Assembly: GCF_000331995.1 (NCBI RefSeq)
Contig: NC_020134.1
Location: 62,001 to 126,000, forward strand
DNA from: Thermoclostridium stercorarium subsp. stercorarium DSM 8532
GTDB taxonomy: Bacteria; Bacillota; Clostridia; DSM-8532
DNA: 64,000 nt
Reading direction: 5' to 3'
Shown: positions 1 through 64,000 of the stretch, piece by piece
How positions within the stretch are numbered: position 1 is the stretch's first letter
Layout: every line of letters begins with the position of its first letter
Made by a program: the position numbers and the translations under genes
Notes under the pieces: model-generated
Told to the model about the DNA's origin: nothing
The model's input: only the letters and a program-made list of their open reading frames with translations
Databases searched by the model: none

Positions 1-1059
1 AAAGGAACTATTCTGCCGGGGTTTATTGACTGTCATGTCCATCTTTGCGGCGAGGCTACCGCTGGTGAAAAGAGTACAAGGTACGAAAAGCTTCTGGGGG
101 CGGCGTATGAGATCGGAATCCTGCTTGACGCGGGATTCACAGGCCTCAGGGACATGAGTGCTTTCGGGTTTGCGCTGCAGCGCGCGGTTGATGCCGGTTA
201 TCTTAGAGGACCCAGAATTATGCCAGGCGGGAGAATTTTAAGCATAACAAGCGGGCATTGTGACATTGCCGGGGATTTGACAAAGGAAGAAGTAAATGCG
301 ACAAATCTGACCGGAAGGTTGTGCGACGGCGTTGATGAATGTATACTGGCGGTACGCGAGAATTTCAGACAGGGAGCAAAGTTTATAAAGGTAAGCGCAA
401 CAGGAGGCGTTTCGTCAATTGCTGATAATGTCAATGATGTTCAGTTCTCCTTCGAGGAATTAAAAGCAATTGTGGATGAGACGAAAAGGCACGGAACGTA
501 TGTGGCAGCCCACTGCACCGGGAACGCCGGGGCATTTCAGGCAGTAAAGGCAGGAGTCAAATCCATTGAGCATGGGGTAATGCTGGAGCAGGAAACCATT
601 GATCTGATGGCGGAAAACGGTGTCGCCCTCGTTACAACGCTGTATATATCCTTAAACGTCGCCGGTTTTCCGGGTTTGCATCCTGTAGTCAGAGAGAAGG
701 CGAAACTTTGCGCGGAAGCAAACATAAAAACCATTGAAATGGCAAGAAAGGCGGGCATACGCATTGCCCTCGGAACAGATTTCAGCAATTCCGCAAACAC
801 TCCATACGCAAAAAACGGCATGGAGTTTGTAGCGATGGTTCAGGCGGGAATGACCCCGATGGAGGCCATTAAAGCAGGAACCATTAACGGGGCGTATCTG
901 ATGAAAAGCGAGGACAAACTGGGAAGTCTTGAGTCAGGCAAACTTGCAGATATAGTAATAACCGACGGCAACCCTCTTGAAAACATAAGCTGCCTTGCCG
1001 ATAAGGAACATATAAAGCTCGTAATGAAAAACGGCGTAATAGAGAAATTTACTCTCTAA
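1..1059 (+). CDS. Amidohydrolase family protein (5' end outside window)
   Basis: The reading frame is open from base 1, so the N-terminus lies off the window; the first in-frame ATG (154) is internal. Metal-site residues of the amidohydrolase (imidazolonepropionase/prolidase-like TIM barrel) superfamily are visible in order: the PGFIDCHVHL metal-binding His pair at the very start, the KVSATGGV lysine segment, AAHCTG and IEHG histidines, and the GTDFS aspartate. The tail (LGSLESGKLADIVITDGNPL) is the usual C-terminal beta-sandwich. This family hydrolyses cyclic amides or dipeptides in the cytoplasm; the substrate cannot be told. A rho-independent terminator follows directly, so it ends its own transcription unit. 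Confidence 0.85.
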   Translation, partial: KGTILPGFIDCHVHLCGEATAGEKSTRYEKLLGAAYEIGILLDAGFTGLRDMSAFGFALQRAVDAGYLRGPRIMPGGRILSITSGHCDIAGDLTKEEVNATNLTGRLCDGVDECILAVRENFRQGAKFIKVSATGGVSSIADNVNDVQFSFEELKAIVDETKRHGTYVAAHCTGNAGAFQAVKAGVKSIEHGVMLEQETIDLMAENGVALVTTLYISLNVAGFPGLHPVVREKAKLCAEANIKTIEMARKAGIRIALGTDFSNSANTPYAKNGMEFVAMVQAGMTPMEAIKAGTINGAYLMKSEDKLGSLESGKLADIVITDGNPLENISCLADKEHIKLVMKNGVIEKFTL

Positions 1060-1096
1060 AGATCAAATAATTTTTTGCGGTTTTTTATTTTATCTG

Positions 1097-1128
1097 AAAT
1101 GCCGGATACAAATCCCGGCATTTTTTTT
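1097..1128 (+). terminator. Rho-independent terminator after the amidohydrolase
   Basis: A 9-bp perfect stem (1097-1105 with 1115-1123, AAATGCCGG/CCGGCATTT) is followed by a run of T. Confidence 0.8.
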
Positions 1129-1289
1129 AAGGCCGGAGTTTTGTTTTCGGGCCGTATACAGACCTGATCGTTCCTTTTTGTGAAGGCAACAGGGAAGTTG
1201 ACATGTAAAATGCATTATAAGAAAATATTATCGGAAAACCTGCTTGTCCTAAAGACGGTTTTTAATAAGCGGCTTAAGGAGAATGGGCC

Positions 1290-3074
1290 GTGAAAAGGCT
1301 GATACGGTATTTTTCGGATATTAGCGTAAGCTGGAAGTTTGTCCTGGCGTATTTCTCAATCCTTATCATTCCTGTGATACTTGCGGGATTTTACCTGTAT
1401 TATCAGGTTTCTGAGTCAACAATTGCCCAGGCCTCACTGGTCATGGAACAAAACCTGCTCCAGACCAAAGCAAGTATTCTTCAGAATGAAAAGGTAATAG
1501 AAAACATTTCGGGCATTTTGGCGCTAAATTCCGATTTTATGAATTTCCTCGAATATGAATACCCCGATTTGAATAAGAAGATTGAAGAATACCAGTTCAG
1601 TTACTCCCCTCTGATTGAAAACATTCTAATCCAGAACAACAGCATCCATTCAATTCGCATATATCTTGAAAATATCATCATAAGCGAAATGCTGAACAGC
1701 TATTACAGCATCACCGTTACGAAGTCAAGCGAACGCTTTCTGGAGATGGCAAGGGATAAGCCGCAGAAAAAAGGATGGGTAAGCTCACATTCGGCTAAAA
1801 CCCATGTTTTCAGAAATATTGCAGACAATACACAGGTGTTTTCATATAACAGGGAGCTTTTTTCACAGCGGCAGAAATATCTGGGCATGCTGGAAATAGA
1901 GGTCAGGGAGGAAGTCCTGTTCAGTATGCTCAGGGATCCGGTGATTAACGAGATGGGGAATGTTTTCATAGTGGACGCTGAAAACAAAATAGTGTCGGGC
2001 AATATTCCCGAATATTACCTTGCAGACATTTCAGAAACCGGATTAAAAAATTTTCAGGCCGGCTCCCGGAAAAGAACGGTGGAAAAAGTGAACGGTACCG
2101 AAGCGATTGTCATAACCATCCCGGTGGAGCAGATAGACTGTACCATTGTCGGCATTTTCCCCGTTAAAAATTTCAACGGGGAAATCAGGAAATCCCTGAA
2201 GGATATAATCGTGGTTCTTACCGCGTCATCGGTTGTGCTGGGGGTAATCATATATTTTACAACAAACATGCTGCTGAGGAGAGTAAAAAGGCTTGTCAGC
2301 GCAATGAACAAAGTAAGGGACGGCAATCTTAACGTATCTGTACCTGTAAAATCAATGGATGAGTTCGGAGTTCTGGCTTTGAACTTTAACCGCATGACAC
2401 AGCGAATATATGAGCTGGTGGAGACGGTTTATAAAATTCAGCTTATGGAAAGGGAAGCGGAGCTGAAAGCCCTGGAGGCGCAAATCAATCCTCATTTCTT
2501 ATACAACACTCTGGCTACGATATCCTGGGTGGCAAGAAGGGAAAAGGCTCCGGAAGTGGTAAGGATGGCAAATTCCCTTGCAAAATTTTACCGCCTTGTA
2601 TTAAGCAAGGGCGGAACTGTAATCACGGTGGAAGAAGAACTGGAAATGGTGAAGTCTTATCTTGAAATCCAGAAAATCAGGTTCGACGATTTGTTTGACG
2701 TGGTATACAGGATCGATGAAAGAGCATATAAATACAATATTGTTAAAAACATTCTCCAGCCTCTTGCCGAAAATTCTCTGACCCACGGCATAGAGCCCAA
2801 AAGGTACCACGGTACGATAATAATATATGTAGGTCTGACCGGGGACAAAATTTGTCTTAAAGTTATTGACGACGGTGTCGGGATGAATGCCGAGACTGTG
2901 AAAAAGGTGATGCAGGGCAAGGTGGAACGCTCAAAAGGCAGCGGATATGCGGTTAAAAATGTGCTGCAGCGGCTTAAGGCATATTACGGTGATGATTTTT
3001 CGGTCAATATATTCAGTAAACCCGGCATTGGTACCACCGTTGCAATAGAAGTGAGCAAAGACATTAAATCTTAA
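1290..3074 (+). CDS. YesM-type sensor histidine kinase
   Basis: 594 aa membrane sensor kinase. TM1 is at about 17-40, followed by an extracellular sensor of about 260 residues (dCache-like position), TM2 at about 303-325, a HAMP linker (about 326-378), the His_kinase phosphoacceptor block with INPHFLYNTL at about residue 403, and an HATPase domain with N-box QPLAENSLTHG and G1 box DDGVGMN. This is the LytS/YesM class that pairs with AraC-type response regulators. GTG start at 1290 behind AAGGAG. The stop lies 17 bp before the likely start of the partner regulator, and sugar ABC genes follow, so it probably senses an extracellular carbohydrate and drives expression of that transporter. The ligand is unknown. 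Confidence 0.9.
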   Translation: MKRLIRYFSDISVSWKFVLAYFSILIIPVILAGFYLYYQVSESTIAQASLVMEQNLLQTKASILQNEKVIENISGILALNSDFMNFLEYEYPDLNKKIEEYQFSYSPLIENILIQNNSIHSIRIYLENIIISEMLNSYYSITVTKSSERFLEMARDKPQKKGWVSSHSAKTHVFRNIADNTQVFSYNRELFSQRQKYLGMLEIEVREEVLFSMLRDPVINEMGNVFIVDAENKIVSGNIPEYYLADISETGLKNFQAGSRKRTVEKVNGTEAIVITIPVEQIDCTIVGIFPVKNFNGEIRKSLKDIIVVLTASSVVLGVIIYFTTNMLLRRVKRLVSAMNKVRDGNLNVSVPVKSMDEFGVLALNFNRMTQRIYELVETVYKIQLMEREAELKALEAQINPHFLYNTLATISWVARREKAPEVVRMANSLAKFYRLVLSKGGTVITVEEELEMVKSYLEIQKIRFDDLFDVVYRIDERAYKYNIVKNILQPLAENSLTHGIEPKRYHGTIIIYVGLTGDKICLKVIDDGVGMNAETVKKVMQGKVERSKGSGYAVKNVLQRLKAYYGDDFSVNIFSKPGIGTTVAIEVSKDIKS

Positions 3075-3091
3075 CCGGGAGGTTGAAACCA

Positions 3092-4663
3092 TTGCTTCGC
3101 CTTTTGATTGTTGAAGACGAAAAATGGGAAAGGGAAGGCCTTGTTGATTTTCTCGACTGGAAGGTTTTCGGAATTGAGATAGCGGGGACCGCCCGTGACG
3201 GTCAGGAGGGATATGAAAAAGCCTTAAGGCTTAAACCCGATATAATTCTGACCGATATCAAAATGCCCGGTATGGACGGTATTGAAATGTCAAAGAAAAT
3301 AAAGGAGGTGCTGCCTGACATAAAAATAATTATCCTGAGCGGGTATGATGATTTCAGGTTTGCGCAGGAAGCAATAAGTTTCAATGCCAGTGCATATGTT
3401 TTAAAGCCTTTTGAGGAAAATGATCTTATACCCGTTATCCGTAAAGTGGCTGACATGTGTAATAAGGAGAGGGAAAAGGCAGGCTGGGAGCGGGAAGTTG
3501 TAAACAGGCTGAATGAAAGCATAAAAAGGGTAAAAATGAATTTTTTGAACGAATGGCTGTCGGGCCCGATAGCAAAGGAAAGCCTGATGGAAAAACTCAG
3601 GGAATTTGACATGAGCATTAATCCTGATTCAACGTACGTTGTGGTGCTTATTAAGTGTGCCGGCGATCAATCCGGCACACTTGATGAGGCGGTCAGGTGG
3701 TTTACCGAAAAGGCCCGGGATAAAAATTATCTGTTTTTGACCGAAGACCCCAGGGAAAAAGAAACGGTCATCTGTTACGAATGGGATGAAACTGTATACC
3801 CGATGCTTGAAAGTATAAATTCCCATATAAAGGAAAATTATGGAGTTAGCGTTGTTACCGGCGCGGGCGAAAAGGCAAATCCCTTAAATCTTCATGTTTC
3901 ATACAGCCAGGCAAGGGAGGTGGTGAAACATCAGTTATTCTGGAATGATTACCGCGTGTTTCGGTACAGTGAGATATATAAGCTTCAGGAAAAATTCATG
4001 GAAAGAGCCAATGAATTCCTTGTTCACGGTGATTATTTTTCGAAACAGTTCATACTTGCACTGAGCTCGGCAAACGAAAAGAGGGTTTCCGAACTTCTCG
4101 GTGAACTGTTTGTATATATTAACGAAGCCCGTGGTGCCGGTACCAATTTTATAATAAATTTCGTCAAAAATATTGTAAATGACATTTATATTTTCATATA
4201 TACACTCCACCCGGATTTTACAGCGTCCTATCTTTATGAAAAGGCATGGAGCGGGTGTACTGCCGAAGGGTTAAAGGACAAAATGGAGTTGTTCCTGAAA
4301 AATGTAGTCGGCATGCAGAAAAACAGGCTGAGCCATGATGAGCAGACCGTAAAGAAAGTAATAAAGATTATTGAGGAACGATATATGGAACCGCTGTCGA
4401 TAAAAACCATTGCAAATGAAGTGTTCCTGTCGCCGAATTATCTGGGAAGCATTTTTAAAAACCATACCGGGAAACGCTTCAACGAGTATTTGAATGAATA
4501 CAGAATGGAGAAGGCAAAAGAACTGCTGAAGTCTCCCAAAAACAAGGTGGCGACAGTTGCGGCGTTAGTGGGTTTTCAGAACACTTCGTATTTCTGTTCG
4601 GTGTTTAAAAGCACTTTCGGCATAGCTCCCGGGGAATATCAGAAAAATTTGAATTCAATATAA
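3092..4663 (+). CDS. YesN-type response regulator, AraC family
   Basis: 523 aa from the preferred TTG at 3092, which sits 9 nt after GGGAGG (3077-3082); the longer TTG start at 3083 abuts the ribosome site and is unlikely. The N-terminus is a CheY-like receiver (acidic VEDE, phospho-acceptor Asp in ILTDIKMPGMDG near residue 53, conserved Lys in YVLKPF). The middle is the variable YesN region, and the last about 100 residues form an AraC/XylS double helix-turn-helix (IANEVFLSPNYLGSIFK ... VAALVGFQNTSYFCSVFK). Cognate of the preceding kinase; inferred activator of the downstream permease and binding-protein genes. Confidence 0.9.
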   Translation: MLRLLIVEDEKWEREGLVDFLDWKVFGIEIAGTARDGQEGYEKALRLKPDIILTDIKMPGMDGIEMSKKIKEVLPDIKIIILSGYDDFRFAQEAISFNASAYVLKPFEENDLIPVIRKVADMCNKEREKAGWEREVVNRLNESIKRVKMNFLNEWLSGPIAKESLMEKLREFDMSINPDSTYVVVLIKCAGDQSGTLDEAVRWFTEKARDKNYLFLTEDPREKETVICYEWDETVYPMLESINSHIKENYGVSVVTGAGEKANPLNLHVSYSQAREVVKHQLFWNDYRVFRYSEIYKLQEKFMERANEFLVHGDYFSKQFILALSSANEKRVSELLGELFVYINEARGAGTNFIINFVKNIVNDIYIFIYTLHPDFTASYLYEKAWSGCTAEGLKDKMELFLKNVVGMQKNRLSHDEQTVKKVIKIIEERYMEPLSIKTIANEVFLSPNYLGSIFKNHTGKRFNEYLNEYRMEKAKELLKSPKNKVATVAALVGFQNTSYFCSVFKSTFGIAPGEYQKNLNSI

Positions 4664-4678
4664 AGTTTGTTGATTTTT

Positions 4679-4702
4679 ATAACAATCGTTGATTATTGTT
4701 AT
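4679..4702. promoter_or_regulatory. Inverted repeat between regulator and transporter genes
   Basis: An 8-bp perfect inverted repeat (4679-4686 ATAACAAT with 4695-4702 ATTGTTAT) around an 8-base loop lies in the 150-bp gap between the response regulator and the first permease. It is AT-rich without a following T-run, so an operator or weak RNA hairpin is more likely than a terminator. Function not established. Confidence 0.35.
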
Positions 4703-4813
4703 ATAAATTTCCCGGCGCAGATAATAAAATAATGGTAGGCAATAAAGTTTAAATGAAACTTTGGCATCTTTTCTGTTTTAATTGTTCAATTATTAATTCC
4801 GGGGGAAATACCA

Positions 4814-5743
4814 ATGTATTATGACCGCAGAAAAAGGATTGTAATTAAGGACAAATACCGCCTTTTTCTTATGGCGCTGCCGTTTTTGGTTCTTACATTC
4901 CTGTTTTCTTACCTTCCGCTGCACGGATGGGTTTACGCCTTTTATAATTACAGGCCTGGAATACCGTTGCGGCAGAACGAATTCGTCGGGTTCTACTGGT
5001 TTAAGTCAATTGTGTCCAATCCCACACAAACCGCAGAGGTGTTGAGAGTCCTGAGAAACACCTTTGCAATGAGCACTCTGGGATTATTAACTTCGGTCCT
5101 TCCCGTAATTTTCGCAGTTTTCCTTTCGGAAATAAGGGTTGACTGGCTAAGAAAAAGCGTCCAGGTGCTTACAACATTGCCCAATTTCATCAGCTGGGTA
5201 CTGGTTTATTCTTTTGCCTTTGCTTTGTTTTCAACCAATACGGGCTTTGTAAACCGTATATTAATCCAGCTCGGCGTTATAGACCGTGGAATTAACTTCC
5301 TTGCTTCAAACAAACATGTATGGCTGACGATGATTTTATGGAGCACATGGAAAAGTCTGGGGTGGAACGCAATAATGTATCTTGCCGCAATTACAAGTAT
5401 TGATCCTGAGCTGTATGAAGCGGCAAGAGTTGACGGAGCGGGAAGATTCAGCATGATATGGCATATTACCGTTCCGGGGATTATGCCAACCTATTTTGTT
5501 CTGCTTCTTTTGCAGATCGCCAATTTCATCAACAACGGGATGGAACAATACTATGTGTTCCAGAACGCGATCAACAAGGATTACATAGAGGTTCTGGATT
5601 TGTATGTTTACAACATAGGAATGATAGGTACAAGCTTCTCATTTGCAACTGCGGTGAGTGCGCTGAAATCGCTGGTCAGCGTATTTCTGCTGATGTTTGC
5701 CAACGGCTTGTCCAAATTAGTCCGTGGTGAAACCATAATTTAA
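4814..5743 (+). CDS. Carbohydrate ABC transporter permease, LplB-like
   Basis: 309 aa, six predicted membrane spans, with the cytoplasmic EAA loop (YEAARVDGAGRFSMIWHITVPG) that docks the ATPase. It matches the LplB/YtcP-family first permease of CUT1 oligosaccharide importers. A GGGGGAAA ribosome site at about 4800 supports the ATG. The next permease starts 24 bp later and a matching binding protein follows. No ATPase is encoded here, which is normal for this class because a shared MsmK-like ATPase usually serves several importers. It forms half of the membrane channel. Confidence 0.9.
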   Translation: MYYDRRKRIVIKDKYRLFLMALPFLVLTFLFSYLPLHGWVYAFYNYRPGIPLRQNEFVGFYWFKSIVSNPTQTAEVLRVLRNTFAMSTLGLLTSVLPVIFAVFLSEIRVDWLRKSVQVLTTLPNFISWVLVYSFAFALFSTNTGFVNRILIQLGVIDRGINFLASNKHVWLTMILWSTWKSLGWNAIMYLAAITSIDPELYEAARVDGAGRFSMIWHITVPGIMPTYFVLLLLQIANFINNGMEQYYVFQNAINKDYIEVLDLYVYNIGMIGTSFSFATAVSALKSLVSVFLLMFANGLSKLVRGETII

Positions 5744-5767
5744 ATTTCGTATGCATGGAGGGAAAAT

Positions 5768-6667
5768 ATGGAAAGAAAACAACACGGCACCGGTGAAGTG
5801 GTTTTTAACGCAATCAACTATACCGTTTTTATCCTTTATACGCTGATTTGCGTCTTCCCGTTCTATTACCTGTTTATAAACACCATAAGCAGTAACGAGC
5901 TTACCGGCCTGGGCCTTATCACTTTTTACCCCAAAGGCATTCATCTCAGTAACTACATCCAGGTATTGAAGCTGAAAGGACTTCCACGTGCTGCGCTGGT
6001 CTCACTTGCAAGGACGGTTATAGGCACGGCGGCGACTGTTTTTGCTTCTGCCTTTCTTGGATACCTTTTTACGAAGAAGGAAATGTGGGGAAGAAAGTTT
6101 TGGTACAGGTTTGTAGTTATCACAATGTATTTCAACGCCGGAATTCTTCCATGGTTTATCACCATGATGAATTTGGGGTTGACGAATAATTTTCTTGCCT
6201 ATATATTGCCGTATATTGTGCAACCATTTTATATCATATTAATAAAGACCTACGTAGAATCCATACCCCAATCCCTGCAGGAATCGGCACAGCTTGACGG
6301 AGCGGGATACTTCACCATATTTTTCAGAATTGTATTCCCGCTGATTACTCCGATACTGGCTACGGTAGCGGTATTTTCCGCAGTGAACCAGTGGAATTCG
6401 TTCACCGATACTTTGTTCCTGATGACCGATTCAAAATACTATACCCTGCAGTTTGTGCTTTACAGGTATTTAAATGAGGCCACTGCGCTTGCGTCAATTA
6501 TAAAAAGCTCCCAGGGACCAGTAAATATGAACCTTCAGAATATGCAAACACCTACCTCGGTGAGGATGACGGTTTCAATGATTGTTGTAACGCCGATACT
6601 TCTCGTATATCCGTATTTCCAGCGGTACTTTGTAAAGGGAATTATGATTGGGGCGGTAAAGGGCTGA
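5768..6667 (+). CDS. Carbohydrate ABC transporter permease, LplC/YtcP-like
   Basis: 299 aa with six predicted spans and an EAA motif (QESAQLDGAGYFTIFFRIVFP). The C-terminal YFQRYFVKGIMIGAVKG is characteristic of the second permease of this subfamily. ATG follows GGAGGG. Together with the preceding LplB-like protein it forms the heterodimeric channel of an oligosaccharide importer fed by the lipoprotein encoded next. A paralogue with the same C-terminal signature lies at 60181-61065. Confidence 0.9.
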   Translation: MERKQHGTGEVVFNAINYTVFILYTLICVFPFYYLFINTISSNELTGLGLITFYPKGIHLSNYIQVLKLKGLPRAALVSLARTVIGTAATVFASAFLGYLFTKKEMWGRKFWYRFVVITMYFNAGILPWFITMMNLGLTNNFLAYILPYIVQPFYIILIKTYVESIPQSLQESAQLDGAGYFTIFFRIVFPLITPILATVAVFSAVNQWNSFTDTLFLMTDSKYYTLQFVLYRYLNEATALASIIKSSQGPVNMNLQNMQTPTSVRMTVSMIVVTPILLVYPYFQRYFVKGIMIGAVKG

Positions 6668-6752
6668 TGGTACGGTAACGTGTCAGCAATGGTGGGAGGA
6701 TTTGACTCACCGTTTTATAAAAAAGGCAAATAGGTGAAAGGGAGGTAAAAAA

Positions 6753-8534
6753 ATGAGGTTAAAACGCATTTTTGCAGCGTTGATGTCATTTGCAATGCTT
6801 CTGAGCATGACGGCCTGCAACGTTACACAGACGGACAAACAGAAAGATACAGGCGTACCGGCTACGACACAGGCTGGCAGTCAGACTGCCGGGGCTTCTG
6901 AAAAGGAACTGTACAGAATAGACGTATTTACAATGCTCGGTAACAAGGCAGGCGAACAGACCGGCTGGTTTGCAAAGATTGTAAAGGATAAGTTCAATAT
7001 TGAAATGAACATGATTGCCTCAAACGTTGAAGGCGGGGACACAAAGTTTGCCACAATGATGGCATCCGGCGACCTGGGAGATATAGTCATATTCGGAAGC
7101 GATTCGGACAACAAATGGCTGGACGCCTTGAAAGCCAATGCTCTGTTTGACTGGACGACGGACGGAATACTGGATACATACGGCAAATATATTGTTGAAA
7201 ACTATTCCAAGGCTATAGAAAAGAATAAAATTAGTTTCGGCAACGGCAAAAGCGTATACGGTTTGGGGCATTCAGTGGCAAACATGCCCGAAGGTCCGTC
7301 CGAAGGCGAGGATATGGTTTACCAGTCGGAACTGCGCTGGGATTTGTATGAAAAAATTGGAATGCCCGAAATTGAATCCCCAGAGGATCTGCTCCATGTG
7401 CTGAAAAGGATGCAGGAAATAGAACCCACTTCCGAATCAGGGATGCCAACATACGGTTTCAGCATATGGTCTGATTGGGACGGAAACATGGTTATGTATG
7501 TTAAGTCTTTTGCAGCGCTGTTCGGATATGACGAAGGAGACGGCTTTAACAATGCGGGATTCCTGCTGTATTCTCCTGACGACGGAGACTGCCAGGGAGC
7601 CCTTGATCCTGACGGTTGGTATATAAGAGTACTCAGGCTGTTCTTTAAGGCAAATCAGATGGGGCTTCTCGATCCCGATTCCATTTCCCAGAAATATGAT
7701 GACGTTATAAGAAAGTATCAGGACGGCGCGATATTATTCTCATTATTCCCGTGGGCGTGCAATGTGTACAATACTCCTGAGCGTTTGAGTCAGGGCAAAG
7801 GTTTCAGGTATGTACCAATTAAGGGTCAGAAAATAATATCCTATGGCTTTGACGAACGCGGCGGAAACAGGGTAATAAGCATAGGCGCGAAGGCCGAACA
7901 TCCCGAACGCCTTATGGAGTTGATTAACTGGATGTACACGCCCGAGGGGGTTATGACGATATACAACGGCCCCGAAGGGCTTACGTGGGAGATGAAGAAC
8001 GGAAAACCGGTACTTACCGAGTTTGGAAAGCAGGCACTTCCGAACAATCCGGTTGATGTGCCGGAGGAATTCGGCGGAGGAACCTTCCAGGACGGGCAGA
8101 ACCAGATGAATTTTGAGACGGTGCATCGCAATGCGATAAATCCTGAAACCAATGAACCTTATGATTTCAGACTCTGGTCATCATACCTTGAAGAGAATTC
8201 AAATCCGCTGCTGGATAAATGGCGTGAGGCAATGGGGGCTCTGACAACCAAGGATTATTTGATGAAAAATAATATGGTTTCGATAAAAAAGCCGGTATAT
8301 ATGGGGAAAGCTCCTGATGTGATGCCCGATGACTTAATGCAGAAACAGGGGCAGGTGGCTACGGTTATCAAGCAGTATTCATGGCGTATGATGTATGCAA
8401 AGGACGAAGCGGAATTTGAACAGTTGCTCAGCGAAATGACCGCAAAGGCAAAAGGCCTTGGCTATGACGAAGTATTAAAATGGAATATTGAGCACGCAAA
8501 AGAAGTTTATGAATTTCTTAAAAAAAATAACTGA
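6753..8534 (+). CDS. Extracellular sugar-binding lipoprotein
   Basis: 593 aa. A signal peptide ends in a lipobox (LLSMTAC), so the mature protein is anchored by a lipidated Cys at about residue 22. A Thr/Gln-rich linker follows, then a type-1 solute-binding fold of the length usual for LplA-type proteins (500-600 aa). It lies 85 bp after the second permease behind a strong GGGAGGT site and is the last gene before a bidirectional terminator. It captures the oligosaccharide for the 4814-6667 permeases; the ligand is not deducible. Confidence 0.9.
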   Translation: MRLKRIFAALMSFAMLLSMTACNVTQTDKQKDTGVPATTQAGSQTAGASEKELYRIDVFTMLGNKAGEQTGWFAKIVKDKFNIEMNMIASNVEGGDTKFATMMASGDLGDIVIFGSDSDNKWLDALKANALFDWTTDGILDTYGKYIVENYSKAIEKNKISFGNGKSVYGLGHSVANMPEGPSEGEDMVYQSELRWDLYEKIGMPEIESPEDLLHVLKRMQEIEPTSESGMPTYGFSIWSDWDGNMVMYVKSFAALFGYDEGDGFNNAGFLLYSPDDGDCQGALDPDGWYIRVLRLFFKANQMGLLDPDSISQKYDDVIRKYQDGAILFSLFPWACNVYNTPERLSQGKGFRYVPIKGQKIISYGFDERGGNRVISIGAKAEHPERLMELINWMYTPEGVMTIYNGPEGLTWEMKNGKPVLTEFGKQALPNNPVDVPEEFGGGTFQDGQNQMNFETVHRNAINPETNEPYDFRLWSSYLEENSNPLLDKWREAMGALTTKDYLMKNNMVSIKKPVYMGKAPDVMPDDLMQKQGQVATVIKQYSWRMMYAKDEAEFEQLLSEMTAKAKGLGYDEVLKWNIEHAKEVYEFLKKNN

Positions 8535-8572
8535 TTAAAATGTTCCGCTGATTTTCTGAGAAGTAAGAAATT

Positions 8573-8613
8573 AAAACGGGGGATGCCGTCGGTATTCAGG
8601 CATCCCCCGTTTT
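8573..8613. terminator. Bidirectional terminator between binding protein and rplY
   Basis: A 15-bp perfect stem (8573-8587 with 8599-8613) contains the GGGGGATGCC/GGCATCCCCC core, with A-rich and T-rich flanks. It serves the plus-strand ABC operon and the minus-strand rplY gene. Confidence 0.9.
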
Positions 8614-8625
8614 TTCGGGATTAAT

Positions 8626-9243
8626 TCACGCAGTTTCTTTTGCTTCCGCCGTTTCCTGCGTACCTGCGGCAGCAGCCTCTGACTCGGCTTCAGCTTCAGG
8701 CCCGGCCTCTGCCTTGACCACCTTCGCCACAATTTCGTCTTCTTTTGACAGAAGCTTGACACCGGCAGGCAGTTTTATATCACCCATTGTTATTTCACTG
8801 CCGTCAGTCATTTCTGATACGTCAATATCAATAAATTCGGGCAAATCCTTTAATACGCCCTGGATTTCAATTTCATCCTCGAGAATGTTCAGCACAAGCC
8901 TGTTCGAACCAAGCTTTTCCCTTCCAACAAACTTAAAAGGAACTGTTACTTTGACAACGCTGTTTTCAGAAGAGGCATAGAAATCAATATGTATCGGTTC
9001 CCTGTTTATTAATCCGTACTGTATCTCCTTTATCACGCACAAGTGTTTATTGCCGTTGACCATAACAGTTGCTTTTGAGCCTGTTGTATGTTCGTTGAGA
9101 AACCTGTTCATATCCTTCTGGCTGAACTGAACATTCATGCTGTTTTTTACTCCGGGTCCGTAAATCACGCCCGGGACATATCCCATTTTTCTGACCTTCC
9201 TTCCGCTTAATTTTCGTTCTTCGGCAACTATCAAGCTGCCCAT
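8626..9243 (-). CDS. rplY: 50S ribosomal protein L25/general stress protein Ctc
   Basis: 205 aa, the long Ctc form of L25. The N-terminal 5S-rRNA-binding domain has RKLSGRKVRKMGYVPGVIYG, then comes the TL5/Ctc beta domain, and the protein ends in a low-complexity Ala/Glu tail of about 30 residues. ATG follows GGGG at a normal distance. It starts 39 bp after the preceding minus-strand gene with no terminator between, so it may also be read from the CIRCE-controlled promoter at 12764-12792. Ctc is a general stress protein in Bacillus subtilis, which makes that linkage plausible. Confidence 0.92.
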   Translation of the reverse strand: MGSLIVAEERKLSGRKVRKMGYVPGVIYGPGVKNSMNVQFSQKDMNRFLNEHTTGSKATVMVNGNKHLCVIKEIQYGLINREPIHIDFYASSENSVVKVTVPFKFVGREKLGSNRLVLNILEDEIEIQGVLKDLPEFIDIDVSEMTDGSEITMGDIKLPAGVKLLSKEDEIVAKVVKAEAGPEAEAESEAAAAGTQETAEAKETA

Positions 9244-9282
9244 AAAAACATCCCCTTTCAGTCTGATTTATATTTAAAAGTT

Positions 9283-10350
9283 TTATGTTGCCATGTTTAA
9301 TTTGCCATAGTCCGCTGCCGATGCGTAAACATCGGATATCCGTAATGACGAAATGACATACGACACCAGGCTTTCTGCTCCCATATTCAGGTTAACGCCC
9401 TGTTCTGTGAGCCCGTCAAAACATGCTCCGCTTTCTTTGTCAATTAGCGGAAGGCCTTTCGAGTTCACACCTTCATACCAGGCGTGGCACATTTTTGCTT
9501 TTTGCAGGTAATCCCTGTTTCCGGTTATTTCATATGCGTCAAGATAGGTTAAAGCCGTTTCACAGGCTTCGACGGTCTGCTCGTCATATTCCGCGGGCAC
9601 CCCGCCCTTTAAATACCAGCCGTTGCACCCCACAGGCTTAAAGTAGCCATACCTGAAAGTAACGCCTTCGAGAAATTCAAGACTTTCCCTTGCCACGTCA
9701 AAAAATTTTCTTTCTCCTGTAACTTTGTAGGCCAGCATCAGTGACCATGGCATAATACTGTTGCAATATGCCACAATATTCTCAAACCATTTCCATTCAC
9801 CGTCTCTGTGGGCTTCATACTGCTCACAGAGGGACCGGGCCAAACCATAGACAATGTTTTTCGCCTGTTTGTCTTCGAGACGGGCAAGGCCTATTATCGT
9901 ATATGCCTTGGAGCGTGGCGATTTAAGAGACGGTATATTTGACATTGCTTTGTTCAGAAGGTGTAAAAGGCCGTATTTTACCCCCTTTGGAGTGTGCTCG
10001 TTTGAAAGGGCGTAACAGATTGCCCAGATGCATCTTCCAAAACAGTCTTCGGAGCCTTCCTCTTCAAGCCATTTTCTTTCATAGCTCATGAAATTTCTGA
10101 ATTTGCCGTTCTCATTCTGGGCGTTCAGCAAAAAGGACGTATATTTGTAAACAAGGCCAAGATATTTCCTGCTTCTGTATTTTTCATACAACATCAATGC
10201 CATTATCAAAGCCCTGGCATTGTCATCGGTTGTATAACCGAAAGTGGGATCGGGAACTGCGAACCTTGAGTGTTGCAGCATGCCGGTATCATCGGTTAAC
10301 CGGAAGATGTGGTCATCTTTCAATACGGTATTGAAAGCAACCTTTCCCAT
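9283..10350 (-). CDS. (alpha/alpha)6-barrel glycoside-active protein linked to GT4 enzymes
   Basis: 355 aa and all-helical. It carries motifs DDTGMLQHSRFAVP and FGYTTDDNARALIMA near the N-terminus and repeated helical-hairpin segments. From memory, the same domain is found fused C-terminally to GT4 glycosyltransferases in other bacteria and is often annotated glycosidase-related. Here it is separate, and its ATG overlaps the GT4 stop as TGATG at 10350, implying translational coupling. The reaction is unknown; processing or transfer of the sugar made by the GT4 partner is an inference. Cytoplasmic: no signal peptide. Confidence 0.65.
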   Translation of the reverse strand: MGKVAFNTVLKDDHIFRLTDDTGMLQHSRFAVPDPTFGYTTDDNARALIMALMLYEKYRSRKYLGLVYKYTSFLLNAQNENGKFRNFMSYERKWLEEEGSEDCFGRCIWAICYALSNEHTPKGVKYGLLHLLNKAMSNIPSLKSPRSKAYTIIGLARLEDKQAKNIVYGLARSLCEQYEAHRDGEWKWFENIVAYCNSIMPWSLMLAYKVTGERKFFDVARESLEFLEGVTFRYGYFKPVGCNGWYLKGGVPAEYDEQTVEACETALTYLDAYEITGNRDYLQKAKMCHAWYEGVNSKGLPLIDKESGACFDGLTEQGVNLNMGAESLVSYVISSLRISDVYASAADYGKLNMAT

Positions 10351-11525
10351 CAGACCACCATACTGCTCTGGAATTTGGATTTTTCCAGAGTATCAATGAA
10401 AAGCTTTGTATACTGATTTGCAATATTCCCCCACATCATTGTCATGCCAACACTCAGGGTACGCTTTTCCATTTCTTTCTTGGCCTTAGGATTGTCCAGC
10501 ACATACATAATTTTCTCGGCAAGCGAGCCGGCGTCTCTGAATTCTGCCAACAGGCCCTTTCCGTCCGCGAGCATCTCCTTTGCGTAACTGTACGGAGTGG
10601 ATACAATCACCCTTCCGTATCCTACCGCATAGGCGAGGGTTCCGCTTACCGCCTGATCCTTGCCAAGGTACGGTGTCATGTATATGTCCGACATTTGCAG
10701 GTAAGTTATAATTTCATCCTTTGTAAGGTATTTGTCGACAAACATTACATGTTCTTTTATGCCCAGACGCTCAACCAGTTCTATTAATTTCTCTCTGTAG
10801 CTTTCGCCGTGTTCTTTTTTTACAACCGGATGAGTCTGCCCGAGGATAAGGTAAATAACATCCTTATGCTTTTCCGCCACTTTTGCAATGGCTTCAATTC
10901 CGTATTCCAGCCCCTTACCCGGGCTTATCAGCCCGAAAGTGCTTATAACCGTCCGGCCCGAAAACCCGTGTTTTTCCTTTAATTTTTCCCTCGATTCAAC
11001 GATTCTGTACGGGACACCGTGCGGTATAACTTCTATTTTTGAAGAAGGTATGTCATACACGCTTTCAAGAATGGGGACTGTATTTTTTGCCATTGTAACG
11101 ATTTTCGCGCTTTTTTTACCGATGATTTCAAGTACTTCTTTCTGTTTTTCCGAAGGGCTGGGCAACACGGTATGGAGTGTTGTGATAAACGGAATTTTCA
11201 GGCTGTTAATAAAGTCGATAATATATTCGCCTGCTTCACCGCCGAATATACCGTATTCATGCTCTATAACAAGAAGTTCTATGTCGGAATCATTAACGGC
11301 CCTGGCCGCATTTGTATAGCTTTCCCTGTCGAACTGGGATATCTCCATTATAACACGTTTGCTGTAATTATATCTGTCATTGCTTACCGCAATAACGGCA
11401 GGTTTGTTTAAAAGGCTTATTTTGTCAAGTTCTCTCACCAGATCCTGAGTGAAGGTTGCAAGCCCACATTCCCGCGGAGGATATGTACTTAAAAACGCTA
11501 TATTCCTTATTCTGTTCGAAACCAT
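10350..11525 (-). CDS. Family 4 glycosyltransferase (GT-B fold)
   Basis: 391 aa. It has an N-terminal acceptor domain with the glycine-poor STYPPRECGLATFTQDL motif, and a GT4 donor domain with FGLISPGKGLEYGIEA, the ILGQTHP strand and the EX7E-type segment around YMTPYLGKDQAVSGTLAYA. It transfers a sugar from a nucleotide-sugar in the cytoplasm. Middle gene of a minus-strand operon: the nucleotidyltransferase upstream would supply the nucleotide sugar, and the (alpha/alpha)6 protein downstream is translationally coupled. Donor and acceptor sugars cannot be read from sequence. Confidence 0.85.
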   Translation of the reverse strand: MVSNRIRNIAFLSTYPPRECGLATFTQDLVRELDKISLLNKPAVIAVSNDRYNYSKRVIMEISQFDRESYTNAARAVNDSDIELLVIEHEYGIFGGEAGEYIIDFINSLKIPFITTLHTVLPSPSEKQKEVLEIIGKKSAKIVTMAKNTVPILESVYDIPSSKIEVIPHGVPYRIVESREKLKEKHGFSGRTVISTFGLISPGKGLEYGIEAIAKVAEKHKDVIYLILGQTHPVVKKEHGESYREKLIELVERLGIKEHVMFVDKYLTKDEIITYLQMSDIYMTPYLGKDQAVSGTLAYAVGYGRVIVSTPYSYAKEMLADGKGLLAEFRDAGSLAEKIMYVLDNPKAKKEMEKRTLSVGMTMMWGNIANQYTKLFIDTLEKSKFQSSMVV

Positions 11526-11575
11526 TTTTCAACCTCCTTCTTTGTATGTAACAGGGGAATAAATCATTCCCCTTT

Positions 11576-12619
11576 TCATACCGCCATTGTATAGCTGAGA
11601 TTGTCTGCAAGAATGGAATTGTACTGGTCGCTGTTTCTGTCGACTACGCAGTTGGACATAACCACCGAATTTACAACCGAAGCTCCTCCTTCAACATGGG
11701 CGTTATCCCAGACGATGCTTTCCACAACCTTTGCGTCGGTGCCGATGGTTGAGTTGCCGAATATAACGGTATTCGGGCCTATATTTGCAAATGATGAAAT
11801 TTCCACATTGTCTCCGATATACACCGGTTCCTTTATTTTTGCAAAACGGCTTATTTTAGCAGTTTTACTTATATATTGCGCATTTTTATTAAAATCATGC
11901 TCTTTTATTTTTATTAGTCCTTTCAGTATATCTTTGTGAGCTTTAAGGTATTTTTGAGGCGTGCCCAAATCCAGCCAGTAAGAACAGCGGTCGTAAATTG
12001 CCATTTTGTAACCTTTGCTGAGCAGCAGCGGATAAGTTTCCCGTTCAATGGAAACCGCCCGCCCTGCAGGAATTTCCTTCAATAATTCCGGTTCAAAAAT
12101 ATACACTCCTGCATTTATCAGGTTAGAACTGGTTTCATCAGGTTTTGGTTTTTCCTTGAAAGCGGTAATAAAGCCATTTTCGTCATGTTCTATAACCCCG
12201 TACGCCGACGGGTTGTCAACATGGGTAACAGCAATTGTTGCCAGTGCACCTTTCTGTTTATGGAAGCTAATCATGTCGGATATGTCAAAATCGCTTAAAA
12301 TGTCGGCATTGAATACCAGAAATGTATCATCGAAAAATTTCTCTGCGTTTTTAATTGCACCGGCGGTACCTAAAGGTTCATCCTCGCATATATAGCTTAT
12401 TTTAACGCCAAACCGGCTTCCGTCACCAAAATATTTTTTTATTTTGTTTGGTTTATAGCATGTGCTCAATACTATTTCACTGATACCGAATTTTTTTAAG
12501 TTTTCAATATTTCTTTCAAGCAGAGGCTTGCCCATAATCGGCACCATTGGTTTTGGCAGGTCGTTGGTTATAGGTCTCAGTCTCGTACCAAATCCGCCTG
12601 CTAAAAACAATGCCTTCAT
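11576..12619 (-). CDS. Sugar-phosphate nucleotidyltransferase (mannose-1-P guanylyltransferase-like)
   Basis: 347 aa. The N-terminal nucleotidyltransferase fold has the signature GGFGTRLRPITNDLPKP, Asp-containing FNADILSD and ITAFKEKP. The C-terminus is a left-handed beta-helix of hexapeptide repeats (about 245-340; PVYIGDNVEISSFANIGPN). This architecture is shared by GDP-mannose and glucose-1-phosphate pyrophosphorylases, so the exact sugar is uncertain. First gene of the minus-strand glycan operon. Its promoter contains a perfect CIRCE element, implying heat-shock induction through HrcA. Confidence 0.85.
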   Translation of the reverse strand: MKALFLAGGFGTRLRPITNDLPKPMVPIMGKPLLERNIENLKKFGISEIVLSTCYKPNKIKKYFGDGSRFGVKISYICEDEPLGTAGAIKNAEKFFDDTFLVFNADILSDFDISDMISFHKQKGALATIAVTHVDNPSAYGVIEHDENGFITAFKEKPKPDETSSNLINAGVYIFEPELLKEIPAGRAVSIERETYPLLLSKGYKMAIYDRCSYWLDLGTPQKYLKAHKDILKGLIKIKEHDFNKNAQYISKTAKISRFAKIKEPVYIGDNVEISSFANIGPNTVIFGNSTIGTDAKVVESIVWDNAHVEGGASVVNSVVMSNCVVDRNSDQYNSILADNLSYTMAV

Positions 12620-12730
12620 ATGTAAAACTCCTTTCTTTATGATTTAATTTTTCTTTTCTATGGTCACCCTTCCTTTCTGTGTGTTTTTTATATTATATAT
12701 ATTTCCCAAAAAAAGTAACAATATTCTTTA

Positions 12731-12757
12731 TTAGCACTCATCATTAATGAGTGCTAA
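12731..12757. promoter_or_regulatory. CIRCE operator (HrcA binding site)
   Basis: A perfect 9-9-9 inverted repeat: TTAGCACTC (12731-12739), nine-base spacer, GAGTGCTAA (12749-12757), identical to the CIRCE consensus. It starts 6 bp beyond the minus-strand -10 box and covers the expected transcription start, the classical position for HrcA repression of groESL and dnaK. Here the downstream gene is a sugar nucleotidyltransferase, not a chaperone. Confidence 0.95.
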
Positions 12758-12763
12758 TAATAT

Positions 12764-12792
12764 ATAATACATAATTTCCCCCCTGTTGTCAA
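12764..12792 (-). promoter_or_regulatory. SigA-type promoter of the CIRCE-controlled glycan operon
   Basis: On the minus strand a perfect TTGACA (12787-12792) is followed by a 17-base spacer and TATTAT (12764-12769). Transcription would start at about 12757, inside CIRCE, leaving a leader of about 140 nt before the ATG at 12619. Confidence 0.85.
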
Positions 12793-12942
12793 GCCGCATG
12801 GTAAAAAATGTATTAGTTACATTATAAACCGTTGAAGCATTCCTCCAGTCTGTGGCATCGGCCACCGCAGTAGACACGTAATTCCCAATTTATAAAGCCA
12901 GGTACCCAAAAAGCCTTGATTTACAGTAAATAAATATTACTA

Positions 12943-12971
12943 TTGACGCAATATGTTGTATATGTTATTAT
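12943..12971 (+). promoter_or_regulatory. Promoter of the nrdDG transcript
   Basis: TTGACG (12943-12948), a 17-base spacer, then TATTAT (12966-12971). The predicted start near 12978 is just upstream of the riboswitch P1 helix. Confidence 0.75.
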
Positions 12972-12992
12972 TTAAAATAACTACATATTGTT

Positions 12993-13150
12993 ATTACAGG
13001 TACTGCCTTGCGGCAGTTTAAAAGGGAAGCAGGTGAAAATCCTGCACGGTCCCGCCGCTGTGATGGGGAGGCATCCCATAACGTGCCACTGGGGAATCCC
13101 GGGAAGGAATGGGGTGTTGATGAACCAGAGTCAGAAGACCTGCCTGTAAT
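12993..13150 (+). promoter_or_regulatory. Cobalamin (B12) riboswitch aptamer
   Basis: Characteristic cobalamin-riboswitch blocks appear in order: GGGAA, GGTGAAAATCC, CCCGCCGCTGT, the B12-box-type GCCACTG (13085-13091), CGGGAAGG, and AGTCAGAAGACCTGCC. An 8-bp P1 closes it (12993-13000 with 13143-13150). It senses adenosylcobalamin or a related cobalamin and controls the downstream anaerobic ribonucleotide reductase genes. Confidence 0.95.
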
Positions 13151-13176
13151 GCCGCACCGTATACTCTACGAGCGAT

Positions 13177-13270
13177 AGAGGGGTGTCGGGTGTTTAAAAG
13201 TACTCGGGTGAGTGCGCGTGTGAGTATTCTCCGATTACCTCTTGACGCGTTTGTCGAGAGGTTTTATTTA
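13177..13270 (+). terminator. Riboswitch expression platform: antiterminator and terminator
   Basis: Terminator: 13237-13246 pairs with 13253-13262 (10 bp with one G-U) and is followed by GTTTTATTTA. A competing helix can form between AGAGG-GGTG-TCGG (13177-13189) and CCGA-TTA-CCTCT (13231-13242), which would consume the terminator's 5' arm. This is the layout of a transcription-attenuating OFF switch: cobalamin bound gives termination before nrdD. The antiterminator is inferred by eye. Confidence 0.75.
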
Positions 13271-13336
13271 TCACAAAATTCGCAGTCATTTTCTTCAATA
13301 TTTGAAAAAAACAGGCATGGAAGAGGTGGAAAACAA

Positions 13337-15661
13337 ATGATTACGAAAATCAGGAAAAGGGACGGAAGAGAAGTACCTTTCAACATTGAAAAAATAATAA
13401 ATGCGATATACAAAGCAACCCGGGCCGCAGGAGAGGAAAACTATGAAAAGGCTGTGGAGCTGGCAGAAAAGGTGACCGAACGGCTCAATAAAGATCCTGA
13501 CAAAAAGATTCCCGGTGTGGAAGAAATCCAGGACGTTGTTGAAAGGGTTCTTATTGAAGATGGACTTGCGAAAACCGCCAAGGAGTACATATTATACCGC
13601 GCAGAACGTACACGTGTCAGAGAAATGAATACAAGACTGATGAAAATATACGAAGAGTTAACTTTTAAAGAATCAAAGGACAATGACCTGAAGAGGGAAA
13701 ATGCGAACATCGACGGTGACACGGCGATGGGAACCATGCTGAAGTACGGTTCCGAAGGCGCGAAACAGTTCTGCGAAATGTTCATATTAAAACCCGAGCA
13801 TGCAAAGGCCCATAAGGAAGGCGACATTCACATACACGATCTGGATTTTCTTACGCTTACAACAACCTGCTGCCAGATTGATATTATCAAGCTTTTCAAA
13901 AACGGATTCAGCACAGGGCACGGGCATCTCAGAGAACCAAACGACATTCACAGCTATTCGGCCCTCGCGTGCATAGCCATTCAGTCAAACCAGAATGACC
14001 AGCATGGAGGGCAGAGCATACCCAACTTTGATTACGGTATGGCTCCGGGGGTTGCCAAAACATACGCAAGGCTGTACAGACAGAACCTGGCTAAAGCCCT
14101 GGAACTGCTGGCAGGAGTTGATGATGCTGCGACACTTGTAAGCGAAATTTCAGGGAAAATTGAAAAGGAATACAATTTACGCCCTAAGTTAAACGCGGAT
14201 GAAGAATATTTAACGCTTGAAAAGGAACATCTGGCGGGATATATAAAGGACTTAGGTATAATCACAAAGGCGCAGGAATTTGCGAACCAAAAAGCATATG
14301 CCGAAACCGACAGGAGTACATACCAGGCAATGGAGGCCTTTATTCACAACCTGAATACAATGCACAGCCGTGCGGGAGCGCAGGTACCGTTCAGTTCGAT
14401 AAATTACGGCACCGATATTTCACCTGAGGGAAGGATGGTCATCAGAAATCTTCTTCTTGCCACCGAAGCGGGGCTCGGCAACGGAGAAACGCCCATTTTC
14501 CCGGTGCAGATTTTCAAGGTTAAGGAAGGCGTAAACTATAACCCCGGCGATCCGAACTATGACATGTTCAAGCTTGCCTGCAGGGTAAGTGCGAAAAGGC
14601 TGTTCCCGAATTTTTCGTTCATCGACGCGCCGTTTAATCTGAAATATTACAAGCCCGGCCATCCTGAAACCGAGATAGCGTACATGGGCTGCAGGACAAG
14701 GGTGATAGGAAATGTGTATGATCCTTCCAGGGAAATAGTTTACGGAAGAGGGAATTTGAGCTTTACAACAATAAACCTGCCGAGAATAGCATTAAAAAGC
14801 AATAAGGACATTGAGCTGTTTTTCAGCGAACTGGATAGCAAAATAGACCTGGTAATAGACCAGCTTCTGGAAAGATTTGAAATACAGGCGCGTAAGAAGG
14901 TTAAAAATTTCCCGTTTCTGATGGGCCAGGGTGTATGGATTGATTCTGAAAAGCTTGGCTGGGAGGATGAAATAAGGGAGGTTCTGAAACATGGAACCCT
15001 TACGACAGGTTTTATAGGCCTGGCGGAATGCCTGAAAGCCTTAACGGGCAAACATCACGGCGAATCCGACGAAGCCCAGCGGCTTGGCCTGAAAATCGTG
15101 GGGCATATGCGGAAACGAATGGACGAGGCGAGCAAAAAATACAATATGAATTTTACTCTTATTGCAACTCCGGCAGAGGGTCTGGCGGGAAGGTTTGTAA
15201 AACTGGACAGGCAGATTTTCGGCGTAATAGAAGGTGTAACCGACAGGGAATATTATACAAACAGCTTTCATGTTCCGGTGTATTATGAAATAAACGCCTT
15301 TGATAAAATACGGATTGAAGCGCCTTATCACGAGCTTACCAATGCCGGGCATATCACGTACGTGGAGGTTGACGGCGATCCCACGCAGAACCTTGAGGCC
15401 TTTGAGAAAATCATCAGGGCAATGAAGGAAGCAGGAATAGGCTACGGCTCGATAAATCATCCGGTGGACAGGGATCCTGTGTGCGGATATACCGGAATTA
15501 TCGGGAATACATGCCCCAACTGCGGAAGGGAAGAAAGAGACATTAAGTTTGAAAGGATTCGCCGAATTACAGGTTACCTTGTAGGTACCCTGGACAGGTT
15601 TAACGACGCGAAAAGGGCAGAGGAACGGGACAGGGTAAAACATATGTCCTTCAAAGTCTGA
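13337..15661 (+). CDS. nrdD: Anaerobic (class III) ribonucleoside-triphosphate reductase
   Basis: 774 aa from ATG 13337, placed 7 nt after AGGTGGA; the open frame upstream is only riboswitch leader. An N-terminal ATP-cone (KIRKRDGREVPFNIEKI) gives allosteric control. The glycyl-radical barrel follows, and the C-terminus holds a Cys-x-x-Cys zinc site (first Cys at residue 716; CGYTGIIGNTCPNCG) and the radical glycine at residue 746 in RRITGYL. It reduces ribonucleotides to deoxyribonucleotides without oxygen in the cytoplasm and needs the activase encoded next. Transcription is controlled by the cobalamin riboswitch just upstream. Confidence 0.97.
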   Translation: MITKIRKRDGREVPFNIEKIINAIYKATRAAGEENYEKAVELAEKVTERLNKDPDKKIPGVEEIQDVVERVLIEDGLAKTAKEYILYRAERTRVREMNTRLMKIYEELTFKESKDNDLKRENANIDGDTAMGTMLKYGSEGAKQFCEMFILKPEHAKAHKEGDIHIHDLDFLTLTTTCCQIDIIKLFKNGFSTGHGHLREPNDIHSYSALACIAIQSNQNDQHGGQSIPNFDYGMAPGVAKTYARLYRQNLAKALELLAGVDDAATLVSEISGKIEKEYNLRPKLNADEEYLTLEKEHLAGYIKDLGIITKAQEFANQKAYAETDRSTYQAMEAFIHNLNTMHSRAGAQVPFSSINYGTDISPEGRMVIRNLLLATEAGLGNGETPIFPVQIFKVKEGVNYNPGDPNYDMFKLACRVSAKRLFPNFSFIDAPFNLKYYKPGHPETEIAYMGCRTRVIGNVYDPSREIVYGRGNLSFTTINLPRIALKSNKDIELFFSELDSKIDLVIDQLLERFEIQARKKVKNFPFLMGQGVWIDSEKLGWEDEIREVLKHGTLTTGFIGLAECLKALTGKHHGESDEAQRLGLKIVGHMRKRMDEASKKYNMNFTLIATPAEGLAGRFVKLDRQIFGVIEGVTDREYYTNSFHVPVYYEINAFDKIRIEAPYHELTNAGHITYVEVDGDPTQNLEAFEKIIRAMKEAGIGYGSINHPVDRDPVCGYTGIIGNTCPNCGREERDIKFERIRRITGYLVGTLDRFNDAKRAEERDRVKHMSFKV

Positions 15662-15675
15662 GTCAGGTGGTTCAG

Positions 15676-16185
15676 ATGAATACATGTCTGAGAATTGCAG
15701 GAATTATAAGGGAGTCAATAGTTGACGGGCCGGGAATACGGATGGTGGTGTTTGCCCAAGGGTGTAAACATAAATGCCCCGGCTGTCATAACCCCGAAAC
15801 CCACTCTTTTGACGGTGGTACGTTGGTAACCATTAATTCGGTGATAGAACTTGCGAAAAAAAATCCTCTGCTGGACGGGATTACGTTCAGCGGAGGAGAG
15901 CCCTTTGAACAGGCTGAAGCGTTTGCCGCCCTTGCCCGGGAGGCCAAAAAGCTTAACCTTAATATAATGACCTATACGGGTTACACCTACGAGTATATTC
16001 TTGCGAATGCATCCCGGTACAGGGGATGGGGTGAATTGCTCGATGAAACCGATATACTTGTGGACGGAAGATTTGAACTGGAAAAAAGAAATTTGCTTTT
16101 AAATTTTCGCGGTTCGGAAAATCAGAGAATAATCGACGTAAAAAGGTCAAAAGCCGAAAACGCCGTTGTTGTTATTGATTTATAA
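15676..16185 (+). CDS. nrdG: Anaerobic ribonucleotide reductase activating protein
   Basis: 169 aa from ATG 15676, preferred over GTG 15667 because AGGTGG lies at 15665-15670. The radical-SAM cluster motif CKHKCPGC gives Cys30, Cys34 and Cys37, which bind [4Fe-4S]; the SAM-binding FSGGEPFEQ follows. It cleaves S-adenosylmethionine and abstracts hydrogen from Gly746 of NrdD. Fourteen bases separate it from nrdD, so the two form one operon under the cobalamin riboswitch. Confidence 0.95.
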   Translation: MNTCLRIAGIIRESIVDGPGIRMVVFAQGCKHKCPGCHNPETHSFDGGTLVTINSVIELAKKNPLLDGITFSGGEPFEQAEAFAALAREAKKLNLNIMTYTGYTYEYILANASRYRGWGELLDETDILVDGRFELEKRNLLLNFRGSENQRIIDVKRSKAENAVVVIDL

Positions 16186-16238
16186 TATATTCAGAAAGAT
16201 AAGGGATAAATTAAAAACGGCTTTTTAAGAAAATGGGC

Positions 16239-16490
16239 TATAATTTAACCAGGATAATTGCAAGGTTTTTGCATACCCACTATAATTGTTAAAAAATACT
16301 TTTCGAAGAGAGGTAATCCAATGCCAGCCAATTCTTAGGTTTACGCGATGTTTCAGGCAGCAACACCGCAATGAGTGCCATATATACGGAGAACCTCTCC
16401 AGAACATATAAAGTCATGAAAAGCAGGAAGGCCTGAAAAACGCGATAAAAGGTACTGCGGCTTTTTATGCCGGATTTTTAAGGTAAAAAT
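16239..16490 (+). ncRNA. Candidate structured RNA of unknown class
   Basis: The 415-base gap between nrdG and dcd holds no credible gene but an exact TATAAT (16239-16244), then a stretch with nested complementarity: CTTTTC/GAAAAG, GAGAGGT/ACCTCTC with inner TCC/GGA, and an apical GGCA/TGCC. A weak CGGC/GCCG hairpin followed by ATTTTTA near 16457-16480 could end it. No -35 box is convincing. The long imperfect hairpin recalls 6S-like RNAs but I cannot assign a family. Confidence 0.3.
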
Positions 16491-16600
16491 TTCAGTCTTA
16501 AAGATCTGGCTAAGATATCTGTAATATAGTAATATATTATATATTTATTTTGCACGCAAATGTTCAGTTTACGCATTTGCCGTTATTTGGAGGGGTTTTG

Positions 16601-17125
16601 TTGATACTTTCGGGCCTTGAAATTAAAAAACACTTAGGTAAGGAAATTATAATAGATCCTTTTGATGAAAAATGTTTAAATCCCAACAGTTATAACCTCA
16701 GGCTGCACAACGAGCTTCTTGTTTATGAAGAAGAAATACTTGACATGAAAAAGCCGAATAGAACCAGAAAAATCATTATCCCTGAAGATGGACTTGTACT
16801 GGAACCCGGAAGGCTTTATTTGGGAAGGACACTGGAATACACGAAAACTGAAGGATATGTTCCGATGCTTGAAGGACGTTCCTCGATAGGCAGACTCGGG
16901 CTTTTCATTCATGTAACGGCAGGGTTCGGCGATGTTGGTTTCAGCGGCTACTGGACTCTTGAAATACACTGTGTCCAGCCAATAAGAATTTATCCCGGAG
17001 TGGAAATATGCCAGATATATTACCACTCCATTGAGGGAGATTATGTAAAGTATTACAACGGGAAATATCAGAACAACAAAGGCATACAGCCAAGTTTGCT
17101 TTACCTGGATTTTGAAAAGAAATAA
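16601..17125 (+). CDS. dcd: dCTP deaminase (dUTPase-fold family)
   Basis: 174 aa from TTG 16601, behind GGAGGGG with a 5-nt gap; the protein then begins MILSGLEIKKHL as in homologues, and the longer open frame upstream is spurious. Family motifs are LEGRSSIGRLGLFIHVTAGFG and the active-site region FSGYWTLEI. It deaminates dCTP to dUTP (some members also hydrolyse dUTP to dUMP) for thymidylate synthesis. Its position just downstream of nrdDG places it with deoxynucleotide metabolism, though a separate promoter is likely given the 415-base gap. Confidence 0.9.
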   Translation: MILSGLEIKKHLGKEIIIDPFDEKCLNPNSYNLRLHNELLVYEEEILDMKKPNRTRKIIIPEDGLVLEPGRLYLGRTLEYTKTEGYVPMLEGRSSIGRLGLFIHVTAGFGDVGFSGYWTLEIHCVQPIRIYPGVEICQIYYHSIEGDYVKYYNGKYQNNKGIQPSLLYLDFEKK

Positions 17126-17139
17126 GTGGAGTGGTGACG

Positions 17140-17577
17140 GTGCAAATTCGGGAAGCGAGGAAAGGCGATCTTGACGGGTTGCAGGAGCTCTACCTGCATC
17201 TGCACGAAACCGGAAAACTGCCTGAAACGCCGGAGCTTATTTCGCTATGGAATGAAATTCTTGCCGATGAAAACTATCATATTTTGGTCGCCGAGGTTGA
17301 AGGCAGAATTGTATCCAGTGTAACGCTGGTGGTTATAAAAAACCTTACACGGGGTATGAGACCTTATGCGCTGATTGAAAACGTAGTAACGCATAAGGAT
17401 TACAGGCGAAGAGGATATGCGACGGCTTTAATGGATAAAGCAGTGGATATCGCCAGAGACAGCGGCTGTTATAAAGTCATGTTACTAACAGGGGCCAAAG
17501 ATGAAAATACGTTGAGGTTTTATGAAAAATGCGGGTTTAACAGCAAAGACAAAACAGCGTTTATAAAATGGATTTGA
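17140..17577 (+). CDS. GNAT-family N-acetyltransferase
   Basis: 145 aa. GNAT fold: N-terminal IREARKGDLDGLQELY, the core VVTHKDYRRRGYATALMDKAV with the R/Q-x-x-G-x-G/A acetyl-CoA pyrophosphate loop (RRRGYA), and C-terminal RFYEKCGFN. GTG starts are possible at 17131, 17134 and 17140; 17140 gives the best spacing from GGAG (17128-17131). It starts 14 bases after dcd and is probably co-transcribed, ending at a terminator. The acceptor substrate is unknown. Confidence 0.85.
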   Translation: MQIREARKGDLDGLQELYLHLHETGKLPETPELISLWNEILADENYHILVAEVEGRIVSSVTLVVIKNLTRGMRPYALIENVVTHKDYRRRGYATALMDKAVDIARDSGCYKVMLLTGAKDENTLRFYEKCGFNSKDKTAFIKWI

Positions 17578-17622
17578 TGGCATTATAAGATTTTAAACAG
17601 ATTGCGGTATGGTTATCATTGG

Positions 17623-17667
17623 CCGCTCCGACGGAAGAGAGAAATTCTGTCGGAGCGGTTTGTTTTT
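17623..17667 (+). terminator. Terminator after dcd-GNAT
   Basis: A 10-bp perfect stem CCGCTCCGAC (17623-17632) with GTCGGAGCGG (17649-17658), then TTTGTTTTT. The rest of the 356-base gap to 17934 is AT-rich with nothing else recognised. Confidence 0.88.
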
Positions 17668-17933
17668 AAGGAAATGTGTTTCCCTGCGCGGATACGGACA
17701 GGATGAAGATCAATCTTATGGAAATAAAGCAGGTGATAATAATAAAATTTATAGATATAATTAAATAAACAAAACTATATATAGGGAAATTTGTTATGTG
17801 CTGAATACGTAAAAGAAAAATACTCAGTTTTGAACAGTGGAATTTTTATTGAAATAAGGACGGGCTTACTGAATGCAATTGGCGTCTGTTCATTTGAAAA
17901 AATTTTCAGAAAGTATGATTTGGGAGAATCAAT

Positions 17934-19049
17934 ATGAGGAATATCATTGACTATGCTGCAGAGCAGGCTGACAAATTTCAAAACAGGCGGTTTAACGCGG
18001 TTGACAGCCTTATTCTGGCACAGCTTTCATACCTCAATTTTGACGGTTTTGTGCCAGGAATGCCTGTAAACGAAAAACCGGTAAGAATCGCGGAAATAGC
18101 GCAGAGAGAAAACATTGATTCCTTATTCCGCAATGTGCGGGACGGAGACAGCAACCGAAGGCTTTTCAAAGCCGTTGCAAGCAGTCCAAGGTTTCGTGAT
18201 ACCCAATTGACTTTTTATGTAAATAAAATAGATTTTCAGGCCGAACAGCAGTTTTCAGCCATTACGTTTTTGCTGGACGACGGAACGGTGTATATAGCTT
18301 ACCGCGGAACCGACGCTACCTTCGTAGGATGGAAGGAAGATTTTAACATGGGATTTATAAGCCCGGTTCCGTCACAGGAAGAAGGCGTAAAGTATCTTAA
18401 CGCCGTGGCGGGGATGATTCCCGGCGATCTAAAAATAGGGGGACATTCAAAAGGTGGAAACATAGCGGTATATTCAGCCATAAAGTGTCCCCGGTATATT
18501 CAGGACAGAATTACCCACGTATTTAACCATGACGGCCCGGGATTTAGGGAAGAATTCTACCAATGCGGTGAATATTTGAACATGAGGGAACGTATACATA
18601 AGACCTTGCCGCAGTCTTCGCTGATCGGAATGCTTTTGCACAATCAGGAGAAGTATTCGGTGGTAAAGAGCAACCGATTCTGGATTATGCAGCACGATCC
18701 TTTTTCATGGCTGGTTGAAAGCAGTGATTTCTGCTATGTCGGCACGGTGAACAGCAGCGCGATGTTCATGAATACGACATTGAACAAATGGATAAGTTCC
18801 TTGGACGACAGCAAGCGTGAATTGTTCGTTGATACCCTTTATCAGGTGATACAAGCCACAGGCGCGACCACTTTTTACGATCTGACGGATGACTGGCAGA
18901 AAAAAGCCGCTGCCGCCCTTAAGGCAATCAAGGGAATTGATGAGGAGACAAAAATATTCGTCCTGAAAACCATTGGTTCCATTTTTGTTCTTGCGGCGAG
19001 AAATTTATGGGACAGCCGTTCAGGGGTTAACGGAGACAGGACAGGCTAA
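17934..19049 (+). CDS. DUF2974 alpha/beta-hydrolase (Mbeg1-like)
   Basis: 371 aa. It shows the lipase-like alpha/beta-hydrolase pattern: YIAYRGTDATFVGWKEDFNM (oxyanion-loop region), nucleophile elbow GHSKGGN (Ser at about residue 168), and FNHDGPGF downstream. This matches the DUF2974 family common in Firmicutes. No signal peptide, so cytoplasmic. ATG follows GGGAGAA. Substrate unknown; a lipase or esterase role is inferred from the fold only. Confidence 0.85.
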   Translation: MRNIIDYAAEQADKFQNRRFNAVDSLILAQLSYLNFDGFVPGMPVNEKPVRIAEIAQRENIDSLFRNVRDGDSNRRLFKAVASSPRFRDTQLTFYVNKIDFQAEQQFSAITFLLDDGTVYIAYRGTDATFVGWKEDFNMGFISPVPSQEEGVKYLNAVAGMIPGDLKIGGHSKGGNIAVYSAIKCPRYIQDRITHVFNHDGPGFREEFYQCGEYLNMRERIHKTLPQSSLIGMLLHNQEKYSVVKSNRFWIMQHDPFSWLVESSDFCYVGTVNSSAMFMNTTLNKWISSLDDSKRELFVDTLYQVIQATGATTFYDLTDDWQKKAAAALKAIKGIDEETKIFVLKTIGSIFVLAARNLWDSRSGVNGDRTG

Positions 19050-19146
19050 GCGGCGAATAAAAGTACCTGAAACTGCAATACCCCGCTGGTTTTTGAACTG
19101 TTATCAGCATGTTTGTTTTTTGAAATTAAGGGAGTTAAAAGTTTGT

Positions 19147-20892
19147 ATGAGTGAATTGACCGGAAAGAAGGACAAACTGAAGAAATACCGTTATATACCT
19201 TTTATAATAATAACAGTCCTTATACCTTTGGCAAAATACCGTATACGGGTTTATCACAATGAAGAAATAAAAAAAGTATTATTGCGCACACAGTGGTATG
19301 ACGATTATTATTGCCTGATTAAAGTGCTTTTACTTTACCTTGCGGTTTTCCTGATGCTTGTTGCGTATACTTTCAGAAAAAATGAGGACAAAAAATTCCC
19401 TGCAATACTGTATTTTCTCATTCCCTATAATATCTGTCTGCTGCTGTCGGTGTGTTTTTCGGATTATAAGATTACGGCTTTGTTCGGTATTGTGGATATG
19501 TATGAAGGAGGGCTTACCCAGCTTTGCTACTGTTGTATTCTGCTTTTTTCCTATTATCTGATTTCGGATCCCGAAGACATGATTGCGATAATTAAAATGG
19601 CGCTGGCAGCCTCAGTTGCGGTTACGGTTCCCGGTGTACTGGAGTTTTCCGGCGTTTTGCCGCTTGAACAGCCGAACACGCTATCTTCGACAATAGGCAA
19701 TTCAAACTACGTTGGCACATATGGAGCCGTATTGTTGCCTGTTGCCGTTGCAGTGGTGCTTATTGAGGCAAATTCTGTGAAGCAAGTTACATATTTTTTA
19801 TTCTTTTTCGGTTCGGCCTTTTTTTTACTCTCGGGTTCCGCGTCCAGGGCCGGGTATCTTGCCGTTTTTGCAACCATTCCGTTCGTTTTCGCTGTTTTGC
19901 GTAGGGCGGCAGAGATCCGGGCCAAATGGATGCTTGCATTTGTTCTGTATGGGCTTTGCATATTTTTGTCAATGAATTTATACAAAAACGGGTTGCTATG
20001 GGAAGAAATAAAAAGCATGAACCCGTTCAAATCCGAACAGGGACAGGACAGGCTGATTTTTAAGGATATTAAACTGCAGGGGGCGTCCGCCGCGATAGAA
20101 ACCAACCGCTGGTTTCTCCGGATTGAAAATACCGGCGACGGATTTAAAATGTATAATGAAAGTGGCGGGGAAATTCCGGTACAGAAGGATGAAAATACGC
20201 TTAAATTCCTGGATGAGCCCTATACAGATATAACGGGATATGTGGATGAAACAACGGAACTATCGTGGCTGATGCTTGAAATTGAAGGCAAGGACATTGA
20301 GTTTGTACTGATTGACGGCAAAATGAAAGTCGTGGGTTACAACGGACAAATTACCGATATTTTTCCCGTTGAATCCTTTGGGTTTAAAGGTAAGGAATCC
20401 TTTGCTTCGGGGAGAGGCTATATATGGTCAAGGGCGATACCCCTCTTGAAAAAGGCAGCCGTTATTGGCTACGGCCCCGATACGTTTACATTTATTTTCC
20501 CGCAGAACGATATAGTCGGGAAGCTTAATTACGGGGCAATCTGGGCAATCATTGGAAAACCCCATAACTGGTATTTGCAAGTAGCTTTGGGATCAGGGAT
20601 TGTCTCGCTGCTATGCCTGATTTCAATTTTCGCATGGTATATCATAAAGACTCTCGGCAATATTGTAAAAGCCCTAAAAAAGGGAGAAAAAAGTGCGAAC
20701 GGTGATTTAATGACATGGGAAATAAAGCGGGAACTGATTTTGACCACGGGAATTCTTGTATCGGTAATGGCCTATCTTATAAGCGGGTTGTTTAATGACA
20801 GTATGGTTGCAGTATCCCCGCTGTTTTGGATGCTGCTTGGTTTCGGAATTTCCCTTACTCAGAGGGGAAAAGATGCTCACCCGGAAAAATGA
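19147..20892 (+). CDS. O-antigen ligase-like membrane protein (Wzy/WaaL superfamily)
   Basis: 581 aa from ATG 19147 (AGGGAG 11 nt upstream); the open frame from 18973 overlaps the preceding gene and is not used. About ten membrane segments, with a large soluble loop (about 290-430) between helices. The C-terminal Wzy_C signature is GRGYIWSRAIPLLKKAAVIG followed by KPHNWYLQVALGSG. Members polymerise or ligate lipid-linked glycans at the outer face of the membrane. No other polysaccharide assembly genes are adjacent, so the substrate is open. A strong terminator follows. Confidence 0.82.
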   Translation: MSELTGKKDKLKKYRYIPFIIITVLIPLAKYRIRVYHNEEIKKVLLRTQWYDDYYCLIKVLLLYLAVFLMLVAYTFRKNEDKKFPAILYFLIPYNICLLLSVCFSDYKITALFGIVDMYEGGLTQLCYCCILLFSYYLISDPEDMIAIIKMALAASVAVTVPGVLEFSGVLPLEQPNTLSSTIGNSNYVGTYGAVLLPVAVAVVLIEANSVKQVTYFLFFFGSAFFLLSGSASRAGYLAVFATIPFVFAVLRRAAEIRAKWMLAFVLYGLCIFLSMNLYKNGLLWEEIKSMNPFKSEQGQDRLIFKDIKLQGASAAIETNRWFLRIENTGDGFKMYNESGGEIPVQKDENTLKFLDEPYTDITGYVDETTELSWLMLEIEGKDIEFVLIDGKMKVVGYNGQITDIFPVESFGFKGKESFASGRGYIWSRAIPLLKKAAVIGYGPDTFTFIFPQNDIVGKLNYGAIWAIIGKPHNWYLQVALGSGIVSLLCLISIFAWYIIKTLGNIVKALKKGEKSANGDLMTWEIKRELILTTGILVSVMAYLISGLFNDSMVAVSPLFWMLLGFGISLTQRGKDAHPEK

Positions 20893-20907
20893 AATTTGAC
20901 GGACAAA

Positions 20908-20946
20908 AAAACTCTCATCCTCAGAACTATGAGGATGAGAGTTTTA
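20908..20946 (+). terminator. Terminator after the O-antigen ligase-like gene
   Basis: A 16-bp perfect stem (20908-20923 with 20930-20945), A-rich on the 5' side and T-rich on the 3' side; it can work in both directions, so it may also end the convergent tRNA-Ser transcript. Confidence 0.9.
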
Positions 20947-20980
20947 TCCGGTTTATTTTTGCCTGGAATATTTACATGGT

Positions 20981-21069
20981 TGGCGGAAGAGGTGGGATTC
21001 GAACCCACGGTACGTTGCCGTACACCTGATTTCGAGTCAGGCTCGTTATGACCACTTCGATACTCTTCC
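20981..21069 (-). tRNA. tRNA-Ser (anticodon CGA)
   Basis: 89 nt with encoded CCA. Acceptor GGAAGAG/CTCTTCC, anticodon stem CCTGA/TCAGG around loop CTCGAAA (anticodon CGA, reads UCG), a long serine-type variable arm (GTACGGCAACGTAC) and T-loop GGTTCGAATCC. Confidence 0.97.
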
Positions 21070-21101
21070 GTGTTTAACTGAACCGTTCTATCCGCTATAT
21101 A

Positions 21102-21130
21102 ATTTTATCGTAGAATGCAATTAAAGTCAA
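21102..21130 (-). promoter_or_regulatory. Promoter of tRNA-Ser
   Basis: Minus strand TTGACT (21125-21130), 17-base spacer, TAAAAT (21102-21107), about 26 bases before the mature tRNA 5' end. Confidence 0.7.
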
Positions 21131-21150
21131 TAATAGTCATAGCACAAATA

Positions 21151-21588
21151 TTACCACTTTTCAATCCGGCTTTTGTAGGTAAGTACATTATTTTCGTATT
21201 CTTCTTCCATCAGCGGAGAGGTTATAAGAAAATCGGCGGTACACTGGTTCATTGCAACGGGTATGTCGTACAAAACCGCTATTCTCAGAAGGGCTTTAAC
21301 GTCAGGATCGTGGGGCTGAGCGGTAAGCGGGTCCCAGAAAAAGATCATAAAATCCACTTTTCCTTCGGCTATAAGTGCCCCGATCTGCTGATCACCGCCC
21401 AGCGGGCCGCTTTTATAAGCCCTTACCGGAAGATCGGTTTCCTTTGTAATTAATGCCGCAGTTGTGCCCGTGCCGCATAAAAAGTGTCTGCTCAATACTT
21501 CTTTTCTGCGCTTCACCCATTCAACCAAATCTTTCTTTCTGTTGTCATGGGCAATCAGGGCTATGGTTTTTTGTTTTCCTATTTTCAT
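21151..21588 (-). CDS. mgsA: Methylglyoxal synthase
   Basis: 145 aa from the ATG at 21588, which has an ideal GGAGGTA site; a longer open frame upstream is not used. Family motifs: N-terminal [12 protein letters not shown], phosphate-binding GTGTTAAL, active-site Asp in [10 protein letters not shown], and [19 protein letters not shown] with catalytic His and Asp. It converts dihydroxyacetone phosphate to methylglyoxal and phosphate, a bypass that relieves sugar-phosphate stress. Single gene; its end lies 21 bp from the tRNA-Ser promoter. Confidence 0.95.
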
Positions 21589-21976
21589 AATACCTCCTGC
21601 TTCAGTTATTTTTAAAAAAAGCATACTATGATTGTTTTTGATTTGCAACCCTTACTGTTTTTTTATTAATATTCAGTTTAAAAATCTGTTTAAAATGTTA
21701 ACATAAGTGCCCAATATAACTTTGAAAATAAAACATTAATTAAGGGGTAAAAAGAAAGCAGGGAAAGACATGTTAATAATTCTTTTTCAGAAAATGATAT
21801 TTCCGTGGCACCGTCACAGATTGACGGAGACCCCGTTTTTGATGTCACGATCATATAAGGCAGTATCGTTTTTAAAAGCAAAAAGGGGATACAGACTCAA
21901 AATAGCGTAATTGCCAAATTTGTAGCAATTCATAAAGATTTGTCATAAATTATAAATAAAAGACAGGTGCGGAGAA
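21589..21976. other. Intergenic region without a supported gene
   Basis: 388 bases between divergent mgsA and cdsA. Short open frames exist on both strands (46 codons from 21770 plus; 63 codons at 21690-21881 minus) but none has homology I recognise. A CCGTCA/TGACGG hairpin lies near 21812-21828. AGGTGCGGAG at its end is the cdsA ribosome site. Confidence 0.5.
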
Positions 21977-22792
21977 ATGCTGAAAACAAGGGTTATTACG
22001 GGTGCAGTTATAGCAGTGGTTATAGCGGTGGTTTTGCTTTTGTCCCATATTCCGTGGGTTTTGGATATAACAATTATATGCCTTTCGGTACAGGCTGTTT
22101 ATGAGCTCTTTCGGGCTACAGGCATGATCCGGAATAAGCCGTTTTATTTTCTTACCTCAATATTGGCTTTATTTGTGTCTTTAATTACCGTTCCGCAATA
22201 CCGGTACATCATTGCGGCACTTTTTGTCACGGCCGTTATGCTTTTTGCGTATCTTATGGCAAACGTAAGAAACATAAAATGTGTCGGGAAATTAGTATGT
22301 GGTATTATTGCCGTTTTGATTGTTTTCTTCTTTAAAACAATGTCTGTAATCCGGATGATGGAAAACGGGCTGTTCCTGCTTGGAACTGTCTTCGTTGTGT
22401 CCGCCATGACCGACATTATGGCTTATTTCATAGGGAAGGGTTTTGGCAGACACAGGCTTGCGCCGGTTTTAAGCCCGAAGAAAACGGTCGAGGGCAGCGT
22501 CGGAGGAACGGTTACGGCGGTTTTGACGCTTCTGCTGATTGCCGTAATACTGGAAAATAATGCCGTAATTTCGGCGAATTTCGGTATACTTTTGTTATAC
22601 CTGCTTACGGCTTCGCTGATCGGACAGTTCGGGGATCTTGCAATGTCATCGGTTAAAAGAATTGCCGGGATAAAGGATTACGGAAATTTGCTTCCGGGAC
22701 ACGGCGGAATCCTTGATCGCTTTGACAGCCTCTTGTTTGTACTGCCGTATACATATTTGTTCTGTATGTTTATAGGGCCGTTTCTGAATTAA
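21977..22792 (+). CDS. cdsA: Phosphatidate cytidylyltransferase
   Basis: 271 aa integral membrane enzyme with about seven or eight helices. The C-terminal CdsA signature is complete: SVKRIAGIKDYGNLLPGHGG followed by ILDRFDSLL, containing the acidic CTP/Mg-binding residues. It makes CDP-diacylglycerol, the branch point of phospholipid synthesis. It is monocistronic here, without the usual uppS or dxr neighbours, and its end is 11 bp from the convergent tadA. Confidence 0.93.
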   Translation: MLKTRVITGAVIAVVIAVVLLLSHIPWVLDITIICLSVQAVYELFRATGMIRNKPFYFLTSILALFVSLITVPQYRYIIAALFVTAVMLFAYLMANVRNIKCVGKLVCGIIAVLIVFFFKTMSVIRMMENGLFLLGTVFVVSAMTDIMAYFIGKGFGRHRLAPVLSPKKTVEGSVGGTVTAVLTLLLIAVILENNAVISANFGILLLYLLTASLIGQFGDLAMSSVKRIAGIKDYGNLLPGHGGILDRFDSLLFVLPYTYLFCMFIGPFLN

Positions 22793-22803
22793 TTCGTGCC
22801 TTT

Positions 22804-23247
22804 TTACCGTTTTGACCTGAAGAATTTCGTCAGCAGCGAAGCGCATTCATCCTCCATTATTCCTGCGTAAACGGTGACGCGGTGATTGAGTTCCTTCAGC
22901 CTGAAAACGTCAATCACCGAACCGCAGGCTCCGGCTTTTGGGTCAAAGGCGCCGAAATAAAGGCTTCTTATTCTTGCATTGACAATTGCTCCCGCGCACA
23001 TAATGCACGGTTCAAGGGTAACATACAAGTCGCAGTCGGTAAGGTACCAGCTGTTCAGAATGCTGCATGCTTTTTCAATTGCGAGAATTTCAGCATGGGC
23101 GGTGGCCCTGTTAAGGGTTTCCCGTAGGTTATGGGCCGCGGCTATAATTTTGCCCCGATGCGTAATCACCGCCCCAACGGGAACTTCATCTTCAGCAAGG
23201 GCTTTTTTCGCTTCTTCTATCGCTTCTGCCATGAACTTGTTAAACAT
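22804..23247 (-). CDS. tadA: tRNA-specific adenosine deaminase
   Basis: 147 aa. Cytidine/deoxycytidylate deaminase fold with zinc ligands in TAHAEIL (His and catalytic Glu) and EPCIMCAGA (two Cys), and the TadA-type C-terminus (LLTKFFRSKR). It converts A34 to inosine in tRNA-Arg(ACG). ATG start near a short purine-rich site. Convergent with cdsA. Confidence 0.95.
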   Translation of the reverse strand: MFNKFMAEAIEEAKKALAEDEVPVGAVITHRGKIIAAAHNLRETLNRATAHAEILAIEKACSILNSWYLTDCDLYVTLEPCIMCAGAIVNARIRSLYFGAFDPKAGACGSVIDVFRLKELNHRVTVYAGIMEDECASLLTKFFRSKR

Positions 23248-23513
23248 TTTACAACTCCGTGATTAATTTTTAAAAAACTTTTCCGCACCGCTCTGCACTT
23301 CTTCAGCAGGCCGGACGCGCAGATTGCGGCAATTGAAAAGATATACCGGCCGGTTTCATTATACCAGAACAAGTTATTAAGCTGAAGCTTACAGCATATA
23401 TTTTGAATGTCAAATATACTGTTTTCGCTTAATCGTAAGCTCATTTATTTGTAAAATTACCGGAAAATTAACTCATTGGAGAAATAACGCAGACAAAGGG
23501 AGGCATCCGGTAA

Positions 23514-24551
23514 ATGAGAAATAACAGAAAGGCACTGGTGCTGCTTTTGGTTGTATGCCTGCTTATTTTTTTATCAGTTTCAAGGAATATAAGGAAGGAA
23601 GAAGAGCAGAACAGACCCGAAGGAGAAGAGGAAAAACGGAAACAGCCTGTGTACAAAACTGAGATTATAGTTTATGACACGCGAAATAAAGTTATTGAAC
23701 GAATGGATCTGGATGAATATATAGTCGGGGTTGTGGCGGCGGAAATGCCGGCAAGTTTTGAAATGGAAGCGTTGAAGGCGCAGGCAATAGCGGCAAGAAC
23801 ATATGCCCTCGGAAGGGCGCTGGGCAAATACGGAAGCGGAGCCGAAAGACACAACGGAGCGCATGTATGCACCGATCCGTCCCATTGCCAGGCTTATATT
23901 ACAAAAGACATGTACCAGTCCTGGTATCCCAATTCCAATGTGGATGAGAACTGGGCGAAGGTCGAAAGGGCGGTGTATGAAACAAGCGGTTTAATACTTA
24001 CTTATGAAGGAGAAATAATCAACCCTCTTTATCATGCTAACAGCGGGGGGATGACGGAAGACATACAGGAGGTCTGGAGTTCGGTAGGGGCGGTTCCGTA
24101 TCTTAGAAGCGTATACAGCGAAGGGGAGTCCGACTATTCCAGTTATGAAAAGAAAGTGGTTTTGACCGGCGAAGAAATCCGGGAGAAGCTTATGAAGGCC
24201 TATCCCGATATTGTGTTTTTGGGGCCTGTATCCGAAGACGTCGAAGTGGTCCAGTATACCAACAGCCAGAGGGCAAAGGAAATAAGGGTGGGCAGCATTA
24301 CAATACCCGGAACGAAGTTCAGGGAACTGTTTTCGCTGGCATCCACGATAATGGAGATAAATTTTATCGAAGAGGATGTAATGGAGGTAACGACGTACGG
24401 TTTCGGCCACGGCGTCGGAATGAGCCAGTGCGGTGCAAATGAACTGGCGCAGAAAGGAAAGGACTATGAGTACATACTTAAATACTACTATACAGGAGTT
24501 GAGGTTGAGCCCATTTCTGAAGAGATAGTGGCGGCATTAAACAGCGGATGA
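23514..24551 (+). CDS. spoIID: Stage II sporulation protein D (lytic transglycosylase)
   Basis: 345 aa. An N-terminal membrane anchor (about 8-24) is followed by the SpoIID domain with the catalytic Glu in VVAAEMPASFEMEALKAQAI. It contains a Cys/His segment near HVCTDPSHCQAY and the C-terminal GFGHGVGMSQCGANELAQKG. SpoIID cuts peptidoglycan during engulfment as part of the DMP complex. ATG behind AAAGGGAGG. It heads a sporulation block that continues with a SpoIIQ-type protein and SpoIIID, so sigma-E-dependent expression is expected, though I could not pick out a clear promoter. Confidence 0.95.
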   Translation: MRNNRKALVLLLVVCLLIFLSVSRNIRKEEEQNRPEGEEEKRKQPVYKTEIIVYDTRNKVIERMDLDEYIVGVVAAEMPASFEMEALKAQAIAARTYALGRALGKYGSGAERHNGAHVCTDPSHCQAYITKDMYQSWYPNSNVDENWAKVERAVYETSGLILTYEGEIINPLYHANSGGMTEDIQEVWSSVGAVPYLRSVYSEGESDYSSYEKKVVLTGEEIREKLMKAYPDIVFLGPVSEDVEVVQYTNSQRAKEIRVGSITIPGTKFRELFSLASTIMEINFIEEDVMEVTTYGFGHGVGMSQCGANELAQKGKDYEYILKYYYTGVEVEPISEEIVAALNSG

Positions 24552-24618
24552 CCGAAAAAATTCCTCTGATGTATAAATCCGCTTCCAGTGGCAATAATAT
24601 TTGCTGGAGGTGGACAAT

Positions 24619-25593
24619 GTGAGTCAGAGAGGTTTTTACAATGACGATAAAGAGTGGACCCGGAAGATTAAGGAGTTTTTTAAGGAGAGCGGTTTTTATC
24701 TCCTGGTTGTGATAGGCTTATGCGTTCTGGCAGTGGGCGCGGTCTATTTTACTACAAATCATCTCATCACTTCACCGGAACAATACGATGACGATTTGGT
24801 CCCCAACGAAACATCGCTGGATAATGAAAATGAAGACGAGAATTACGCTTTGGCTGATGATGAAACAAAAGATGTGGATAAATCCGCGATTGAACAGCTG
24901 CAAAATCCCGAAAAAAGATTTCATTATGAAACCGGTTTGAATACCACACCTGAAACAGACAGTGAAACCGATGGAAATCTGGTAACCGGAAGCAATGATA
25001 ATACGGAAGACAGACAACAAACGGCCCTGAATGAGGTTGAAACAATCGCCAAACCCACGATAACGCCAACCGTAGCACCCACACATGCCCCCTTAAAGCC
25101 GCAGGAGCCAGAAAATGAAAACAGGTCTGAGCAAAGCGGAGATTCCCAGGAAGTTATAAACCTGTTCGGAAAAAAACCCACTTTTATATTGCCTGTTGAA
25201 GGCAAAATCATTACCGATTATGCAATGGACAGACTGCTTTACTCCAAAACCCTTGACGAATGGAGAACACACAGCGGAATAGACATTGAAGCTCCCAGGG
25301 GCGAAGCAGTGAAAGCCGTGGCCGACGGTTATATAAAGGAGATAAAGGAAGATCCCTGCTATGGCATTACCATTGTAATAGATCACGAAAACGGTTATAA
25401 ATCCATATATTCAAACCTGGCGAGCGCAAACATGGTAAGCGTAAACCAGAAAGTCAAAGCCGGTGATGTGATTTCCAGCGTAGGAAACACAGCAATATTC
25501 GAAATTGCCGATCCACCGCATCTGCATTTCGAAATGTATAAGGATGACAAACTGATTGATCCTAAAACCGTATTGCCTTTTTCCGGCAATTAA
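24619..25593 (+). CDS. spoIIQ: SpoIIQ-type M23 peptidase-domain protein
   Basis: 324 aa from GTG 24619, 8 nt after CTGGAGG. One transmembrane helix (about 22-45), a long acidic and Thr/Pro-rich linker (about 50-185), and a C-terminal LytM/M23 domain. Both metal motifs are intact, HSGID (HxxxD) and HLHFEM (HxH), so the peptidase may be active, unlike B. subtilis SpoIIQ, which is degenerate. SpoIIQ spans the forespore membrane and joins the SpoIIIA complex during engulfment. Located 67 bp after spoIID. Another M23 role is possible but the context favours SpoIIQ. Confidence 0.85.
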   Translation: MSQRGFYNDDKEWTRKIKEFFKESGFYLLVVIGLCVLAVGAVYFTTNHLITSPEQYDDDLVPNETSLDNENEDENYALADDETKDVDKSAIEQLQNPEKRFHYETGLNTTPETDSETDGNLVTGSNDNTEDRQQTALNEVETIAKPTITPTVAPTHAPLKPQEPENENRSEQSGDSQEVINLFGKKPTFILPVEGKIITDYAMDRLLYSKTLDEWRTHSGIDIEAPRGEAVKAVADGYIKEIKEDPCYGITIVIDHENGYKSIYSNLASANMVSVNQKVKAGDVISSVGNTAIFEIADPPHLHFEMYKDDKLIDPKTVLPFSGN

Positions 25594-25694
25594 ACGGGCT
25601 TATCTTAAAACATAACCGCGTTTCGATGTGCATATAAATATTAACAGAAACACCCCGAGCCAGGCTGGTTCTGACGCTGTAGGAGGGAAATGTT

Positions 25695-25958
25695 TTGAAG
25701 CAGTATATTGTGGAAAGGGCCCTCGAATTGGGAGCTTTTATCATTGAAAACAAAACAACAGTAAGGGCCGCAGCCCAAACATTTGGAATCAGCAAAAGCA
25801 CAGTACACAAAGATGTTACCGAAAGGCTTAGAAAATTAAATCCGGCAATGGCAAAACAGGTCAGGAAGATTTTAGAGGAGAATAAGGCTGAAAGGCACAT
25901 ACGAGGTGGAGAAGCCACACGGATAAAATACAAAAAGAAAGAAAAAAAGGCCGGGTAA
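25695..25958 (+). CDS. spoIIID: Sporulation transcription factor SpoIIID
   Basis: 87 aa. Small DNA-binding protein with the characteristic helix-turn-helix VRAAAQTFGISKSTVHKDV and a basic tail. TTG start at 25695 after GGAGGG. It modulates sigma-E-dependent mother-cell genes. Its stop codon (25956-25958) lies in the loop of the terminator hairpin, so the end of translation and the end of transcription overlap. Followed by mbl as in Bacillus. Confidence 0.97.
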   Translation: MKQYIVERALELGAFIIENKTTVRAAAQTFGISKSTVHKDVTERLRKLNPAMAKQVRKILEENKAERHIRGGEATRIKYKKKEKKAG

Positions 25959-25972
25959 TTCCCGGTCTTTTT
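25949..25972 (+). terminator. Terminator overlapping the spoIIID stop
   Basis: GGCCGGG / CCCGGTC stem around TAATT followed by TTTTT. The TAA stop codon of spoIIID forms the loop. Confidence 0.85.
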
Positions 25973-26453
25973 CATGTGCAGCCGTTAGTGGGTTTATTTC
26001 GTGAAAGTGAAATTATATACGGCAACGTTTTTCAGCATTTCTTGCAGCAATGCTTATACAAAGTCAAGGCAGCCGGGGTGATTTCTTGTAATTTGCGGCT
26101 TCTTGGCCGCCGGACAAATTTCAAAATCCGGCGGTAACATTAAAACGGCGGGATGTTTTTAATAAATTGTAACTTCCAGGAAATTACTTAAAAGGATTGA
26201 GAAATGTTAATTTGAACCAATGGCATTTTTGCGGCAAATTGGATAATACATAACATTAAAATTTATTTGCATTCTTTAACAAATATGATAATATAAAAAC
26301 AGACAAAAGCTGACACAAAAGTTTTTGCTGTTTTTTCTTTTTCTGAAACGGGGAATATGTCTGTAATTGAATATAGATGGGTATAATAGTTATGCCTGAT
26401 TTTTACTTATGATTTTTCACAAATTAAAATACATAAGGTAAGGGGTTGTCTTA
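25973..26453 (+). other. Long leader/intergenic region before mbl with overlapping hairpins
   Basis: 480 bases with no gene. GCGGC (26095-26099) can pair with GCCGC (26106-26110), while GCCGCCGGA (26106-26114) can instead pair with TCCGGCGGT (26127-26135); CGGCGG at 26146-26151 is a third possible partner. The helices exclude one another. No T-run follows any of them closely. Whether this is a leader element or chance GC clustering is unknown. Confidence 0.35.
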
Positions 26454-27482
26454 ATGGGCCTGGGACTTGATATAGGTATTGATTTGGGAACTGCGACCGT
26501 TCTGGTCTATGTAAAGGGAAAAGGTATTGTTCTCCGGGAACCTTCCGTTGTTGCAATTGACAAAAACACAAACAGATTGCTGGCCGTTGGAGAAGAAGCA
26601 AGGAGAATGCTGGGCAGGACTCCGGGGAATATTGTGGCAATCAGACCGTTGCGCGACGGCGTTATTTCGGATTACCAGGTAACAGAGCGTATGCTTAAAT
26701 ATTTTCTCAATAAGGTATGCAGTAGAAGTTTGTTGAAACTTTTTAAGCCGAGGGTAATGATATGTGTTCCAAGCGGAGTCACCGAAGTTGAGAAACGTGC
26801 CGTTGAAGATGCAGCCATCCAGGCAGGTGCCCGCAGAACATACCTCATCGAAGAGCCTATCGCGGCGGCCATCGGTGCAGGTATAGACATTACCAAGGCC
26901 TGCGGGAGCATGGTGGTGGACATCGGCGGCGGTACCACAGATATTGCCGTCATCTCGCTGGGAGGCGCGGTTGTAAGCACTACCATAAAGGTGGCCGGGG
27001 ATAAGTTTGACGAAGCTATAATCAGGTATATGCGCAAAAAACACAACATCATGATAGGTGAACGTACCGCCGAGGAAATAAAGATTAAAATAGGAACGGT
27101 TTATCCAAGGGAAGAAGAAGTATATATGGACGTAAGGGGAAGGAACCTCGTGTCGGGGCTTCCGAAAACCATACAGGTATCGTCATCAGAGATAATGGAA
27201 GCGCTGGAAGAACCGGTTTCAGCTATAGTTGACGCCGTGCATTCGGTGCTGGAGAGAACACCTCCTGAACTCTCCGCGGACATCAGCGACAGGGGAATTG
27301 TAATGACCGGTGGAGGCTCCCTGGTGTACGGATTTGACAAGCTGCTTCAGAAGAGGACCGGAATAGACGTGTTTATAGCAGAAGACGCTGTTTCGTGCGT
27401 GGCCCTCGGAACCGGAAAAGTTCTTGATAATCTGGAAATTCTTGAAGAATCAGGCATGGAAAAAGTAAATTACAGGAGGTAA
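26454..27482 (+). CDS. mbl: MreB-family cell-shape protein Mbl
   Basis: 342 aa bacterial actin. Phosphate-1 loop IGIDLGTATVLVY, phosphate-2 VVDIGGGTTDIAVIS, adenosine loop MTGGGSLVYGFD, full family length. It polymerises on the inner membrane and guides lateral wall synthesis. Position directly after spoIIID and before two flagellar hook-basal-body genes reproduces the B. subtilis order spoIIID-mbl-flhO-flhP, so Mbl is favoured over MreB proper (no mreCD nearby). Start GGGGTTG region precedes ATG. A terminator follows immediately. Confidence 0.92.
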   Translation: MGLGLDIGIDLGTATVLVYVKGKGIVLREPSVVAIDKNTNRLLAVGEEARRMLGRTPGNIVAIRPLRDGVISDYQVTERMLKYFLNKVCSRSLLKLFKPRVMICVPSGVTEVEKRAVEDAAIQAGARRTYLIEEPIAAAIGAGIDITKACGSMVVDIGGGTTDIAVISLGGAVVSTTIKVAGDKFDEAIIRYMRKKHNIMIGERTAEEIKIKIGTVYPREEEVYMDVRGRNLVSGLPKTIQVSSSEIMEALEEPVSAIVDAVHSVLERTPPELSADISDRGIVMTGGGSLVYGFDKLLQKRTGIDVFIAEDAVSCVALGTGKVLDNLEILEESGMEKVNYRR

Positions 27483-27483
27483 T

Positions 27484-27527
27484 AAAAAAAAGACTGCTTT
27501 CATAAGTTTTCGAAGCAGTCTTTTTTT
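27484..27527 (+). terminator. Terminator after mbl
   Basis: Strong stem AAAAGACTGCTT / AAGCAGTCTTTT (27484-27500 with 27513-27527), A-rich upstream and seven T downstream; can work in both directions. Confidence 0.92.
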
Positions 27528-27630
27528 ATATAAAAAATATTATGAAAATTACCGATAATAAGATAGAGCAGTATCATAACGGCAGATATGTTTGATTTAT
27601 GACTATGTAAACTGAGAAGGAAAGATATAT

Positions 27631-28395
27631 ATGGTTAGAGGGTTGTATACTTCCGGCTGGAGCATGTTGGCACTGAATAAGAAAATGGACGTATTGGCGA
27701 ACAACCTGGCCAATGTTTCGACAACGGGTTATAAAAAAGACACCGTTGTCCTTGAAGGTTTTCCAAAACTTTTGGCAGAAAGGCTTCATGACAATACCGG
27801 CGGCACTGCAAGGGGAGTGCCGGTTGGCGAGCTGTCATTCAGTAACGACGTGGGTGAGGTTTACACTTACTTTACCCAGGGAACTCTTTTAAAGACCGAT
27901 AACAGCCTTGATATGAGTATTAAAGATGAAGGCAGGGCATTCTTTACAGTCCTTGTACCTGGAAGAGGACAGTTTTATACAAGGGACGGAAGTTTTAAAC
28001 TGAATGCCGACGGCCAGCTTGTTACCGGACAGGGTTATTACGTGCTTGGTGAAAATGGCATTATACAGTTGAACGGAAGCGATTTCACCGTCACAGAAGA
28101 CGGGACGATAATACAGAACGGCGCAGTGGTGGACAGGTTATTGATTACCCAGTTCCAGAATCCTGACAGCCTTAGAAAAAACGGTGAAAATCTTTTCACC
28201 GCGTCTGATAATTCTGTCGTGGAAAATTTCACCGGAACGGTTATGCAAAATTATCTTGAACAGTCAAACGCCGAAGCAATAAGAGAAATGGTTGATATGA
28301 TAGCTCTTTTGCGGAGTTATGAGGCAAACCAGCGGGTGATAAACGTAATTGACGGAACGCTGGACAAGGCGGTAAATGAGGTAGGCAGAGTATAA
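27631..28395 (+). CDS. Flagellar hook-basal body protein, FlgF/FlhO type
   Basis: 254 aa. Flagellar rod/hook family: N-terminal LYTSGWSMLALNKKMDVLAN followed by NLANVSTTGYKKD, a central beta domain (FYTRDGSFKLNADGQLV), and C-terminal helix NVIDGTLDKAVNEVG. Exported by the flagellar type III system to build the distal rod. First of two tandem paralogues, corresponding to B. subtilis flhO-flhP after mbl. Confidence 0.9.
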   Translation: MVRGLYTSGWSMLALNKKMDVLANNLANVSTTGYKKDTVVLEGFPKLLAERLHDNTGGTARGVPVGELSFSNDVGEVYTYFTQGTLLKTDNSLDMSIKDEGRAFFTVLVPGRGQFYTRDGSFKLNADGQLVTGQGYYVLGENGIIQLNGSDFTVTEDGTIIQNGAVVDRLLITQFQNPDSLRKNGENLFTASDNSVVENFTGTVMQNYLEQSNAEAIREMVDMIALLRSYEANQRVINVIDGTLDKAVNEVGRV

Positions 28396-28436
28396 ACAAT
28401 CAAATCAATGAAAATTGTTAAAAGGGTGGTAGTTTT

Positions 28437-29237
28437 ATGATCAGGGCACTTTATACGGCAAGTTCGGGCATGAAGGCGATGCAGTTCAATGTGGATACAA
28501 TCTCGAACAATCTTGCGAATGTGAATACATATGCCTATAAAAAGGAAAGGGCGGAATTTGAAGACCTCCTGTATGTCACGATGGAAAGGGCGTATATACT
28601 GGAAAATCAGGGGCGTCCTGTTAACCTGCAGGTAGGTCACGGTACGGTTATAAGATCGGTTGCAAGAGACTTTACGGCGGGAAGTCTGATTCAGACTGAA
28701 AACAATCTGGATTTTGCCATTATCGGAGACGGATTTTTCAGTGTTCTCCATCCCAGCCAGAATATATACTACACCCGGGACGGAAGCTTTAAACTGTCGG
28801 TAACGGATGAAGGTACGATGCTTACAACCGCCAGAGGTTATCCGGTGCTTGACGAGATCGGTGAACCGATATATTTCGATTATCCCATTGACCAGATTAT
28901 AATTAATGAGCGCGGTGAAATCAGCTACAAGGATGAAGACGGTTTGATTGTGCCTACAGGACAGAGGATAGGAATTTTCAAATTCAACAATCCTCAGGGG
29001 CTTGAAGCCGTCGGAGGGAACCTGTATGCCGAGAATACCGCGTCGGGATTTGCGGTACCTGACGACGAAATGGGCGAGCCGAGTACGATAAGACAGGGGT
29101 ATTTGGAGGCTTCCAATGTTCAGGTAGTGGAGGAAATGGTAAATTTAATCACCGCCCAGAGGGCGTACGAACTGAATTCAAAGGCCATTACTACAGCGGA
29201 TGAAATGATGAGCATAGCCAACAACCTGAAAAGATAG
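28437..29237 (+). CDS. flgG: Flagellar basal-body rod protein FlgG
   Basis: 266 aa. Starts MIRALYTASSGMKAMQFNVD and continues with NNLANVNTYAYKKERAEFED; the middle has YYTRDGSFKLS; the end, EMVNLITAQRAYELNSKAIT, is the FlgG C-terminal D0 helix. Distal rod subunit. ATG after AAAGGGTGG, 41 bp after the FlgF-like gene. Equivalent to FlhP in the Bacillus arrangement. Confidence 0.92.
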   Translation: MIRALYTASSGMKAMQFNVDTISNNLANVNTYAYKKERAEFEDLLYVTMERAYILENQGRPVNLQVGHGTVIRSVARDFTAGSLIQTENNLDFAIIGDGFFSVLHPSQNIYYTRDGSFKLSVTDEGTMLTTARGYPVLDEIGEPIYFDYPIDQIIINERGEISYKDEDGLIVPTGQRIGIFKFNNPQGLEAVGGNLYAENTASGFAVPDDEMGEPSTIRQGYLEASNVQVVEEMVNLITAQRAYELNSKAITTADEMMSIANNLKR

Positions 29238-29289
29238 TTTGCTGTAACTTAAAGTGTGGGCAATTCCGCATCATAAAAAGGGGATAAAT

Positions 29290-29658
29290 ATGAAAATAGA
29301 CGGTATTGGCGCGTTAAACGTAGAAAATACCATAACCTATAAACAGGTAAGTGATGAAAAATCTTTTGAAGAAGTGCTGAAAAAGGCATATACCGATGGT
29401 GACAAGGAGAAACTGAGGGAAGCATGCAGGGAGTTCGAAGGTATTTTAATGGGGATTTTGTTTAAACAGATGAAAAAGACAATACCCGAAAGTTCCTTTG
29501 TGCAAAAAAGTTATGCCCGGGAAATATTTGAGGAAATGCTGGACGAGGAACTTATAAACAATGCCAGCGGAAGGCTTGGCATTGCGGATATGCTGTATAA
29601 ACAATTAAGCGCCAATCTTGACAGAATATATAAAGTAAGCGATAATGAACAGAAATGA
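29290..29658 (+). CDS. FlgJ-like rod-binding protein
   Basis: 122 aa from ATG 29290 (AAAGGGG upstream); a longer frame from 29254 is not used. It contains only the rod-binding domain (ACREFEGILMGILFKQMKKT ... DMLYKQLSAN) and lacks the muramidase domain found in proteobacterial FlgJ, as usual in Firmicutes. It assists rod assembly in the wall. It overlaps the following gene by 4 bases (ATGA), so the two are translationally coupled. Confidence 0.85.
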   Translation: MKIDGIGALNVENTITYKQVSDEKSFEEVLKKAYTDGDKEKLREACREFEGILMGILFKQMKKTIPESSFVQKSYAREIFEEMLDEELINNASGRLGIADMLYKQLSANLDRIYKVSDNEQK

Positions 29659-30773
29659 GAAATTTTTTAAAGCTTGTACTATTCCTTGCAATATTTCTGG
29701 TGATTATTACAGGCCCGTCAGATGAAAGACAAAATCTTCATTATGATGGGTCTTATTTGTATGAAGAAATTACACCCACACCCACGCGGGTTCCTGAAAA
29801 GGAACCCGTTATTTATACAAGAAAGGAAATTAAATATAAAGGTCTGCGCCAGGTTCTGCACATTCTGGAGCTGGATCTTTCAAATCCCAGTCTCAAGGTT
29901 TTTCCTGTACTGTCAAGAAACGGGATATTCGGTTTTGAATTCTTAAGCGATATAGATGAAAGGTATGAGGCAACAGCCACCGTAAATGCAGGCTTCAATT
30001 TTGCCTACGGCCAGCCTTCGGGGCTGGTTGTTCAGGACGGAAGGCTTTTAAGCTCAAGCCGGGGTTATGGAAGGATACTTCTTATAAATAACCGTAAAGC
30101 CCGGTTTGTTTCGCCGCCGTTTAAGGTCTGGATTGACACCGGCGACGAAAAAATTCCCGTTGACAGTGTAAATCCTTATCCTTATGAAAAGGGAATAGTA
30201 GTATATACTCCCGAGTATGGCCCTACGAACCGCGTTGATACGGAATACACCGTATGTGTCGTAAGAAACAATACCGTTCAGTCCACCGGCATTGTTTCCG
30301 GCGAGATGGAAATTCCTGATGACGGTTTCCTGGTGGTTGACCTGAGAACAGAAAACTCCGCGCTTCTGAATTTATTCCGCGGTCAGAAAGCTGAGCTTTC
30401 ACTTCAGGAACAGGCGGAACAGGGATATCAGTGTTCAGGGGCCCTTGTGGAGGACGGAAAAAACGTTGCAAAGGACATGGACGAATGGGCGGGTAATCTG
30501 AATGTACCAACCCCGCGAACGGCTGTTGGAATAAAAGACGAAAATACGCTTGTATTTCTCGTCGTGGACGGACGACAGCCGGGATACAGCGAAGGTGTTA
30601 CCGGAAAACAGCTTGCAGACATCTTAATATCCCTTGGCGTTAAGGAAGCGGCTCTTCTGGACGGCGGTGCTTCAAGCGAAATGATATACAAGGGGGAAGT
30701 TGTCAACAGACCTTCGACGGGGAAAGAAAGACTTCTTGCATCTGCATTTGTTATAAAATATAATCCTAATTAA
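29655..30773 (+). CDS. Phosphodiester glycosidase (NAGPA) domain protein
   Basis: 372 aa. N-terminal hydrophobic helix (about 3-20, signal anchor or signal peptide), Thr/Pro linker, then a NAGPA domain ending with TPRTAVGIKDENTLVFLVVD, ADILISLGVKEAALLDGGAS and SEMIYKG; the DGGASSE motif is typical. NAGPA domains remove N-acetylglucosamine from phosphodiesters and are thought to trim wall-linked or exopolysaccharide sugars outside the cell. Its ATG overlaps the flgJ stop, tying it to the flagellar rod operon, which suggests cell-wall work during rod penetration; that role is inference. Confidence 0.85.
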   Translation: MRNFLKLVLFLAIFLVIITGPSDERQNLHYDGSYLYEEITPTPTRVPEKEPVIYTRKEIKYKGLRQVLHILELDLSNPSLKVFPVLSRNGIFGFEFLSDIDERYEATATVNAGFNFAYGQPSGLVVQDGRLLSSSRGYGRILLINNRKARFVSPPFKVWIDTGDEKIPVDSVNPYPYEKGIVVYTPEYGPTNRVDTEYTVCVVRNNTVQSTGIVSGEMEIPDDGFLVVDLRTENSALLNLFRGQKAELSLQEQAEQGYQCSGALVEDGKNVAKDMDEWAGNLNVPTPRTAVGIKDENTLVFLVVDGRQPGYSEGVTGKQLADILISLGVKEAALLDGGASSEMIYKGEVVNRPSTGKERLLASAFVIKYNPN

Positions 30774-30867
30774 AAATGGAAAATTTTATGCAAATACTGA
30801 TATAAACCGACAATATCATGCTATAATATCTAAGGTTTATTTTTTACTTCATTGGTGGGACTGTGAG

Positions 30868-32607
30868 GTGTCTGTTTTGCGAAGTGGCATTAAAATTGCA
30901 CTTTCGGTTTTGTTTTCATTAGTATTTTTCTTAATCTTCAACATCAACATAGCAGGAACTGCCGAAGTTCTGACTCGTGACCGGCTTGACTGCCTGTATC
31001 CTGCACACTTGCGCTATGATCTTTTTTATGACGGCAGGCTTACGGATGAAAATATCGTTTACCTTAAAAGCATCCCGCACTCCGAGGCGTTACGCTCTTT
31101 AAACGTACTCAGGGGTGACAGTAAGGGGAATTTGATGCTTGACAGGTTTGCGGAACGGATTGAAGGAGCCACAATGCTTGTCAGACTCCTCGGCGTGGAA
31201 GCATATGCCGTGTCCGGAAAACCGTCCCACCCATTTACCGATGTGCCTGAATGGGCGGCTCCGTATATCGGATATTTGTATCAGAATGGTTTTGCAAAGG
31301 GAATAGGGAATAACCAGTTTGGTTCCCGTCAATATATGGATGAAAAATCGTATTTGGCTTTCTTGCTCCGGGTTTTGGGTTACAGTGAGGAAGACGGTGA
31401 TTTCTCGTGGGATACCGTTGGCAAAACAGCTATTAAGGTGGGTCTCCTGGAATCGGGTGAAGAGACATACATCGATAGATTTATTAAACGCGAACGCATG
31501 TCCCAGCTTACGTGGCGGGCTATGTTCCTGAACCACAAATTTTATGGCAAACCGCTACTGGTCTGTTTGTATGAACAGGGGAAAGTACGGCGTGATAATC
31601 TCAGCATGTTATTTGCAAAGAACAAAAACAGATTAATCGACTTGTGGTATGCAAACCTGTCGAAGCTGGAAGAAGCCTTTCTCCGCCATGACGAAAAAAT
31701 AGAACTGTCGCTGAGTCATACACAGGTGGAGAACGACTATCTTAAATATCTTGAATATACCCTGGAGAGGGTTCAGCTAAGCACAGGCGTGTATACACGC
31801 GGATTTTTTACCAAACTCTGGCAGCAGGGGAATAATTATTCGCTGGTGGTTTACCCCCGGTATCAAAATACCGCCTCAAGGGATGAAAAACTTCGCCTTA
31901 TGATTGACAGAATTGTTTCGGAGATTATGTCCCCATATATGACCGACTATGAAAAGGTTAAAGCCGCGCATGATTACGTTATCAACATGATTGAGTATGA
32001 TTCAAGATACAGAAACAACAGTGCATTGGATGCATTGGAAAGCGGATATGGTGTCTGCAGCGCCTATTCGGAGCTTATGGCGCTTATTCTGAACAGCGCC
32101 GGAGTTCCGTGCCGTATTGTAAGAGGTTATGCGGATGTGAGCCATGCATGGAATATGGTGTCCATCGACGGGAAGTTGTATCATGTAGATGCAACATGGG
32201 ACGATCTGGGAACATACGGCGGTGAACAGTTAATCAGATATGATTATTTAAACTTGCCGGACGCGGAAATGGAAAAAGAGCACAGGTGGGAAAAAAATGA
32301 TTATCCTGCGTGTACTTCAACAGAGCACAATTATTTTGTCAAAAACAATCTGCTTGCTAAGAACTCCGAAGATGTAATAGCCATAATCGCCCAAGCTGTT
32401 GAAAACCGTCAGAACAGCGTGACATTAAAATACGCCGGCAATGATGCTGATAAACTTATGATCCACAAAATTATAAACGACGTAAATTCCCGGTTGGCTT
32501 TAGAGTTGGGTTACAGGATATCCCATTATGTTTATACAAGAAACGATACCTACCTTACGTATTGTATTTTTTCAATAGATTATGAACCGGTGGGTTATGT
32601 GGATTAA
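30868..32607 (+). CDS. SLH/transglutaminase-like surface protein
   Basis: 579 aa. Signal peptide (about 8-31), then a degenerate S-layer-homology region (about 80-215; PFTDVPEWAAPYIGYLYQNG and FAKGIGNNQFGSRQYM), then a transglutaminase/protease-like domain (about 350-460) with the Cys-His-Asp triad visible in YGVCSAYSELM, VSHAWNMVSIDG and HVDATWDD. Anchored to the wall and probably a cysteine peptidase or cross-linker. Start GTG 30868 (GTGGGA 7 nt upstream); TTG 30877 is an alternative. Monocistronic. Confidence 0.82.
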   Translation: MSVLRSGIKIALSVLFSLVFFLIFNINIAGTAEVLTRDRLDCLYPAHLRYDLFYDGRLTDENIVYLKSIPHSEALRSLNVLRGDSKGNLMLDRFAERIEGATMLVRLLGVEAYAVSGKPSHPFTDVPEWAAPYIGYLYQNGFAKGIGNNQFGSRQYMDEKSYLAFLLRVLGYSEEDGDFSWDTVGKTAIKVGLLESGEETYIDRFIKRERMSQLTWRAMFLNHKFYGKPLLVCLYEQGKVRRDNLSMLFAKNKNRLIDLWYANLSKLEEAFLRHDEKIELSLSHTQVENDYLKYLEYTLERVQLSTGVYTRGFFTKLWQQGNNYSLVVYPRYQNTASRDEKLRLMIDRIVSEIMSPYMTDYEKVKAAHDYVINMIEYDSRYRNNSALDALESGYGVCSAYSELMALILNSAGVPCRIVRGYADVSHAWNMVSIDGKLYHVDATWDDLGTYGGEQLIRYDYLNLPDAEMEKEHRWEKNDYPACTSTEHNYFVKNNLLAKNSEDVIAIIAQAVENRQNSVTLKYAGNDADKLMIHKIINDVNSRLALELGYRISHYVYTRNDTYLTYCIFSIDYEPVGYVD

Positions 32608-32692
32608 TCAGAACTTGAGCCTGTTCGGAGGCATAGGAATATACTGATTTCTGCATTTCGGAGTCTGTTTTCAAAATCATATGAATGTGTTC

Positions 32693-32726
32693 AGGAAGCC
32701 GTTCTTATGTCCGGCTTCCTTTTTTA
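32693..32726 (+). terminator. Terminator after the SLH/transglutaminase gene
   Basis: 9-bp stem AGGAAGCCG (32693-32701) with CGGCTTCCT (32712-32720) and T-run. The remaining about 290 bases to 33018 show only an isolated TATAAT (32962-32967) that could drive the lantibiotic-immunity genes. Confidence 0.88.
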
Positions 32727-33017
32727 TATTTAATTTGGTTTGTGCCTATTTTAAATATACAAATTCTGTTAAGTTTTTGTCTGCACGCCAAGCCCTAAGA
32801 AAATTATTTATTCCTCCGCATTTATTAAAATAAAGACATTTTATGAAATCCTCATCGTTCGCCCGTTACGAAAAAAAGTCGTATCATTTATCAACCGGAA
32901 AAAATTAAAGGTAGTAAAAGGGGGATGAACTAAAAAACTTTCGGCTGCTTTATAAAATCTTTATAATTGGCGGTTAAAGTTAAAACGAAAAAAATCTGGC
33001 TGAAAGGATGGTGCAAA

Positions 33018-33767
33018 ATGGCGGGTTTAATACTTGAAACCAGAGGGCTGAAAAAGTATTACAGAAAGCAGCCTGTGGTAAACAATGTTTCGCTCCGTGT
33101 GCCGAGAAATTCCATATATGGGCTTCTTGGACCTAATGGAGCCGGTAAGTCGACGATACTGAAAATGGTGACCGGGCTGATTCGGCCCGATGAGGGCGAA
33201 ATAATTGTTTTTGGAGAGCCATGGAGTCGCAGGCATTTAAAACGTATTGGCGCACTTATAGAATCACCGGCATTTTACGGAAATCTGACGGTTCATTTAT
33301 GGATCGCAAAAATTGCCGTTATGGGCGTTCATACGCTGATTTCCACATTGGTGCTGATTGTTTCAACCGTTTTATCAGGTATTATTGCCGGGGGTGGAAA
33401 GATTCCGTGGTCCCAGATTTTTGCCGCTGCCTTTACCGTATGGGTTGTATCGCTCGCCATTATACCGCTGCAGTTGTGGATGGCTACATGGAAAGGAACG
33501 CTCGGAAGCATGGTGATGGGATTTACTGGTATGATTACAGGTGTTCTTGCTGCATCAGAGCCGTATTGGATTTATGTGCCGTGGAGCTGGCCAACAAGAC
33601 TGATGAGTCCCATAATAGGAGTCCATCCCAACGGAACCCTTCTGGAACCCGATAGCCCGTTGCTTGATGCTTCGGTTATACCAGTTGGAATAATAGTGTC
33701 ACTTATAACATTGTTGATTTTTACGTGCCTGACGGCGATATGGTTTGACAGGAGAGAGGTGGGGTGA
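33018..33767 (+). pseudogene. Chimera of lantibiotic-immunity ABC ATPase N-terminus and permease C-terminus
   Basis: 249 aa in one open frame from ATG 33018 (AAAGGA upstream). Residues 1 to about 92 are an ABC ATPase start with Walker A GPNGAGKST, ending at GALIESPAFYGNLT. The signature motif, Walker B and switch His are absent. From about residue 94 the sequence abruptly becomes a multi-span permease of the MutE/EpiE lantibiotic-immunity family (KLPWSW-like SWPTRLMSPIIGVHPNG; end TAIWFDRREVG). I infer an in-frame internal deletion of roughly 0.7 kb that fused two adjacent genes. It cannot hydrolyse ATP as encoded. The next permease gene overlaps its stop. Confidence 0.82.
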
Positions 33768-34555
33768 TGAGAATATTTTCGGCAGAATGGCTTAAAACGA
33801 GGCGGACATCCGCAAGGTTGCTTATATTCTGCACACCCGTGGCTTTTGCGTTACTCGTTATTGGATATGTTTCATTAGAGGGTATCGACGAACATATACA
33901 AACACGGGTTTTTGAAATTTTTTTTGAAGCATGGGCGGCATGTATAATCCCGGTGTATGTGGGAGTACTGACGGGGATTACAGTGCACCAGGAAGAACTC
34001 GCCGGCAATTTCAGCGGCCTTCTGCTCAACAGCGTTTCCCGTCATAGGTTATACTGGGCTAAATTGCTTATGCTGCTTTTAAGCACCGGTATAAGCACTA
34101 CAACTGCAGTTTTAACGGTTGGTGTTGGTTTTAAAATAATACTTGGTGTTTCGATGAACTGGATCATTTTTATCTCCGCGGCCGTATTTACCGTTATAGG
34201 AACAATTCCGCTGCTGGCTTTACACTTATGGGCAGGTTTTAAATGGGGAATGGGTACGTCAATTGGCATTGGCGCCGCCGGTTTGCTGGTGGCTGCTTTG
34301 ATGGGGGTGACGGTTCTTGGGGACAAAGTCTGGCAGTTTGTACCATGGACGTGGCCTGTGAGGTTATCAATGCTTTGTGGGATTTATTTACAGTTCATTG
34401 AAAATATGCAGGCTTCACTTGACATTATAAATTTGGGTTTTATTTCGAAACAGCTAACAACGGGCCTTATGTCGGTATTGTTCTGCTTTGCCGTTGCAGG
34501 AACCGGCGGGACGATATGGTTTAATAGGTGGGAAGGACGAAAGTCTTACGAGTAA
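33767..34555 (+). CDS. Lantibiotic-immunity ABC permease (MutG/SpaG-like)
   Basis: 262 aa with six predicted helices. It opens with MRIFSAEWLKTRRTSARLL as in ABC-2 type immunity permeases and ends IWFNRWEGRKSYE, resembling the end of the preceding chimera (IWFDRREVG), as expected for paralogous E and G subunits. ATG 33767 overlaps the previous stop (TGATG); GTG 33764 is an alternative. Such exporters expel bacitracin- or nisin-like peptides. It appears intact although its ATPase is destroyed in this window. Confidence 0.85.
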   Translation: MRIFSAEWLKTRRTSARLLIFCTPVAFALLVIGYVSLEGIDEHIQTRVFEIFFEAWAACIIPVYVGVLTGITVHQEELAGNFSGLLLNSVSRHRLYWAKLLMLLLSTGISTTTAVLTVGVGFKIILGVSMNWIIFISAAVFTVIGTIPLLALHLWAGFKWGMGTSIGIGAAGLLVAALMGVTVLGDKVWQFVPWTWPVRLSMLCGIYLQFIENMQASLDIINLGFISKQLTTGLMSVLFCFAVAGTGGTIWFNRWEGRKSYE

Positions 34556-34707
34556 ACCGATTACAGGAAAAGCTTAGAAATAAAATAAATACGGCTGTTT
34601 ATCTTCTAAGCCAGGGATATACATATTACAACTGTAATTGATGCCGTTACCGATACTATCACATAACCGCACTTGTGCCTGCGAATAAAAAATGGAATCG
34701 AGGTGAT

Positions 34708-35403
34708 ATGTTGAGTAAGATACTGATAATTGATGATGAAAAGGATCTGGTCATGCTTCTCGAAGACGAACTGAAAGCAAGGGGACATGAAGTAATCGTG
34801 GCATATGACGGTCGGGAAGGCATAAAATTGTCCCGGTGTCAGCCTGATTTGATCATATTGGACATCATGATGCCTGAAGAAAATGGGTTTGAGGTTTGCC
34901 GGGCAATAAGGGATGAAGTACTATGCCCCATTATTTTTTTAAGCGCAAAACAGACCGAGGCCGATAAAATCAAAGCGCTAAATCTCGGTGGCGATGATTA
35001 TGTGGTAAAACCCTTCGGGCTAAAGGAACTAATGGCAAGAATTGAAGCGAATTTACGCAGAGAAAGACGGGCGCAGTATTTAAATGCGGAAAAAAAACGC
35101 ACCAGGCTGTTTTTTGGGGACCTTAGCCTTGATATAAGGGAACGCACCGTAAAAATCAAAAATGTGCCTATTGCGCTGACAAAGCGTGAATACGATATTG
35201 TCGAACTGCTGGCACTTCACCCGGGACAGGTGTTTTCACGGGAACATATCTACGAAAGAGTATGGGGATACGATTCAGAAGGAGATTCTGCAACGGTGGT
35301 GGAGCATATAAAAAAAATAAGGGCGAAATTTGCCGCTGCTGCACCATCCGTTGAGTATATTTCAACGGTTTGGGGTATTGGATATAAATGGAATAAACTT
35401 TAA
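34708..35403 (+). CDS. OmpR-family response regulator
   Basis: 231 aa. Receiver domain with ILIIDDEKDL, phospho-Asp in DLIILDIMMPEENGF and Lys in DDYVVKPFG; C-terminal winged helix with REYDIVELLALHPGQVFSRE and a VWGIGYKW end. ATG 34708 follows AGGTGAT directly; TTG 34711 is an equally possible start. It sits between the immunity permease and its kinase (20 bp gap), so it most likely controls the 33018-34555 genes, as SpaR and BceR do. Confidence 0.9.
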   Translation: MLSKILIIDDEKDLVMLLEDELKARGHEVIVAYDGREGIKLSRCQPDLIILDIMMPEENGFEVCRAIRDEVLCPIIFLSAKQTEADKIKALNLGGDDYVVKPFGLKELMARIEANLRRERRAQYLNAEKKRTRLFFGDLSLDIRERTVKIKNVPIALTKREYDIVELLALHPGQVFSREHIYERVWGYDSEGDSATVVEHIKKIRAKFAAAAPSVEYISTVWGIGYKWNKL

Positions 35404-35422
35404 GGAGTAAAAAGGAGTAAAT

Positions 35423-36874
35423 ATGTACCGGATAATGGAAAATCGATCACTTGTAAGCCAGTTAAGAATTGTATTTGTCTGTATTATTGCCGCCAGTATA
35501 GCAGCTACGGCTGTTACGTATGCCGCAGCTGCCGTTTTGTACGTTTATGCCCAGTATAAGTGTATTTATCCGGCAAATTATTATGAAATGCAAATACCTT
35601 ACATTGATGCTTTTATTCGAAATAAAAATGTTGCTTTGTTTTCGCAGTCGGGGAAAGAGGAACTTCAGAATATGCTCAGTGGAAACGGAATATATTATCA
35701 GGCTGTGGACGCGGAAGGCAACATATTATACGGGACGAATCTTGAGCGAATTTTTGACGATAAGGCGGAACTTTATAAACGATTTAATACAACTTTTAAA
35801 AGGCAAAATTATTATATATATACCGTTCCTGTAATTGATGATGACGGAAAAGTGCTGGGCGCAATAGCCCTTTTGTACCGGTTGAAAATGTCGTATGTCG
35901 GGGCCCGGGGCCGGTGGCTGATTATCATATTTGTTATAGCGCTGATATCCCCGTTTTTCTACATACTTGGTTTTACAATGTTGTTTTCAAGGATTTTTGT
36001 AAATAGCATAAATAAACCATTAAATCTTTTGATGGATGCTTCGCAAAAAATTAAAGAAAGGGATTTGGATTTTACAATAGATTACCGAGCGGACAATGAA
36101 CTTGGCAGGCTTTGCGCTGCTTTTTCGGAGATGAAGGATGAGCTGAAGAAATCATTGTCTGCGCAATGGAAAATGGAACAGGAACGTGTGGAAATAATTG
36201 AAGCTTTGGCTCATGATCTAAAAACGCCTTTATCAATCATAAGAGGATACTCTGAAGCATTGATTGACGCCAATACCGGAGGCAGTGAGAAATTACTCAA
36301 ATACCTGTCAATTATTGAAAACAACGCTGAAAAATGCTCTGGTCTTGTGCAGCAAATGCTGTATGCTTTGGATTTGGAAAGAACCAATGTGCATTTGCAG
36401 CCTGTGCCTGTTGAAATGGCTGAATTTCTTGAACAAAAGGTACATCAGTATGAATTACAGGCTAAACAAAAAAAGATTGCAATTACTTTAAATATACAGG
36501 GTGGAACCAAAACGCCGGTTTTAGTTGATAAGGACAGACTGGAACGTGTTCTTGACAATATTGTATCCAACAGTCTTGAGTACACTCCGGCGGGAGGTAA
36601 AATTAATATTTCCGTAAAAATTGAAGACAATAATGTGTTTTATGAAATATGCGACACTGGACGTGGTTTCAGTCAGAAGGATATGGAAAGGGCTTTTGAT
36701 AAATTTTACCGGGGAGATGAAGCGCGAAGAAGCAAAACAGGACATTCCGGTCTGGGGTTGTTTATTGTCAGACATTTGATTGAACAACTTGGGGGCTCAA
36801 TAAGGTTGGGAAATGCGGAGTCAGGCGGAGCTTGTGTAACATTTCACCATAAAATATTCAGAGATATTCAATGA
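35423..36874 (+). CDS. Sensor histidine kinase of the lantibiotic-type system
   Basis: 483 aa. Two membrane helices (about 13-37 and 168-193) bracket a roughly 130-residue extracellular sensor. HAMP follows (about 195-245), then HisKA with ALAHDLKTPLSIIRGYSEAL, N-box DNIVSNSLEYT, G1 CDTGRGFS and G2 GHSGLGLFI. The HDLKTPL phosphoacceptor is typical of kinases partnered with peptide-antibiotic exporters. Last gene of the unit. Confidence 0.9.
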   Translation: MYRIMENRSLVSQLRIVFVCIIAASIAATAVTYAAAAVLYVYAQYKCIYPANYYEMQIPYIDAFIRNKNVALFSQSGKEELQNMLSGNGIYYQAVDAEGNILYGTNLERIFDDKAELYKRFNTTFKRQNYYIYTVPVIDDDGKVLGAIALLYRLKMSYVGARGRWLIIIFVIALISPFFYILGFTMLFSRIFVNSINKPLNLLMDASQKIKERDLDFTIDYRADNELGRLCAAFSEMKDELKKSLSAQWKMEQERVEIIEALAHDLKTPLSIIRGYSEALIDANTGGSEKLLKYLSIIENNAEKCSGLVQQMLYALDLERTNVHLQPVPVEMAEFLEQKVHQYELQAKQKKIAITLNIQGGTKTPVLVDKDRLERVLDNIVSNSLEYTPAGGKINISVKIEDNNVFYEICDTGRGFSQKDMERAFDKFYRGDEARRSKTGHSGLGLFIVRHLIEQLGGSIRLGNAESGGACVTFHHKIFRDIQ

Positions 36875-36930
36875 CAAACACGGGATATTTTTTGTACGGA
36901 GTACACGTTGAAAAAATATTCTATAAAAAT

Positions 36931-36957
36931 ACGACATTATTGTAAAGAAAATGTCGT
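36931..36957. promoter_or_regulatory. Fucose-regulon operator, copy 1 (upstream of GH95)
   Basis: ACGACAT (36931-36937), 13-base spacer, ATGTCGT (36951-36957); 8 bp per arm if the next base is included. Copy 2 at 41798-41824 has the same half-sites and spacing. Each ends 31 positions before the first base of an exact TATAAT. Inferred site of the AraC regulator encoded at 40865-41731. Confidence 0.65.
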
Positions 36958-36964
36958 GTAATTA

Positions 36965-36993
36965 TATTAAAATGGCTAAGGCAAAAGTATAAT
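36965..36993 (+). promoter_or_regulatory. Promoter of the GH95-GH29 operon, weak -35
   Basis: Exact TATAAT at 36988-36993; the hexamer 17 bases upstream (TATTAA, 36965-36970) is a poor -35, as expected for an activator-dependent promoter. Confidence 0.55.
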
Positions 36994-37049
36994 CAAATTG
37001 ACAAAACATTTACAATTGCGGCTGCAACTGCCCATCGGGGGGTTTTTTT

Positions 37050-39335
37050 ATGGCGGACGCTGAAGGGAAATCAAAAAAAATCAAAAATATACTGTGGTAC
37101 AAAGAACCTGCAAATATCAAAGACGGCTGGGAGTATGCGCTACCGCTTGGTAACGGAAGAATCGGCGCAATGATCTACGGCGGGGTGGAAAATGAGCTGA
37201 TACAGTTAAATGAAGACAGTATATGGTACGGCGGCCCGAGAGACAGGAATAATCCCGAAGCAGTCCGTTATTTGCCGACCATCCGGAAACTGATTTCGGA
37301 AGGTAGGATAAGGGAAGCTGAAAATCTTGCAGCCATAGCACTGTCGGGTATACCAGAAAGCCAGAGACATTACCAGCCTCTTGGAGAACTGTATCTTAAT
37401 TTCGAAAACCATAAGAACCCGTCATATTACAGGCGGGAACTTGATATAGATAACGCCGTGGCCAGGGTGGAATACAAAATCGTTGATACTTTATATACGC
37501 GAGAAATGTTTGTCAGCGCGCCCCAACAGGTTTTGGCGATAAAAATAAAGGCTGAGGGCAGCAAAAGCATATCCTTCAGAACCAAGCTGAGAAGATCCAG
37601 GTATTTTGAAAAAGTGGACGCTTTAAACCACAACACGCTGAAAATGGCAGGAAGCTGCGGCGGGGAAGGCGCGATAAATTACTGCGCGCTTTTGCGCATA
37701 ATTCCTGAGAACGGAAGTGTTGAGGCCATAGGCGAGCATTTGGTGGTCAAAAACTCCAAAAGCGTTGTAATATTTCTGTCGGTTGCCACAACCTTCAGGC
37801 ATGAAGAGCCCGAAAAGGAAAGCCTGAGAATTCTTGAAGAAGCAGAAAAGTTGCGTTATGATGAACTGCTTCAAAATCACATTGAAGATTACAGGTCGCT
37901 GTTTGACCGCGTGGATCTTTACATAACAAATCATTCGGCGGACAAAAACGTTGACAGCCTGCCGACAGATGAAAGGCTTGAGAGAGTGAAAGCCGGCAAT
38001 GATGACCCCGGGCTTGTCAGCCTGTATTTCCAATTCGGACGGTATCTTTTGATATCTTCGAGCCGTCCCGGCACTCTCCCGGCAAATCTTCAGGGAATAT
38101 GGAACAAGGATTACCTTCCGCCGTGGGACAGCAAATACACAATTAATATAAACACCCAGATGAATTACTGGCCGGCGGAAGTCTGCAATTTGTCGGAATG
38201 TCATTTGCCGCTTTTTGACCTCATTGAAAGGATGCGGGAGCCGGGAAGGAAGACTGCAAGGGTAATGTACGGCTGCCGAGGATTTTGTGCTCATCATAAT
38301 ACCGACATATGGGCGGATACCGCTCCGCAGGATATTTATTTCGGGGCGACCTACTGGCCGATGGGAGCTGCGTGGCTTTGCCTGCATTTGTGGGAGCATT
38401 ATGAATTTACACGCGATAAGGAATTTCTGGCACAGGCGTATCTGACAATGAAAGAAGCGGTGGAATTCCTTCTGGACTTTCTGACTGAAGACGATAAAGG
38501 AAGGCTGGTAACAAGCCCTTCTGTTTCACCTGAAAACACGTATATTCTGCCCAACGGGGAAAGCGGGAGATTATGCCAGGGCCCGTCGATGGACAGTCAA
38601 ATCATTCACGAATTGTTTGGCGTATGCATAAAAGCCACGTCAATACTGAATATTGACGGTGAATTTGCCGCAGAACTCGGCAAAGTGCTTGAAAGGGTAC
38701 CGAAACCTGAAATCGGGAAATACGGACAAATTAAAGAATGGGCGGAGGAATATGAGGAAGCCGAACCCGGACACAGGCATATTTCCCATTTGTTCGCGCT
38801 GTATCCCGGAAAACAGATTTCTGTACATAAAACGCCGGAGCTTGTGAAAGCCGCCAGAGTTACCCTTGAAAGGAGGCTTGCCCATGGCGGGGGACACACC
38901 GGCTGGAGCAGGGCATGGATTATAAATCTTTGGGCAAGGCTGGAAGACGCCGAAAAGGCTTATGAAAACGTAATGGCCCTTTTAAGGAAATCAACCCTTC
39001 CGAATTTGCTTGACAACCATCCGCCATTTCAAATCGACGGTAATTTTGGTGGAACTGCCGGTATTGCCGAAATGCTGATTCAGTCCCATGAAGGGATGAT
39101 AACGCTGCTGCCTGCCCTGCCTGAAGCGTGGTCGGACGGCTATGTTAAAGGGCTACGGGCACGCGGCGGGTTTGAGGTGGAAATGGAATGGAAGCAGGGA
39201 AGGCTTGTAAAGGCTTGTATAGTGTCAGACAAAGGCGGCTTGTGCAGGGTCAGGAAACCTGACGGGGAAATAATTGAGTTTGAGACCGAAAAAGGGCATG
39301 TTTATGATTTGATGAATCCCGGTTTTAATGCGTGA
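37050..39335 (+). CDS. GH95 family alpha-L-fucosidase (or alpha-L-galactosidase)
   Basis: 761 aa without a signal peptide, so it acts on imported oligosaccharides. N-terminal GH95 domain: [19 protein letters not shown] and [12 protein letters not shown]. (alpha/alpha)6 catalytic domain: [18 protein letters not shown] carries the catalytic Asn pair, HHNTDIWAD follows, and [12 protein letters not shown] comes near the end. Inverting removal of alpha-1,2-linked fucose; some members act on alpha-L-galactosides. ATG follows GGGGGG. GH29 follows 46 bp downstream in the same unit. Length matches the family. Confidence 0.92.
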
Positions 39336-39381
39336 AAGTAATGCGGGGATTCGTTGAAATATAAGATTAAGGAGGATTTTT

Positions 39382-40854
39382 ATGGACCGGAAAAAATATC
39401 TTGAGGAAATCGAGAATGTAATTCAAAAAGGTCCTTTCAAAGATTCCTGGGATTCGTTGTTTGATTTTACTCCGCCCAAATGGTTCAATAATGCGAAATT
39501 CGGAATATTTATTCACTGGGGGGTATATTCTGTCCCGGCATTCGGAAACGAATGGTATCCGCGAAATATGTATATTCAGGGCTCGGAAGAGTTTAAACAT
39601 CATGTGGAAACCTACGGAGAGCACAGGAAATTCGGCTACAAGGATTTTATCCCGATGTTCAGGGCCGAAAAGTTTAACGCCGATGAATGGGCCGAACTTT
39701 TCAAGAAAGCCGGTGCCCGATATGTTGTTCCCGTCGCCGAACACCACGACGGATTTCAAATGTATAAAAGCGAACTTTCCCATTTCAATGCATTTGAAAT
39801 GGGTCCCAAACGTGACGTTCTGGGAGAACTGAAAGAAGCTTTCGAAAAGCAGGGGCTGATATTCGGCGCTTCTTCACACAGAGTGGAACACTGGTTTTTT
39901 ATGAGCCATGGAAAGGAGTTTGACAGCGACATAAAAGAGCCTTTGAAATGCGGGGATTTTTACTGGCCTGCAATGCCCGAACCCGATCATCATGACCTTT
40001 TCAGCGAACCTGCCCCATCTCAGGAATTCCTTGAAGACTGGCTGCTGCGCACATGCGAGATTGTCGACAGGTACCGCCCGAGACTGGTTTATTTCGACTG
40101 GTGGATTCAGCACAGTGCTGTTAAACCGTATTTGAAGAAATTCGCGGCTTATTATTACAACCGGGCTCACGAGTGGGGCATTGACGTAGCCATTACATAC
40201 AAGCATGAAGCCTTTATGTTCGGCAGCGCAATAGTTGACGTGGAGAGGGGGCAGTTCTCCGAACAGAAACCCTATTACTGGCAGACCGATACATCGGTTG
40301 CAAGGAATTCATGGTGTTATACAAAAAACAATGTTTATAAGACGGCGAACGAGATTATATGCGACCTTGTGGATATCGTAAGCAAAAACGGGTGTTTGCT
40401 TTTAAATATCGGTCCGAAAGCCGATGGAACAATTCCTGATGAGGACAGAAAAATATTGCTTGAAATCGGTGACTGGTTAAGAACCAATGGCGAAGCGATA
40501 TACCGAAGCAAGGTATGGCGAACGTACGGAGAAGGGCCGACCCAGGTTCAGGAAGGACAGTTTACCGATAAAAACGCGAAAACATTTACCCACGAAGACA
40601 TCCGTTTTACCGTAAACGGTTCATGCATTTATGCCACTGTGCTGTCATGGCCCGAGAACGGCGTGGTTAAAATAAAATCTCTGGCTGACAGAGATGCTTC
40701 AAGGCTTCCGCATTTTCATGGCATTATAAAGGACATATCAGTTCTTGGCTTTGATGAAAAACCTGTATGGGAAAGAACTCCTGAAGCCCTGACCATTACA
40801 ACAAAAGCCGTTAAAAGCGACAAGCCGGTGGTGTTTAAGATTCAGGTGGACTGA
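39382..40854 (+). CDS. GH29 family alpha-L-fucosidase
   Basis: 490 aa, no signal peptide, intracellular. Catalytic TIM barrel: FGIFIHWGVYSVPAFGNEWY, VPVAEHHDGFQMY, and the nucleophile Asp in LVYFDWW; NGCLLLNIGPKADGTIPDED follows. C-terminal beta-sandwich from about residue 400. It is a retaining enzyme on alpha-1,3/1,4/1,6-fucosides and complements the GH95 gene just upstream (ATG behind AAGGAGG). Downstream it converges with the AraC gene (10-bp gap). Confidence 0.93.
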   Translation: MDRKKYLEEIENVIQKGPFKDSWDSLFDFTPPKWFNNAKFGIFIHWGVYSVPAFGNEWYPRNMYIQGSEEFKHHVETYGEHRKFGYKDFIPMFRAEKFNADEWAELFKKAGARYVVPVAEHHDGFQMYKSELSHFNAFEMGPKRDVLGELKEAFEKQGLIFGASSHRVEHWFFMSHGKEFDSDIKEPLKCGDFYWPAMPEPDHHDLFSEPAPSQEFLEDWLLRTCEIVDRYRPRLVYFDWWIQHSAVKPYLKKFAAYYYNRAHEWGIDVAITYKHEAFMFGSAIVDVERGQFSEQKPYYWQTDTSVARNSWCYTKNNVYKTANEIICDLVDIVSKNGCLLLNIGPKADGTIPDEDRKILLEIGDWLRTNGEAIYRSKVWRTYGEGPTQVQEGQFTDKNAKTFTHEDIRFTVNGSCIYATVLSWPENGVVKIKSLADRDASRLPHFHGIIKDISVLGFDEKPVWERTPEALTITTKAVKSDKPVVFKIQVD

Positions 40855-40864
40855 AGCGCCGTTT

Positions 40865-41731
40865 TCAGCGTGTTTTGTTCTGCCTGAATAATTTTCTGTA
40901 TTCAGTGGGAGTCATGTTGTAGTATTTTCGGAATGCTGCGGAAAAATGCTCCGGGGAAGAATATCCGAGAGTATCGGCGATGTACGCAATACTGCGGTTC
41001 TGATCCCTTAACATAATAGAGGCAACAGACATTCTTGCGTCAGTTTTTTTCTGCTGAAAGGATTTGCCGTAATATTTCCATATTAAACGCTGTGTCTGGC
41101 GCGGGCTGAGTTTCAGCCTGTCGGCCAGAGCGCAGAGAGAGAGATTATCATATTCATAAAGAAAGTATTCTTCTATTATTATTGAATTACTGTCTATCAG
41201 ATTGCCCGGGGCCAATTCGTCCCGGGCACATTTTTCAGTGTCGTAATTGCGGATAAGACATATCAGAAGCTGGGCCAGCAGCAATTCAACCTGTTTCTGA
41301 TAGCCTGTGAATCTGCTTTCCAGTTCCTTAAAAATCTGTTTCATAATAACATGTACCCCGTGATTGTCCTTCCCAAACCAGAAGGGAGTGGAGAAAAAAG
41401 CCTTCATCAGCGGGGAAGTTGTTTTTTCGTTGAACTTTTTTGTTTTTAAATAAACGCAATATTCCTGCATTGGATCGTAAAGCAGCGGAAATTGGGCATG
41501 TTCGACATGTGGCCCGGTAACGTAAAGCGTATTCGGCGCAATGTCGTAATACTGCCCGCTGGTTATCAGCCTTCCGTAACCAAACGGGATGTAATGTATT
41601 TCAAAACAGCCTTCGCCGTGGCTGTGCGACGGAATGGTTCTGGTAAAACGCTCAAAAACGATATGCGGAACGCTGAACTCAACACCGTCTATCGCAAAAC
41701 TTATATCCAGATCAGAATACGCTATTTTCAT
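40865..41731 (-). CDS. AraC-family transcriptional regulator of the fucose locus
   Basis: 288 aa from ATG 41731 (AGGAA 10 nt upstream); the TTG nine bases earlier is too close to that site. N-terminal cupin-like ligand domain (SHSHGEGCFEIHYIPFG), C-terminal AraC double HTH (LCALADRLKLSPRQTQRLIW ... IAYIADTLGYSSPEHFSAAF). It lies between the fucosidase operon and the dehydrogenase operon, divergent from the latter, with a palindromic site in the shared intergenic region. Inferred fucose-responsive activator. Confidence 0.9.
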   Translation of the reverse strand: MKIAYSDLDISFAIDGVEFSVPHIVFERFTRTIPSHSHGEGCFEIHYIPFGYGRLITSGQYYDIAPNTLYVTGPHVEHAQFPLLYDPMQEYCVYLKTKKFNEKTTSPLMKAFFSTPFWFGKDNHGVHVIMKQIFKELESRFTGYQKQVELLLAQLLICLIRNYDTEKCARDELAPGNLIDSNSIIIEEYFLYEYDNLSLCALADRLKLSPRQTQRLIWKYYGKSFQQKKTDARMSVASIMLRDQNRSIAYIADTLGYSSPEHFSAAFRKYYNMTPTEYRKLFRQNKTR

Positions 41732-41797
41732 AATTGCCAATTCCTATAAATTTATTATTGAATTTTTATTTAATTATATCATTATTGATATAAAAAC

Positions 41798-41824
41798 ACG
41801 ACATCAAACCGGAATAAATGTCAT
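41798..41824. promoter_or_regulatory. Fucose-regulon operator, copy 2 (araC/dehydrogenase intergenic)
   Basis: ACGACAT (41798-41804), 13-base spacer, ATGTCAT (41818-41824): one mismatch to copy 1 at 36931-36957 while the spacer sequences are unrelated. The site ends 31 positions before TATAAT at 41855, exactly as in copy 1. Confidence 0.65.
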
Positions 41825-41831
41825 AATTTTA

Positions 41832-41860
41832 TAATTATTTAAACCGGGCACAGGTATAAT
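41832..41860 (+). promoter_or_regulatory. Promoter of the dehydrogenase-AKR-fucU operon, weak -35
   Basis: Exact TATAAT (41855-41860) with a poor hexamer TAATTA 17 bases upstream, seven bases downstream of the operator; geometry identical to the GH95 promoter. Confidence 0.55.
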
Positions 41861-41942
41861 TATACCGTGAATTTTTTTGACTTCATCGTTTTGTCAGGCT
41901 TTAAATTCTGTAATTTAATTTCCCGAGAAAGGAAGTATTAAT

Positions 41943-43004
41943 ATGGGTGTCTGCGGAAAAATGAAAGGTGCGATTTTACCGGGAAACAGCACGGTGGAAA
42001 TACGGGAATTTGATATTCCCAGGCCCGGATATGGCCAGGTACTGATTCAGACCAAAGCATCAACCATTTGCGGAAGTGATATCCGCTGTATCTACAGGGC
42101 ACATACGGGTAAAGGCCCTGAAGGGTATATACCCGGAACCATAGCGGGGCATGAACCCTGCGGGATTATTGTCGAAGAAGGACCCGGGCTTAAACGGTTC
42201 AAAAAAGGCGACAGGGTTATTGTTTACCACATCTCCGGGTGCGGCGTATGTTATGACTGCAGAAGGGGCTATTATATTTCGTGCAAGAGCAAATACCGCC
42301 AGGCGTACGGCTGGCAGCGTCACGGAGGCATGGCCCCTTATATCCTGGCAGACGAAAAGGATTTAATAGCATTGCCCGACGAACTTACTTATAAAGACGG
42401 GGCGCAGGTGGCCTGCGGATTTGGGACGGTCTATGAGGCACTGGAAAAAATAAATGTCAGCGGTAACGACGCCGTTCTCGTAACGGGACTCGGGCCGGTG
42501 GGCATGGCTGCGCTTATGCTTGCAAGGGCAATGGGCGCAAACAAACTTATCGGAGTTGAAACAAATGACTACAGAATCAGCCTGGTTAAACAGCTCGGGC
42601 TTGCGGATTATGTATTTAAACCCGGAGAGAATACACTGGAACAGATTCTTGAAATAACCGGAGGGAAAGGTGTGGAAAAGGCCCTTGATGCCAGTGCCAG
42701 TGATGCAGGCAGGAGACTGGCAATTCGCGCAACAAGAGAATGGGGAAAGATTGCTTTTGTTGGCGAAGGCGGAACCTGCACCTTTGAACCAAGCCCCGAT
42801 ATTATCCACGGCCAGAAAGCCATTTACGGTTCGTGGGTAACTTCTCTTTGGAAGATGGAAGAACTGGTAGAACGGCTCGTACGCTGGGGTGTTCATCCAG
42901 AAAGGCTTATTACCCACGAGTTTTCGCTTGAAAATGCTTCGGAGGCCTACAGGCTTATGGCTGAAGGAAACTGCGGCAAGGTTGCGGTAGTTTTCAATGA
43001 TTAA
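41943..43004 (+). CDS. Zinc-dependent alcohol/sugar dehydrogenase (MDR family)
   Basis: 353 aa. GroES-like N-terminal domain with catalytic zinc ligands in STICGSDIR and IAGHEP, four-cysteine structural zinc site in CGVCYDCRRGYYISC, Rossmann motif GLGPVGMAAL. Oxidises a sugar or polyol with NAD(P). In this locus L-fucose or fuconate-pathway oxidation is a reasonable inference, but threonine/sorbitol-dehydrogenase-like activity cannot be excluded. ATG follows AAAGGAAG. First gene of the operon controlled by operator copy 2. Confidence 0.85.
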   Translation: MGVCGKMKGAILPGNSTVEIREFDIPRPGYGQVLIQTKASTICGSDIRCIYRAHTGKGPEGYIPGTIAGHEPCGIIVEEGPGLKRFKKGDRVIVYHISGCGVCYDCRRGYYISCKSKYRQAYGWQRHGGMAPYILADEKDLIALPDELTYKDGAQVACGFGTVYEALEKINVSGNDAVLVTGLGPVGMAALMLARAMGANKLIGVETNDYRISLVKQLGLADYVFKPGENTLEQILEITGGKGVEKALDASASDAGRRLAIRATREWGKIAFVGEGGTCTFEPSPDIIHGQKAIYGSWVTSLWKMEELVERLVRWGVHPERLITHEFSLENASEAYRLMAEGNCGKVAVVFND

Positions 43005-43023
43005 TTTTTAAGGGGGCAAGCGA

Positions 43024-44040
43024 ATGAATACAGAGCGGATAGATCAGGATAAAATCCCCAAAAAAACACTAAGCAGCGGAGAAAAAATCCCTTCAATAGG
43101 ACTTGGAACATTTGGCTCAGACAAATACGGAGCGGCCGAGGTCGCAAAAGCGGTATACGGGGCTGTAAAGTTTGGGTACCGCCTTATAGACTGCGCCCAG
43201 GTATACCAGAATGAGGCACAGATTGGGGAAGTTCTTGAACAGTTAATGCGGGAGAAAGTTGTAAAGCGTGAAGAACTGTTTATTATTTCGAAGGTATGGA
43301 ACGATATGCACGATAAGGTTCATATCGCCTGCAGACAGAGTCTTAAAGATTTAAGGCTTGATTATTTGGATCTGTACCTTGTTCATTGGCCGTTCAGGAA
43401 TTACCATGCCCCGGGATGTGACGTAAATTACCGAAATCCTGACGCAAAGCCGTTTTCAGTGGACGAATACATGGAAACGTGGAGGCAGTGTGAAGAGCTG
43501 GTTGAAAAAGGACTTGTGCGCTATATCGGTATGAGTAATATGACCATCCCGAAACTGGAGGCGGTTCTGCCGCTGTGCAGGATAAAGCCTGCGGTGCTTG
43601 AAATGGAGCTGCATCCTTCTTTCCAGCAGCCTGAACTGTTTGATTATGCGGTTTCCCATAATATGCTTCCAATCGGATATTGTCCGCTGGGATCCCCGTC
43701 CCGGCCCGAACGGGATCGTACGAAAGACGATGTGGTGGATATGGAACTGCCTGCCGTTGTTAATGCGGCAAGGGCGCATGGAGTGCATCCTGCGGCGATC
43801 TGCCTTAAATGGGCGGTTCAGAGAGGACAAGTGCCAATACCTTTTTCGGTGAAAGAGCACCAGTATAAATCCAATCTGACATGTATAACCGAAGACCCGC
43901 TGACCGAAGAGGAAATGGAAGCCATCCGCCTTGAGGACAGAAACTGCCGCCTGATAAAGGGGCAGGTTTTCCTCTGGAATGGAGCCAAAGGCTGGGAAGA
44001 TTTGTGGGATGTGGACGGGAAAATAACCGGTTGGGATTGA
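43024..44040 (+). CDS. Aldo/keto reductase
   Basis: 338 aa (beta/alpha)8 NADPH enzyme. The tetrad is visible: Asp and Tyr in RLIDCAQVYQNEAQIGEVL, Lys in FIISKVW, His in LVHWPF; the NADPH-binding end is PIPFSVKEHQYKSNL. Starts 19 bp after the dehydrogenase behind GGGGG. In the fucose module it could reduce lactaldehyde or a keto-sugar intermediate; substrate not determinable. Confidence 0.88.
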   Translation: MNTERIDQDKIPKKTLSSGEKIPSIGLGTFGSDKYGAAEVAKAVYGAVKFGYRLIDCAQVYQNEAQIGEVLEQLMREKVVKREELFIISKVWNDMHDKVHIACRQSLKDLRLDYLDLYLVHWPFRNYHAPGCDVNYRNPDAKPFSVDEYMETWRQCEELVEKGLVRYIGMSNMTIPKLEAVLPLCRIKPAVLEMELHPSFQQPELFDYAVSHNMLPIGYCPLGSPSRPERDRTKDDVVDMELPAVVNAARAHGVHPAAICLKWAVQRGQVPIPFSVKEHQYKSNLTCITEDPLTEEEMEAIRLEDRNCRLIKGQVFLWNGAKGWEDLWDVDGKITGWD

Positions 44041-44058
44041 GGCAAAAGGAGTGGAAAT

Positions 44059-44496
44059 ATGCTGAAAGGGATTCCGAAGATCCTCTCACCCGAACTGCTT
44101 AAAGTGCTGTGTGAAATGGGGCATGGCGATCGCATTGTGATTGCGGACGGAAATTTTCCTTCCGAATCGGTTGGAAAAAATGCTAAAGTCATTCGTATGG
44201 ACGGGCATGGGACCTGCGAAGTGCTGGAAGCCATATTGCAGCTTTTCCCGCTGGATACTTATGTAGACCATCCGGTACAGCTTATGCAGGTGGTTCCGGG
44301 TGACAACGTGGAAACTCCGATATGGGATGAGTATATAAAGATAATTGAAAAGTTTGACGGACGTGGCGGAAACGCAATATCGCATCTTGAACGCTTTAAA
44401 TTCTACGGTGAGGCAAGTAAGGCTTATGCCATTGTTGCCACCGGAGAGAGCGCGCTGTATGCGAATATAATGCTGCAAAAAGGTGTTGTGGTATAA
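44059..44496 (+). CDS. fucU: L-fucose mutarotase (FucU/RbsD family)
   Basis: 145 aa. RbsD/FucU fold: MLKGIPKILSPELLKVLCEM followed by GHGDRIVIADGNFP with the conserved His/Asp, and C-terminal ATGESALYANIMLQKGVV, matching FucU better than RbsD. Interconverts alpha- and beta-L-fucose, feeding the enzyme that takes released fucose. Starts 18 bp after the reductase; a terminator follows. fucI, fucK and fucA are not in the window. Confidence 0.92.
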   Translation: MLKGIPKILSPELLKVLCEMGHGDRIVIADGNFPSESVGKNAKVIRMDGHGTCEVLEAILQLFPLDTYVDHPVQLMQVVPGDNVETPIWDEYIKIIEKFDGRGGNAISHLERFKFYGEASKAYAIVATGESALYANIMLQKGVVV

Positions 44497-44514
44497 AAAA
44501 AGAAATTATGTCAG

Positions 44515-44570
44515 CCGGCCCGAAAAAAGTCAGAGGCGTAAGGCCCGACTTTTCAAAGGCCGGTTTTTTT
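44515..44570 (+). terminator. Terminator after fucU
   Basis: CCGGCC (44515-44520) with GGCCGG (44558-44563), extended by inner AAAAGTC/GACTTTT, then seven T. Confidence 0.8.
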
Positions 44571-44690
44571 ATGGCCAAATACGGTGAAATGACCCGAAGA
44601 ATCAGGGTTGTTAACTGTTCGTATATTGACTTAAAATAAAAACGGTATTTTGTATCATAGTTTGATTGGCCGTGCAAATGTTAAATTTAT

Positions 44691-44783
44691 GTGCATGCGG
44701 TGCTTTACGAAAAATTGAAAGACAAAGACTATGGGGCTATTTTTTCCGGGAACGCGAAAAGATTGCTGAAACTGTATAAATAA
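44691..44783 (+). pseudogene. C-terminal remnant of an amidohydrolase-2-like gene
   Basis: A 30-codon open frame (GTG 44691 to TAA 44783) reads LYEKLKDKDYGAIFSGNAKR then LLKLYK, which resembles the conserved C-terminus of metal-dependent amidohydrolases (PF04909; I..GNA.RLL.L). The frame is closed upstream at 44682-44684 and no ribosome site is present. Amidohydrolases of this family (L-fuconolactone hydrolase type) often sit in fucose operons, so this may be the relic of a lost gene. Identification by eye only. Confidence 0.4.
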
Positions 44784-44906
44784 AGGTTCATAGTAATGGG
44801 TATTGCAATGAAACCGGCCCCCGTTGGCAGGTTTATGCATATTTCAGGGATAATGTAACCACATTATTGTAATAATTAACCAAATGTGAATTTATAATAA
44901 AAACCA

Positions 44907-44935
44907 TTGCAAAAAATAAAAATATATTGTAAAAT
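44907..44935 (+). promoter_or_regulatory. Promoter of tRNA-Pro
   Basis: TTGCAA (44907-44912), 17-base spacer, TAAAAT (44930-44935), about 19 bases before the mature tRNA. Confidence 0.65.
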
Positions 44936-44953
44936 AAAATCCGCAGTTTTCGT

Positions 44954-45029
44954 CGGGGTGTAGCGCAGCTGGTAGCGCACGTGGTTTGGGACCATGGGGC
45001 CGGGGGTTCGAGTCCTCTCACCCCGACCA
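44954..45029 (+). tRNA. tRNA-Pro (anticodon TGG)
   Basis: 76 nt with encoded CCA. Acceptor CGGGGTG/CACCCCG, D-arm GCGCAGCTGGTAGCGC, anticodon stem CGTGG/CCATG around loop TTTGGGA (anticodon TGG), T-arm GGGTTCGAGTCC. Confidence 0.97.
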
Positions 45030-45056
45030 GATTTAAATATGGCGGATGGATAAGCG

Positions 45057-45096
45057 GGAGCCAGTCAGAAAGTGACTGGCTCCTGTTTGTTTTTTG
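45057..45096 (+). terminator. Terminator after tRNA-Pro
   Basis: 11-bp perfect stem GGAGCCAGTCA (45057-45067) with TGACTGGCTCC (45073-45083), then TGTTTGTTTTTTG. Confidence 0.9.
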
Positions 45097-45159
45097 ATAA
45101 ATTAAAAATAAAATATCAGCGCTTTTCGGGTAATGCCAGATATGAGACACGAAAGTATT

Positions 45160-47385
45160 TTATCTGAAATTTTTTAAATCAGGCCTTAAAATTATTGTCG
45201 CCAGAGGCGGGATTCTCAGAACGAGTGAATATGGCCTGTGGTGATAGGGAATGTTTTCGGAATGAATTTTACCGGCATTTATGACATTGCTTCCGCCGTA
45301 TTTTTCCCGGTCGCTGTTGAAAACTTCCTCGTAGTATGTGTAAAAAGGCGCGCCGATGCGATAGTTTTCATGGGTTACGGGCGTGAAGTTGCATACGAAG
45401 ATCAGCATATCCCGCCAGTCCTTACCTTTACGGATAAAGGATACAATGCTGTTCTCGGTATCATTGCAGTCTATCCATTCGAAACCGTCATAATGGAAAT
45501 CCACTTCATATAATGCGGGTTCATTAAGATATAAATTATTAAGTTCCCTCACATACCTGTGCAGTTTTTCATGCATCGGGTAACTTAAGAGGTGCCAGTC
45601 AAGGCTTTCTTTGTACTTCCATTCAATAAACTGGCCGAACTCCCCTCCCATAAACAGAAGTTTTTTTCCAGGGTGGCCGATGAAATAGCCCAGCGCCGCC
45701 CTGAGACCCGCAAATTTCTGCCAGTAGTCCCCCGGCATTTTGTTTAACAGTGAACACTTACCATGCACCACTTCGTCATGGGACAGCACAAGTATGAAAT
45801 TTTCGCTCCACGCATACATAAACGAAAAGGTTATAAGGTTATGGTGGTATTTGCGGTATATCGGATCCATGCTCATATATCTTAGAAAATCGTTCATCCA
45901 GCCCATATTCCATTTGTGTGAAAAGCCAAGGCCTCCGACATGCACAGGCCTTGTCACCATCGGCCAGGCCGTGGAATCCTCCGCAATCATTAATACATTT
46001 GGGAAATATTTGTATACGGCGCAGTTTAGCTGTTTTAAAAATTCTATTGCGTCAAGGTTTTCCCTGCCTCCGTACCTGTTCGGAATCCATTCGCCGTCGT
46101 TCCGGCAATAATCCAGGTACAGCATGAACGCAACGGCATCCACCCTTAACCCGTCGACGTGGAAAATATCAAACCAGTAAATCGCGTTCGATATTAAAAA
46201 GCTTCGGACTTCATTCCGGGAAAAATTGAAAATATGCGTTCCCCACTGATGGTGTTCCCCAAGGAGAGGATGTTCATGCTCATAGCACGCGGTGCCGTCA
46301 AACCTGGCAAGTCCGTGTCCGTCTTTCGGGAAATGGACGGGAACCCAGTCCAGAATTACGCCTATGCCGTTCTGGTGACAGGTGTCAATAAAGTATTTAA
46401 AATCCTCAGGTATGCCGTAGCGCGCCGTTACGGCGTAGTATCCCGTGATCTGATATCCCCATGAGCCGTCATAAGGATGCTCCATAACAGGTAACAGCTC
46501 TATGTGCGTATAACCCATTTCCTTAACGTATGGAACCAGTTTTTCGGCCAACTGTCTGTAACTTAAAGGCTTAAAGCCTGTTTCGGACTCAGGATCGGGA
46601 TCGGGCTGCTGCATCCACGAACCCAAATGCACCTCATAAATATTTAAAGGCTTGTCAAAAGTGCTTTCTTTTTCACGTTGTTTCATCCATTGTTCGTCAT
46701 GCCATTCGTAATTGTGCAGATCATATACCTTGGATGCGGTTTTCGGCGGCTTTTCCGCGTAAAACGCATAGGGGTCGGCCTTAAGATAAATTTCGTCAAA
46801 CGGTGTTTTGATTTCATATTTATAGATATCATTTTTCACCAGCCCGGGAATAAATATTTCCCAAACCCCTGAACTTCCCAGCATTCTCATCTGGTGCCTT
46901 CTTCCGTCCCATTGGTTGAAGTCGCCGACAACACTGACTCTTTTCGCTTCAGGAGCCCAGACGCAGAAAGACACCCCCGAAACACCGTTAATATTTCGTA
47001 TATGGGCACCTAATTTTTCATAGATCCTGTGATGGGTGCCTTCGTTGAAGAGATATAAATCATAATCGGATATCGTAGGCAAAAAGGAATAAGGATCGTA
47101 AGTTTCAAAACGATGACCTGTATGATCGGTGACTTTGAACTTATACATTGAATTTTCAGGACGACCGGGAATTATTACTGTAAAGAACCCCCGATCGTCC
47201 TTCTTGTCCATTTCATAGGATAATCCGCTTTTGTAGAAGACAACTTCAATATGCTTTGCATTGGGTATGTATGCGCATATTGCGGTCTCATCACCCTGTG
47301 TGTGCATACCCAATATTTCGTGCGGATTTTTGTGAAACCCACATATAACCGCTTCTATTCCATTTTCGTCGAAGACATAACCCAT
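45160..47385 (-). CDS. glgB: 1,4-alpha-glucan branching enzyme
   Basis: 741 aa, the full-length GH13_9 form with an extra N-terminal CBM48 pair. Catalytic residues: nucleophile Asp in DGLRVDAVAFMLYLDYCR, acid Glu in MIAEDSTAWP, transition-state Asp in VLSHDEVVHGKCS. C-terminal beta domain ends IPPLATIILRPD. Forms alpha-1,6 branches in glycogen in the cytoplasm. No other glg gene is present. It starts 70 bp after the FN3/SLH gene on the same strand without a visible terminator between. Confidence 0.96.
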   Translation of the reverse strand: MGYVFDENGIEAVICGFHKNPHEILGMHTQGDETAICAYIPNAKHIEVVFYKSGLSYEMDKKDDRGFFTVIIPGRPENSMYKFKVTDHTGHRFETYDPYSFLPTISDYDLYLFNEGTHHRIYEKLGAHIRNINGVSGVSFCVWAPEAKRVSVVGDFNQWDGRRHQMRMLGSSGVWEIFIPGLVKNDIYKYEIKTPFDEIYLKADPYAFYAEKPPKTASKVYDLHNYEWHDEQWMKQREKESTFDKPLNIYEVHLGSWMQQPDPDPESETGFKPLSYRQLAEKLVPYVKEMGYTHIELLPVMEHPYDGSWGYQITGYYAVTARYGIPEDFKYFIDTCHQNGIGVILDWVPVHFPKDGHGLARFDGTACYEHEHPLLGEHHQWGTHIFNFSRNEVRSFLISNAIYWFDIFHVDGLRVDAVAFMLYLDYCRNDGEWIPNRYGGRENLDAIEFLKQLNCAVYKYFPNVLMIAEDSTAWPMVTRPVHVGGLGFSHKWNMGWMNDFLRYMSMDPIYRKYHHNLITFSFMYAWSENFILVLSHDEVVHGKCSLLNKMPGDYWQKFAGLRAALGYFIGHPGKKLLFMGGEFGQFIEWKYKESLDWHLLSYPMHEKLHRYVRELNNLYLNEPALYEVDFHYDGFEWIDCNDTENSIVSFIRKGKDWRDMLIFVCNFTPVTHENYRIGAPFYTYYEEVFNSDREKYGGSNVINAGKIHSENIPYHHRPYSLVLRIPPLATIILRPDLKNFR

Positions 47386-47455
47386 ACCGAATTACTCCTG
47401 TTATCCAAGAAGATTAATCCGAATATGAATTATGCCCCGAAACTTATTAATTAAA

Positions 47456-50323
47456 CTATCTCTCAAGAGCTTTTGTAATCCGGTAAACAATGGTAGCGGC
47501 CTCGGCCCTGTTAGCGGTGTTTTTCGGGCCAAGTTTGTTTCCGCCTATTCCGCCGACAATCCCGGCCGAATAAAGCTGCGCGAATGCCGACTGCGCATAT
47601 GAAGCAATTTCGTCGTAGTCTTTAAACTGATAAAGGATATATAACGGAGGCTGAATAAGATTTAGTCCCGCCGTTTTCAGCGCCCTGGATGAATAATAGA
47701 CAATGTCCTCCCTGGTAATCGGGTCGTAGGGATGGAACATGCCGTTTTCATCGGGCTCGATAATCTTGTACCGGTAGGCGGTCATGACATAACGGTGGAA
47801 CCAGTCGTTCGGAGTCACGTCCCTGAAGCTTCCCACCGATGTTTCGGGCAGGGCAAGGGTTGTGACAAGCATTTTTATAAATTCGGCACGGGTAATTTTC
47901 CCTGATGGGTTGAAATTCCCCTTTCCGTCGCCGTGTATAACTCCCATTGAAGTAAGGGTGTTTATCGCGTCGGCAGCCCATGCAAAGCCGGATGAGATAT
48001 CATTATAAACCGTTACAGGCTGCGTCCTAACCGTAATCTCATTGCTTGGGAAGGATTCCCCTGCCGCGTTTTTCGACTTGACTATGTATGTATATGAACG
48101 ATTCGGTTCGACTGTATTGTCTGAAAATACGATAACGTTCCGGTCCACCCTTCCTACAAGCTCAAAACCGTCTCCGGCATTGCCTTTGCGGTATATCCTG
48201 AACTCATCTTCGTTGTCCGACAAGTCGGACCAGGTAAGAACCACCCGCTCAGAGCCTACGATAGTGGGATTTAACAGGTTCGGCGCAGCGGGAATTTTTG
48301 TTGTATAGAAAACTTCATTGGTGTATGTTTCGGTCGCCGGCTCTTTGGTTTCGGCACGCACACGTATGATATAGTCCACGTCCCTGGCGGGAACAAACTT
48401 ATACATTGTTACGTTTTTGGGAAGCTTTTCAAGGATAATCCATGCGTCATTCATGCTTGTTTTGTATTCAACCACGTAATTATCCTCCATGTCGGAAAAA
48501 TCGTCCCAGCCGAGGTACAGCAGTCCGTCAATAAGTGAAACTTCAAGATTTCCTGCGCCTTTTTCAAAGGAAATCCTGATTGGGCCGGTAGCAGCAAATT
48601 CCGAGAAGATAGTATTGTTTTTAACCGCACGGACCTGATATGTATAAGTTTCGCCGTCAGTTATGTTCTCGTCGGAATACACATACATGCCGCTTCCTAC
48701 GTTGCCGATATGCTTCCATATTCCTTCGGATTTGGCCATGCGCCAGATTTCAAAGCCGCTCTCCACCGCCCGGTCGTATTCCCATGCAAGGTATACCCTG
48801 TTGGGCACAATGCTTTTAATTTCAAGATTCTGAACTTTTGGAAGCTGTTCGGCCGTAACGTAAATCTCCGGCGTATATTCGGATTCCACCGAGCCGGAAC
48901 GCAGTTTCATCCGATATACGTTTAATGAACCGGAGGATACTTTATCGATGTATGACCCGGCATTTGTAAGGGTGGTTAAGGTTGTGAAATTTCCTCCCTC
49001 GTCAAGTTTTTCAATCACGATTGTATTTTTGTCTGCAGCCTCCTTGCTCCATTCAAGGAGAATTTCGGTGCTCGATATTGCGCGGCCGTAGAAATGGGTT
49101 TCAAACGACAGCTTTGTATACGCCGATACCCCTGTCGCCGAAGGCAGGTACTCGGTGGTAAAGCCTCCGTCGTAGCGGGCCTTTATTCTGTAATAATACC
49201 TGGTACCGGGGGTAAGGTCATTATCGGTGTATTCGGTTTCGCCCGGCCTGGTGGTGTGGATTTCTTCCCATTTGCTGCTTCCTGCTTCCCTGCGCTCTAT
49301 AATCACAACCGAATTGGTGGGCGAAATGTAGCTGTCACCGGGATATTTCCACGACAGCACAAGCTGGGTGCTGTAAGTTTCCTTGATCTGGAACGATACA
49401 GGGAACAGGAACGGGACTATTACTTCTTCACTTTCAACGCCGCTGAGGGAAGCATTGAAGGGCACAACACGGTATGTGTACAGCTGTCCGTTCTGTACGC
49501 TTCGATCTGTAAAGGTTGTTTCATTTGCCTTGGTTGAGCCGATGCGCACAAAACTCCCGTTGCCCGTTTTCCTTTCAATTCTGTATCCTGATTCATTTGA
49601 GGAAACGTCTTCCCACGATATTTTGACCGATGACGTGGATGTTATTTCAGCCTTGACGTTCCTGGGAGCTTTCAAAAAGGTTGTAACATACTGGCCCGAG
49701 CTTGAATAGGGAGAATACAGGTATACCGAAGAAGCCAGCGTTACCGCGCGGATGCGGTAATAGTACCTCGTGGCCTCGGAAAGCCCTTTATCGGTATATG
49801 AATCCTCGCTTCCGGGAACGCTTGCAATCGTCTGCCAGGTATTGCTGCCGGCGGTTCTTCTTTCGATAACCGTCTGGAAACTGGACTCAGGAATTTTGTT
49901 TGAAGCGGGATACGTCCATTTTAATTCCACTTCGGAATCCGAAATGGCTTTAACGGTCAGCCCTGTAGGGTAAAGAAATTCCACCGGATATGATTCACGG
50001 GGGGCGCCTAATTCGCTGCCTTTGGTAGCGAATACTCTGTAAACGTATGTATGACCGTTGGATATACTGGTATCGGTATAGGATGAAACATTGGCCGAGA
50101 CAGTGGCAATTGTTACAAAATTGCCCGAATCGGTCTTTCTCTGTATTGTAAACCTGGTAGCACCTGCGACGTTATTGTCCCAGGTTACCTTTATACTGCT
50201 GTTGTTATATACAAAAGCATTTACATATGACGGAGTTCCAATGGTATCTGCATTTGAAACACCCGAAAACATTAATACTGCAACGGCAACTATTGGGATT
50301 ATAGCGAAAATCACCTTCTTCAT
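47456..50323 (-). CDS. Surface protein with eight FN3-like repeats and three SLH domains
   Basis: 955 aa from ATG 50323 (GGGAG 8 nt upstream; the TTG at 50338 lies too close to it). Signal peptide MKKVIFAIIPIVAVAVLMFS. Eight fibronectin type III-like repeats of about 90 residues follow, recognisable by the W in VTW, LKW, ISW, LSW, LEW, LAW, LGW and LTW strands and the YYYRIRA-type strands. Three SLH domains (about 770-950; FAWAADAINTLTSMGVIHG, RAEFIKMLVTTLAL, NRAEAATIVYRITKALER) bind the secondary wall polymer. No catalytic domain is seen; scaffold or adhesion role inferred. Confidence 0.9.
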   Translation of the reverse strand: MKKVIFAIIPIVAVAVLMFSGVSNADTIGTPSYVNAFVYNNSSIKVTWDNNVAGATRFTIQRKTDSGNFVTIATVSANVSSYTDTSISNGHTYVYRVFATKGSELGAPRESYPVEFLYPTGLTVKAISDSEVELKWTYPASNKIPESSFQTVIERRTAGSNTWQTIASVPGSEDSYTDKGLSEATRYYYRIRAVTLASSVYLYSPYSSSGQYVTTFLKAPRNVKAEITSTSSVKISWEDVSSNESGYRIERKTGNGSFVRIGSTKANETTFTDRSVQNGQLYTYRVVPFNASLSGVESEEVIVPFLFPVSFQIKETYSTQLVLSWKYPGDSYISPTNSVVIIERREAGSSKWEEIHTTRPGETEYTDNDLTPGTRYYYRIKARYDGGFTTEYLPSATGVSAYTKLSFETHFYGRAISSTEILLEWSKEAADKNTIVIEKLDEGGNFTTLTTLTNAGSYIDKVSSGSLNVYRMKLRSGSVESEYTPEIYVTAEQLPKVQNLEIKSIVPNRVYLAWEYDRAVESGFEIWRMAKSEGIWKHIGNVGSGMYVYSDENITDGETYTYQVRAVKNNTIFSEFAATGPIRISFEKGAGNLEVSLIDGLLYLGWDDFSDMEDNYVVEYKTSMNDAWIILEKLPKNVTMYKFVPARDVDYIIRVRAETKEPATETYTNEVFYTTKIPAAPNLLNPTIVGSERVVLTWSDLSDNEDEFRIYRKGNAGDGFELVGRVDRNVIVFSDNTVEPNRSYTYIVKSKNAAGESFPSNEITVRTQPVTVYNDISSGFAWAADAINTLTSMGVIHGDGKGNFNPSGKITRAEFIKMLVTTLALPETSVGSFRDVTPNDWFHRYVMTAYRYKIIEPDENGMFHPYDPITREDIVYYSSRALKTAGLNLIQPPLYILYQFKDYDEIASYAQSAFAQLYSAGIVGGIGGNKLGPKNTANRAEAATIVYRITKALER

Positions 50324-50841
50324 ACCATCATCTCCCAAGAATTCCTTTGTTGATAAAATAATTGTACCATAAGTATGTATGCAATTCCCAGTTGCTTTTT
50401 TCCCTACAGGTTTATTATCGGTTTAATTGCTTCAGATCAAAAACCGGGTTTAATTGTTCTGACGAATTTATTATCGGAATAAAGAATAAGTATTTTGAAA
50501 GGGGAATTTTAATTAAAATATACGGCAAAAAGGTTAGGAATTTGTAGTAGACCACAAAAAAAGCAAAAAAAAGAGGCTGACGTGGTGTGAAGAAGTGCGT
50601 CAGCCAAATTTAAAGGGGGTCAAAATGTATTGTGAGGTCATTAAAAAGTTTAACCTGAATATGGTTTTTTATACATGTTTTTTAAAAATTTTTATAATTT
50701 TTTAATAACAAATTAAAACGCAGTTATTATATAATATAACCATGGTTTATGAAGAAATCGGGCGGCAAGTTTATTTTGAAAAAAACAGGGTAAAGGTTAA
50801 CTACCGTATAAAGTGATAAAATAAATTAGAAAGGGTTGCTT
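50324..50841. other. Intergenic region with an unassigned hairpin and a 26-codon open frame
   Basis: About 500 bases between divergent genes. GGCTGACG (50575-50582) pairs with CGTCAGCC (50598-50605); the T-run lies on the minus-strand side (CTCTTTTTTTT), so it would terminate leftward transcripts, yet no gene precedes it on that strand. Just beyond it, AAAGGGGG leads to ATG 50625 and a 26-codon hydrophobic frame ending at 50705. The stretch 50640-50740 is very AT-rich. No firm gene call. Confidence 0.35.
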
Positions 50842-51777
50842 ATGGAAAAAGAGATCTGGAAAAAACCGCTGCGCCAGTGCAGTGTCGGCGGTGAGGCCCT
50901 GATAGAAGGAGTCATGATGAGAAACGGCAATAAAATAGCAACCGCAGTCCGGAAATCCAACGGTGAAATTGTGGTGGAGATTACCGAACACGAACCGCTT
51001 GCGAAAAGATTTTTCCTGTTCAGGCTTCCTGTCATCCGCGGAGCGGTGAATATGATAGAGTCCATGGTCATTGGTATGAAAGCCCTTATGGATTCTGCCG
51101 AGAAGGTGGATATTGAGGAAGAGGAAGAGTCAGGGTTTGAAAAATTCCTTAAGAAAATATTCGGCGATAAATTGTTTCAGGTAATGCTGTATTCGTCGGT
51201 TGTTGTGGCTTTGATTTTCGGAATCTGCCTGTTCTTTTTGCTTCCGAACTGGATTGCCGGTTGGTTCGGTTTTGACAAGTCCACCACCGGTGGTTCAATA
51301 CTGGCCAACCTGATAGAAGGACTGATCCGTGTAATCATATTCTTGATGTATGTCTGGCTGGTGTCCAAAAACAAGGAGATTAAAAGGGTTTTTGAGTATC
51401 ACGGGGCGGAGCACAATGCGATTTATGCATATGAGAGCATGGAGGAGCTTACGGTGGAAAATGCCATAAAACATACCACACTGCATCCAAGATGCGGTAC
51501 GACATATCTTTTCGTCGTAATCATTACAAGCATAATCCTGTTTTCGTTTGTGAAATGGAGAAGTCCGCTCGTGAATATGGCGCTGCGGCTGTTGCTTCTG
51601 CCTTTGGTGGCGGGAGTCGCGTATGAAATCTTTAAATTAGCAGCAAAAACGGGTTTCAAACCTTTACGTGCAATAAGCTATCCCGGGCTTATGCTGCAGA
51701 AAATAACAACCCAGCCCCCTGACGAAAGCCAGGTGGAGGTTGCCCTTGCGGCGCTTAAGGCTGTGGTTGATGATTAA
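50842..51777 (+). CDS. DUF1385 membrane protein (YqhQ-like)
   Basis: 311 aa from ATG 50842 (AAAGGG at 50830-50835). N-terminal signature SVGGEALIEGVMMRNGNKIA, central FEYHGAEHNAIYAYE and HPRCGTTYLF, with four to five membrane helices, matching DUF1385/YqhQ. Family function is unknown. In many clostridia it lies between rpmE and prmC; here prmC follows 24 bp downstream. Confidence 0.9.
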   Translation: MEKEIWKKPLRQCSVGGEALIEGVMMRNGNKIATAVRKSNGEIVVEITEHEPLAKRFFLFRLPVIRGAVNMIESMVIGMKALMDSAEKVDIEEEEESGFEKFLKKIFGDKLFQVMLYSSVVVALIFGICLFFLLPNWIAGWFGFDKSTTGGSILANLIEGLIRVIIFLMYVWLVSKNKEIKRVFEYHGAEHNAIYAYESMEELTVENAIKHTTLHPRCGTTYLFVVIITSIILFSFVKWRSPLVNMALRLLLLPLVAGVAYEIFKLAAKTGFKPLRAISYPGLMLQKITTQPPDESQVEVALAALKAVVDD

Positions 51778-51800
51778 CCGGCTTCGGAGGTAAACGGACA

Positions 51801-52658
51801 TTGAATATAAAAGAGGCGCTGGAAACTGCAGGAAAAATTTTAAAAAGCCGGAATATACAAACCCCGGTCCGCGAAGCCGGGGTTTTGTTAGCCCATGTTA
51901 TAAAAAAGGATTTGTCGTATATATATGCCCATTCTGAAGAAAAGCTTTCAGATGAGCTTGTACGGGAATTTTTTGATGTGGTCGGTAAAAGAGGTTCAGG
52001 GATGCCGTTCCAGTATATTTCAAACCGTCAGGAATTTATGTCGCTGGATTTCTATGTGGATCAAAACTGCCTTATTCCCCGGCCCGACACAGAAATTCTT
52101 GTTGAGGCGGCCCTTAAGGTTATAAAAAAATATCAAAGCCCGGTAAGGATACTTGACATAGGTACCGGTTCAGGGGCAATTGCGGTAAGTATCGCATATT
52201 ATGACAAAAATACCGTAATTAATGCCATTGACATATCTGAAAACGCGTTAGAAATTGCCGCGGCAAATGCCGCAAAGCACGGCGTGGAGGGCAGGATTAA
52301 TTTTATTAATGCCGATATAAGGCATTTTACTGCGAAAAAGCCGTATGCGGTTGTGGTATCCAATCCGCCGTATATTCCAAGCGGTGAAATTGAAAACCTT
52401 ATGCCCGAGGTGGCGCATTTCGAGCCATTAATTGCCCTGGACGGCGGGGAAGACGGAATGGATTTTTACCGTGTCATTGCGTCAAAGCTTGAAAGCCTTT
52501 TAACTTCGGACGGAACCGTCCTTACCGAAGTCGGAATTGGTCAGGATTCTTTTGTTATGGAACTGTTTGAAGAAAAGGGAATGAATGTTGAGGTACTGAA
52601 GGATCTCGCAGGGATAAACAGGGTCGTTGTCGGATGTTTTGGAAAAATTTTTCCTTAA
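51801..52658 (+). CDS. prmC: Peptide chain release factor N5-glutamine methyltransferase
   Basis: 285 aa. N-terminal helical domain, SAM-binding ILDIGTGSGAIAVSIAY, catalytic VSNPPYIPSGEI (NPPY) and LDGGEDGMDFYR. Methylates the GGQ glutamine of RF1/RF2 in the cytoplasm. TTG start at 51801, 10 nt after GGAGG. Operon with the DUF1385 gene; prfA, often next, is not present. Confidence 0.95.
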   Translation: MNIKEALETAGKILKSRNIQTPVREAGVLLAHVIKKDLSYIYAHSEEKLSDELVREFFDVVGKRGSGMPFQYISNRQEFMSLDFYVDQNCLIPRPDTEILVEAALKVIKKYQSPVRILDIGTGSGAIAVSIAYYDKNTVINAIDISENALEIAAANAAKHGVEGRINFINADIRHFTAKKPYAVVVSNPPYIPSGEIENLMPEVAHFEPLIALDGGEDGMDFYRVIASKLESLLTSDGTVLTEVGIGQDSFVMELFEEKGMNVEVLKDLAGINRVVVGCFGKIFP

Positions 52659-52726
52659 AAATTGTATAAAATCTCCTTTTTATGATTATACTTCAATAAG
52701 TGATAATCTTAAAAAGGAGATTATGT

Positions 52727-53029
52727 ATGAAGGAAAATCTGAACCTGAACCGTTGGGAGGAAAAAGCCCCGAAATTTTTCAGAAAGCTTTTGCACGGCGG
52801 CGACGAGGAGTTCCAGACGCCAATTCCCGAGAATCTGCTTCTTCTGAAAAGTATTCAGCAGGCAAGGCAGGAATGGATTGAGGCGGTGCAGAATTTCGAC
52901 CAGGCCGACAATAATGAGCTAATAGACTACTTTATTTACAGAATGAAAGCCTGCCAGATACGCTACAATTATCTTCTGAAAGTGGCGAAGGAAATGGGGC
53001 TGCGCGGAGAACTGTACGAAGCAAAATAA
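52727..53029 (+). CDS. DUF2508 family protein (YaaL-like)
   Basis: 100 aa from ATG 52727 (AAAGGAGA 7 nt upstream). Charged helical protein with ENLLLLKSIQQARQEWIEAV and DNNELIDYFIYRMKACQIRY. Its place immediately before bofA matches yaaL-bofA in Bacillus. Function unknown; no membrane segment. Confidence 0.82.
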   Translation: MKENLNLNRWEEKAPKFFRKLLHGGDEEFQTPIPENLLLLKSIQQARQEWIEAVQNFDQADNNELIDYFIYRMKACQIRYNYLLKVAKEMGLRGELYEAK

Positions 53030-53088
53030 TCATATTTCCCTCCTCGGGCGAATAAAATATTACCGGACAGACATCCTGGGGGGTTAAA

Positions 53089-53352
53089 ATGGAAAGCCTG
53101 TACATTCTGCTTGCCTGGGTTGTGGGTATTATCCTTGTTCTGTTTTGTGGGAAAGCATTGAAAGTGCCCTTTAAACTGGCTTTAAAACTGCTGTTCAACA
53201 GCCTCCTGGGCGGAATGGTGATTATTGTTATTAATTTTTTCGGCCAATTTATTAATTTTCATATATCGTTAAACTTTTTTTCAGCTCTTATCGTGGGAAC
53301 TCTGGGGCTTCCCGGAGTTATTCTGCTTATTATCCTGAAATTTATGCTTTAA
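53089..53352 (+). CDS. bofA: Pro-sigma-K processing inhibitor BofA
   Basis: 87 aa, almost entirely hydrophobic: two or three helices with LLFNSLLGGMVIIVINFFGQ and a GTLGLPGVILLIILKFML end, typical of BofA. It holds the SpoIVFB protease inactive in the outer forespore membrane until engulfment is complete. ATG follows GGGGGG. Downstream of the DUF2508 gene by 59 bp, likely co-transcribed. Confidence 0.92.
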   Translation: MESLYILLAWVVGIILVLFCGKALKVPFKLALKLLFNSLLGGMVIIVINFFGQFINFHISLNFFSALIVGTLGLPGVILLIILKFML

Positions 53353-53554
53353 CGGTTTTGAGTGTTTTTAAGCCGTGCTTTTTTCTGAAGAAGACACCTT
53401 TAAAAAGGTATAGGGGGTTATTGTATCCGCCTTAGTAATAATCAATATTTCCCCCGCATATAATTGTTCAGAAGACAGACCTGACTGAAAAATACGTTTA
53501 GACCGCGCTGCACCTGATTAATACCACCTGACTTTTAAGACGGGATGTGATATT

Positions 53555-54535
53555 ATGCAGGAAGCAAGAGCTTTAATAGAGAACAGCTACGGCATCCGGA
53601 TAAACGGCATAAAACCTTATCGGGCAGGATATATTCTTGAAACTAATGCCGGAAGAAAGTACATAAAAGCATGTCAATACACAAAGGAACGCATCCTGTT
53701 CATACATCAGGCCAAAACACATCTTATAATGAATGATTTCAGGAATATTGACCCTTATTGCCTAACGATGAACAACCAGCCGTATATTGAAATTGACGAT
53801 GTCCCGTATACAATGGTGGATTTGATTGAAGGCAGGGAATGTGAATTTGACGACGATCGGGATGTGGTGAAAGCCACCGAGGCGCTTGCGTTAATGCATA
53901 AAGCCGCCCACGGATTTCATCCGGTGGGGCCGTATATTCCCACCGGTTTGGGAAAGCTGCCGGCATTGTTCAAAAAACACCTGGAGGAAATACGCAAGCT
54001 CAAAAAAAAGGCCGAAAGGGAGCGAAACACCTTTGATTATATGTTCATCGAGCATTTTGATTATTTTTATAAATCGGGCCTTAAAAGCCTGGAAATACTT
54101 TTTGCGTCGGAATATAACAAGCTGGTTGAGAAAACCCGGAAGGAAGGCATGATTTGCCATCATGACTATTCATACCAGAATATCCTGATAAAAGGCGACA
54201 CCACGTCAATAATTAATTTTGATTACTGCAGCGTTGAACTGAAAATATATGATCTTGTCAACATTCTCAGACGCAGGATGCGGAAATGCAACTGGGACAT
54301 AGAAAAAGCAAGGCTGATACTCGATGTTTACCGTAAAATAGAGCCGTTGGATCAGGACGAAATGAAGGTAATGAAAAGCATGCTGCAGTTCCCGCAGAAA
54401 TTCTGGAGGGTTATTAACCGCTATTACAACAGCAGACGATGCTGGGCCCACAGAAATTTTACAATAATGCTCGAGGAAGTGATACAGGAAAAGGATGCCC
54501 ATAAAAATTTCATGGAAAAGTTCGACACCCTCTAA
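53555..54535 (+). CDS. CotS-family spore coat protein (kinase-like fold)
   Basis: 326 aa with an aminoglycoside-phosphotransferase/CotS fold: EALALMHKAAHGF, the catalytic-loop-like ICHHDYSYQNILI (HDxxxxN) and the metal-site-like IINFDYCSVELKIYD. CotS/YutH proteins are spore coat components, some acting as kinases. ATG after GGGATGTG. Stands alone between bofA and the convergent fhs, fitting a mother-cell gene. Confidence 0.88.
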   Translation: MQEARALIENSYGIRINGIKPYRAGYILETNAGRKYIKACQYTKERILFIHQAKTHLIMNDFRNIDPYCLTMNNQPYIEIDDVPYTMVDLIEGRECEFDDDRDVVKATEALALMHKAAHGFHPVGPYIPTGLGKLPALFKKHLEEIRKLKKKAERERNTFDYMFIEHFDYFYKSGLKSLEILFASEYNKLVEKTRKEGMICHHDYSYQNILIKGDTTSIINFDYCSVELKIYDLVNILRRRMRKCNWDIEKARLILDVYRKIEPLDQDEMKVMKSMLQFPQKFWRVINRYYNSRRCWAHRNFTIMLEEVIQEKDAHKNFMEKFDTL

Positions 54536-54558
54536 GTTATTGCGCCAGGGCTGTGAAG

Positions 54559-54583
54559 CCCGAAAGGCAAGTCACCTTTCGGG
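54559..54583. terminator. Hairpin between convergent cotS-like gene and fhs
   Basis: CCCGAAAGG (54559-54567) with CCTTTCGGG (54575-54583), adjoining the fhs stop. No T-run on either side, so its terminator role is uncertain. Confidence 0.4.
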
Positions 54584-56263
54584 TTAAAACAGACCTGAGA
54601 TCCTCCCGTCGGGTTGTATGTCCATTCTGCCCGACGCAGGTTCTTTCGGAAGGCCCGGCATGGTCATTATGTCCCCGGTATAAACCACAATAAATCCGGC
54701 ACCTGCCGAAACTCTTAAGTCCTTTACCGTCAAATCAAACCCTTCGGGACGTCCGAGAAGGGTTGGGTTGTCGGACAGCGAGAATTGTGTTTTTGCCATG
54801 CAGATCGGCATTTTGTCAAGACCTAAAGCCTCTATCTGTTTTATTGCCTTTTCGGCTTTGTCGGTGTATATAACTTTAGCACCGCCGTAAATTTCCCTGT
54901 TTATAATGCCGATTTTCTCCTTGATGCTTAAATTCAAATCATAAAGCGGCTCAAAACCGGAAGGCGTGGTTTCTATAAGCCTGCAAACCTTTTTTGCGAG
55001 TTCAATTCCACCTGAACCGCCTTTTTCAAACACTTCGCTTATGGCAACGTCAACACCTAAGTCTTTACAATGGTTTATAATAAAGTCCAGCTCCGCATCG
55101 GTATCGGTATTAAATCTGTTTATTGCGACCAGTACCGGCACTTTGAATTTCCGTATGTTCTCTATATGCTTGTCGAGGTTTGCAATTCCCTTTTTAAGCG
55201 CCTCCAGGTTTTCCTCCGCGAGACTGTTTTTCGGTACCCCGCCGTTATACTTCAGGGCCCTTACCGTTGCCACAAGTACTGCCGCATCAGGTGAAAGCCC
55301 AGCATACCTGCATTTTATATCGAAAAATTTCTCAGCACCGAGATCAGCGCCGAACCCTGCTTCTGTTATTACATAGTCGGCAAGCTTCAGTGCGAGTTTT
55401 GTTGCAATAACGCTGCTGCAGCCATGGGCTATATTTGCGAAAGGCCCGCCGTGCATAAAAGCAGGTGTGTTTTCAAGAGTCTGAACAAGATTGGGTTTTA
55501 TTGCGTCCTTCAATAACAGCGCCATTGCTCCTTCGGCTTTTAAATCCCCGGCCGTCACCGGCTGCCCGCCTGTTGTATATCCTACAATGATTTTCCCAAG
55601 TCTGTTTTTAAGATCGGATATATCCTCCGCCAGGCAAAGAATGGCCATAACTTCTGACGCAACTGTGATTTGGAAGCCGTCTTCCCTTGGGAACCCGTTT
55701 GTTTTGCCGCCCAGTCCGACTATGATGTTTCGCAAAGCCCGGTCGTTCATGTCCATTACGCGCTTCCACGTAATGTTGCGAACGTCTATATTCAGTTCAT
55801 TCCCGTGGTGAATATGGTTGTCGATAAGGGCCGAAAGAAGGTTGTTTGCACTGGTAACGGCATGGATGTCGCCGGTAAAGTGCAGGTTTATATCTTCCAT
55901 CGGTACAACCTGGGCGTAACCGCCGCCTGCCGCACCGCCTTTAATACCCATCACAGGACCCAGCGAGGGTTCTCGCAATGCTACAATTGCTTTTTTGTTA
56001 AGCTTTGCCATGGCCTGTCCGAGGCCGACCGTGGTGGTGGTTTTTCCCTCGCCGGCAGGGGTGGGATTTATTGCAGTTACAAGGATTAATTTGCCGCTGG
56101 TTTTGTTCCTGACCTTTTCAATAAAAGAAAGTTTTACCTTTGCCTTGTAGTCTCCGTACAGTTCCAGGTCGGAACGGCTTATCCCAAGCTCTGCCGCAAC
56201 GTCTTCAATTGGCTTTAAGTGCGCGTTCTGTGAGATCTCAATATCAGTGGGCATGTAAGTCAT
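54584..56263 (-). CDS. fhs: Formate-tetrahydrofolate ligase
   Basis: 559 aa, standard length. P-loop [20 protein letters not shown], active-site [11 protein letters not shown], and folate/monovalent-cation region [16 protein letters not shown]. Makes 10-formyl-THF from formate, THF and ATP, for purine/Met-tRNA supply and, in acetogens, the Wood-Ljungdahl methyl branch. ATG 56263 behind GGAGGAAT. Monocistronic; folD and metF are absent here, so acetogenesis cannot be inferred. Confidence 0.97.
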
Positions 56264-56603
56264 TTTGACCTTATTCCTCCCTAATGAGCAGAATGGGTTT
56301 TCTGAAAATATGCGCTAAATATAACATTGAGTCAATTCTATCAGATAATGTAGGCCTTGTTCAATAAAAAACAGATAAATTAAATCCGCTGTGCCTAAGT
56401 TAATATATTAAAAGACATATTTCTGGAAATAATATTATATAAGGCAGCAATGGCAAATTCAGGGTATTTATTAAAAATAAACAAAATCCTTGTCCCAAAC
56501 CAAAATATTATTGTCTAAAACGTAAAACACGTTGAAAACGTGAGAAAAAATAAAATATTTTAAACAGGAAGGGCATAAATTCTATAGATTCAGGTTGTCA
56601 TAC
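56264..56603. other. Intergenic region, fhs/veg
   Basis: AT-rich stretch upstream of divergent fhs and veg. Apart from the veg promoters at its right edge I see no gene or clear structure. Confidence 0.5.
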
Positions 56604-56632
56604 TTGACATTAAACCGAATTGCGAGTATAAT
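56604..56632 (+). promoter_or_regulatory. veg promoter P1, perfect consensus
   Basis: TTGACA (56604-56609), 17-base spacer, TATAAT (56627-56632): exact sigma-A consensus in all twelve positions. Confidence 0.85.
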
Positions 56633-56643
56633 CAATCATTTTA

Positions 56644-56673
56644 TTGACATTGGGGTGAAATTTGTGGTATAAT
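56644..56673 (+). promoter_or_regulatory. veg promoter P2, perfect hexamers
   Basis: TTGACA (56644-56649), 18-base spacer ending in TGTGG, TATAAT (56668-56673). Transcription would begin about 20 bases before the veg start codon. Confidence 0.88.
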
Positions 56674-56701
56674 GTCATAGACAAAAGAAGAGGTGATTGG
56701 T

Positions 56702-56950
56702 ATGGTCGAAAAAAACGCGCTGTGCAAAATCCGTAAGGAGATGGAAGCCTGTATTGGTAAAAGGGTACAGCTCAAAACCAACAAAGGACGAAAAAAAGTA
56801 CAAATAAGGGAAGGTATCTTGGAATCCACGTACCCAAGCATTTTCACAGTTCGTTTTGAAAATGAGTTCAAAAATGTGCGCAAAGTGTCTTACAGCTATA
56901 CCGATGTACTGACCAACACCGTTGAAATAAAAGTATGTGGCAGCAAATAA
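56702..56950 (+). CDS. veg: Veg family protein
   Basis: 82 aa from ATG 56702 (GAGGTGAT upstream); GTG 56693 overlaps that site. Characteristic sequence IGKRVQLKTNKGRKKVQIRE followed by GILESTYPSIFTVRF, an SH3-like small beta protein. In B. subtilis veg is among the most strongly transcribed vegetative genes and is linked to biofilm gene control. Two tandem near-perfect promoters here agree with very high expression. Confidence 0.93.
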   Translation: MVEKNALCKIRKEMEACIGKRVQLKTNKGRKKVQIREGILESTYPSIFTVRFENEFKNVRKVSYSYTDVLTNTVEIKVCGSK

Positions 56951-57009
56951 GCATATTGGCTTGGTTCTTTTATATCGGTTGGATTAACGTCTGATTAAAA
57001 TCTAAAAAG

Positions 57010-57060
57010 AAATCCCGGTAGTGCCGGATTTGCGTTTGATGTTTGTTTTTGCCCTTTTTG
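57010..57060 (+). terminator. Possible veg terminator
   Basis: Imperfect 6-bp stem AAATCC/GGATTT with GC interior (57010-57031) followed by T-rich sequence interrupted by G. Weak. Confidence 0.35.
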
Positions 57061-57304
57061 CCGCAGAAAATACAAACAGTCCTGAAATAAAACCCGGTTA
57101 ACTAAGCATACTTATGTCGAAGCTTTTTGTCCTTAATAAAACTTAATAAAAACTGAAATGTTCGTGCAGCTTCTGTTGTGTTTTTTAGGACCTGATTATT
57201 TCCACTGAAAATCTCGGGTAGAAATGCATAAGTTACAGTTAATTGATGTAACTCCGTTTTTGTTTATTTTCCGTATGACAGAATGTTTAAGCGCGGCGTG
57301 ACAA

Positions 57305-57335
57305 AGCCGGAGCTGTTTATGGGCTCCGGCTCTTC
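57305..57335 (+). terminator. GC-rich hairpin in the veg/regulator gap
   Basis: AGCCGGAGC (57305-57313) with GCTCCGGCT (57323-57331), then CTTCTTG. It lies about 350 bases past veg with no gene in between; it could end long veg transcripts or an unannotated RNA from 56951-57304. Confidence 0.5.
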
Positions 57336-57433
57336 TTGTAAGGCGGTTACGTTTGTGGTAAATTAAAATTAAGAGCTATTTTCCCTGTATTTTTTTCGGC
57401 TGAATATACTCAGCGCTGATTTGGTGGGGGTAT

Positions 57434-58967
57434 ATGTTTCAGAGGCAGATCTTCCGAAAGATGTTCTTTTCGTATATATCCATTATCTTAATTTGTTTTC
57501 TCGTCTATACTGCCGTGGTGTTTTATGAAAACAATATAATAAGCCGCGAAAGGACTGTACGGCTGTGCGAAGTGAAAGCCGAGAAATTGTGTAATACGCT
57601 CAAAAGAAGAATTCTCTATGCTGAAAACGTAGTTATAAATCTGAATTATTCCCAGTCGTTGAAAAAGCTTTATTTAAGCCATGTGTCAGGCTCTGGACGG
57701 TAAACATGCCCGGTTTTCATCGAAATACCCCAGTGAGAGTGAGATGGATCGTATTATTCGGGAAATCAGAAACCTTATAGGTGAAAAGAACAGATACAGG
57801 GAAAAAATGCTTACTATCACACCATATGCCCAAACCGGGATGCTGCACGGAGTTCTGACAGGAAATATTGAAAACGACACCATAAGGATACTGATTGAAG
57901 AAAATTTTATGGATCTTATTAAACCATATTTCATTGTGTCGGTGGTAAACTATGCTTTTCATGAACAGATGACGGTGGTTGAAAAGTACTACACAAAGAT
58001 TCAGGAAATTGTCAAAGGCGCATGTAAGCTGTTTTCCACTGAAGAAATACACATAGTCTGCTATAACCGCGACATTTACAACACATTCCTGATTGTTAAT
58101 TTTGAAAACGACGAACCGATGGATGATTTGTTTTTCAGGGTTTTCAATTTTATTCAGGAAAATGTCAAGAAATATAAATGCGTTGTGACAATAGGCGTAG
58201 CGGAGACAAAATGCAATATCAATGAACTTAAGGACGCCTGCGAGGAGGCATTAAGTGCTCTCGATGAAATGATAATAGGAGGACGGGGTACGGTTTATTT
58301 TAACGAGGCGCATAAGGACAGCGATACAGACTATTATTTCCCGAGAAATTTCACCGAAAGAATGACCAAATATATTTCAAAGGGCAGAATTGATGAAATC
58401 AGAAAAATGCTTGGGGAAATATACGAAAAAAACGTAAATATGGGCGGTCCTCCGGAAATGTATCATGCACTGGTTGACGAACTTCACATTTCCGTAATCA
58501 AAGCTCTTAAGGAAGTAACCGATCTTAATTCGGTACATGTTAATATTGAAAAAATTAAAATGCTTGCCACTCTGGAGGAGATATTCAATTACTACGAAAA
58601 GGCCCTTGAATCGGTAATAGACACGTTGAAACAGACCGAAGAAAGTCAGGCCGGGAACAAGGAGCTTGAGAAAAGAATTTTGGAGTTCCTGGAGGAAAAC
58701 TACTGTAATCCTGATTTGTCGCTTCAGTATTTGACTGAGTATTTTAACGTAAGCAGCAAATACATATCCCTTTTCTGCAAAAAATATTTCAATACAACTT
58801 ATTTCAGGTATATTCAGAATAAAAGGATTGCAAAGGCTGTGGAGCTCATCCGGACGGGGAAATATTCTCTTGCCGAAATAAGTGATATGTGCGGATATAC
58901 AAATCTTCTGACTTTCAGACGAAATTTCAAGTCGGTTACCGGCGTAAACCCCAGTGATTTTACCTGA
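57434..58967 (+). pseudogene. AraC-family membrane regulator damaged by internal deletion and frameshift
   Basis: Two frames. 57434-57703 (ATG behind GGGGGT) encodes 89 aa with TM1 (about 10-30) and the start of an extracellular sensor. 57681-58967 in another frame holds the cytoplasmic linker and ends in an AraC double HTH (LEENYCNPDLSLQYLTEYFN ... LAEISDMCGYTNLLTFRRNF). Intact relatives are usually about 750 residues with TM1, a sensor of about 250 residues and TM2; here the sensor and TM2 are missing and the frame changes near 57680-57703. No ribosome site precedes the second frame. Upstream of a sugar ABC operon it should have regulated. Confidence 0.8.
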
Positions 58968-58991
58968 TATGGAAAAATATGATAAATTCAT

Positions 58992-59036
58992 GGTAAAAAA
59001 ATGATGCGTTAAAATTTGAAGCATCATTTTTTTACC
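58992..59036 (+). terminator. Terminator between damaged regulator and permease genes
   Basis: 16-bp perfect stem (58992-59007 with 59021-59036) with seven A and seven T in its outer part; works on either strand. It separates the regulator from the ABC operon. Confidence 0.88.
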
Positions 59037-59170
59037 GTGAAGTGAATTTTTTTGGCAGGTAAATTTTTGACTCTGTACGGCTTTTTGGTTAGATTGTATA
59101 CTTAAATGCGTAAACAGGATAAGGATTTTGGCAACTATCACAAAAAATAATAATAAAGAGGACTGGTTGA

Positions 59171-60127
59171 ATGGGCAGAGTTATGCGTAAAAAAATGACA
59201 AGGGAAGAAAGAAGAAAACTCAGGCAAAAAAATTTAAACAGAGATAAATATTTATTAATGATGATAACCCCCGTCGTTATTTATTATTTGATATTTTGTT
59301 ATTTTCCAATGACGGGAATAATTATGGCATTCAATAAATACAAAACGGCCAGCGGATTAATCGGAATATATACCAGTGAATTCGTAGGCCTTAAATGGTT
59401 CAGGCAGTTTTTCGGATCAGTATATGCGTGGAGACTTATCAGAAATACCTTTTTATTAAACTTTTATTCACTGGTATTCGGGTTTCCCATTCCAATACTG
59501 TTTGCAATTGCGGTAACTCAAATCTACAACGAAAAACTGCAGAAATTTGTTCAAATATCCACATACATTCCGTATTTCATATCCACGGTCGTTGTATGTG
59601 GTATAATTACAAACTTTTTATCGCCGTCAGACGGTATAGTGAACAGGATTTTAAACAAACTGGGCTTTGAAAGCATTAATTTCCTCAGTCTGCCGCAGTG
59701 GTTCAGGCCGATATACGTTATTTCAGGTTCATGGCAGACGTTTGGCTTTAACTCAATTATTTTCGTAGCGGCAATAATGGGAATTTCCCCTGAGTTGTAT
59801 GAGGCGATGAAAATAGACGGCGCTAATAAACGCCAGATTATAACCAAACTGGTTTTACCGAGCATTAAACCCACGGTTATTCTTATTCTTATAATGACGC
59901 TGGGAAGAATTATGAATGTCGGTTTTGAAAAGGTTTATCTCCTTTACAATCCCGCAACGTATGAAACAGCCGATGTAATTCAGACATATGTTTACCGTCA
60001 GGGTATCCTTAGCAATAATTACAGTTATTCAGCGGCTGTTGGACTGTTTAACTCAATAGTAAACTTCACCATTGTGTATTTTGCCAACAGGTTAAGCCGA
60101 AAGCTTACCGACACGGCCGTGTGGTAA
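59171..60127 (+). CDS. Carbohydrate ABC transporter permease, LplB-like (second cassette)
   Basis: 318 aa with six predicted spans after a basic N-terminus (KKMTREERRKLRQKN). EAA loop YEAMKIDGANKRQIITKLVL. Same family as 4814-5743. ATG preceded by GAGGACTGG. It reads through intact, although the regulator upstream and the binding protein downstream are both broken. Followed 53 bp later by the second permease. Confidence 0.9.
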   Translation: MGRVMRKKMTREERRKLRQKNLNRDKYLLMMITPVVIYYLIFCYFPMTGIIMAFNKYKTASGLIGIYTSEFVGLKWFRQFFGSVYAWRLIRNTFLLNFYSLVFGFPIPILFAIAVTQIYNEKLQKFVQISTYIPYFISTVVVCGIITNFLSPSDGIVNRILNKLGFESINFLSLPQWFRPIYVISGSWQTFGFNSIIFVAAIMGISPELYEAMKIDGANKRQIITKLVLPSIKPTVILILIMTLGRIMNVGFEKVYLLYNPATYETADVIQTYVYRQGILSNNYSYSAAVGLFNSIVNFTIVYFANRLSRKLTDTAVW

Positions 60128-60180
60128 TATCGTTAAGCCTGTTGGTATGTCATAAAGAAATATCTGCAGGGAGATGCGCT

Positions 60181-61065
60181 ATGAAATTCAGAGAAAGCAA
60201 CGTCGGAGACAAAATATTTGATATTCTTGTGTATACTTTTGTTGCAATTGCCGTAGTGGTGTGTGTTTATCCCTTCATTTATATTGTCAGCGTATCAATC
60301 AGTTCAGGTGCTGCGGTCAACAGGGGTGAGGTTTGGCTTTATCCGGTAGACCTGGACTTTGAAGCCATGAAAACGGTGCTTGGATACACACAGCTATGGG
60401 TTTCCTATGCCAATACTATCTTTTACACAGTGGTGGGTACCTTTTTAAACATGGTTTTTACATGCTTTGCCGCATATCCTCTTTCAAGAAAAAGCTTTTT
60501 CCTGAGACGCAGGCTGAATTTCCTGCTCGCTTTTACAATGTATTTCTCAGGAGGCTTAATTCCAATTTACATCGTTGTAACGGGTTTGGGGCTTTATAAT
60601 TCACGGTGGGCGATGCTTCTACCCGTGCTGGTAAGCGCCTATAATGTAATGATATGTAGAGCGGCTTTTGAATCGGTGTCGGAGGAACTTTATGAAAATG
60701 CAGCTCTGGAAGGCGCCAATGATTTCGTTATTCTATATAAAATAGCGATACCGGTAATAAAGCCGACATTGGCGGTGTTAACGCTGTATTACGCCGTTGC
60801 GCATTACAATGACTTTTTCAACGCGATGCTGTATATCAGTGACAGAAGCAAGGAACCGCTTCAGTCATTCCTCAGGCGTGTATTGCTGCAGGCCTCAATG
60901 GAGATTATGCAAACAACCAGCCTTGATATGGCCGCGCTTAACCAGTCCACACTTCAGGTCCGCTATGTATGCATTGTTTTGGCTATAATTCCTGTCCTGA
61001 TTTTTGTACCTTTTGTCCATAAGTATCTGGTTCAGGGTACAATGCTTGGAGCGGTAAAGGGTTAA
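60181..61065 (+). CDS. Carbohydrate ABC transporter permease, LplC/YtcP-like (second cassette)
   Basis: 294 aa from ATG 60181 (GGGAGATG upstream); a longer frame from 60121 overlaps the previous gene and is rejected. Six predicted spans, EAA loop YENAALEGANDFVILYKIAI, and C-terminus VHKYLVQGTMLGAVKG parallel to the paralogue at 5768-6667. Intact. Confidence 0.9.
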   Translation: MKFRESNVGDKIFDILVYTFVAIAVVVCVYPFIYIVSVSISSGAAVNRGEVWLYPVDLDFEAMKTVLGYTQLWVSYANTIFYTVVGTFLNMVFTCFAAYPLSRKSFFLRRRLNFLLAFTMYFSGGLIPIYIVVTGLGLYNSRWAMLLPVLVSAYNVMICRAAFESVSEELYENAALEGANDFVILYKIAIPVIKPTLAVLTLYYAVAHYNDFFNAMLYISDRSKEPLQSFLRRVLLQASMEIMQTTSLDMAALNQSTLQVRYVCIVLAIIPVLIFVPFVHKYLVQGTMLGAVKG

Positions 61066-61197
61066 AAGAAGCAAGTGCAGAATTTCCCGGTATACGTTTT
61101 TTAATGCAATACAATGAGTCAGTATATCGGGAGGTTATATAGATTGATATATTAATTTTTTCCCAAATGGCACAAAAAAACAAGAGGAGGAGTATGT

Positions 61198-62797
61198 ATG
61201 AAAAGGCTGCTCGTATTACTGACGGCTCTCTGTATGATTCTGGCGCTGGCTGCATGCGGCAAAGGTTCAACAGCAGGAACCGCAACCCAGGGTAATAAAT
61301 CTGTGCAGACCGAAGACGATGATTATTATGACGGTAAACCTCCAATTACCAGAAAACCCGGCCAATCGTTAAAAATCCTTGCCAGAACCTCAAACTATAC
61401 GAACGTAGACATTGCCAACGCGGAGATAGTTAAAAAAGTTATTGAGAATGCAGGCATAACCGTTAACTGGCAGTTGGTTGATCACGGTAACTATTCGGAT
61501 GCGGTAACCCCGATGTTGTTATCGGGTAATGTGGATGCGGATATAATACAGATTCCTGATAAAGATCAGAACCAGACGTATATAAAATCAGGTTTGTTTG
61601 TACCTCTTGACGAATACTTTGATTATATGCCCAACTTTAAGGCATGGCTTGAAAAAAATCCTGTAATAAAAGCAGAAATAACCGCCGATGACGGTCATAT
61701 CTACTATCGGAACAAACGTAGGTAAGGATTATCAGCCGGTATTGATGTGTAACAAGGTATGGCTGAAGAAGGCCGGTAAAGATATACCCAAAACACTGGA
61801 CGAATTTGTGGATCTGATCCGCCATTACAAAGCAAATGACATGAACGGCAACGGGAATCCTAACGATGAAATTCCAATGAGCGTAACTGAAGCATTTCTT
61901 CCATACATGTTCGGGCCGGCTTTTGGACTTGACCTGGTAAGCGGTTTTCAGGCCGATGAAAACGGAAAAGTAAAATATGCGTATGCCGATCCGGAAAACT
62001 ATAAAAACTATCTTGCATTTCTGAACAGTCTTTACAGGGAAGGTCTTCTTGAAGTCGAATATACATCTTTAAATCGTGACCAAATTGTTGAAAGAGTCTC
62101 AAACGATTTAACAGGGATAGTGTTTGATTTCAGTTGGCAGATGTCTATGCTGTACAGCCCCTCGCTACCTTATTACGACGGAACGGAAGAGACGGCATTT
62201 GTTGGTGCACCGCCGCTTTCAGGAACCCATGAGGGGTTCTATGTCGGGCGCATCGAACTCGGCAATATGTTCGGAGTGAATGCAAAATCCCAGAATATCG
62301 TTCTGGCGTGCAAATTCCTTGATTACGCCATGAGCGACGAATGTCAGGAAATGTATCAGTGGGGAATTGAGGGCAAGAGCTACATTGTGGATGAAAACGG
62401 AAACAAAAAGTTTACAGAACAGGCGCGGGACAACGACTGGCTGCAGCAGTTAGGTATTAATCCGGCGTTTGTTTATCCGGCACAGCAGTCGGTAGCGTCC
62501 ACCGACGAACTTGTAGCCGACTGGCATGCGAGAATAAATGCAGAAATAAGACCATACGTTAAAGATCCGTGGCCTTTCATATATTCCACCGAAGAAGAGG
62601 CGGAAATTATTAATACATACTTTGTAGACATTGAAACCTATGTTAAAGAAAATGCAACGGCGTTCATTACAGGCACGAAGAGCCTGGATGAATTTAATGA
62701 CTATCTGGCAGGGCTGGAATCCCTGAATCTGAAACAGGTACTTGAAGTAAGACAGGCGCAGTATGATCGTTTCCTGAAAGCTTATAAAGGCAACTGA
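61198..62797 (+). pseudogene. Extracellular sugar-binding lipoprotein, frameshifted
   Basis: ATG 61198 behind AGGAGGAG; signal peptide with lipobox LALAAC. The first frame stops at 61725 after ITADDGHIYYRNKRR; the second (open from 61688) continues as IGTNVGKDYQPVLMCNKVWL and runs to 62797. Homologues read GHIYY-I-GT at this point, so loss of two bases (or gain of one) near 61703-61711 explains the break. Joined, the protein would be about 530 aa, normal for the LplA family. Sequencing error cannot be excluded. Confidence 0.85.
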
Positions 62798-62808
62798 TTA
62801 AAAGACGC

Positions 62809-62861
62809 GGGAACGGTTTTCCCTTGTTGCGTCCGCCGCAAAAAGGGAAAAAGCCGTTCCC
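62809..62861. terminator. Bidirectional terminator at the end of the second sugar cassette
   Basis: GGGAACGG (62809-62816) with CCGTTCCC (62854-62861), continued by TTTTCCCTT/AAGGGAAAA with a bulge and an inner TTGCG/CGCAA; T-rich flank. Serves the convergent genes. Confidence 0.85.
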
Positions 62862-62874
62862 TTATTGTTTTCTT

Positions 62875-64000
62875 TTAATGTGTTCCGCCTGTTCTGTAAT
62901 CATCGCTTGAACGCTTGTCGGTATCATAGAATACAATATCCCCGTCCTTCAGCTCAAAGGTTGCTCCATAATAGTCTGTCTTTGTATGCGAAAAGCCTTC
63001 CCGCTCAAACATATTGCAATACTGCGCACCCCAGTAGCTTAACACAGGGCTGTCGAAGTCTCCGTTCTTTATTGTTTCTATTCTGAAATTCACAATTATG
63101 TACCCGTCTTTTAGCCAGAAACTTTCCCTGCCCGTAAGCCCGTTGTTTTTCCTCCCGTATTCGGCCACGTCAAATCCTGCAGGCGCCGCATAAACATCAT
63201 TGGGAATGTAATATTCGCCATACCATCTTTGAACCGATTGCAGCACCCTGTCGGCATTCACACCCGGCGGTAGGTTTTCCGTATTGCCCGTAAACGTCCT
63301 TTGGTACTTCGACAGCACTATCCGGTCGAGCCAGCCGATGGGCGACAGCCTGTTCCTGAACATATCAGCGTTTAGCCCAAGTATCCGCGCGGTGTTTGTT
63401 ATTTCTTCTTCGGGAACGTCGCGGTAAATATCGCCCAGCTTCATAAACTTCGGATTATCCCTGTTTCTGCCCGTGGGTTCTATTTTCACAAAGTAATTCA
63501 TTTTGCCGCTGAATTCCTCATGATACCATAAATCCACTTTCTGCCGGCCGGTCCCGTCCTTTCTGACGTAATAGAACTCGGGGATTATGCTTATATGGTC
63601 ATTGTCGCCGTAATAACAACCCACTGTGGTAAGGTCGAACCTGAAAGTATAACCTGTTTTTAACGCGCCGCGGTTTTTGTAAACGGCGTGGCTTCCCTCA
63701 AGAATAGGAAGGGTAAACAAAGGGCTTATTCCGCGGTCTTTTCCTTCTTCGTCCCTGGTTCCGACGTAATAGCAGTTACCCGTATGCCCGGAGGTGCCTT
63801 TGCTTTTCCGGAATACATTTTCCCAAAGCTTGTCGGCTATGCCGGTAACCCTGAACCCGTATATCCTGCCAATGACCCGGACGGGACTGTTCCGCACCGC
63901 CACATAGTTGTTTATATTGAGATTGGCAAGGTATTCTTTTGTGTTTAAATCGGGGGCATTTACCGCTATCTGCCTGAACTCGACTTCATAGTCCCCTTCG
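62875..64000 (-). CDS. Unrecognised large protein (5' end outside window)
   Basis: At least 375 residues; the frame stays open to base 64000, and GTG 63903 is only an internal codon. The sequence shows beta-rich segments with many aromatic residues (GYTFRFDLTTVGCYYGDNDH, FYYVRKDGTGRQKVDLWYHE) and no catalytic motif or membrane helix in the visible part. It may belong to a large clostridial protein family of unknown function (DUF5704-like, a guess). It ends at the bidirectional terminator shared with the second sugar cassette. Confidence 0.6.
   Translation of the reverse strand, partial: EGDYEVEFRQIAVNAPDLNTKEYLANLNINNYVAVRNSPVRVIGRIYGFRVTGIADKLWENVFRKSKGTSGHTGNCYYVGTRDEEGKDRGISPLFTLPILEGSHAVYKNRGALKTGYTFRFDLTTVGCYYGDNDHISIIPEFYYVRKDGTGRQKVDLWYHEEFSGKMNYFVKIEPTGRNRDNPKFMKLGDIYRDVPEEEITNTARILGLNADMFRNRLSPIGWLDRIVLSKYQRTFTGNTENLPPGVNADRVLQSVQRWYGEYYIPNDVYAAPAGFDVAEYGRKNNGLTGRESFWLKDGYIIVNFRIETIKNGDFDSPVLSYWGAQYCNMFEREGFSHTKTDYYGATFELKDGDIVFYDTDKRSSDDYRTGGTH

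Follow-up and report, generated by a model that had tools for sequence, protein, structure and literature searches.

A CIRCE Operator Precedes a Putative Mannose-Sugar Operon in Thermoclostridium stercorarium and Clostridial Relatives

HrcA is the textbook repressor of chaperone genes. In the published reports consulted, HrcA/CIRCE targets comprise chaperone genes plus a small number of others, rpoH among them (PMC545781, PMC5727486). No link of HrcA to a glycosyltransferase or to mannose was found in an open-access library; RegPrecise and subscription papers lay outside this search and may hold one. The closest described gene set is the mannoside cluster Teth514_1785-1789 of Thermoanaerobacter, published as one 12-gene salvage cluster (Chiku 2014, PMC4264767), and a term search of that article for stress found no occurrence. 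The window, which is the whole 64,000-nt stretch of Thermoclostridium stercorarium DNA analyzed here, contains orthologues of its sugar-1-phosphate nucleotidyltransferase (NTase), GT4 glycosyltransferase and (alpha/alpha)6-barrel protein; one relative (L079) has these genes beside an orthologue of 1,2-beta-oligomannan phosphorylase. By contrast, the window operon lacks GH130 and transporter genes and ends in the gene for ribosomal protein L25. A further parallel is Leishmania mannogen, a soluble intracellular mannan made from GDP-mannose that is suggested to be stress-responsive (PMC3290622); it involves other enzymes in another organism, and the likeness is an analogy only.

The CIRCE operator, TTAGCACTC-N9-GAGTGCTAA, is located at positions 12731..12757 (no strand assigned) and is a perfect match that is conserved in relatives. 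As the original prediction had it, the operator lies just downstream of a sigma-70-type promoter, TTGACA-17-TATTAT (12764..12792, minus strand; 11 of 12 matches), 6 nt after the -10 element and 111 nt ahead of the first operon gene. It is the single match in the window even when 3 mismatches are allowed, and none of 100 shuffles yields one. The promoter ranks first among 13 promoter-like sites in the region 8400-13000, but because 9.7 such sites are expected in shuffled sequence, it is by itself little proof. The 2.97-Mb genome carries 5 perfect CIRCEs, against approximately 5e-5 expected from the base composition of the window, and apart from the one studied here they lie ahead of groESL, a second groESL, hrcA-grpE and htpG. 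The classical restriction of CIRCE to groESL, dnaK and related operons is therefore not strict, htpG having one here too. The hrcA gene is present (TIGR00331, 350.6 bits; cut-off 197.2). The locus thus resembles the HrcA/CIRCE (class I heat shock) regulon in its perfect operator, the abutting promoter, the presence of hrcA and the sharing of the element with groESL and hrcA-grpE, and differs from it in that a sugar-synthesis operon takes the place of the mostly chaperone targets in those reports. As far as the open-access library search reaches, such an operon would be a new kind of HrcA target.

A comparison with relatives reveals CIRCE upstream of orthologous operons at 40 of the 80 named loci, and the element is therefore not absent from all close relatives; this recurrence strongly supports, at the sequence level, the predicted control by HrcA. 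These loci, which span several clostridial families and Propionispora, contain 43 sites, all of them 13-671 nt upstream of the NTase-GT4-barrel operon, and the reversed pattern was not found. The arms are almost invariant across several families and the 9-nt spacer is variable. Of the 43 sites, 24 abut a promoter that departs from consensus by no more than one mismatch, in the same layout as in the window, compared with 0.1-0.2% of control positions. Among the genomes of the class with the GT4, 17 of 28 have CIRCE at the operon, covering 7 of 10 family groups. Nine genomes have exactly three CIRCEs, and in eight of them the set consists of groESL, hrcA and the NTase-GT4-barrel operon. In L047 and L052, groESL comes after the operon with the same orientation; in L076 it is divergent.

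CIRCE is absent from the other 40 named loci, seven of which have less than 700 nt of upstream sequence. These 40 include 20 of the 59 loci that have the NTase; operon carriers without it are found in two Acetivibrio species and in a member of the family whose operon is complete (G006). It was found in none of the 17 Bacilli loci and none of the 20 regions from more distant members of the phylum. One relative of the same genus carries a copy with 3 mismatches. A swapped-arm control gave 4 matches at 3 mismatches and none at two or fewer. In L095, which was counted as negative, a repeat resembling a degenerate CIRCE but with a 10-nt spacer was seen by eye and left out of the count. Replacement of CIRCE by CtsR was rejected, as no CtsR site with up to 3 mismatches occurs at any of the 40 CIRCE-negative loci in the stretch of up to 600 nt that precedes the first gene detected. 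Gene detection is incomplete at some loci, with a partial NTase in L072, a partial GH130 in L063 and no NTase in L049 and L080.

The operon constitutes four genes on the minus strand, in the order NTase (11576..12619; Pfam PF00483, with a left-handed beta-helix end), GT4 (10350..11525), barrel protein (9283..10350) and ribosomal protein bL25/Ctc with a TL5 C-terminal domain (8626..9243; TIGR00731 above cut-off, and Pfam), with intergenic gaps of 50, -1 and 39 nt. The first three assignments of the original prediction hold, the barrel fold in a confident model, and its more cautious inclusion of L25 gains support from the presence of this gene downstream in 7 of the 40 CIRCE loci versus none of the 40 others. 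A strong hairpin 3' of L25 (8573..8613, minus strand; -28.1 kcal/mol, z -5.3), with a weak U tail on that strand, is the probable end of the transcript.

The GT4 displays a GT-B fold (model pLDDT 92.1) and matches PF00534 (Glycos_transf_1) with 70 bits (cut-off 26.4). Because many GT-B enzymes match the model at similar Z (27.8-36.3 across the 50 matches listed), no acceptor can be named from the structure, and this approach was rejected. When six GT4 sequences were combined into a profile, solved relatives were lacking at E 1e-10 and only weak ones appeared at E 1. The GT4 family has an EX7E motif, the two places of which, judged by eye, appear to hold Q290 (invariant) and Y298 (nearly invariant). 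The model of the barrel protein (pLDDT 93.9) matches several 2-epimerases with Z of about 29, and 7tem, of unknown function, with Z of 37.6, and shows the (alpha/alpha)6-barrel fold of the N-acylglucosamine/cellobiose 2-epimerase superfamily. That superfamily has a catalytic histidine pair, which was not found here, H27 being the sole histidine in invariant or nearly invariant columns of 58 barrel sequences. The two models also match ManT (7qsg, Z 31.7) and MmpH (7qsj, Z 25.1), the GT-B mannosyltransferase and the (alpha/alpha)6 hydrolase of the mycobacterial methylmannose polysaccharide, a cytosolic mannan. Other proteins score higher than these two, many enzymes match equally well, and no methyltransferase was seen in the window operon; the parallel is a lead only.

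The reading that we favor, with a probability of roughly 0.7, is that the operon makes a cytosolic mannoside or oligomannan, with HrcA as its repressor and folding stress as its inducer. It would truly belong to the HrcA regulon of clostridia, and have done so for a long time. At normal temperature, active HrcA maintained by GroEL would occupy CIRCE beside the -10 element and block transcription; when unfolded protein takes up GroEL, HrcA would leave the operator, and transcription of the operon would begin alongside that of groESL and hrcA-grpE. The NTase would convert mannose-1-phosphate to GDP-mannose, and the GT4 would transfer mannose onto a cytosolic acceptor, probably with retention (alpha). 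Because GT4 and barrel are fused in some genomes (one fusion has 729 aa), the barrel protein is placed on the same molecule, which it would probably trim or re-prime. We infer a soluble mannoside or oligomannan that may shield proteins or ribosomes, or serve as a quick reserve. In T. kivui, deletion of hrcA is reported to leave growth at 72 C unaffected (PMC12044746), an observation that counts against this explanation.

The best surviving alternative accepts control by HrcA but has the enzymes supply a precursor for glycosylating proteins or the cell surface (S-layer, secondary wall polymer), with renewal after heat, in place of a cytosolic product. GT4 enzymes are often builders of surface glycans, and exopolysaccharide and lipopolysaccharide enzymes appear among the weak NCBIfam matches to this GT4, none of which comes near its cut-off. 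Nevertheless, no polymerase, flippase or lipid-carrier gene is found among the operon genes recognised (the downstream genes being identified only in part), and the recurrent partners are instead precursor enzymes, GH130, L25 and groESL, which makes this destination improbable. A 233-aa protein adjoins 6 of the 80 operons (L058, L063, L066, L069, L073 and L074), and the one copy scanned gave no family match.

The donor could also be UDP- or ADP-glucose, made by the NTase under the same HrcA control, and the product a glucoside. Among solved proteins, the closest in sequence to the NTase bears the name UTP-glucose-1-phosphate uridylyltransferase, with mannose-1-phosphate guanylyltransferases ranking behind it; many nucleotidyltransferase NCBIfam models match, none above cut-off among the best 25 of 42, and the mutases near the operons may use glucose phosphates. 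However, the top single NCBIfam match is a mannose-1-phosphate guanylyltransferase model (NF052502, 298.9 bits, under the cut-off of 440), class I mannose-6-phosphate isomerases near the operons score above cut-off, and a ManC-type gene stands in for the missing NTase beside GT4-barrel in all 17 Bacilli loci and in L080. A glucoside is thus somewhat less probable still. Judged by such neighbors in relatives (mannose-6-phosphate isomerase, mutase, GH130 and the ManC-type gene), which point to a GDP-mannose donor, the NTase is probably a mannose-1-phosphate guanylyltransferase and the GT4 probably GDP-mannose-dependent. The original guess of mannose in this way gains support from the mannose-pathway genes.

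In many relatives a GH130 phosphorylase could recover or extend the product of the favored mannoside pathway. GH130 enzymes act on beta-mannosides and retaining GT4 enzymes form alpha links, a mismatch that counts against the favored explanation; the window operon has no GH130 beside it, the single GH130 match of the genome being located elsewhere with a GH26 gene. In the salvage view of Chiku 2014, beta-manno-oligosaccharides are recycled to GDP-mannose to save energy, and the heat link is secondary. The Thermoanaerobacter genes do adjoin two GH130 genes and transport genes (PMC4264767), but CIRCE and a consensus promoter of their own part NTase-GT4-barrel from the GH130 genes, neither a GH130 nor a transporter adjoins the window operon or certain others, and the combination of GT4, barrel protein and HrcA control is left unexplained, so that we regard salvage as quite unlikely. 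That the CIRCE is a chance or fading functionless site, or serves the divergent nrdD, is scarcely credible: some operon-bearing relatives lack it and the same-genus copy is degenerate, but the near-invariant arms, variable spacer and abutting promoter recur across families, the operon keeps the site even without nrdD as its neighbor (for example, in L052), and nrdD, rejected as the main target, has its own promoter-like site (12943-12971) and cobalamin riboswitch.

Judging from sequence comparison, genes for a mannose-based sugar appear in many clostridia to share the heat-shock repressor of the chaperones, and the sugar product may be part of the core clostridial heat-shock response. We propose more tentatively, as a possibility below even odds, that clostridia in general make a soluble mannan or mannoside specifically for heat shock. 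Induced through HrcA along with GroESL, it would act as a chemical chaperone or protect ribosomes, and would give the regulon a third arm in addition to groESL and hrcA-grpE. If a sugar pathway is under HrcA in many families of clostridia, their conserved heat-shock response would include a metabolite. This would offer a concrete, testable gene set and a way into GT4, barrel and GH130 families that are still uncharacterised, and part of the published Thermoanaerobacter mannose cluster would be recast as a stress operon. Several carriers of the operon are thermophiles of industrial interest.

The window, bases 62001-126000 of a single-contig genome of 2,974,379 bases, contains a single CIRCE, a perfect copy at 12731-12757; none arose in 100 shuffled sequences. 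Read leftward, a TTGACA-17-TATTAT promoter is followed after 6 nt by the CIRCE and, 111 nt beyond it, by the first start codon, as the original prediction of a perfect operator just downstream of this promoter had it. Reading of the four genes also agreed with the predicted content: a sugar nucleotidyltransferase (NTase), a GT4 glycosyltransferase, an (alpha/alpha)6-barrel protein of 355 residues and bL25/Ctc, in that order. The intergenic gaps are 50, -1 and 39 nt, and a strong hairpin lies 3' of bL25/Ctc. On the plus strand, a cobalamin riboswitch (RF00174, 130 bits) at 12981-13161 precedes nrdD (13337-15661) and nrdG (15667-16185), encoding the anaerobic ribonucleotide reductase and its activase, an arrangement that probably lets B12 repress a B12-independent enzyme.

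A search with six aligned GT4 proteins yielded 297 relatives, of which the best 80 loci were retained. Across these 1,176,751 bases, 12, 27, 42 and 43 CIRCE sites were found at up to 0, 1, 2 and 3 mismatches, respectively; the reversed pattern gave none at any level, and the swapped-arm control gave four at three mismatches and none below. All 43 sites, distributed over 40 of the 80 loci, are found ahead of the operon's first detected gene, at distances of 13-671 nt, and conservation of CIRCE upstream of orthologous operons, a check named with the original prediction, holds to that extent. Among the carriers are Thermoclostridium, Pseudobacteroides, Caldicoprobacter, Desulforamulus, Fonticella, Thermoanaerobacter, Caldanaerobacter, Thermoanaerobacterium, Caproiciproducens and Propionispora. 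Across the 43 sites the arms hardly change and the spacer is variable. A TTGACA/TATAAT pair abuts 24 of them at up to one mismatch and 29 at up to two, against 0.2% (0.7%) of random positions and 0.1% (1.6%) of nearby ones.

The operator follows GT4 similarity to the window, being present in 33 of 40 loci at 60% identity or more, 7 of 31 at 55-60% and none of nine at 50-55%. Its presence or absence requires 14 changes when mapped on a quickly built tree of 81 GT4 proteins, and well-supported branches force at least five of them. It is missing in 20 of the 59 NTase-bearing loci, five of which have less than 700 nt of contig upstream. Two further samples overlap the 80 loci, and their counts are not summed with them. 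In the class sample, GT4 was detected (E 1e-60) in 28 of 391 genomes, with a CIRCE of up to three mismatches upstream in 17 of the 28 and in 7 of 10 family groups. The phylum sample gave a match in 93 of 398 genomes; among 40 regions examined, CIRCE occurs in 12 of the 20 ranking best after the window itself and in none of 20 lower-ranked, non-consecutive ones.

The home genome has five perfect CIRCEs, one with two mismatches and one with three. The remaining four perfect sites lie ahead of groESL, a second groESL (its groES identified by eye, the other chaperone-site genes by family matches), hrcA-grpE and htpG; only the NTase-GT4-barrel-L25 operon, among these five units, encodes neither chaperones nor HrcA. 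Fourteen genomes picked from the loci carry 2-7 CIRCEs each at up to two mismatches (reversed control, 0). The operon has one in 12 of them and lacks it in the two picked as negatives. Nine genomes have exactly three CIRCEs, and in eight the set is groESL, hrcA and this operon. Additional perfect sites were seen in three extra regions. In Pseudobacteroides (L206, 2017-2043), one lies about 16 kb from the operon, between a clpB-like gene (by eye) and genes including a partial NTase paralogue and a mannose-6-phosphate isomerase. In Fonticella (L209, 2019-2045), one adjoins genes resembling rubrerythrin and desulfoferrodoxin by eye, in an orientation with no clear fit to their control. The Caproiciproducens site (L211, 1972-1998) sits just before a gene for a small heat-shock protein, hsp20 by eye.

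Linkage of the operon to chaperone genes is telling but rare, since groES or groEL was detected in 3 of the 80 loci. Thermoclostridium caenicola has the arrangement CIRCE-GH130-NTase-GT4-barrel-groES-groEL, with groES starting 68 nt past the barrel gene; Pseudobacteroides has a mutase gene and then groESL; and in Propionispora (L076) groESL is divergent from a GH130-NTase-GT4-barrel-mutase-L25-mannose-6-phosphate isomerase operon, whose CIRCE it also borders. L25 lies downstream of GT4 (within 4.5 kb, same strand) in 7 of the 40 CIRCE loci versus none of the 40 others.

The predicted model of the barrel protein is confident (pLDDT 93.9). Its nearest structure is 7tem, of unknown function (Z 37.6, rmsd 2.5, 332 aligned), followed by 2-epimerases (Z about 29) and GH76 mannanases (Z about 28). 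In locus L258 the GT4, recognised by Pfam, and the barrel are fused in a protein of 729 residues, which argues that the two act on one product. GH130 is encoded on the GT4 strand in 36 of the 80 loci and is absent from the window's operon. The nearest relatives of the T. caenicola GH130 are TM1225 and a beta-1,4-mannooligosaccharide phosphorylase, and that of Thermoanaerobacter is nearly identical with a characterised 1,2-beta-oligomannan phosphorylase. The one GH130 match of the home genome, close to TM1225 and beta-1,4-mannooligosaccharide phosphorylases, follows a GH26-CBM35 gene, the pair (L215, 46-2605; about 1236545-1239104) forming a separate mannan-use locus. A 233-residue protein, without a family match in the one copy scanned, adjoins the operon in six of the 80 loci (L058, L063, L066, L069, L073 and L074).

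The sugar donor is likely GDP-mannose, judging from the neighbouring genes. Class I mannose-6-phosphate isomerases recur beside the operon (two scanned, both above cut-off), as do PgmG-like mutases (two scanned, both below). All 17 Bacilli loci have a ManC-type gene after GT4-barrel and no NTase before them; the two of these 17 genes that were scanned fell short of the cut-off of 372.95 bits, at 329.5 and 334.7, and the longer ManC-isomerase of relative locus L080 passes it with 558.5 bits. A nucleotidyltransferase of either type is encoded on the GT4 strand in 77 of the 80 loci; the counts are 23 of 25 for the class regions and 28 of 40 for the phylum regions. Two observations count against GDP-mannose: the best NCBIfam model for the window's NTase is below cut-off, and the solved structure most closely related to this NTase carries the name UTP-glucose-1-phosphate uridylyltransferase.

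The operon may have been predicted as an HrcA target before. Predicted CIRCE targets in delta-proteobacteria, in passages of PMC545781, are groESL, hrcA operons and rpoH, and HrcA does not appear in the main text of a C. thermocellum binding-site survey (PMC8457756) or a C. stercorarium RNA-seq paper (PMC4102724). Extracts of a T. tengcongensis cold-shock RNA-seq study (PMC3965559) report groESL and dnaK down and do not contain 'mannose' or 'glycosyl'; for T. kivui, a passage of PMC12044746 describes an hrcA deletion without a growth phenotype at 72 C. Chiku 2014 (PMC4264767, in excerpt) described the Thermoanaerobacter genes as a single salvage cluster of 12 genes, whereas in the Thermoanaerobacter locus L079 the GH130 genes are split from NTase-GT4-barrel by a consensus promoter and a CIRCE with two mismatches, which come after a terminator-like stretch (by eye). 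According to sections of PMC6362236 and PMC5727486, GroEL keeps HrcA active, and unfolded protein on GroEL leads to its release. The same GroEL-HrcA release is proposed for the NTase-GT4-barrel operon, which would then supply a putative product of presumed benefit.
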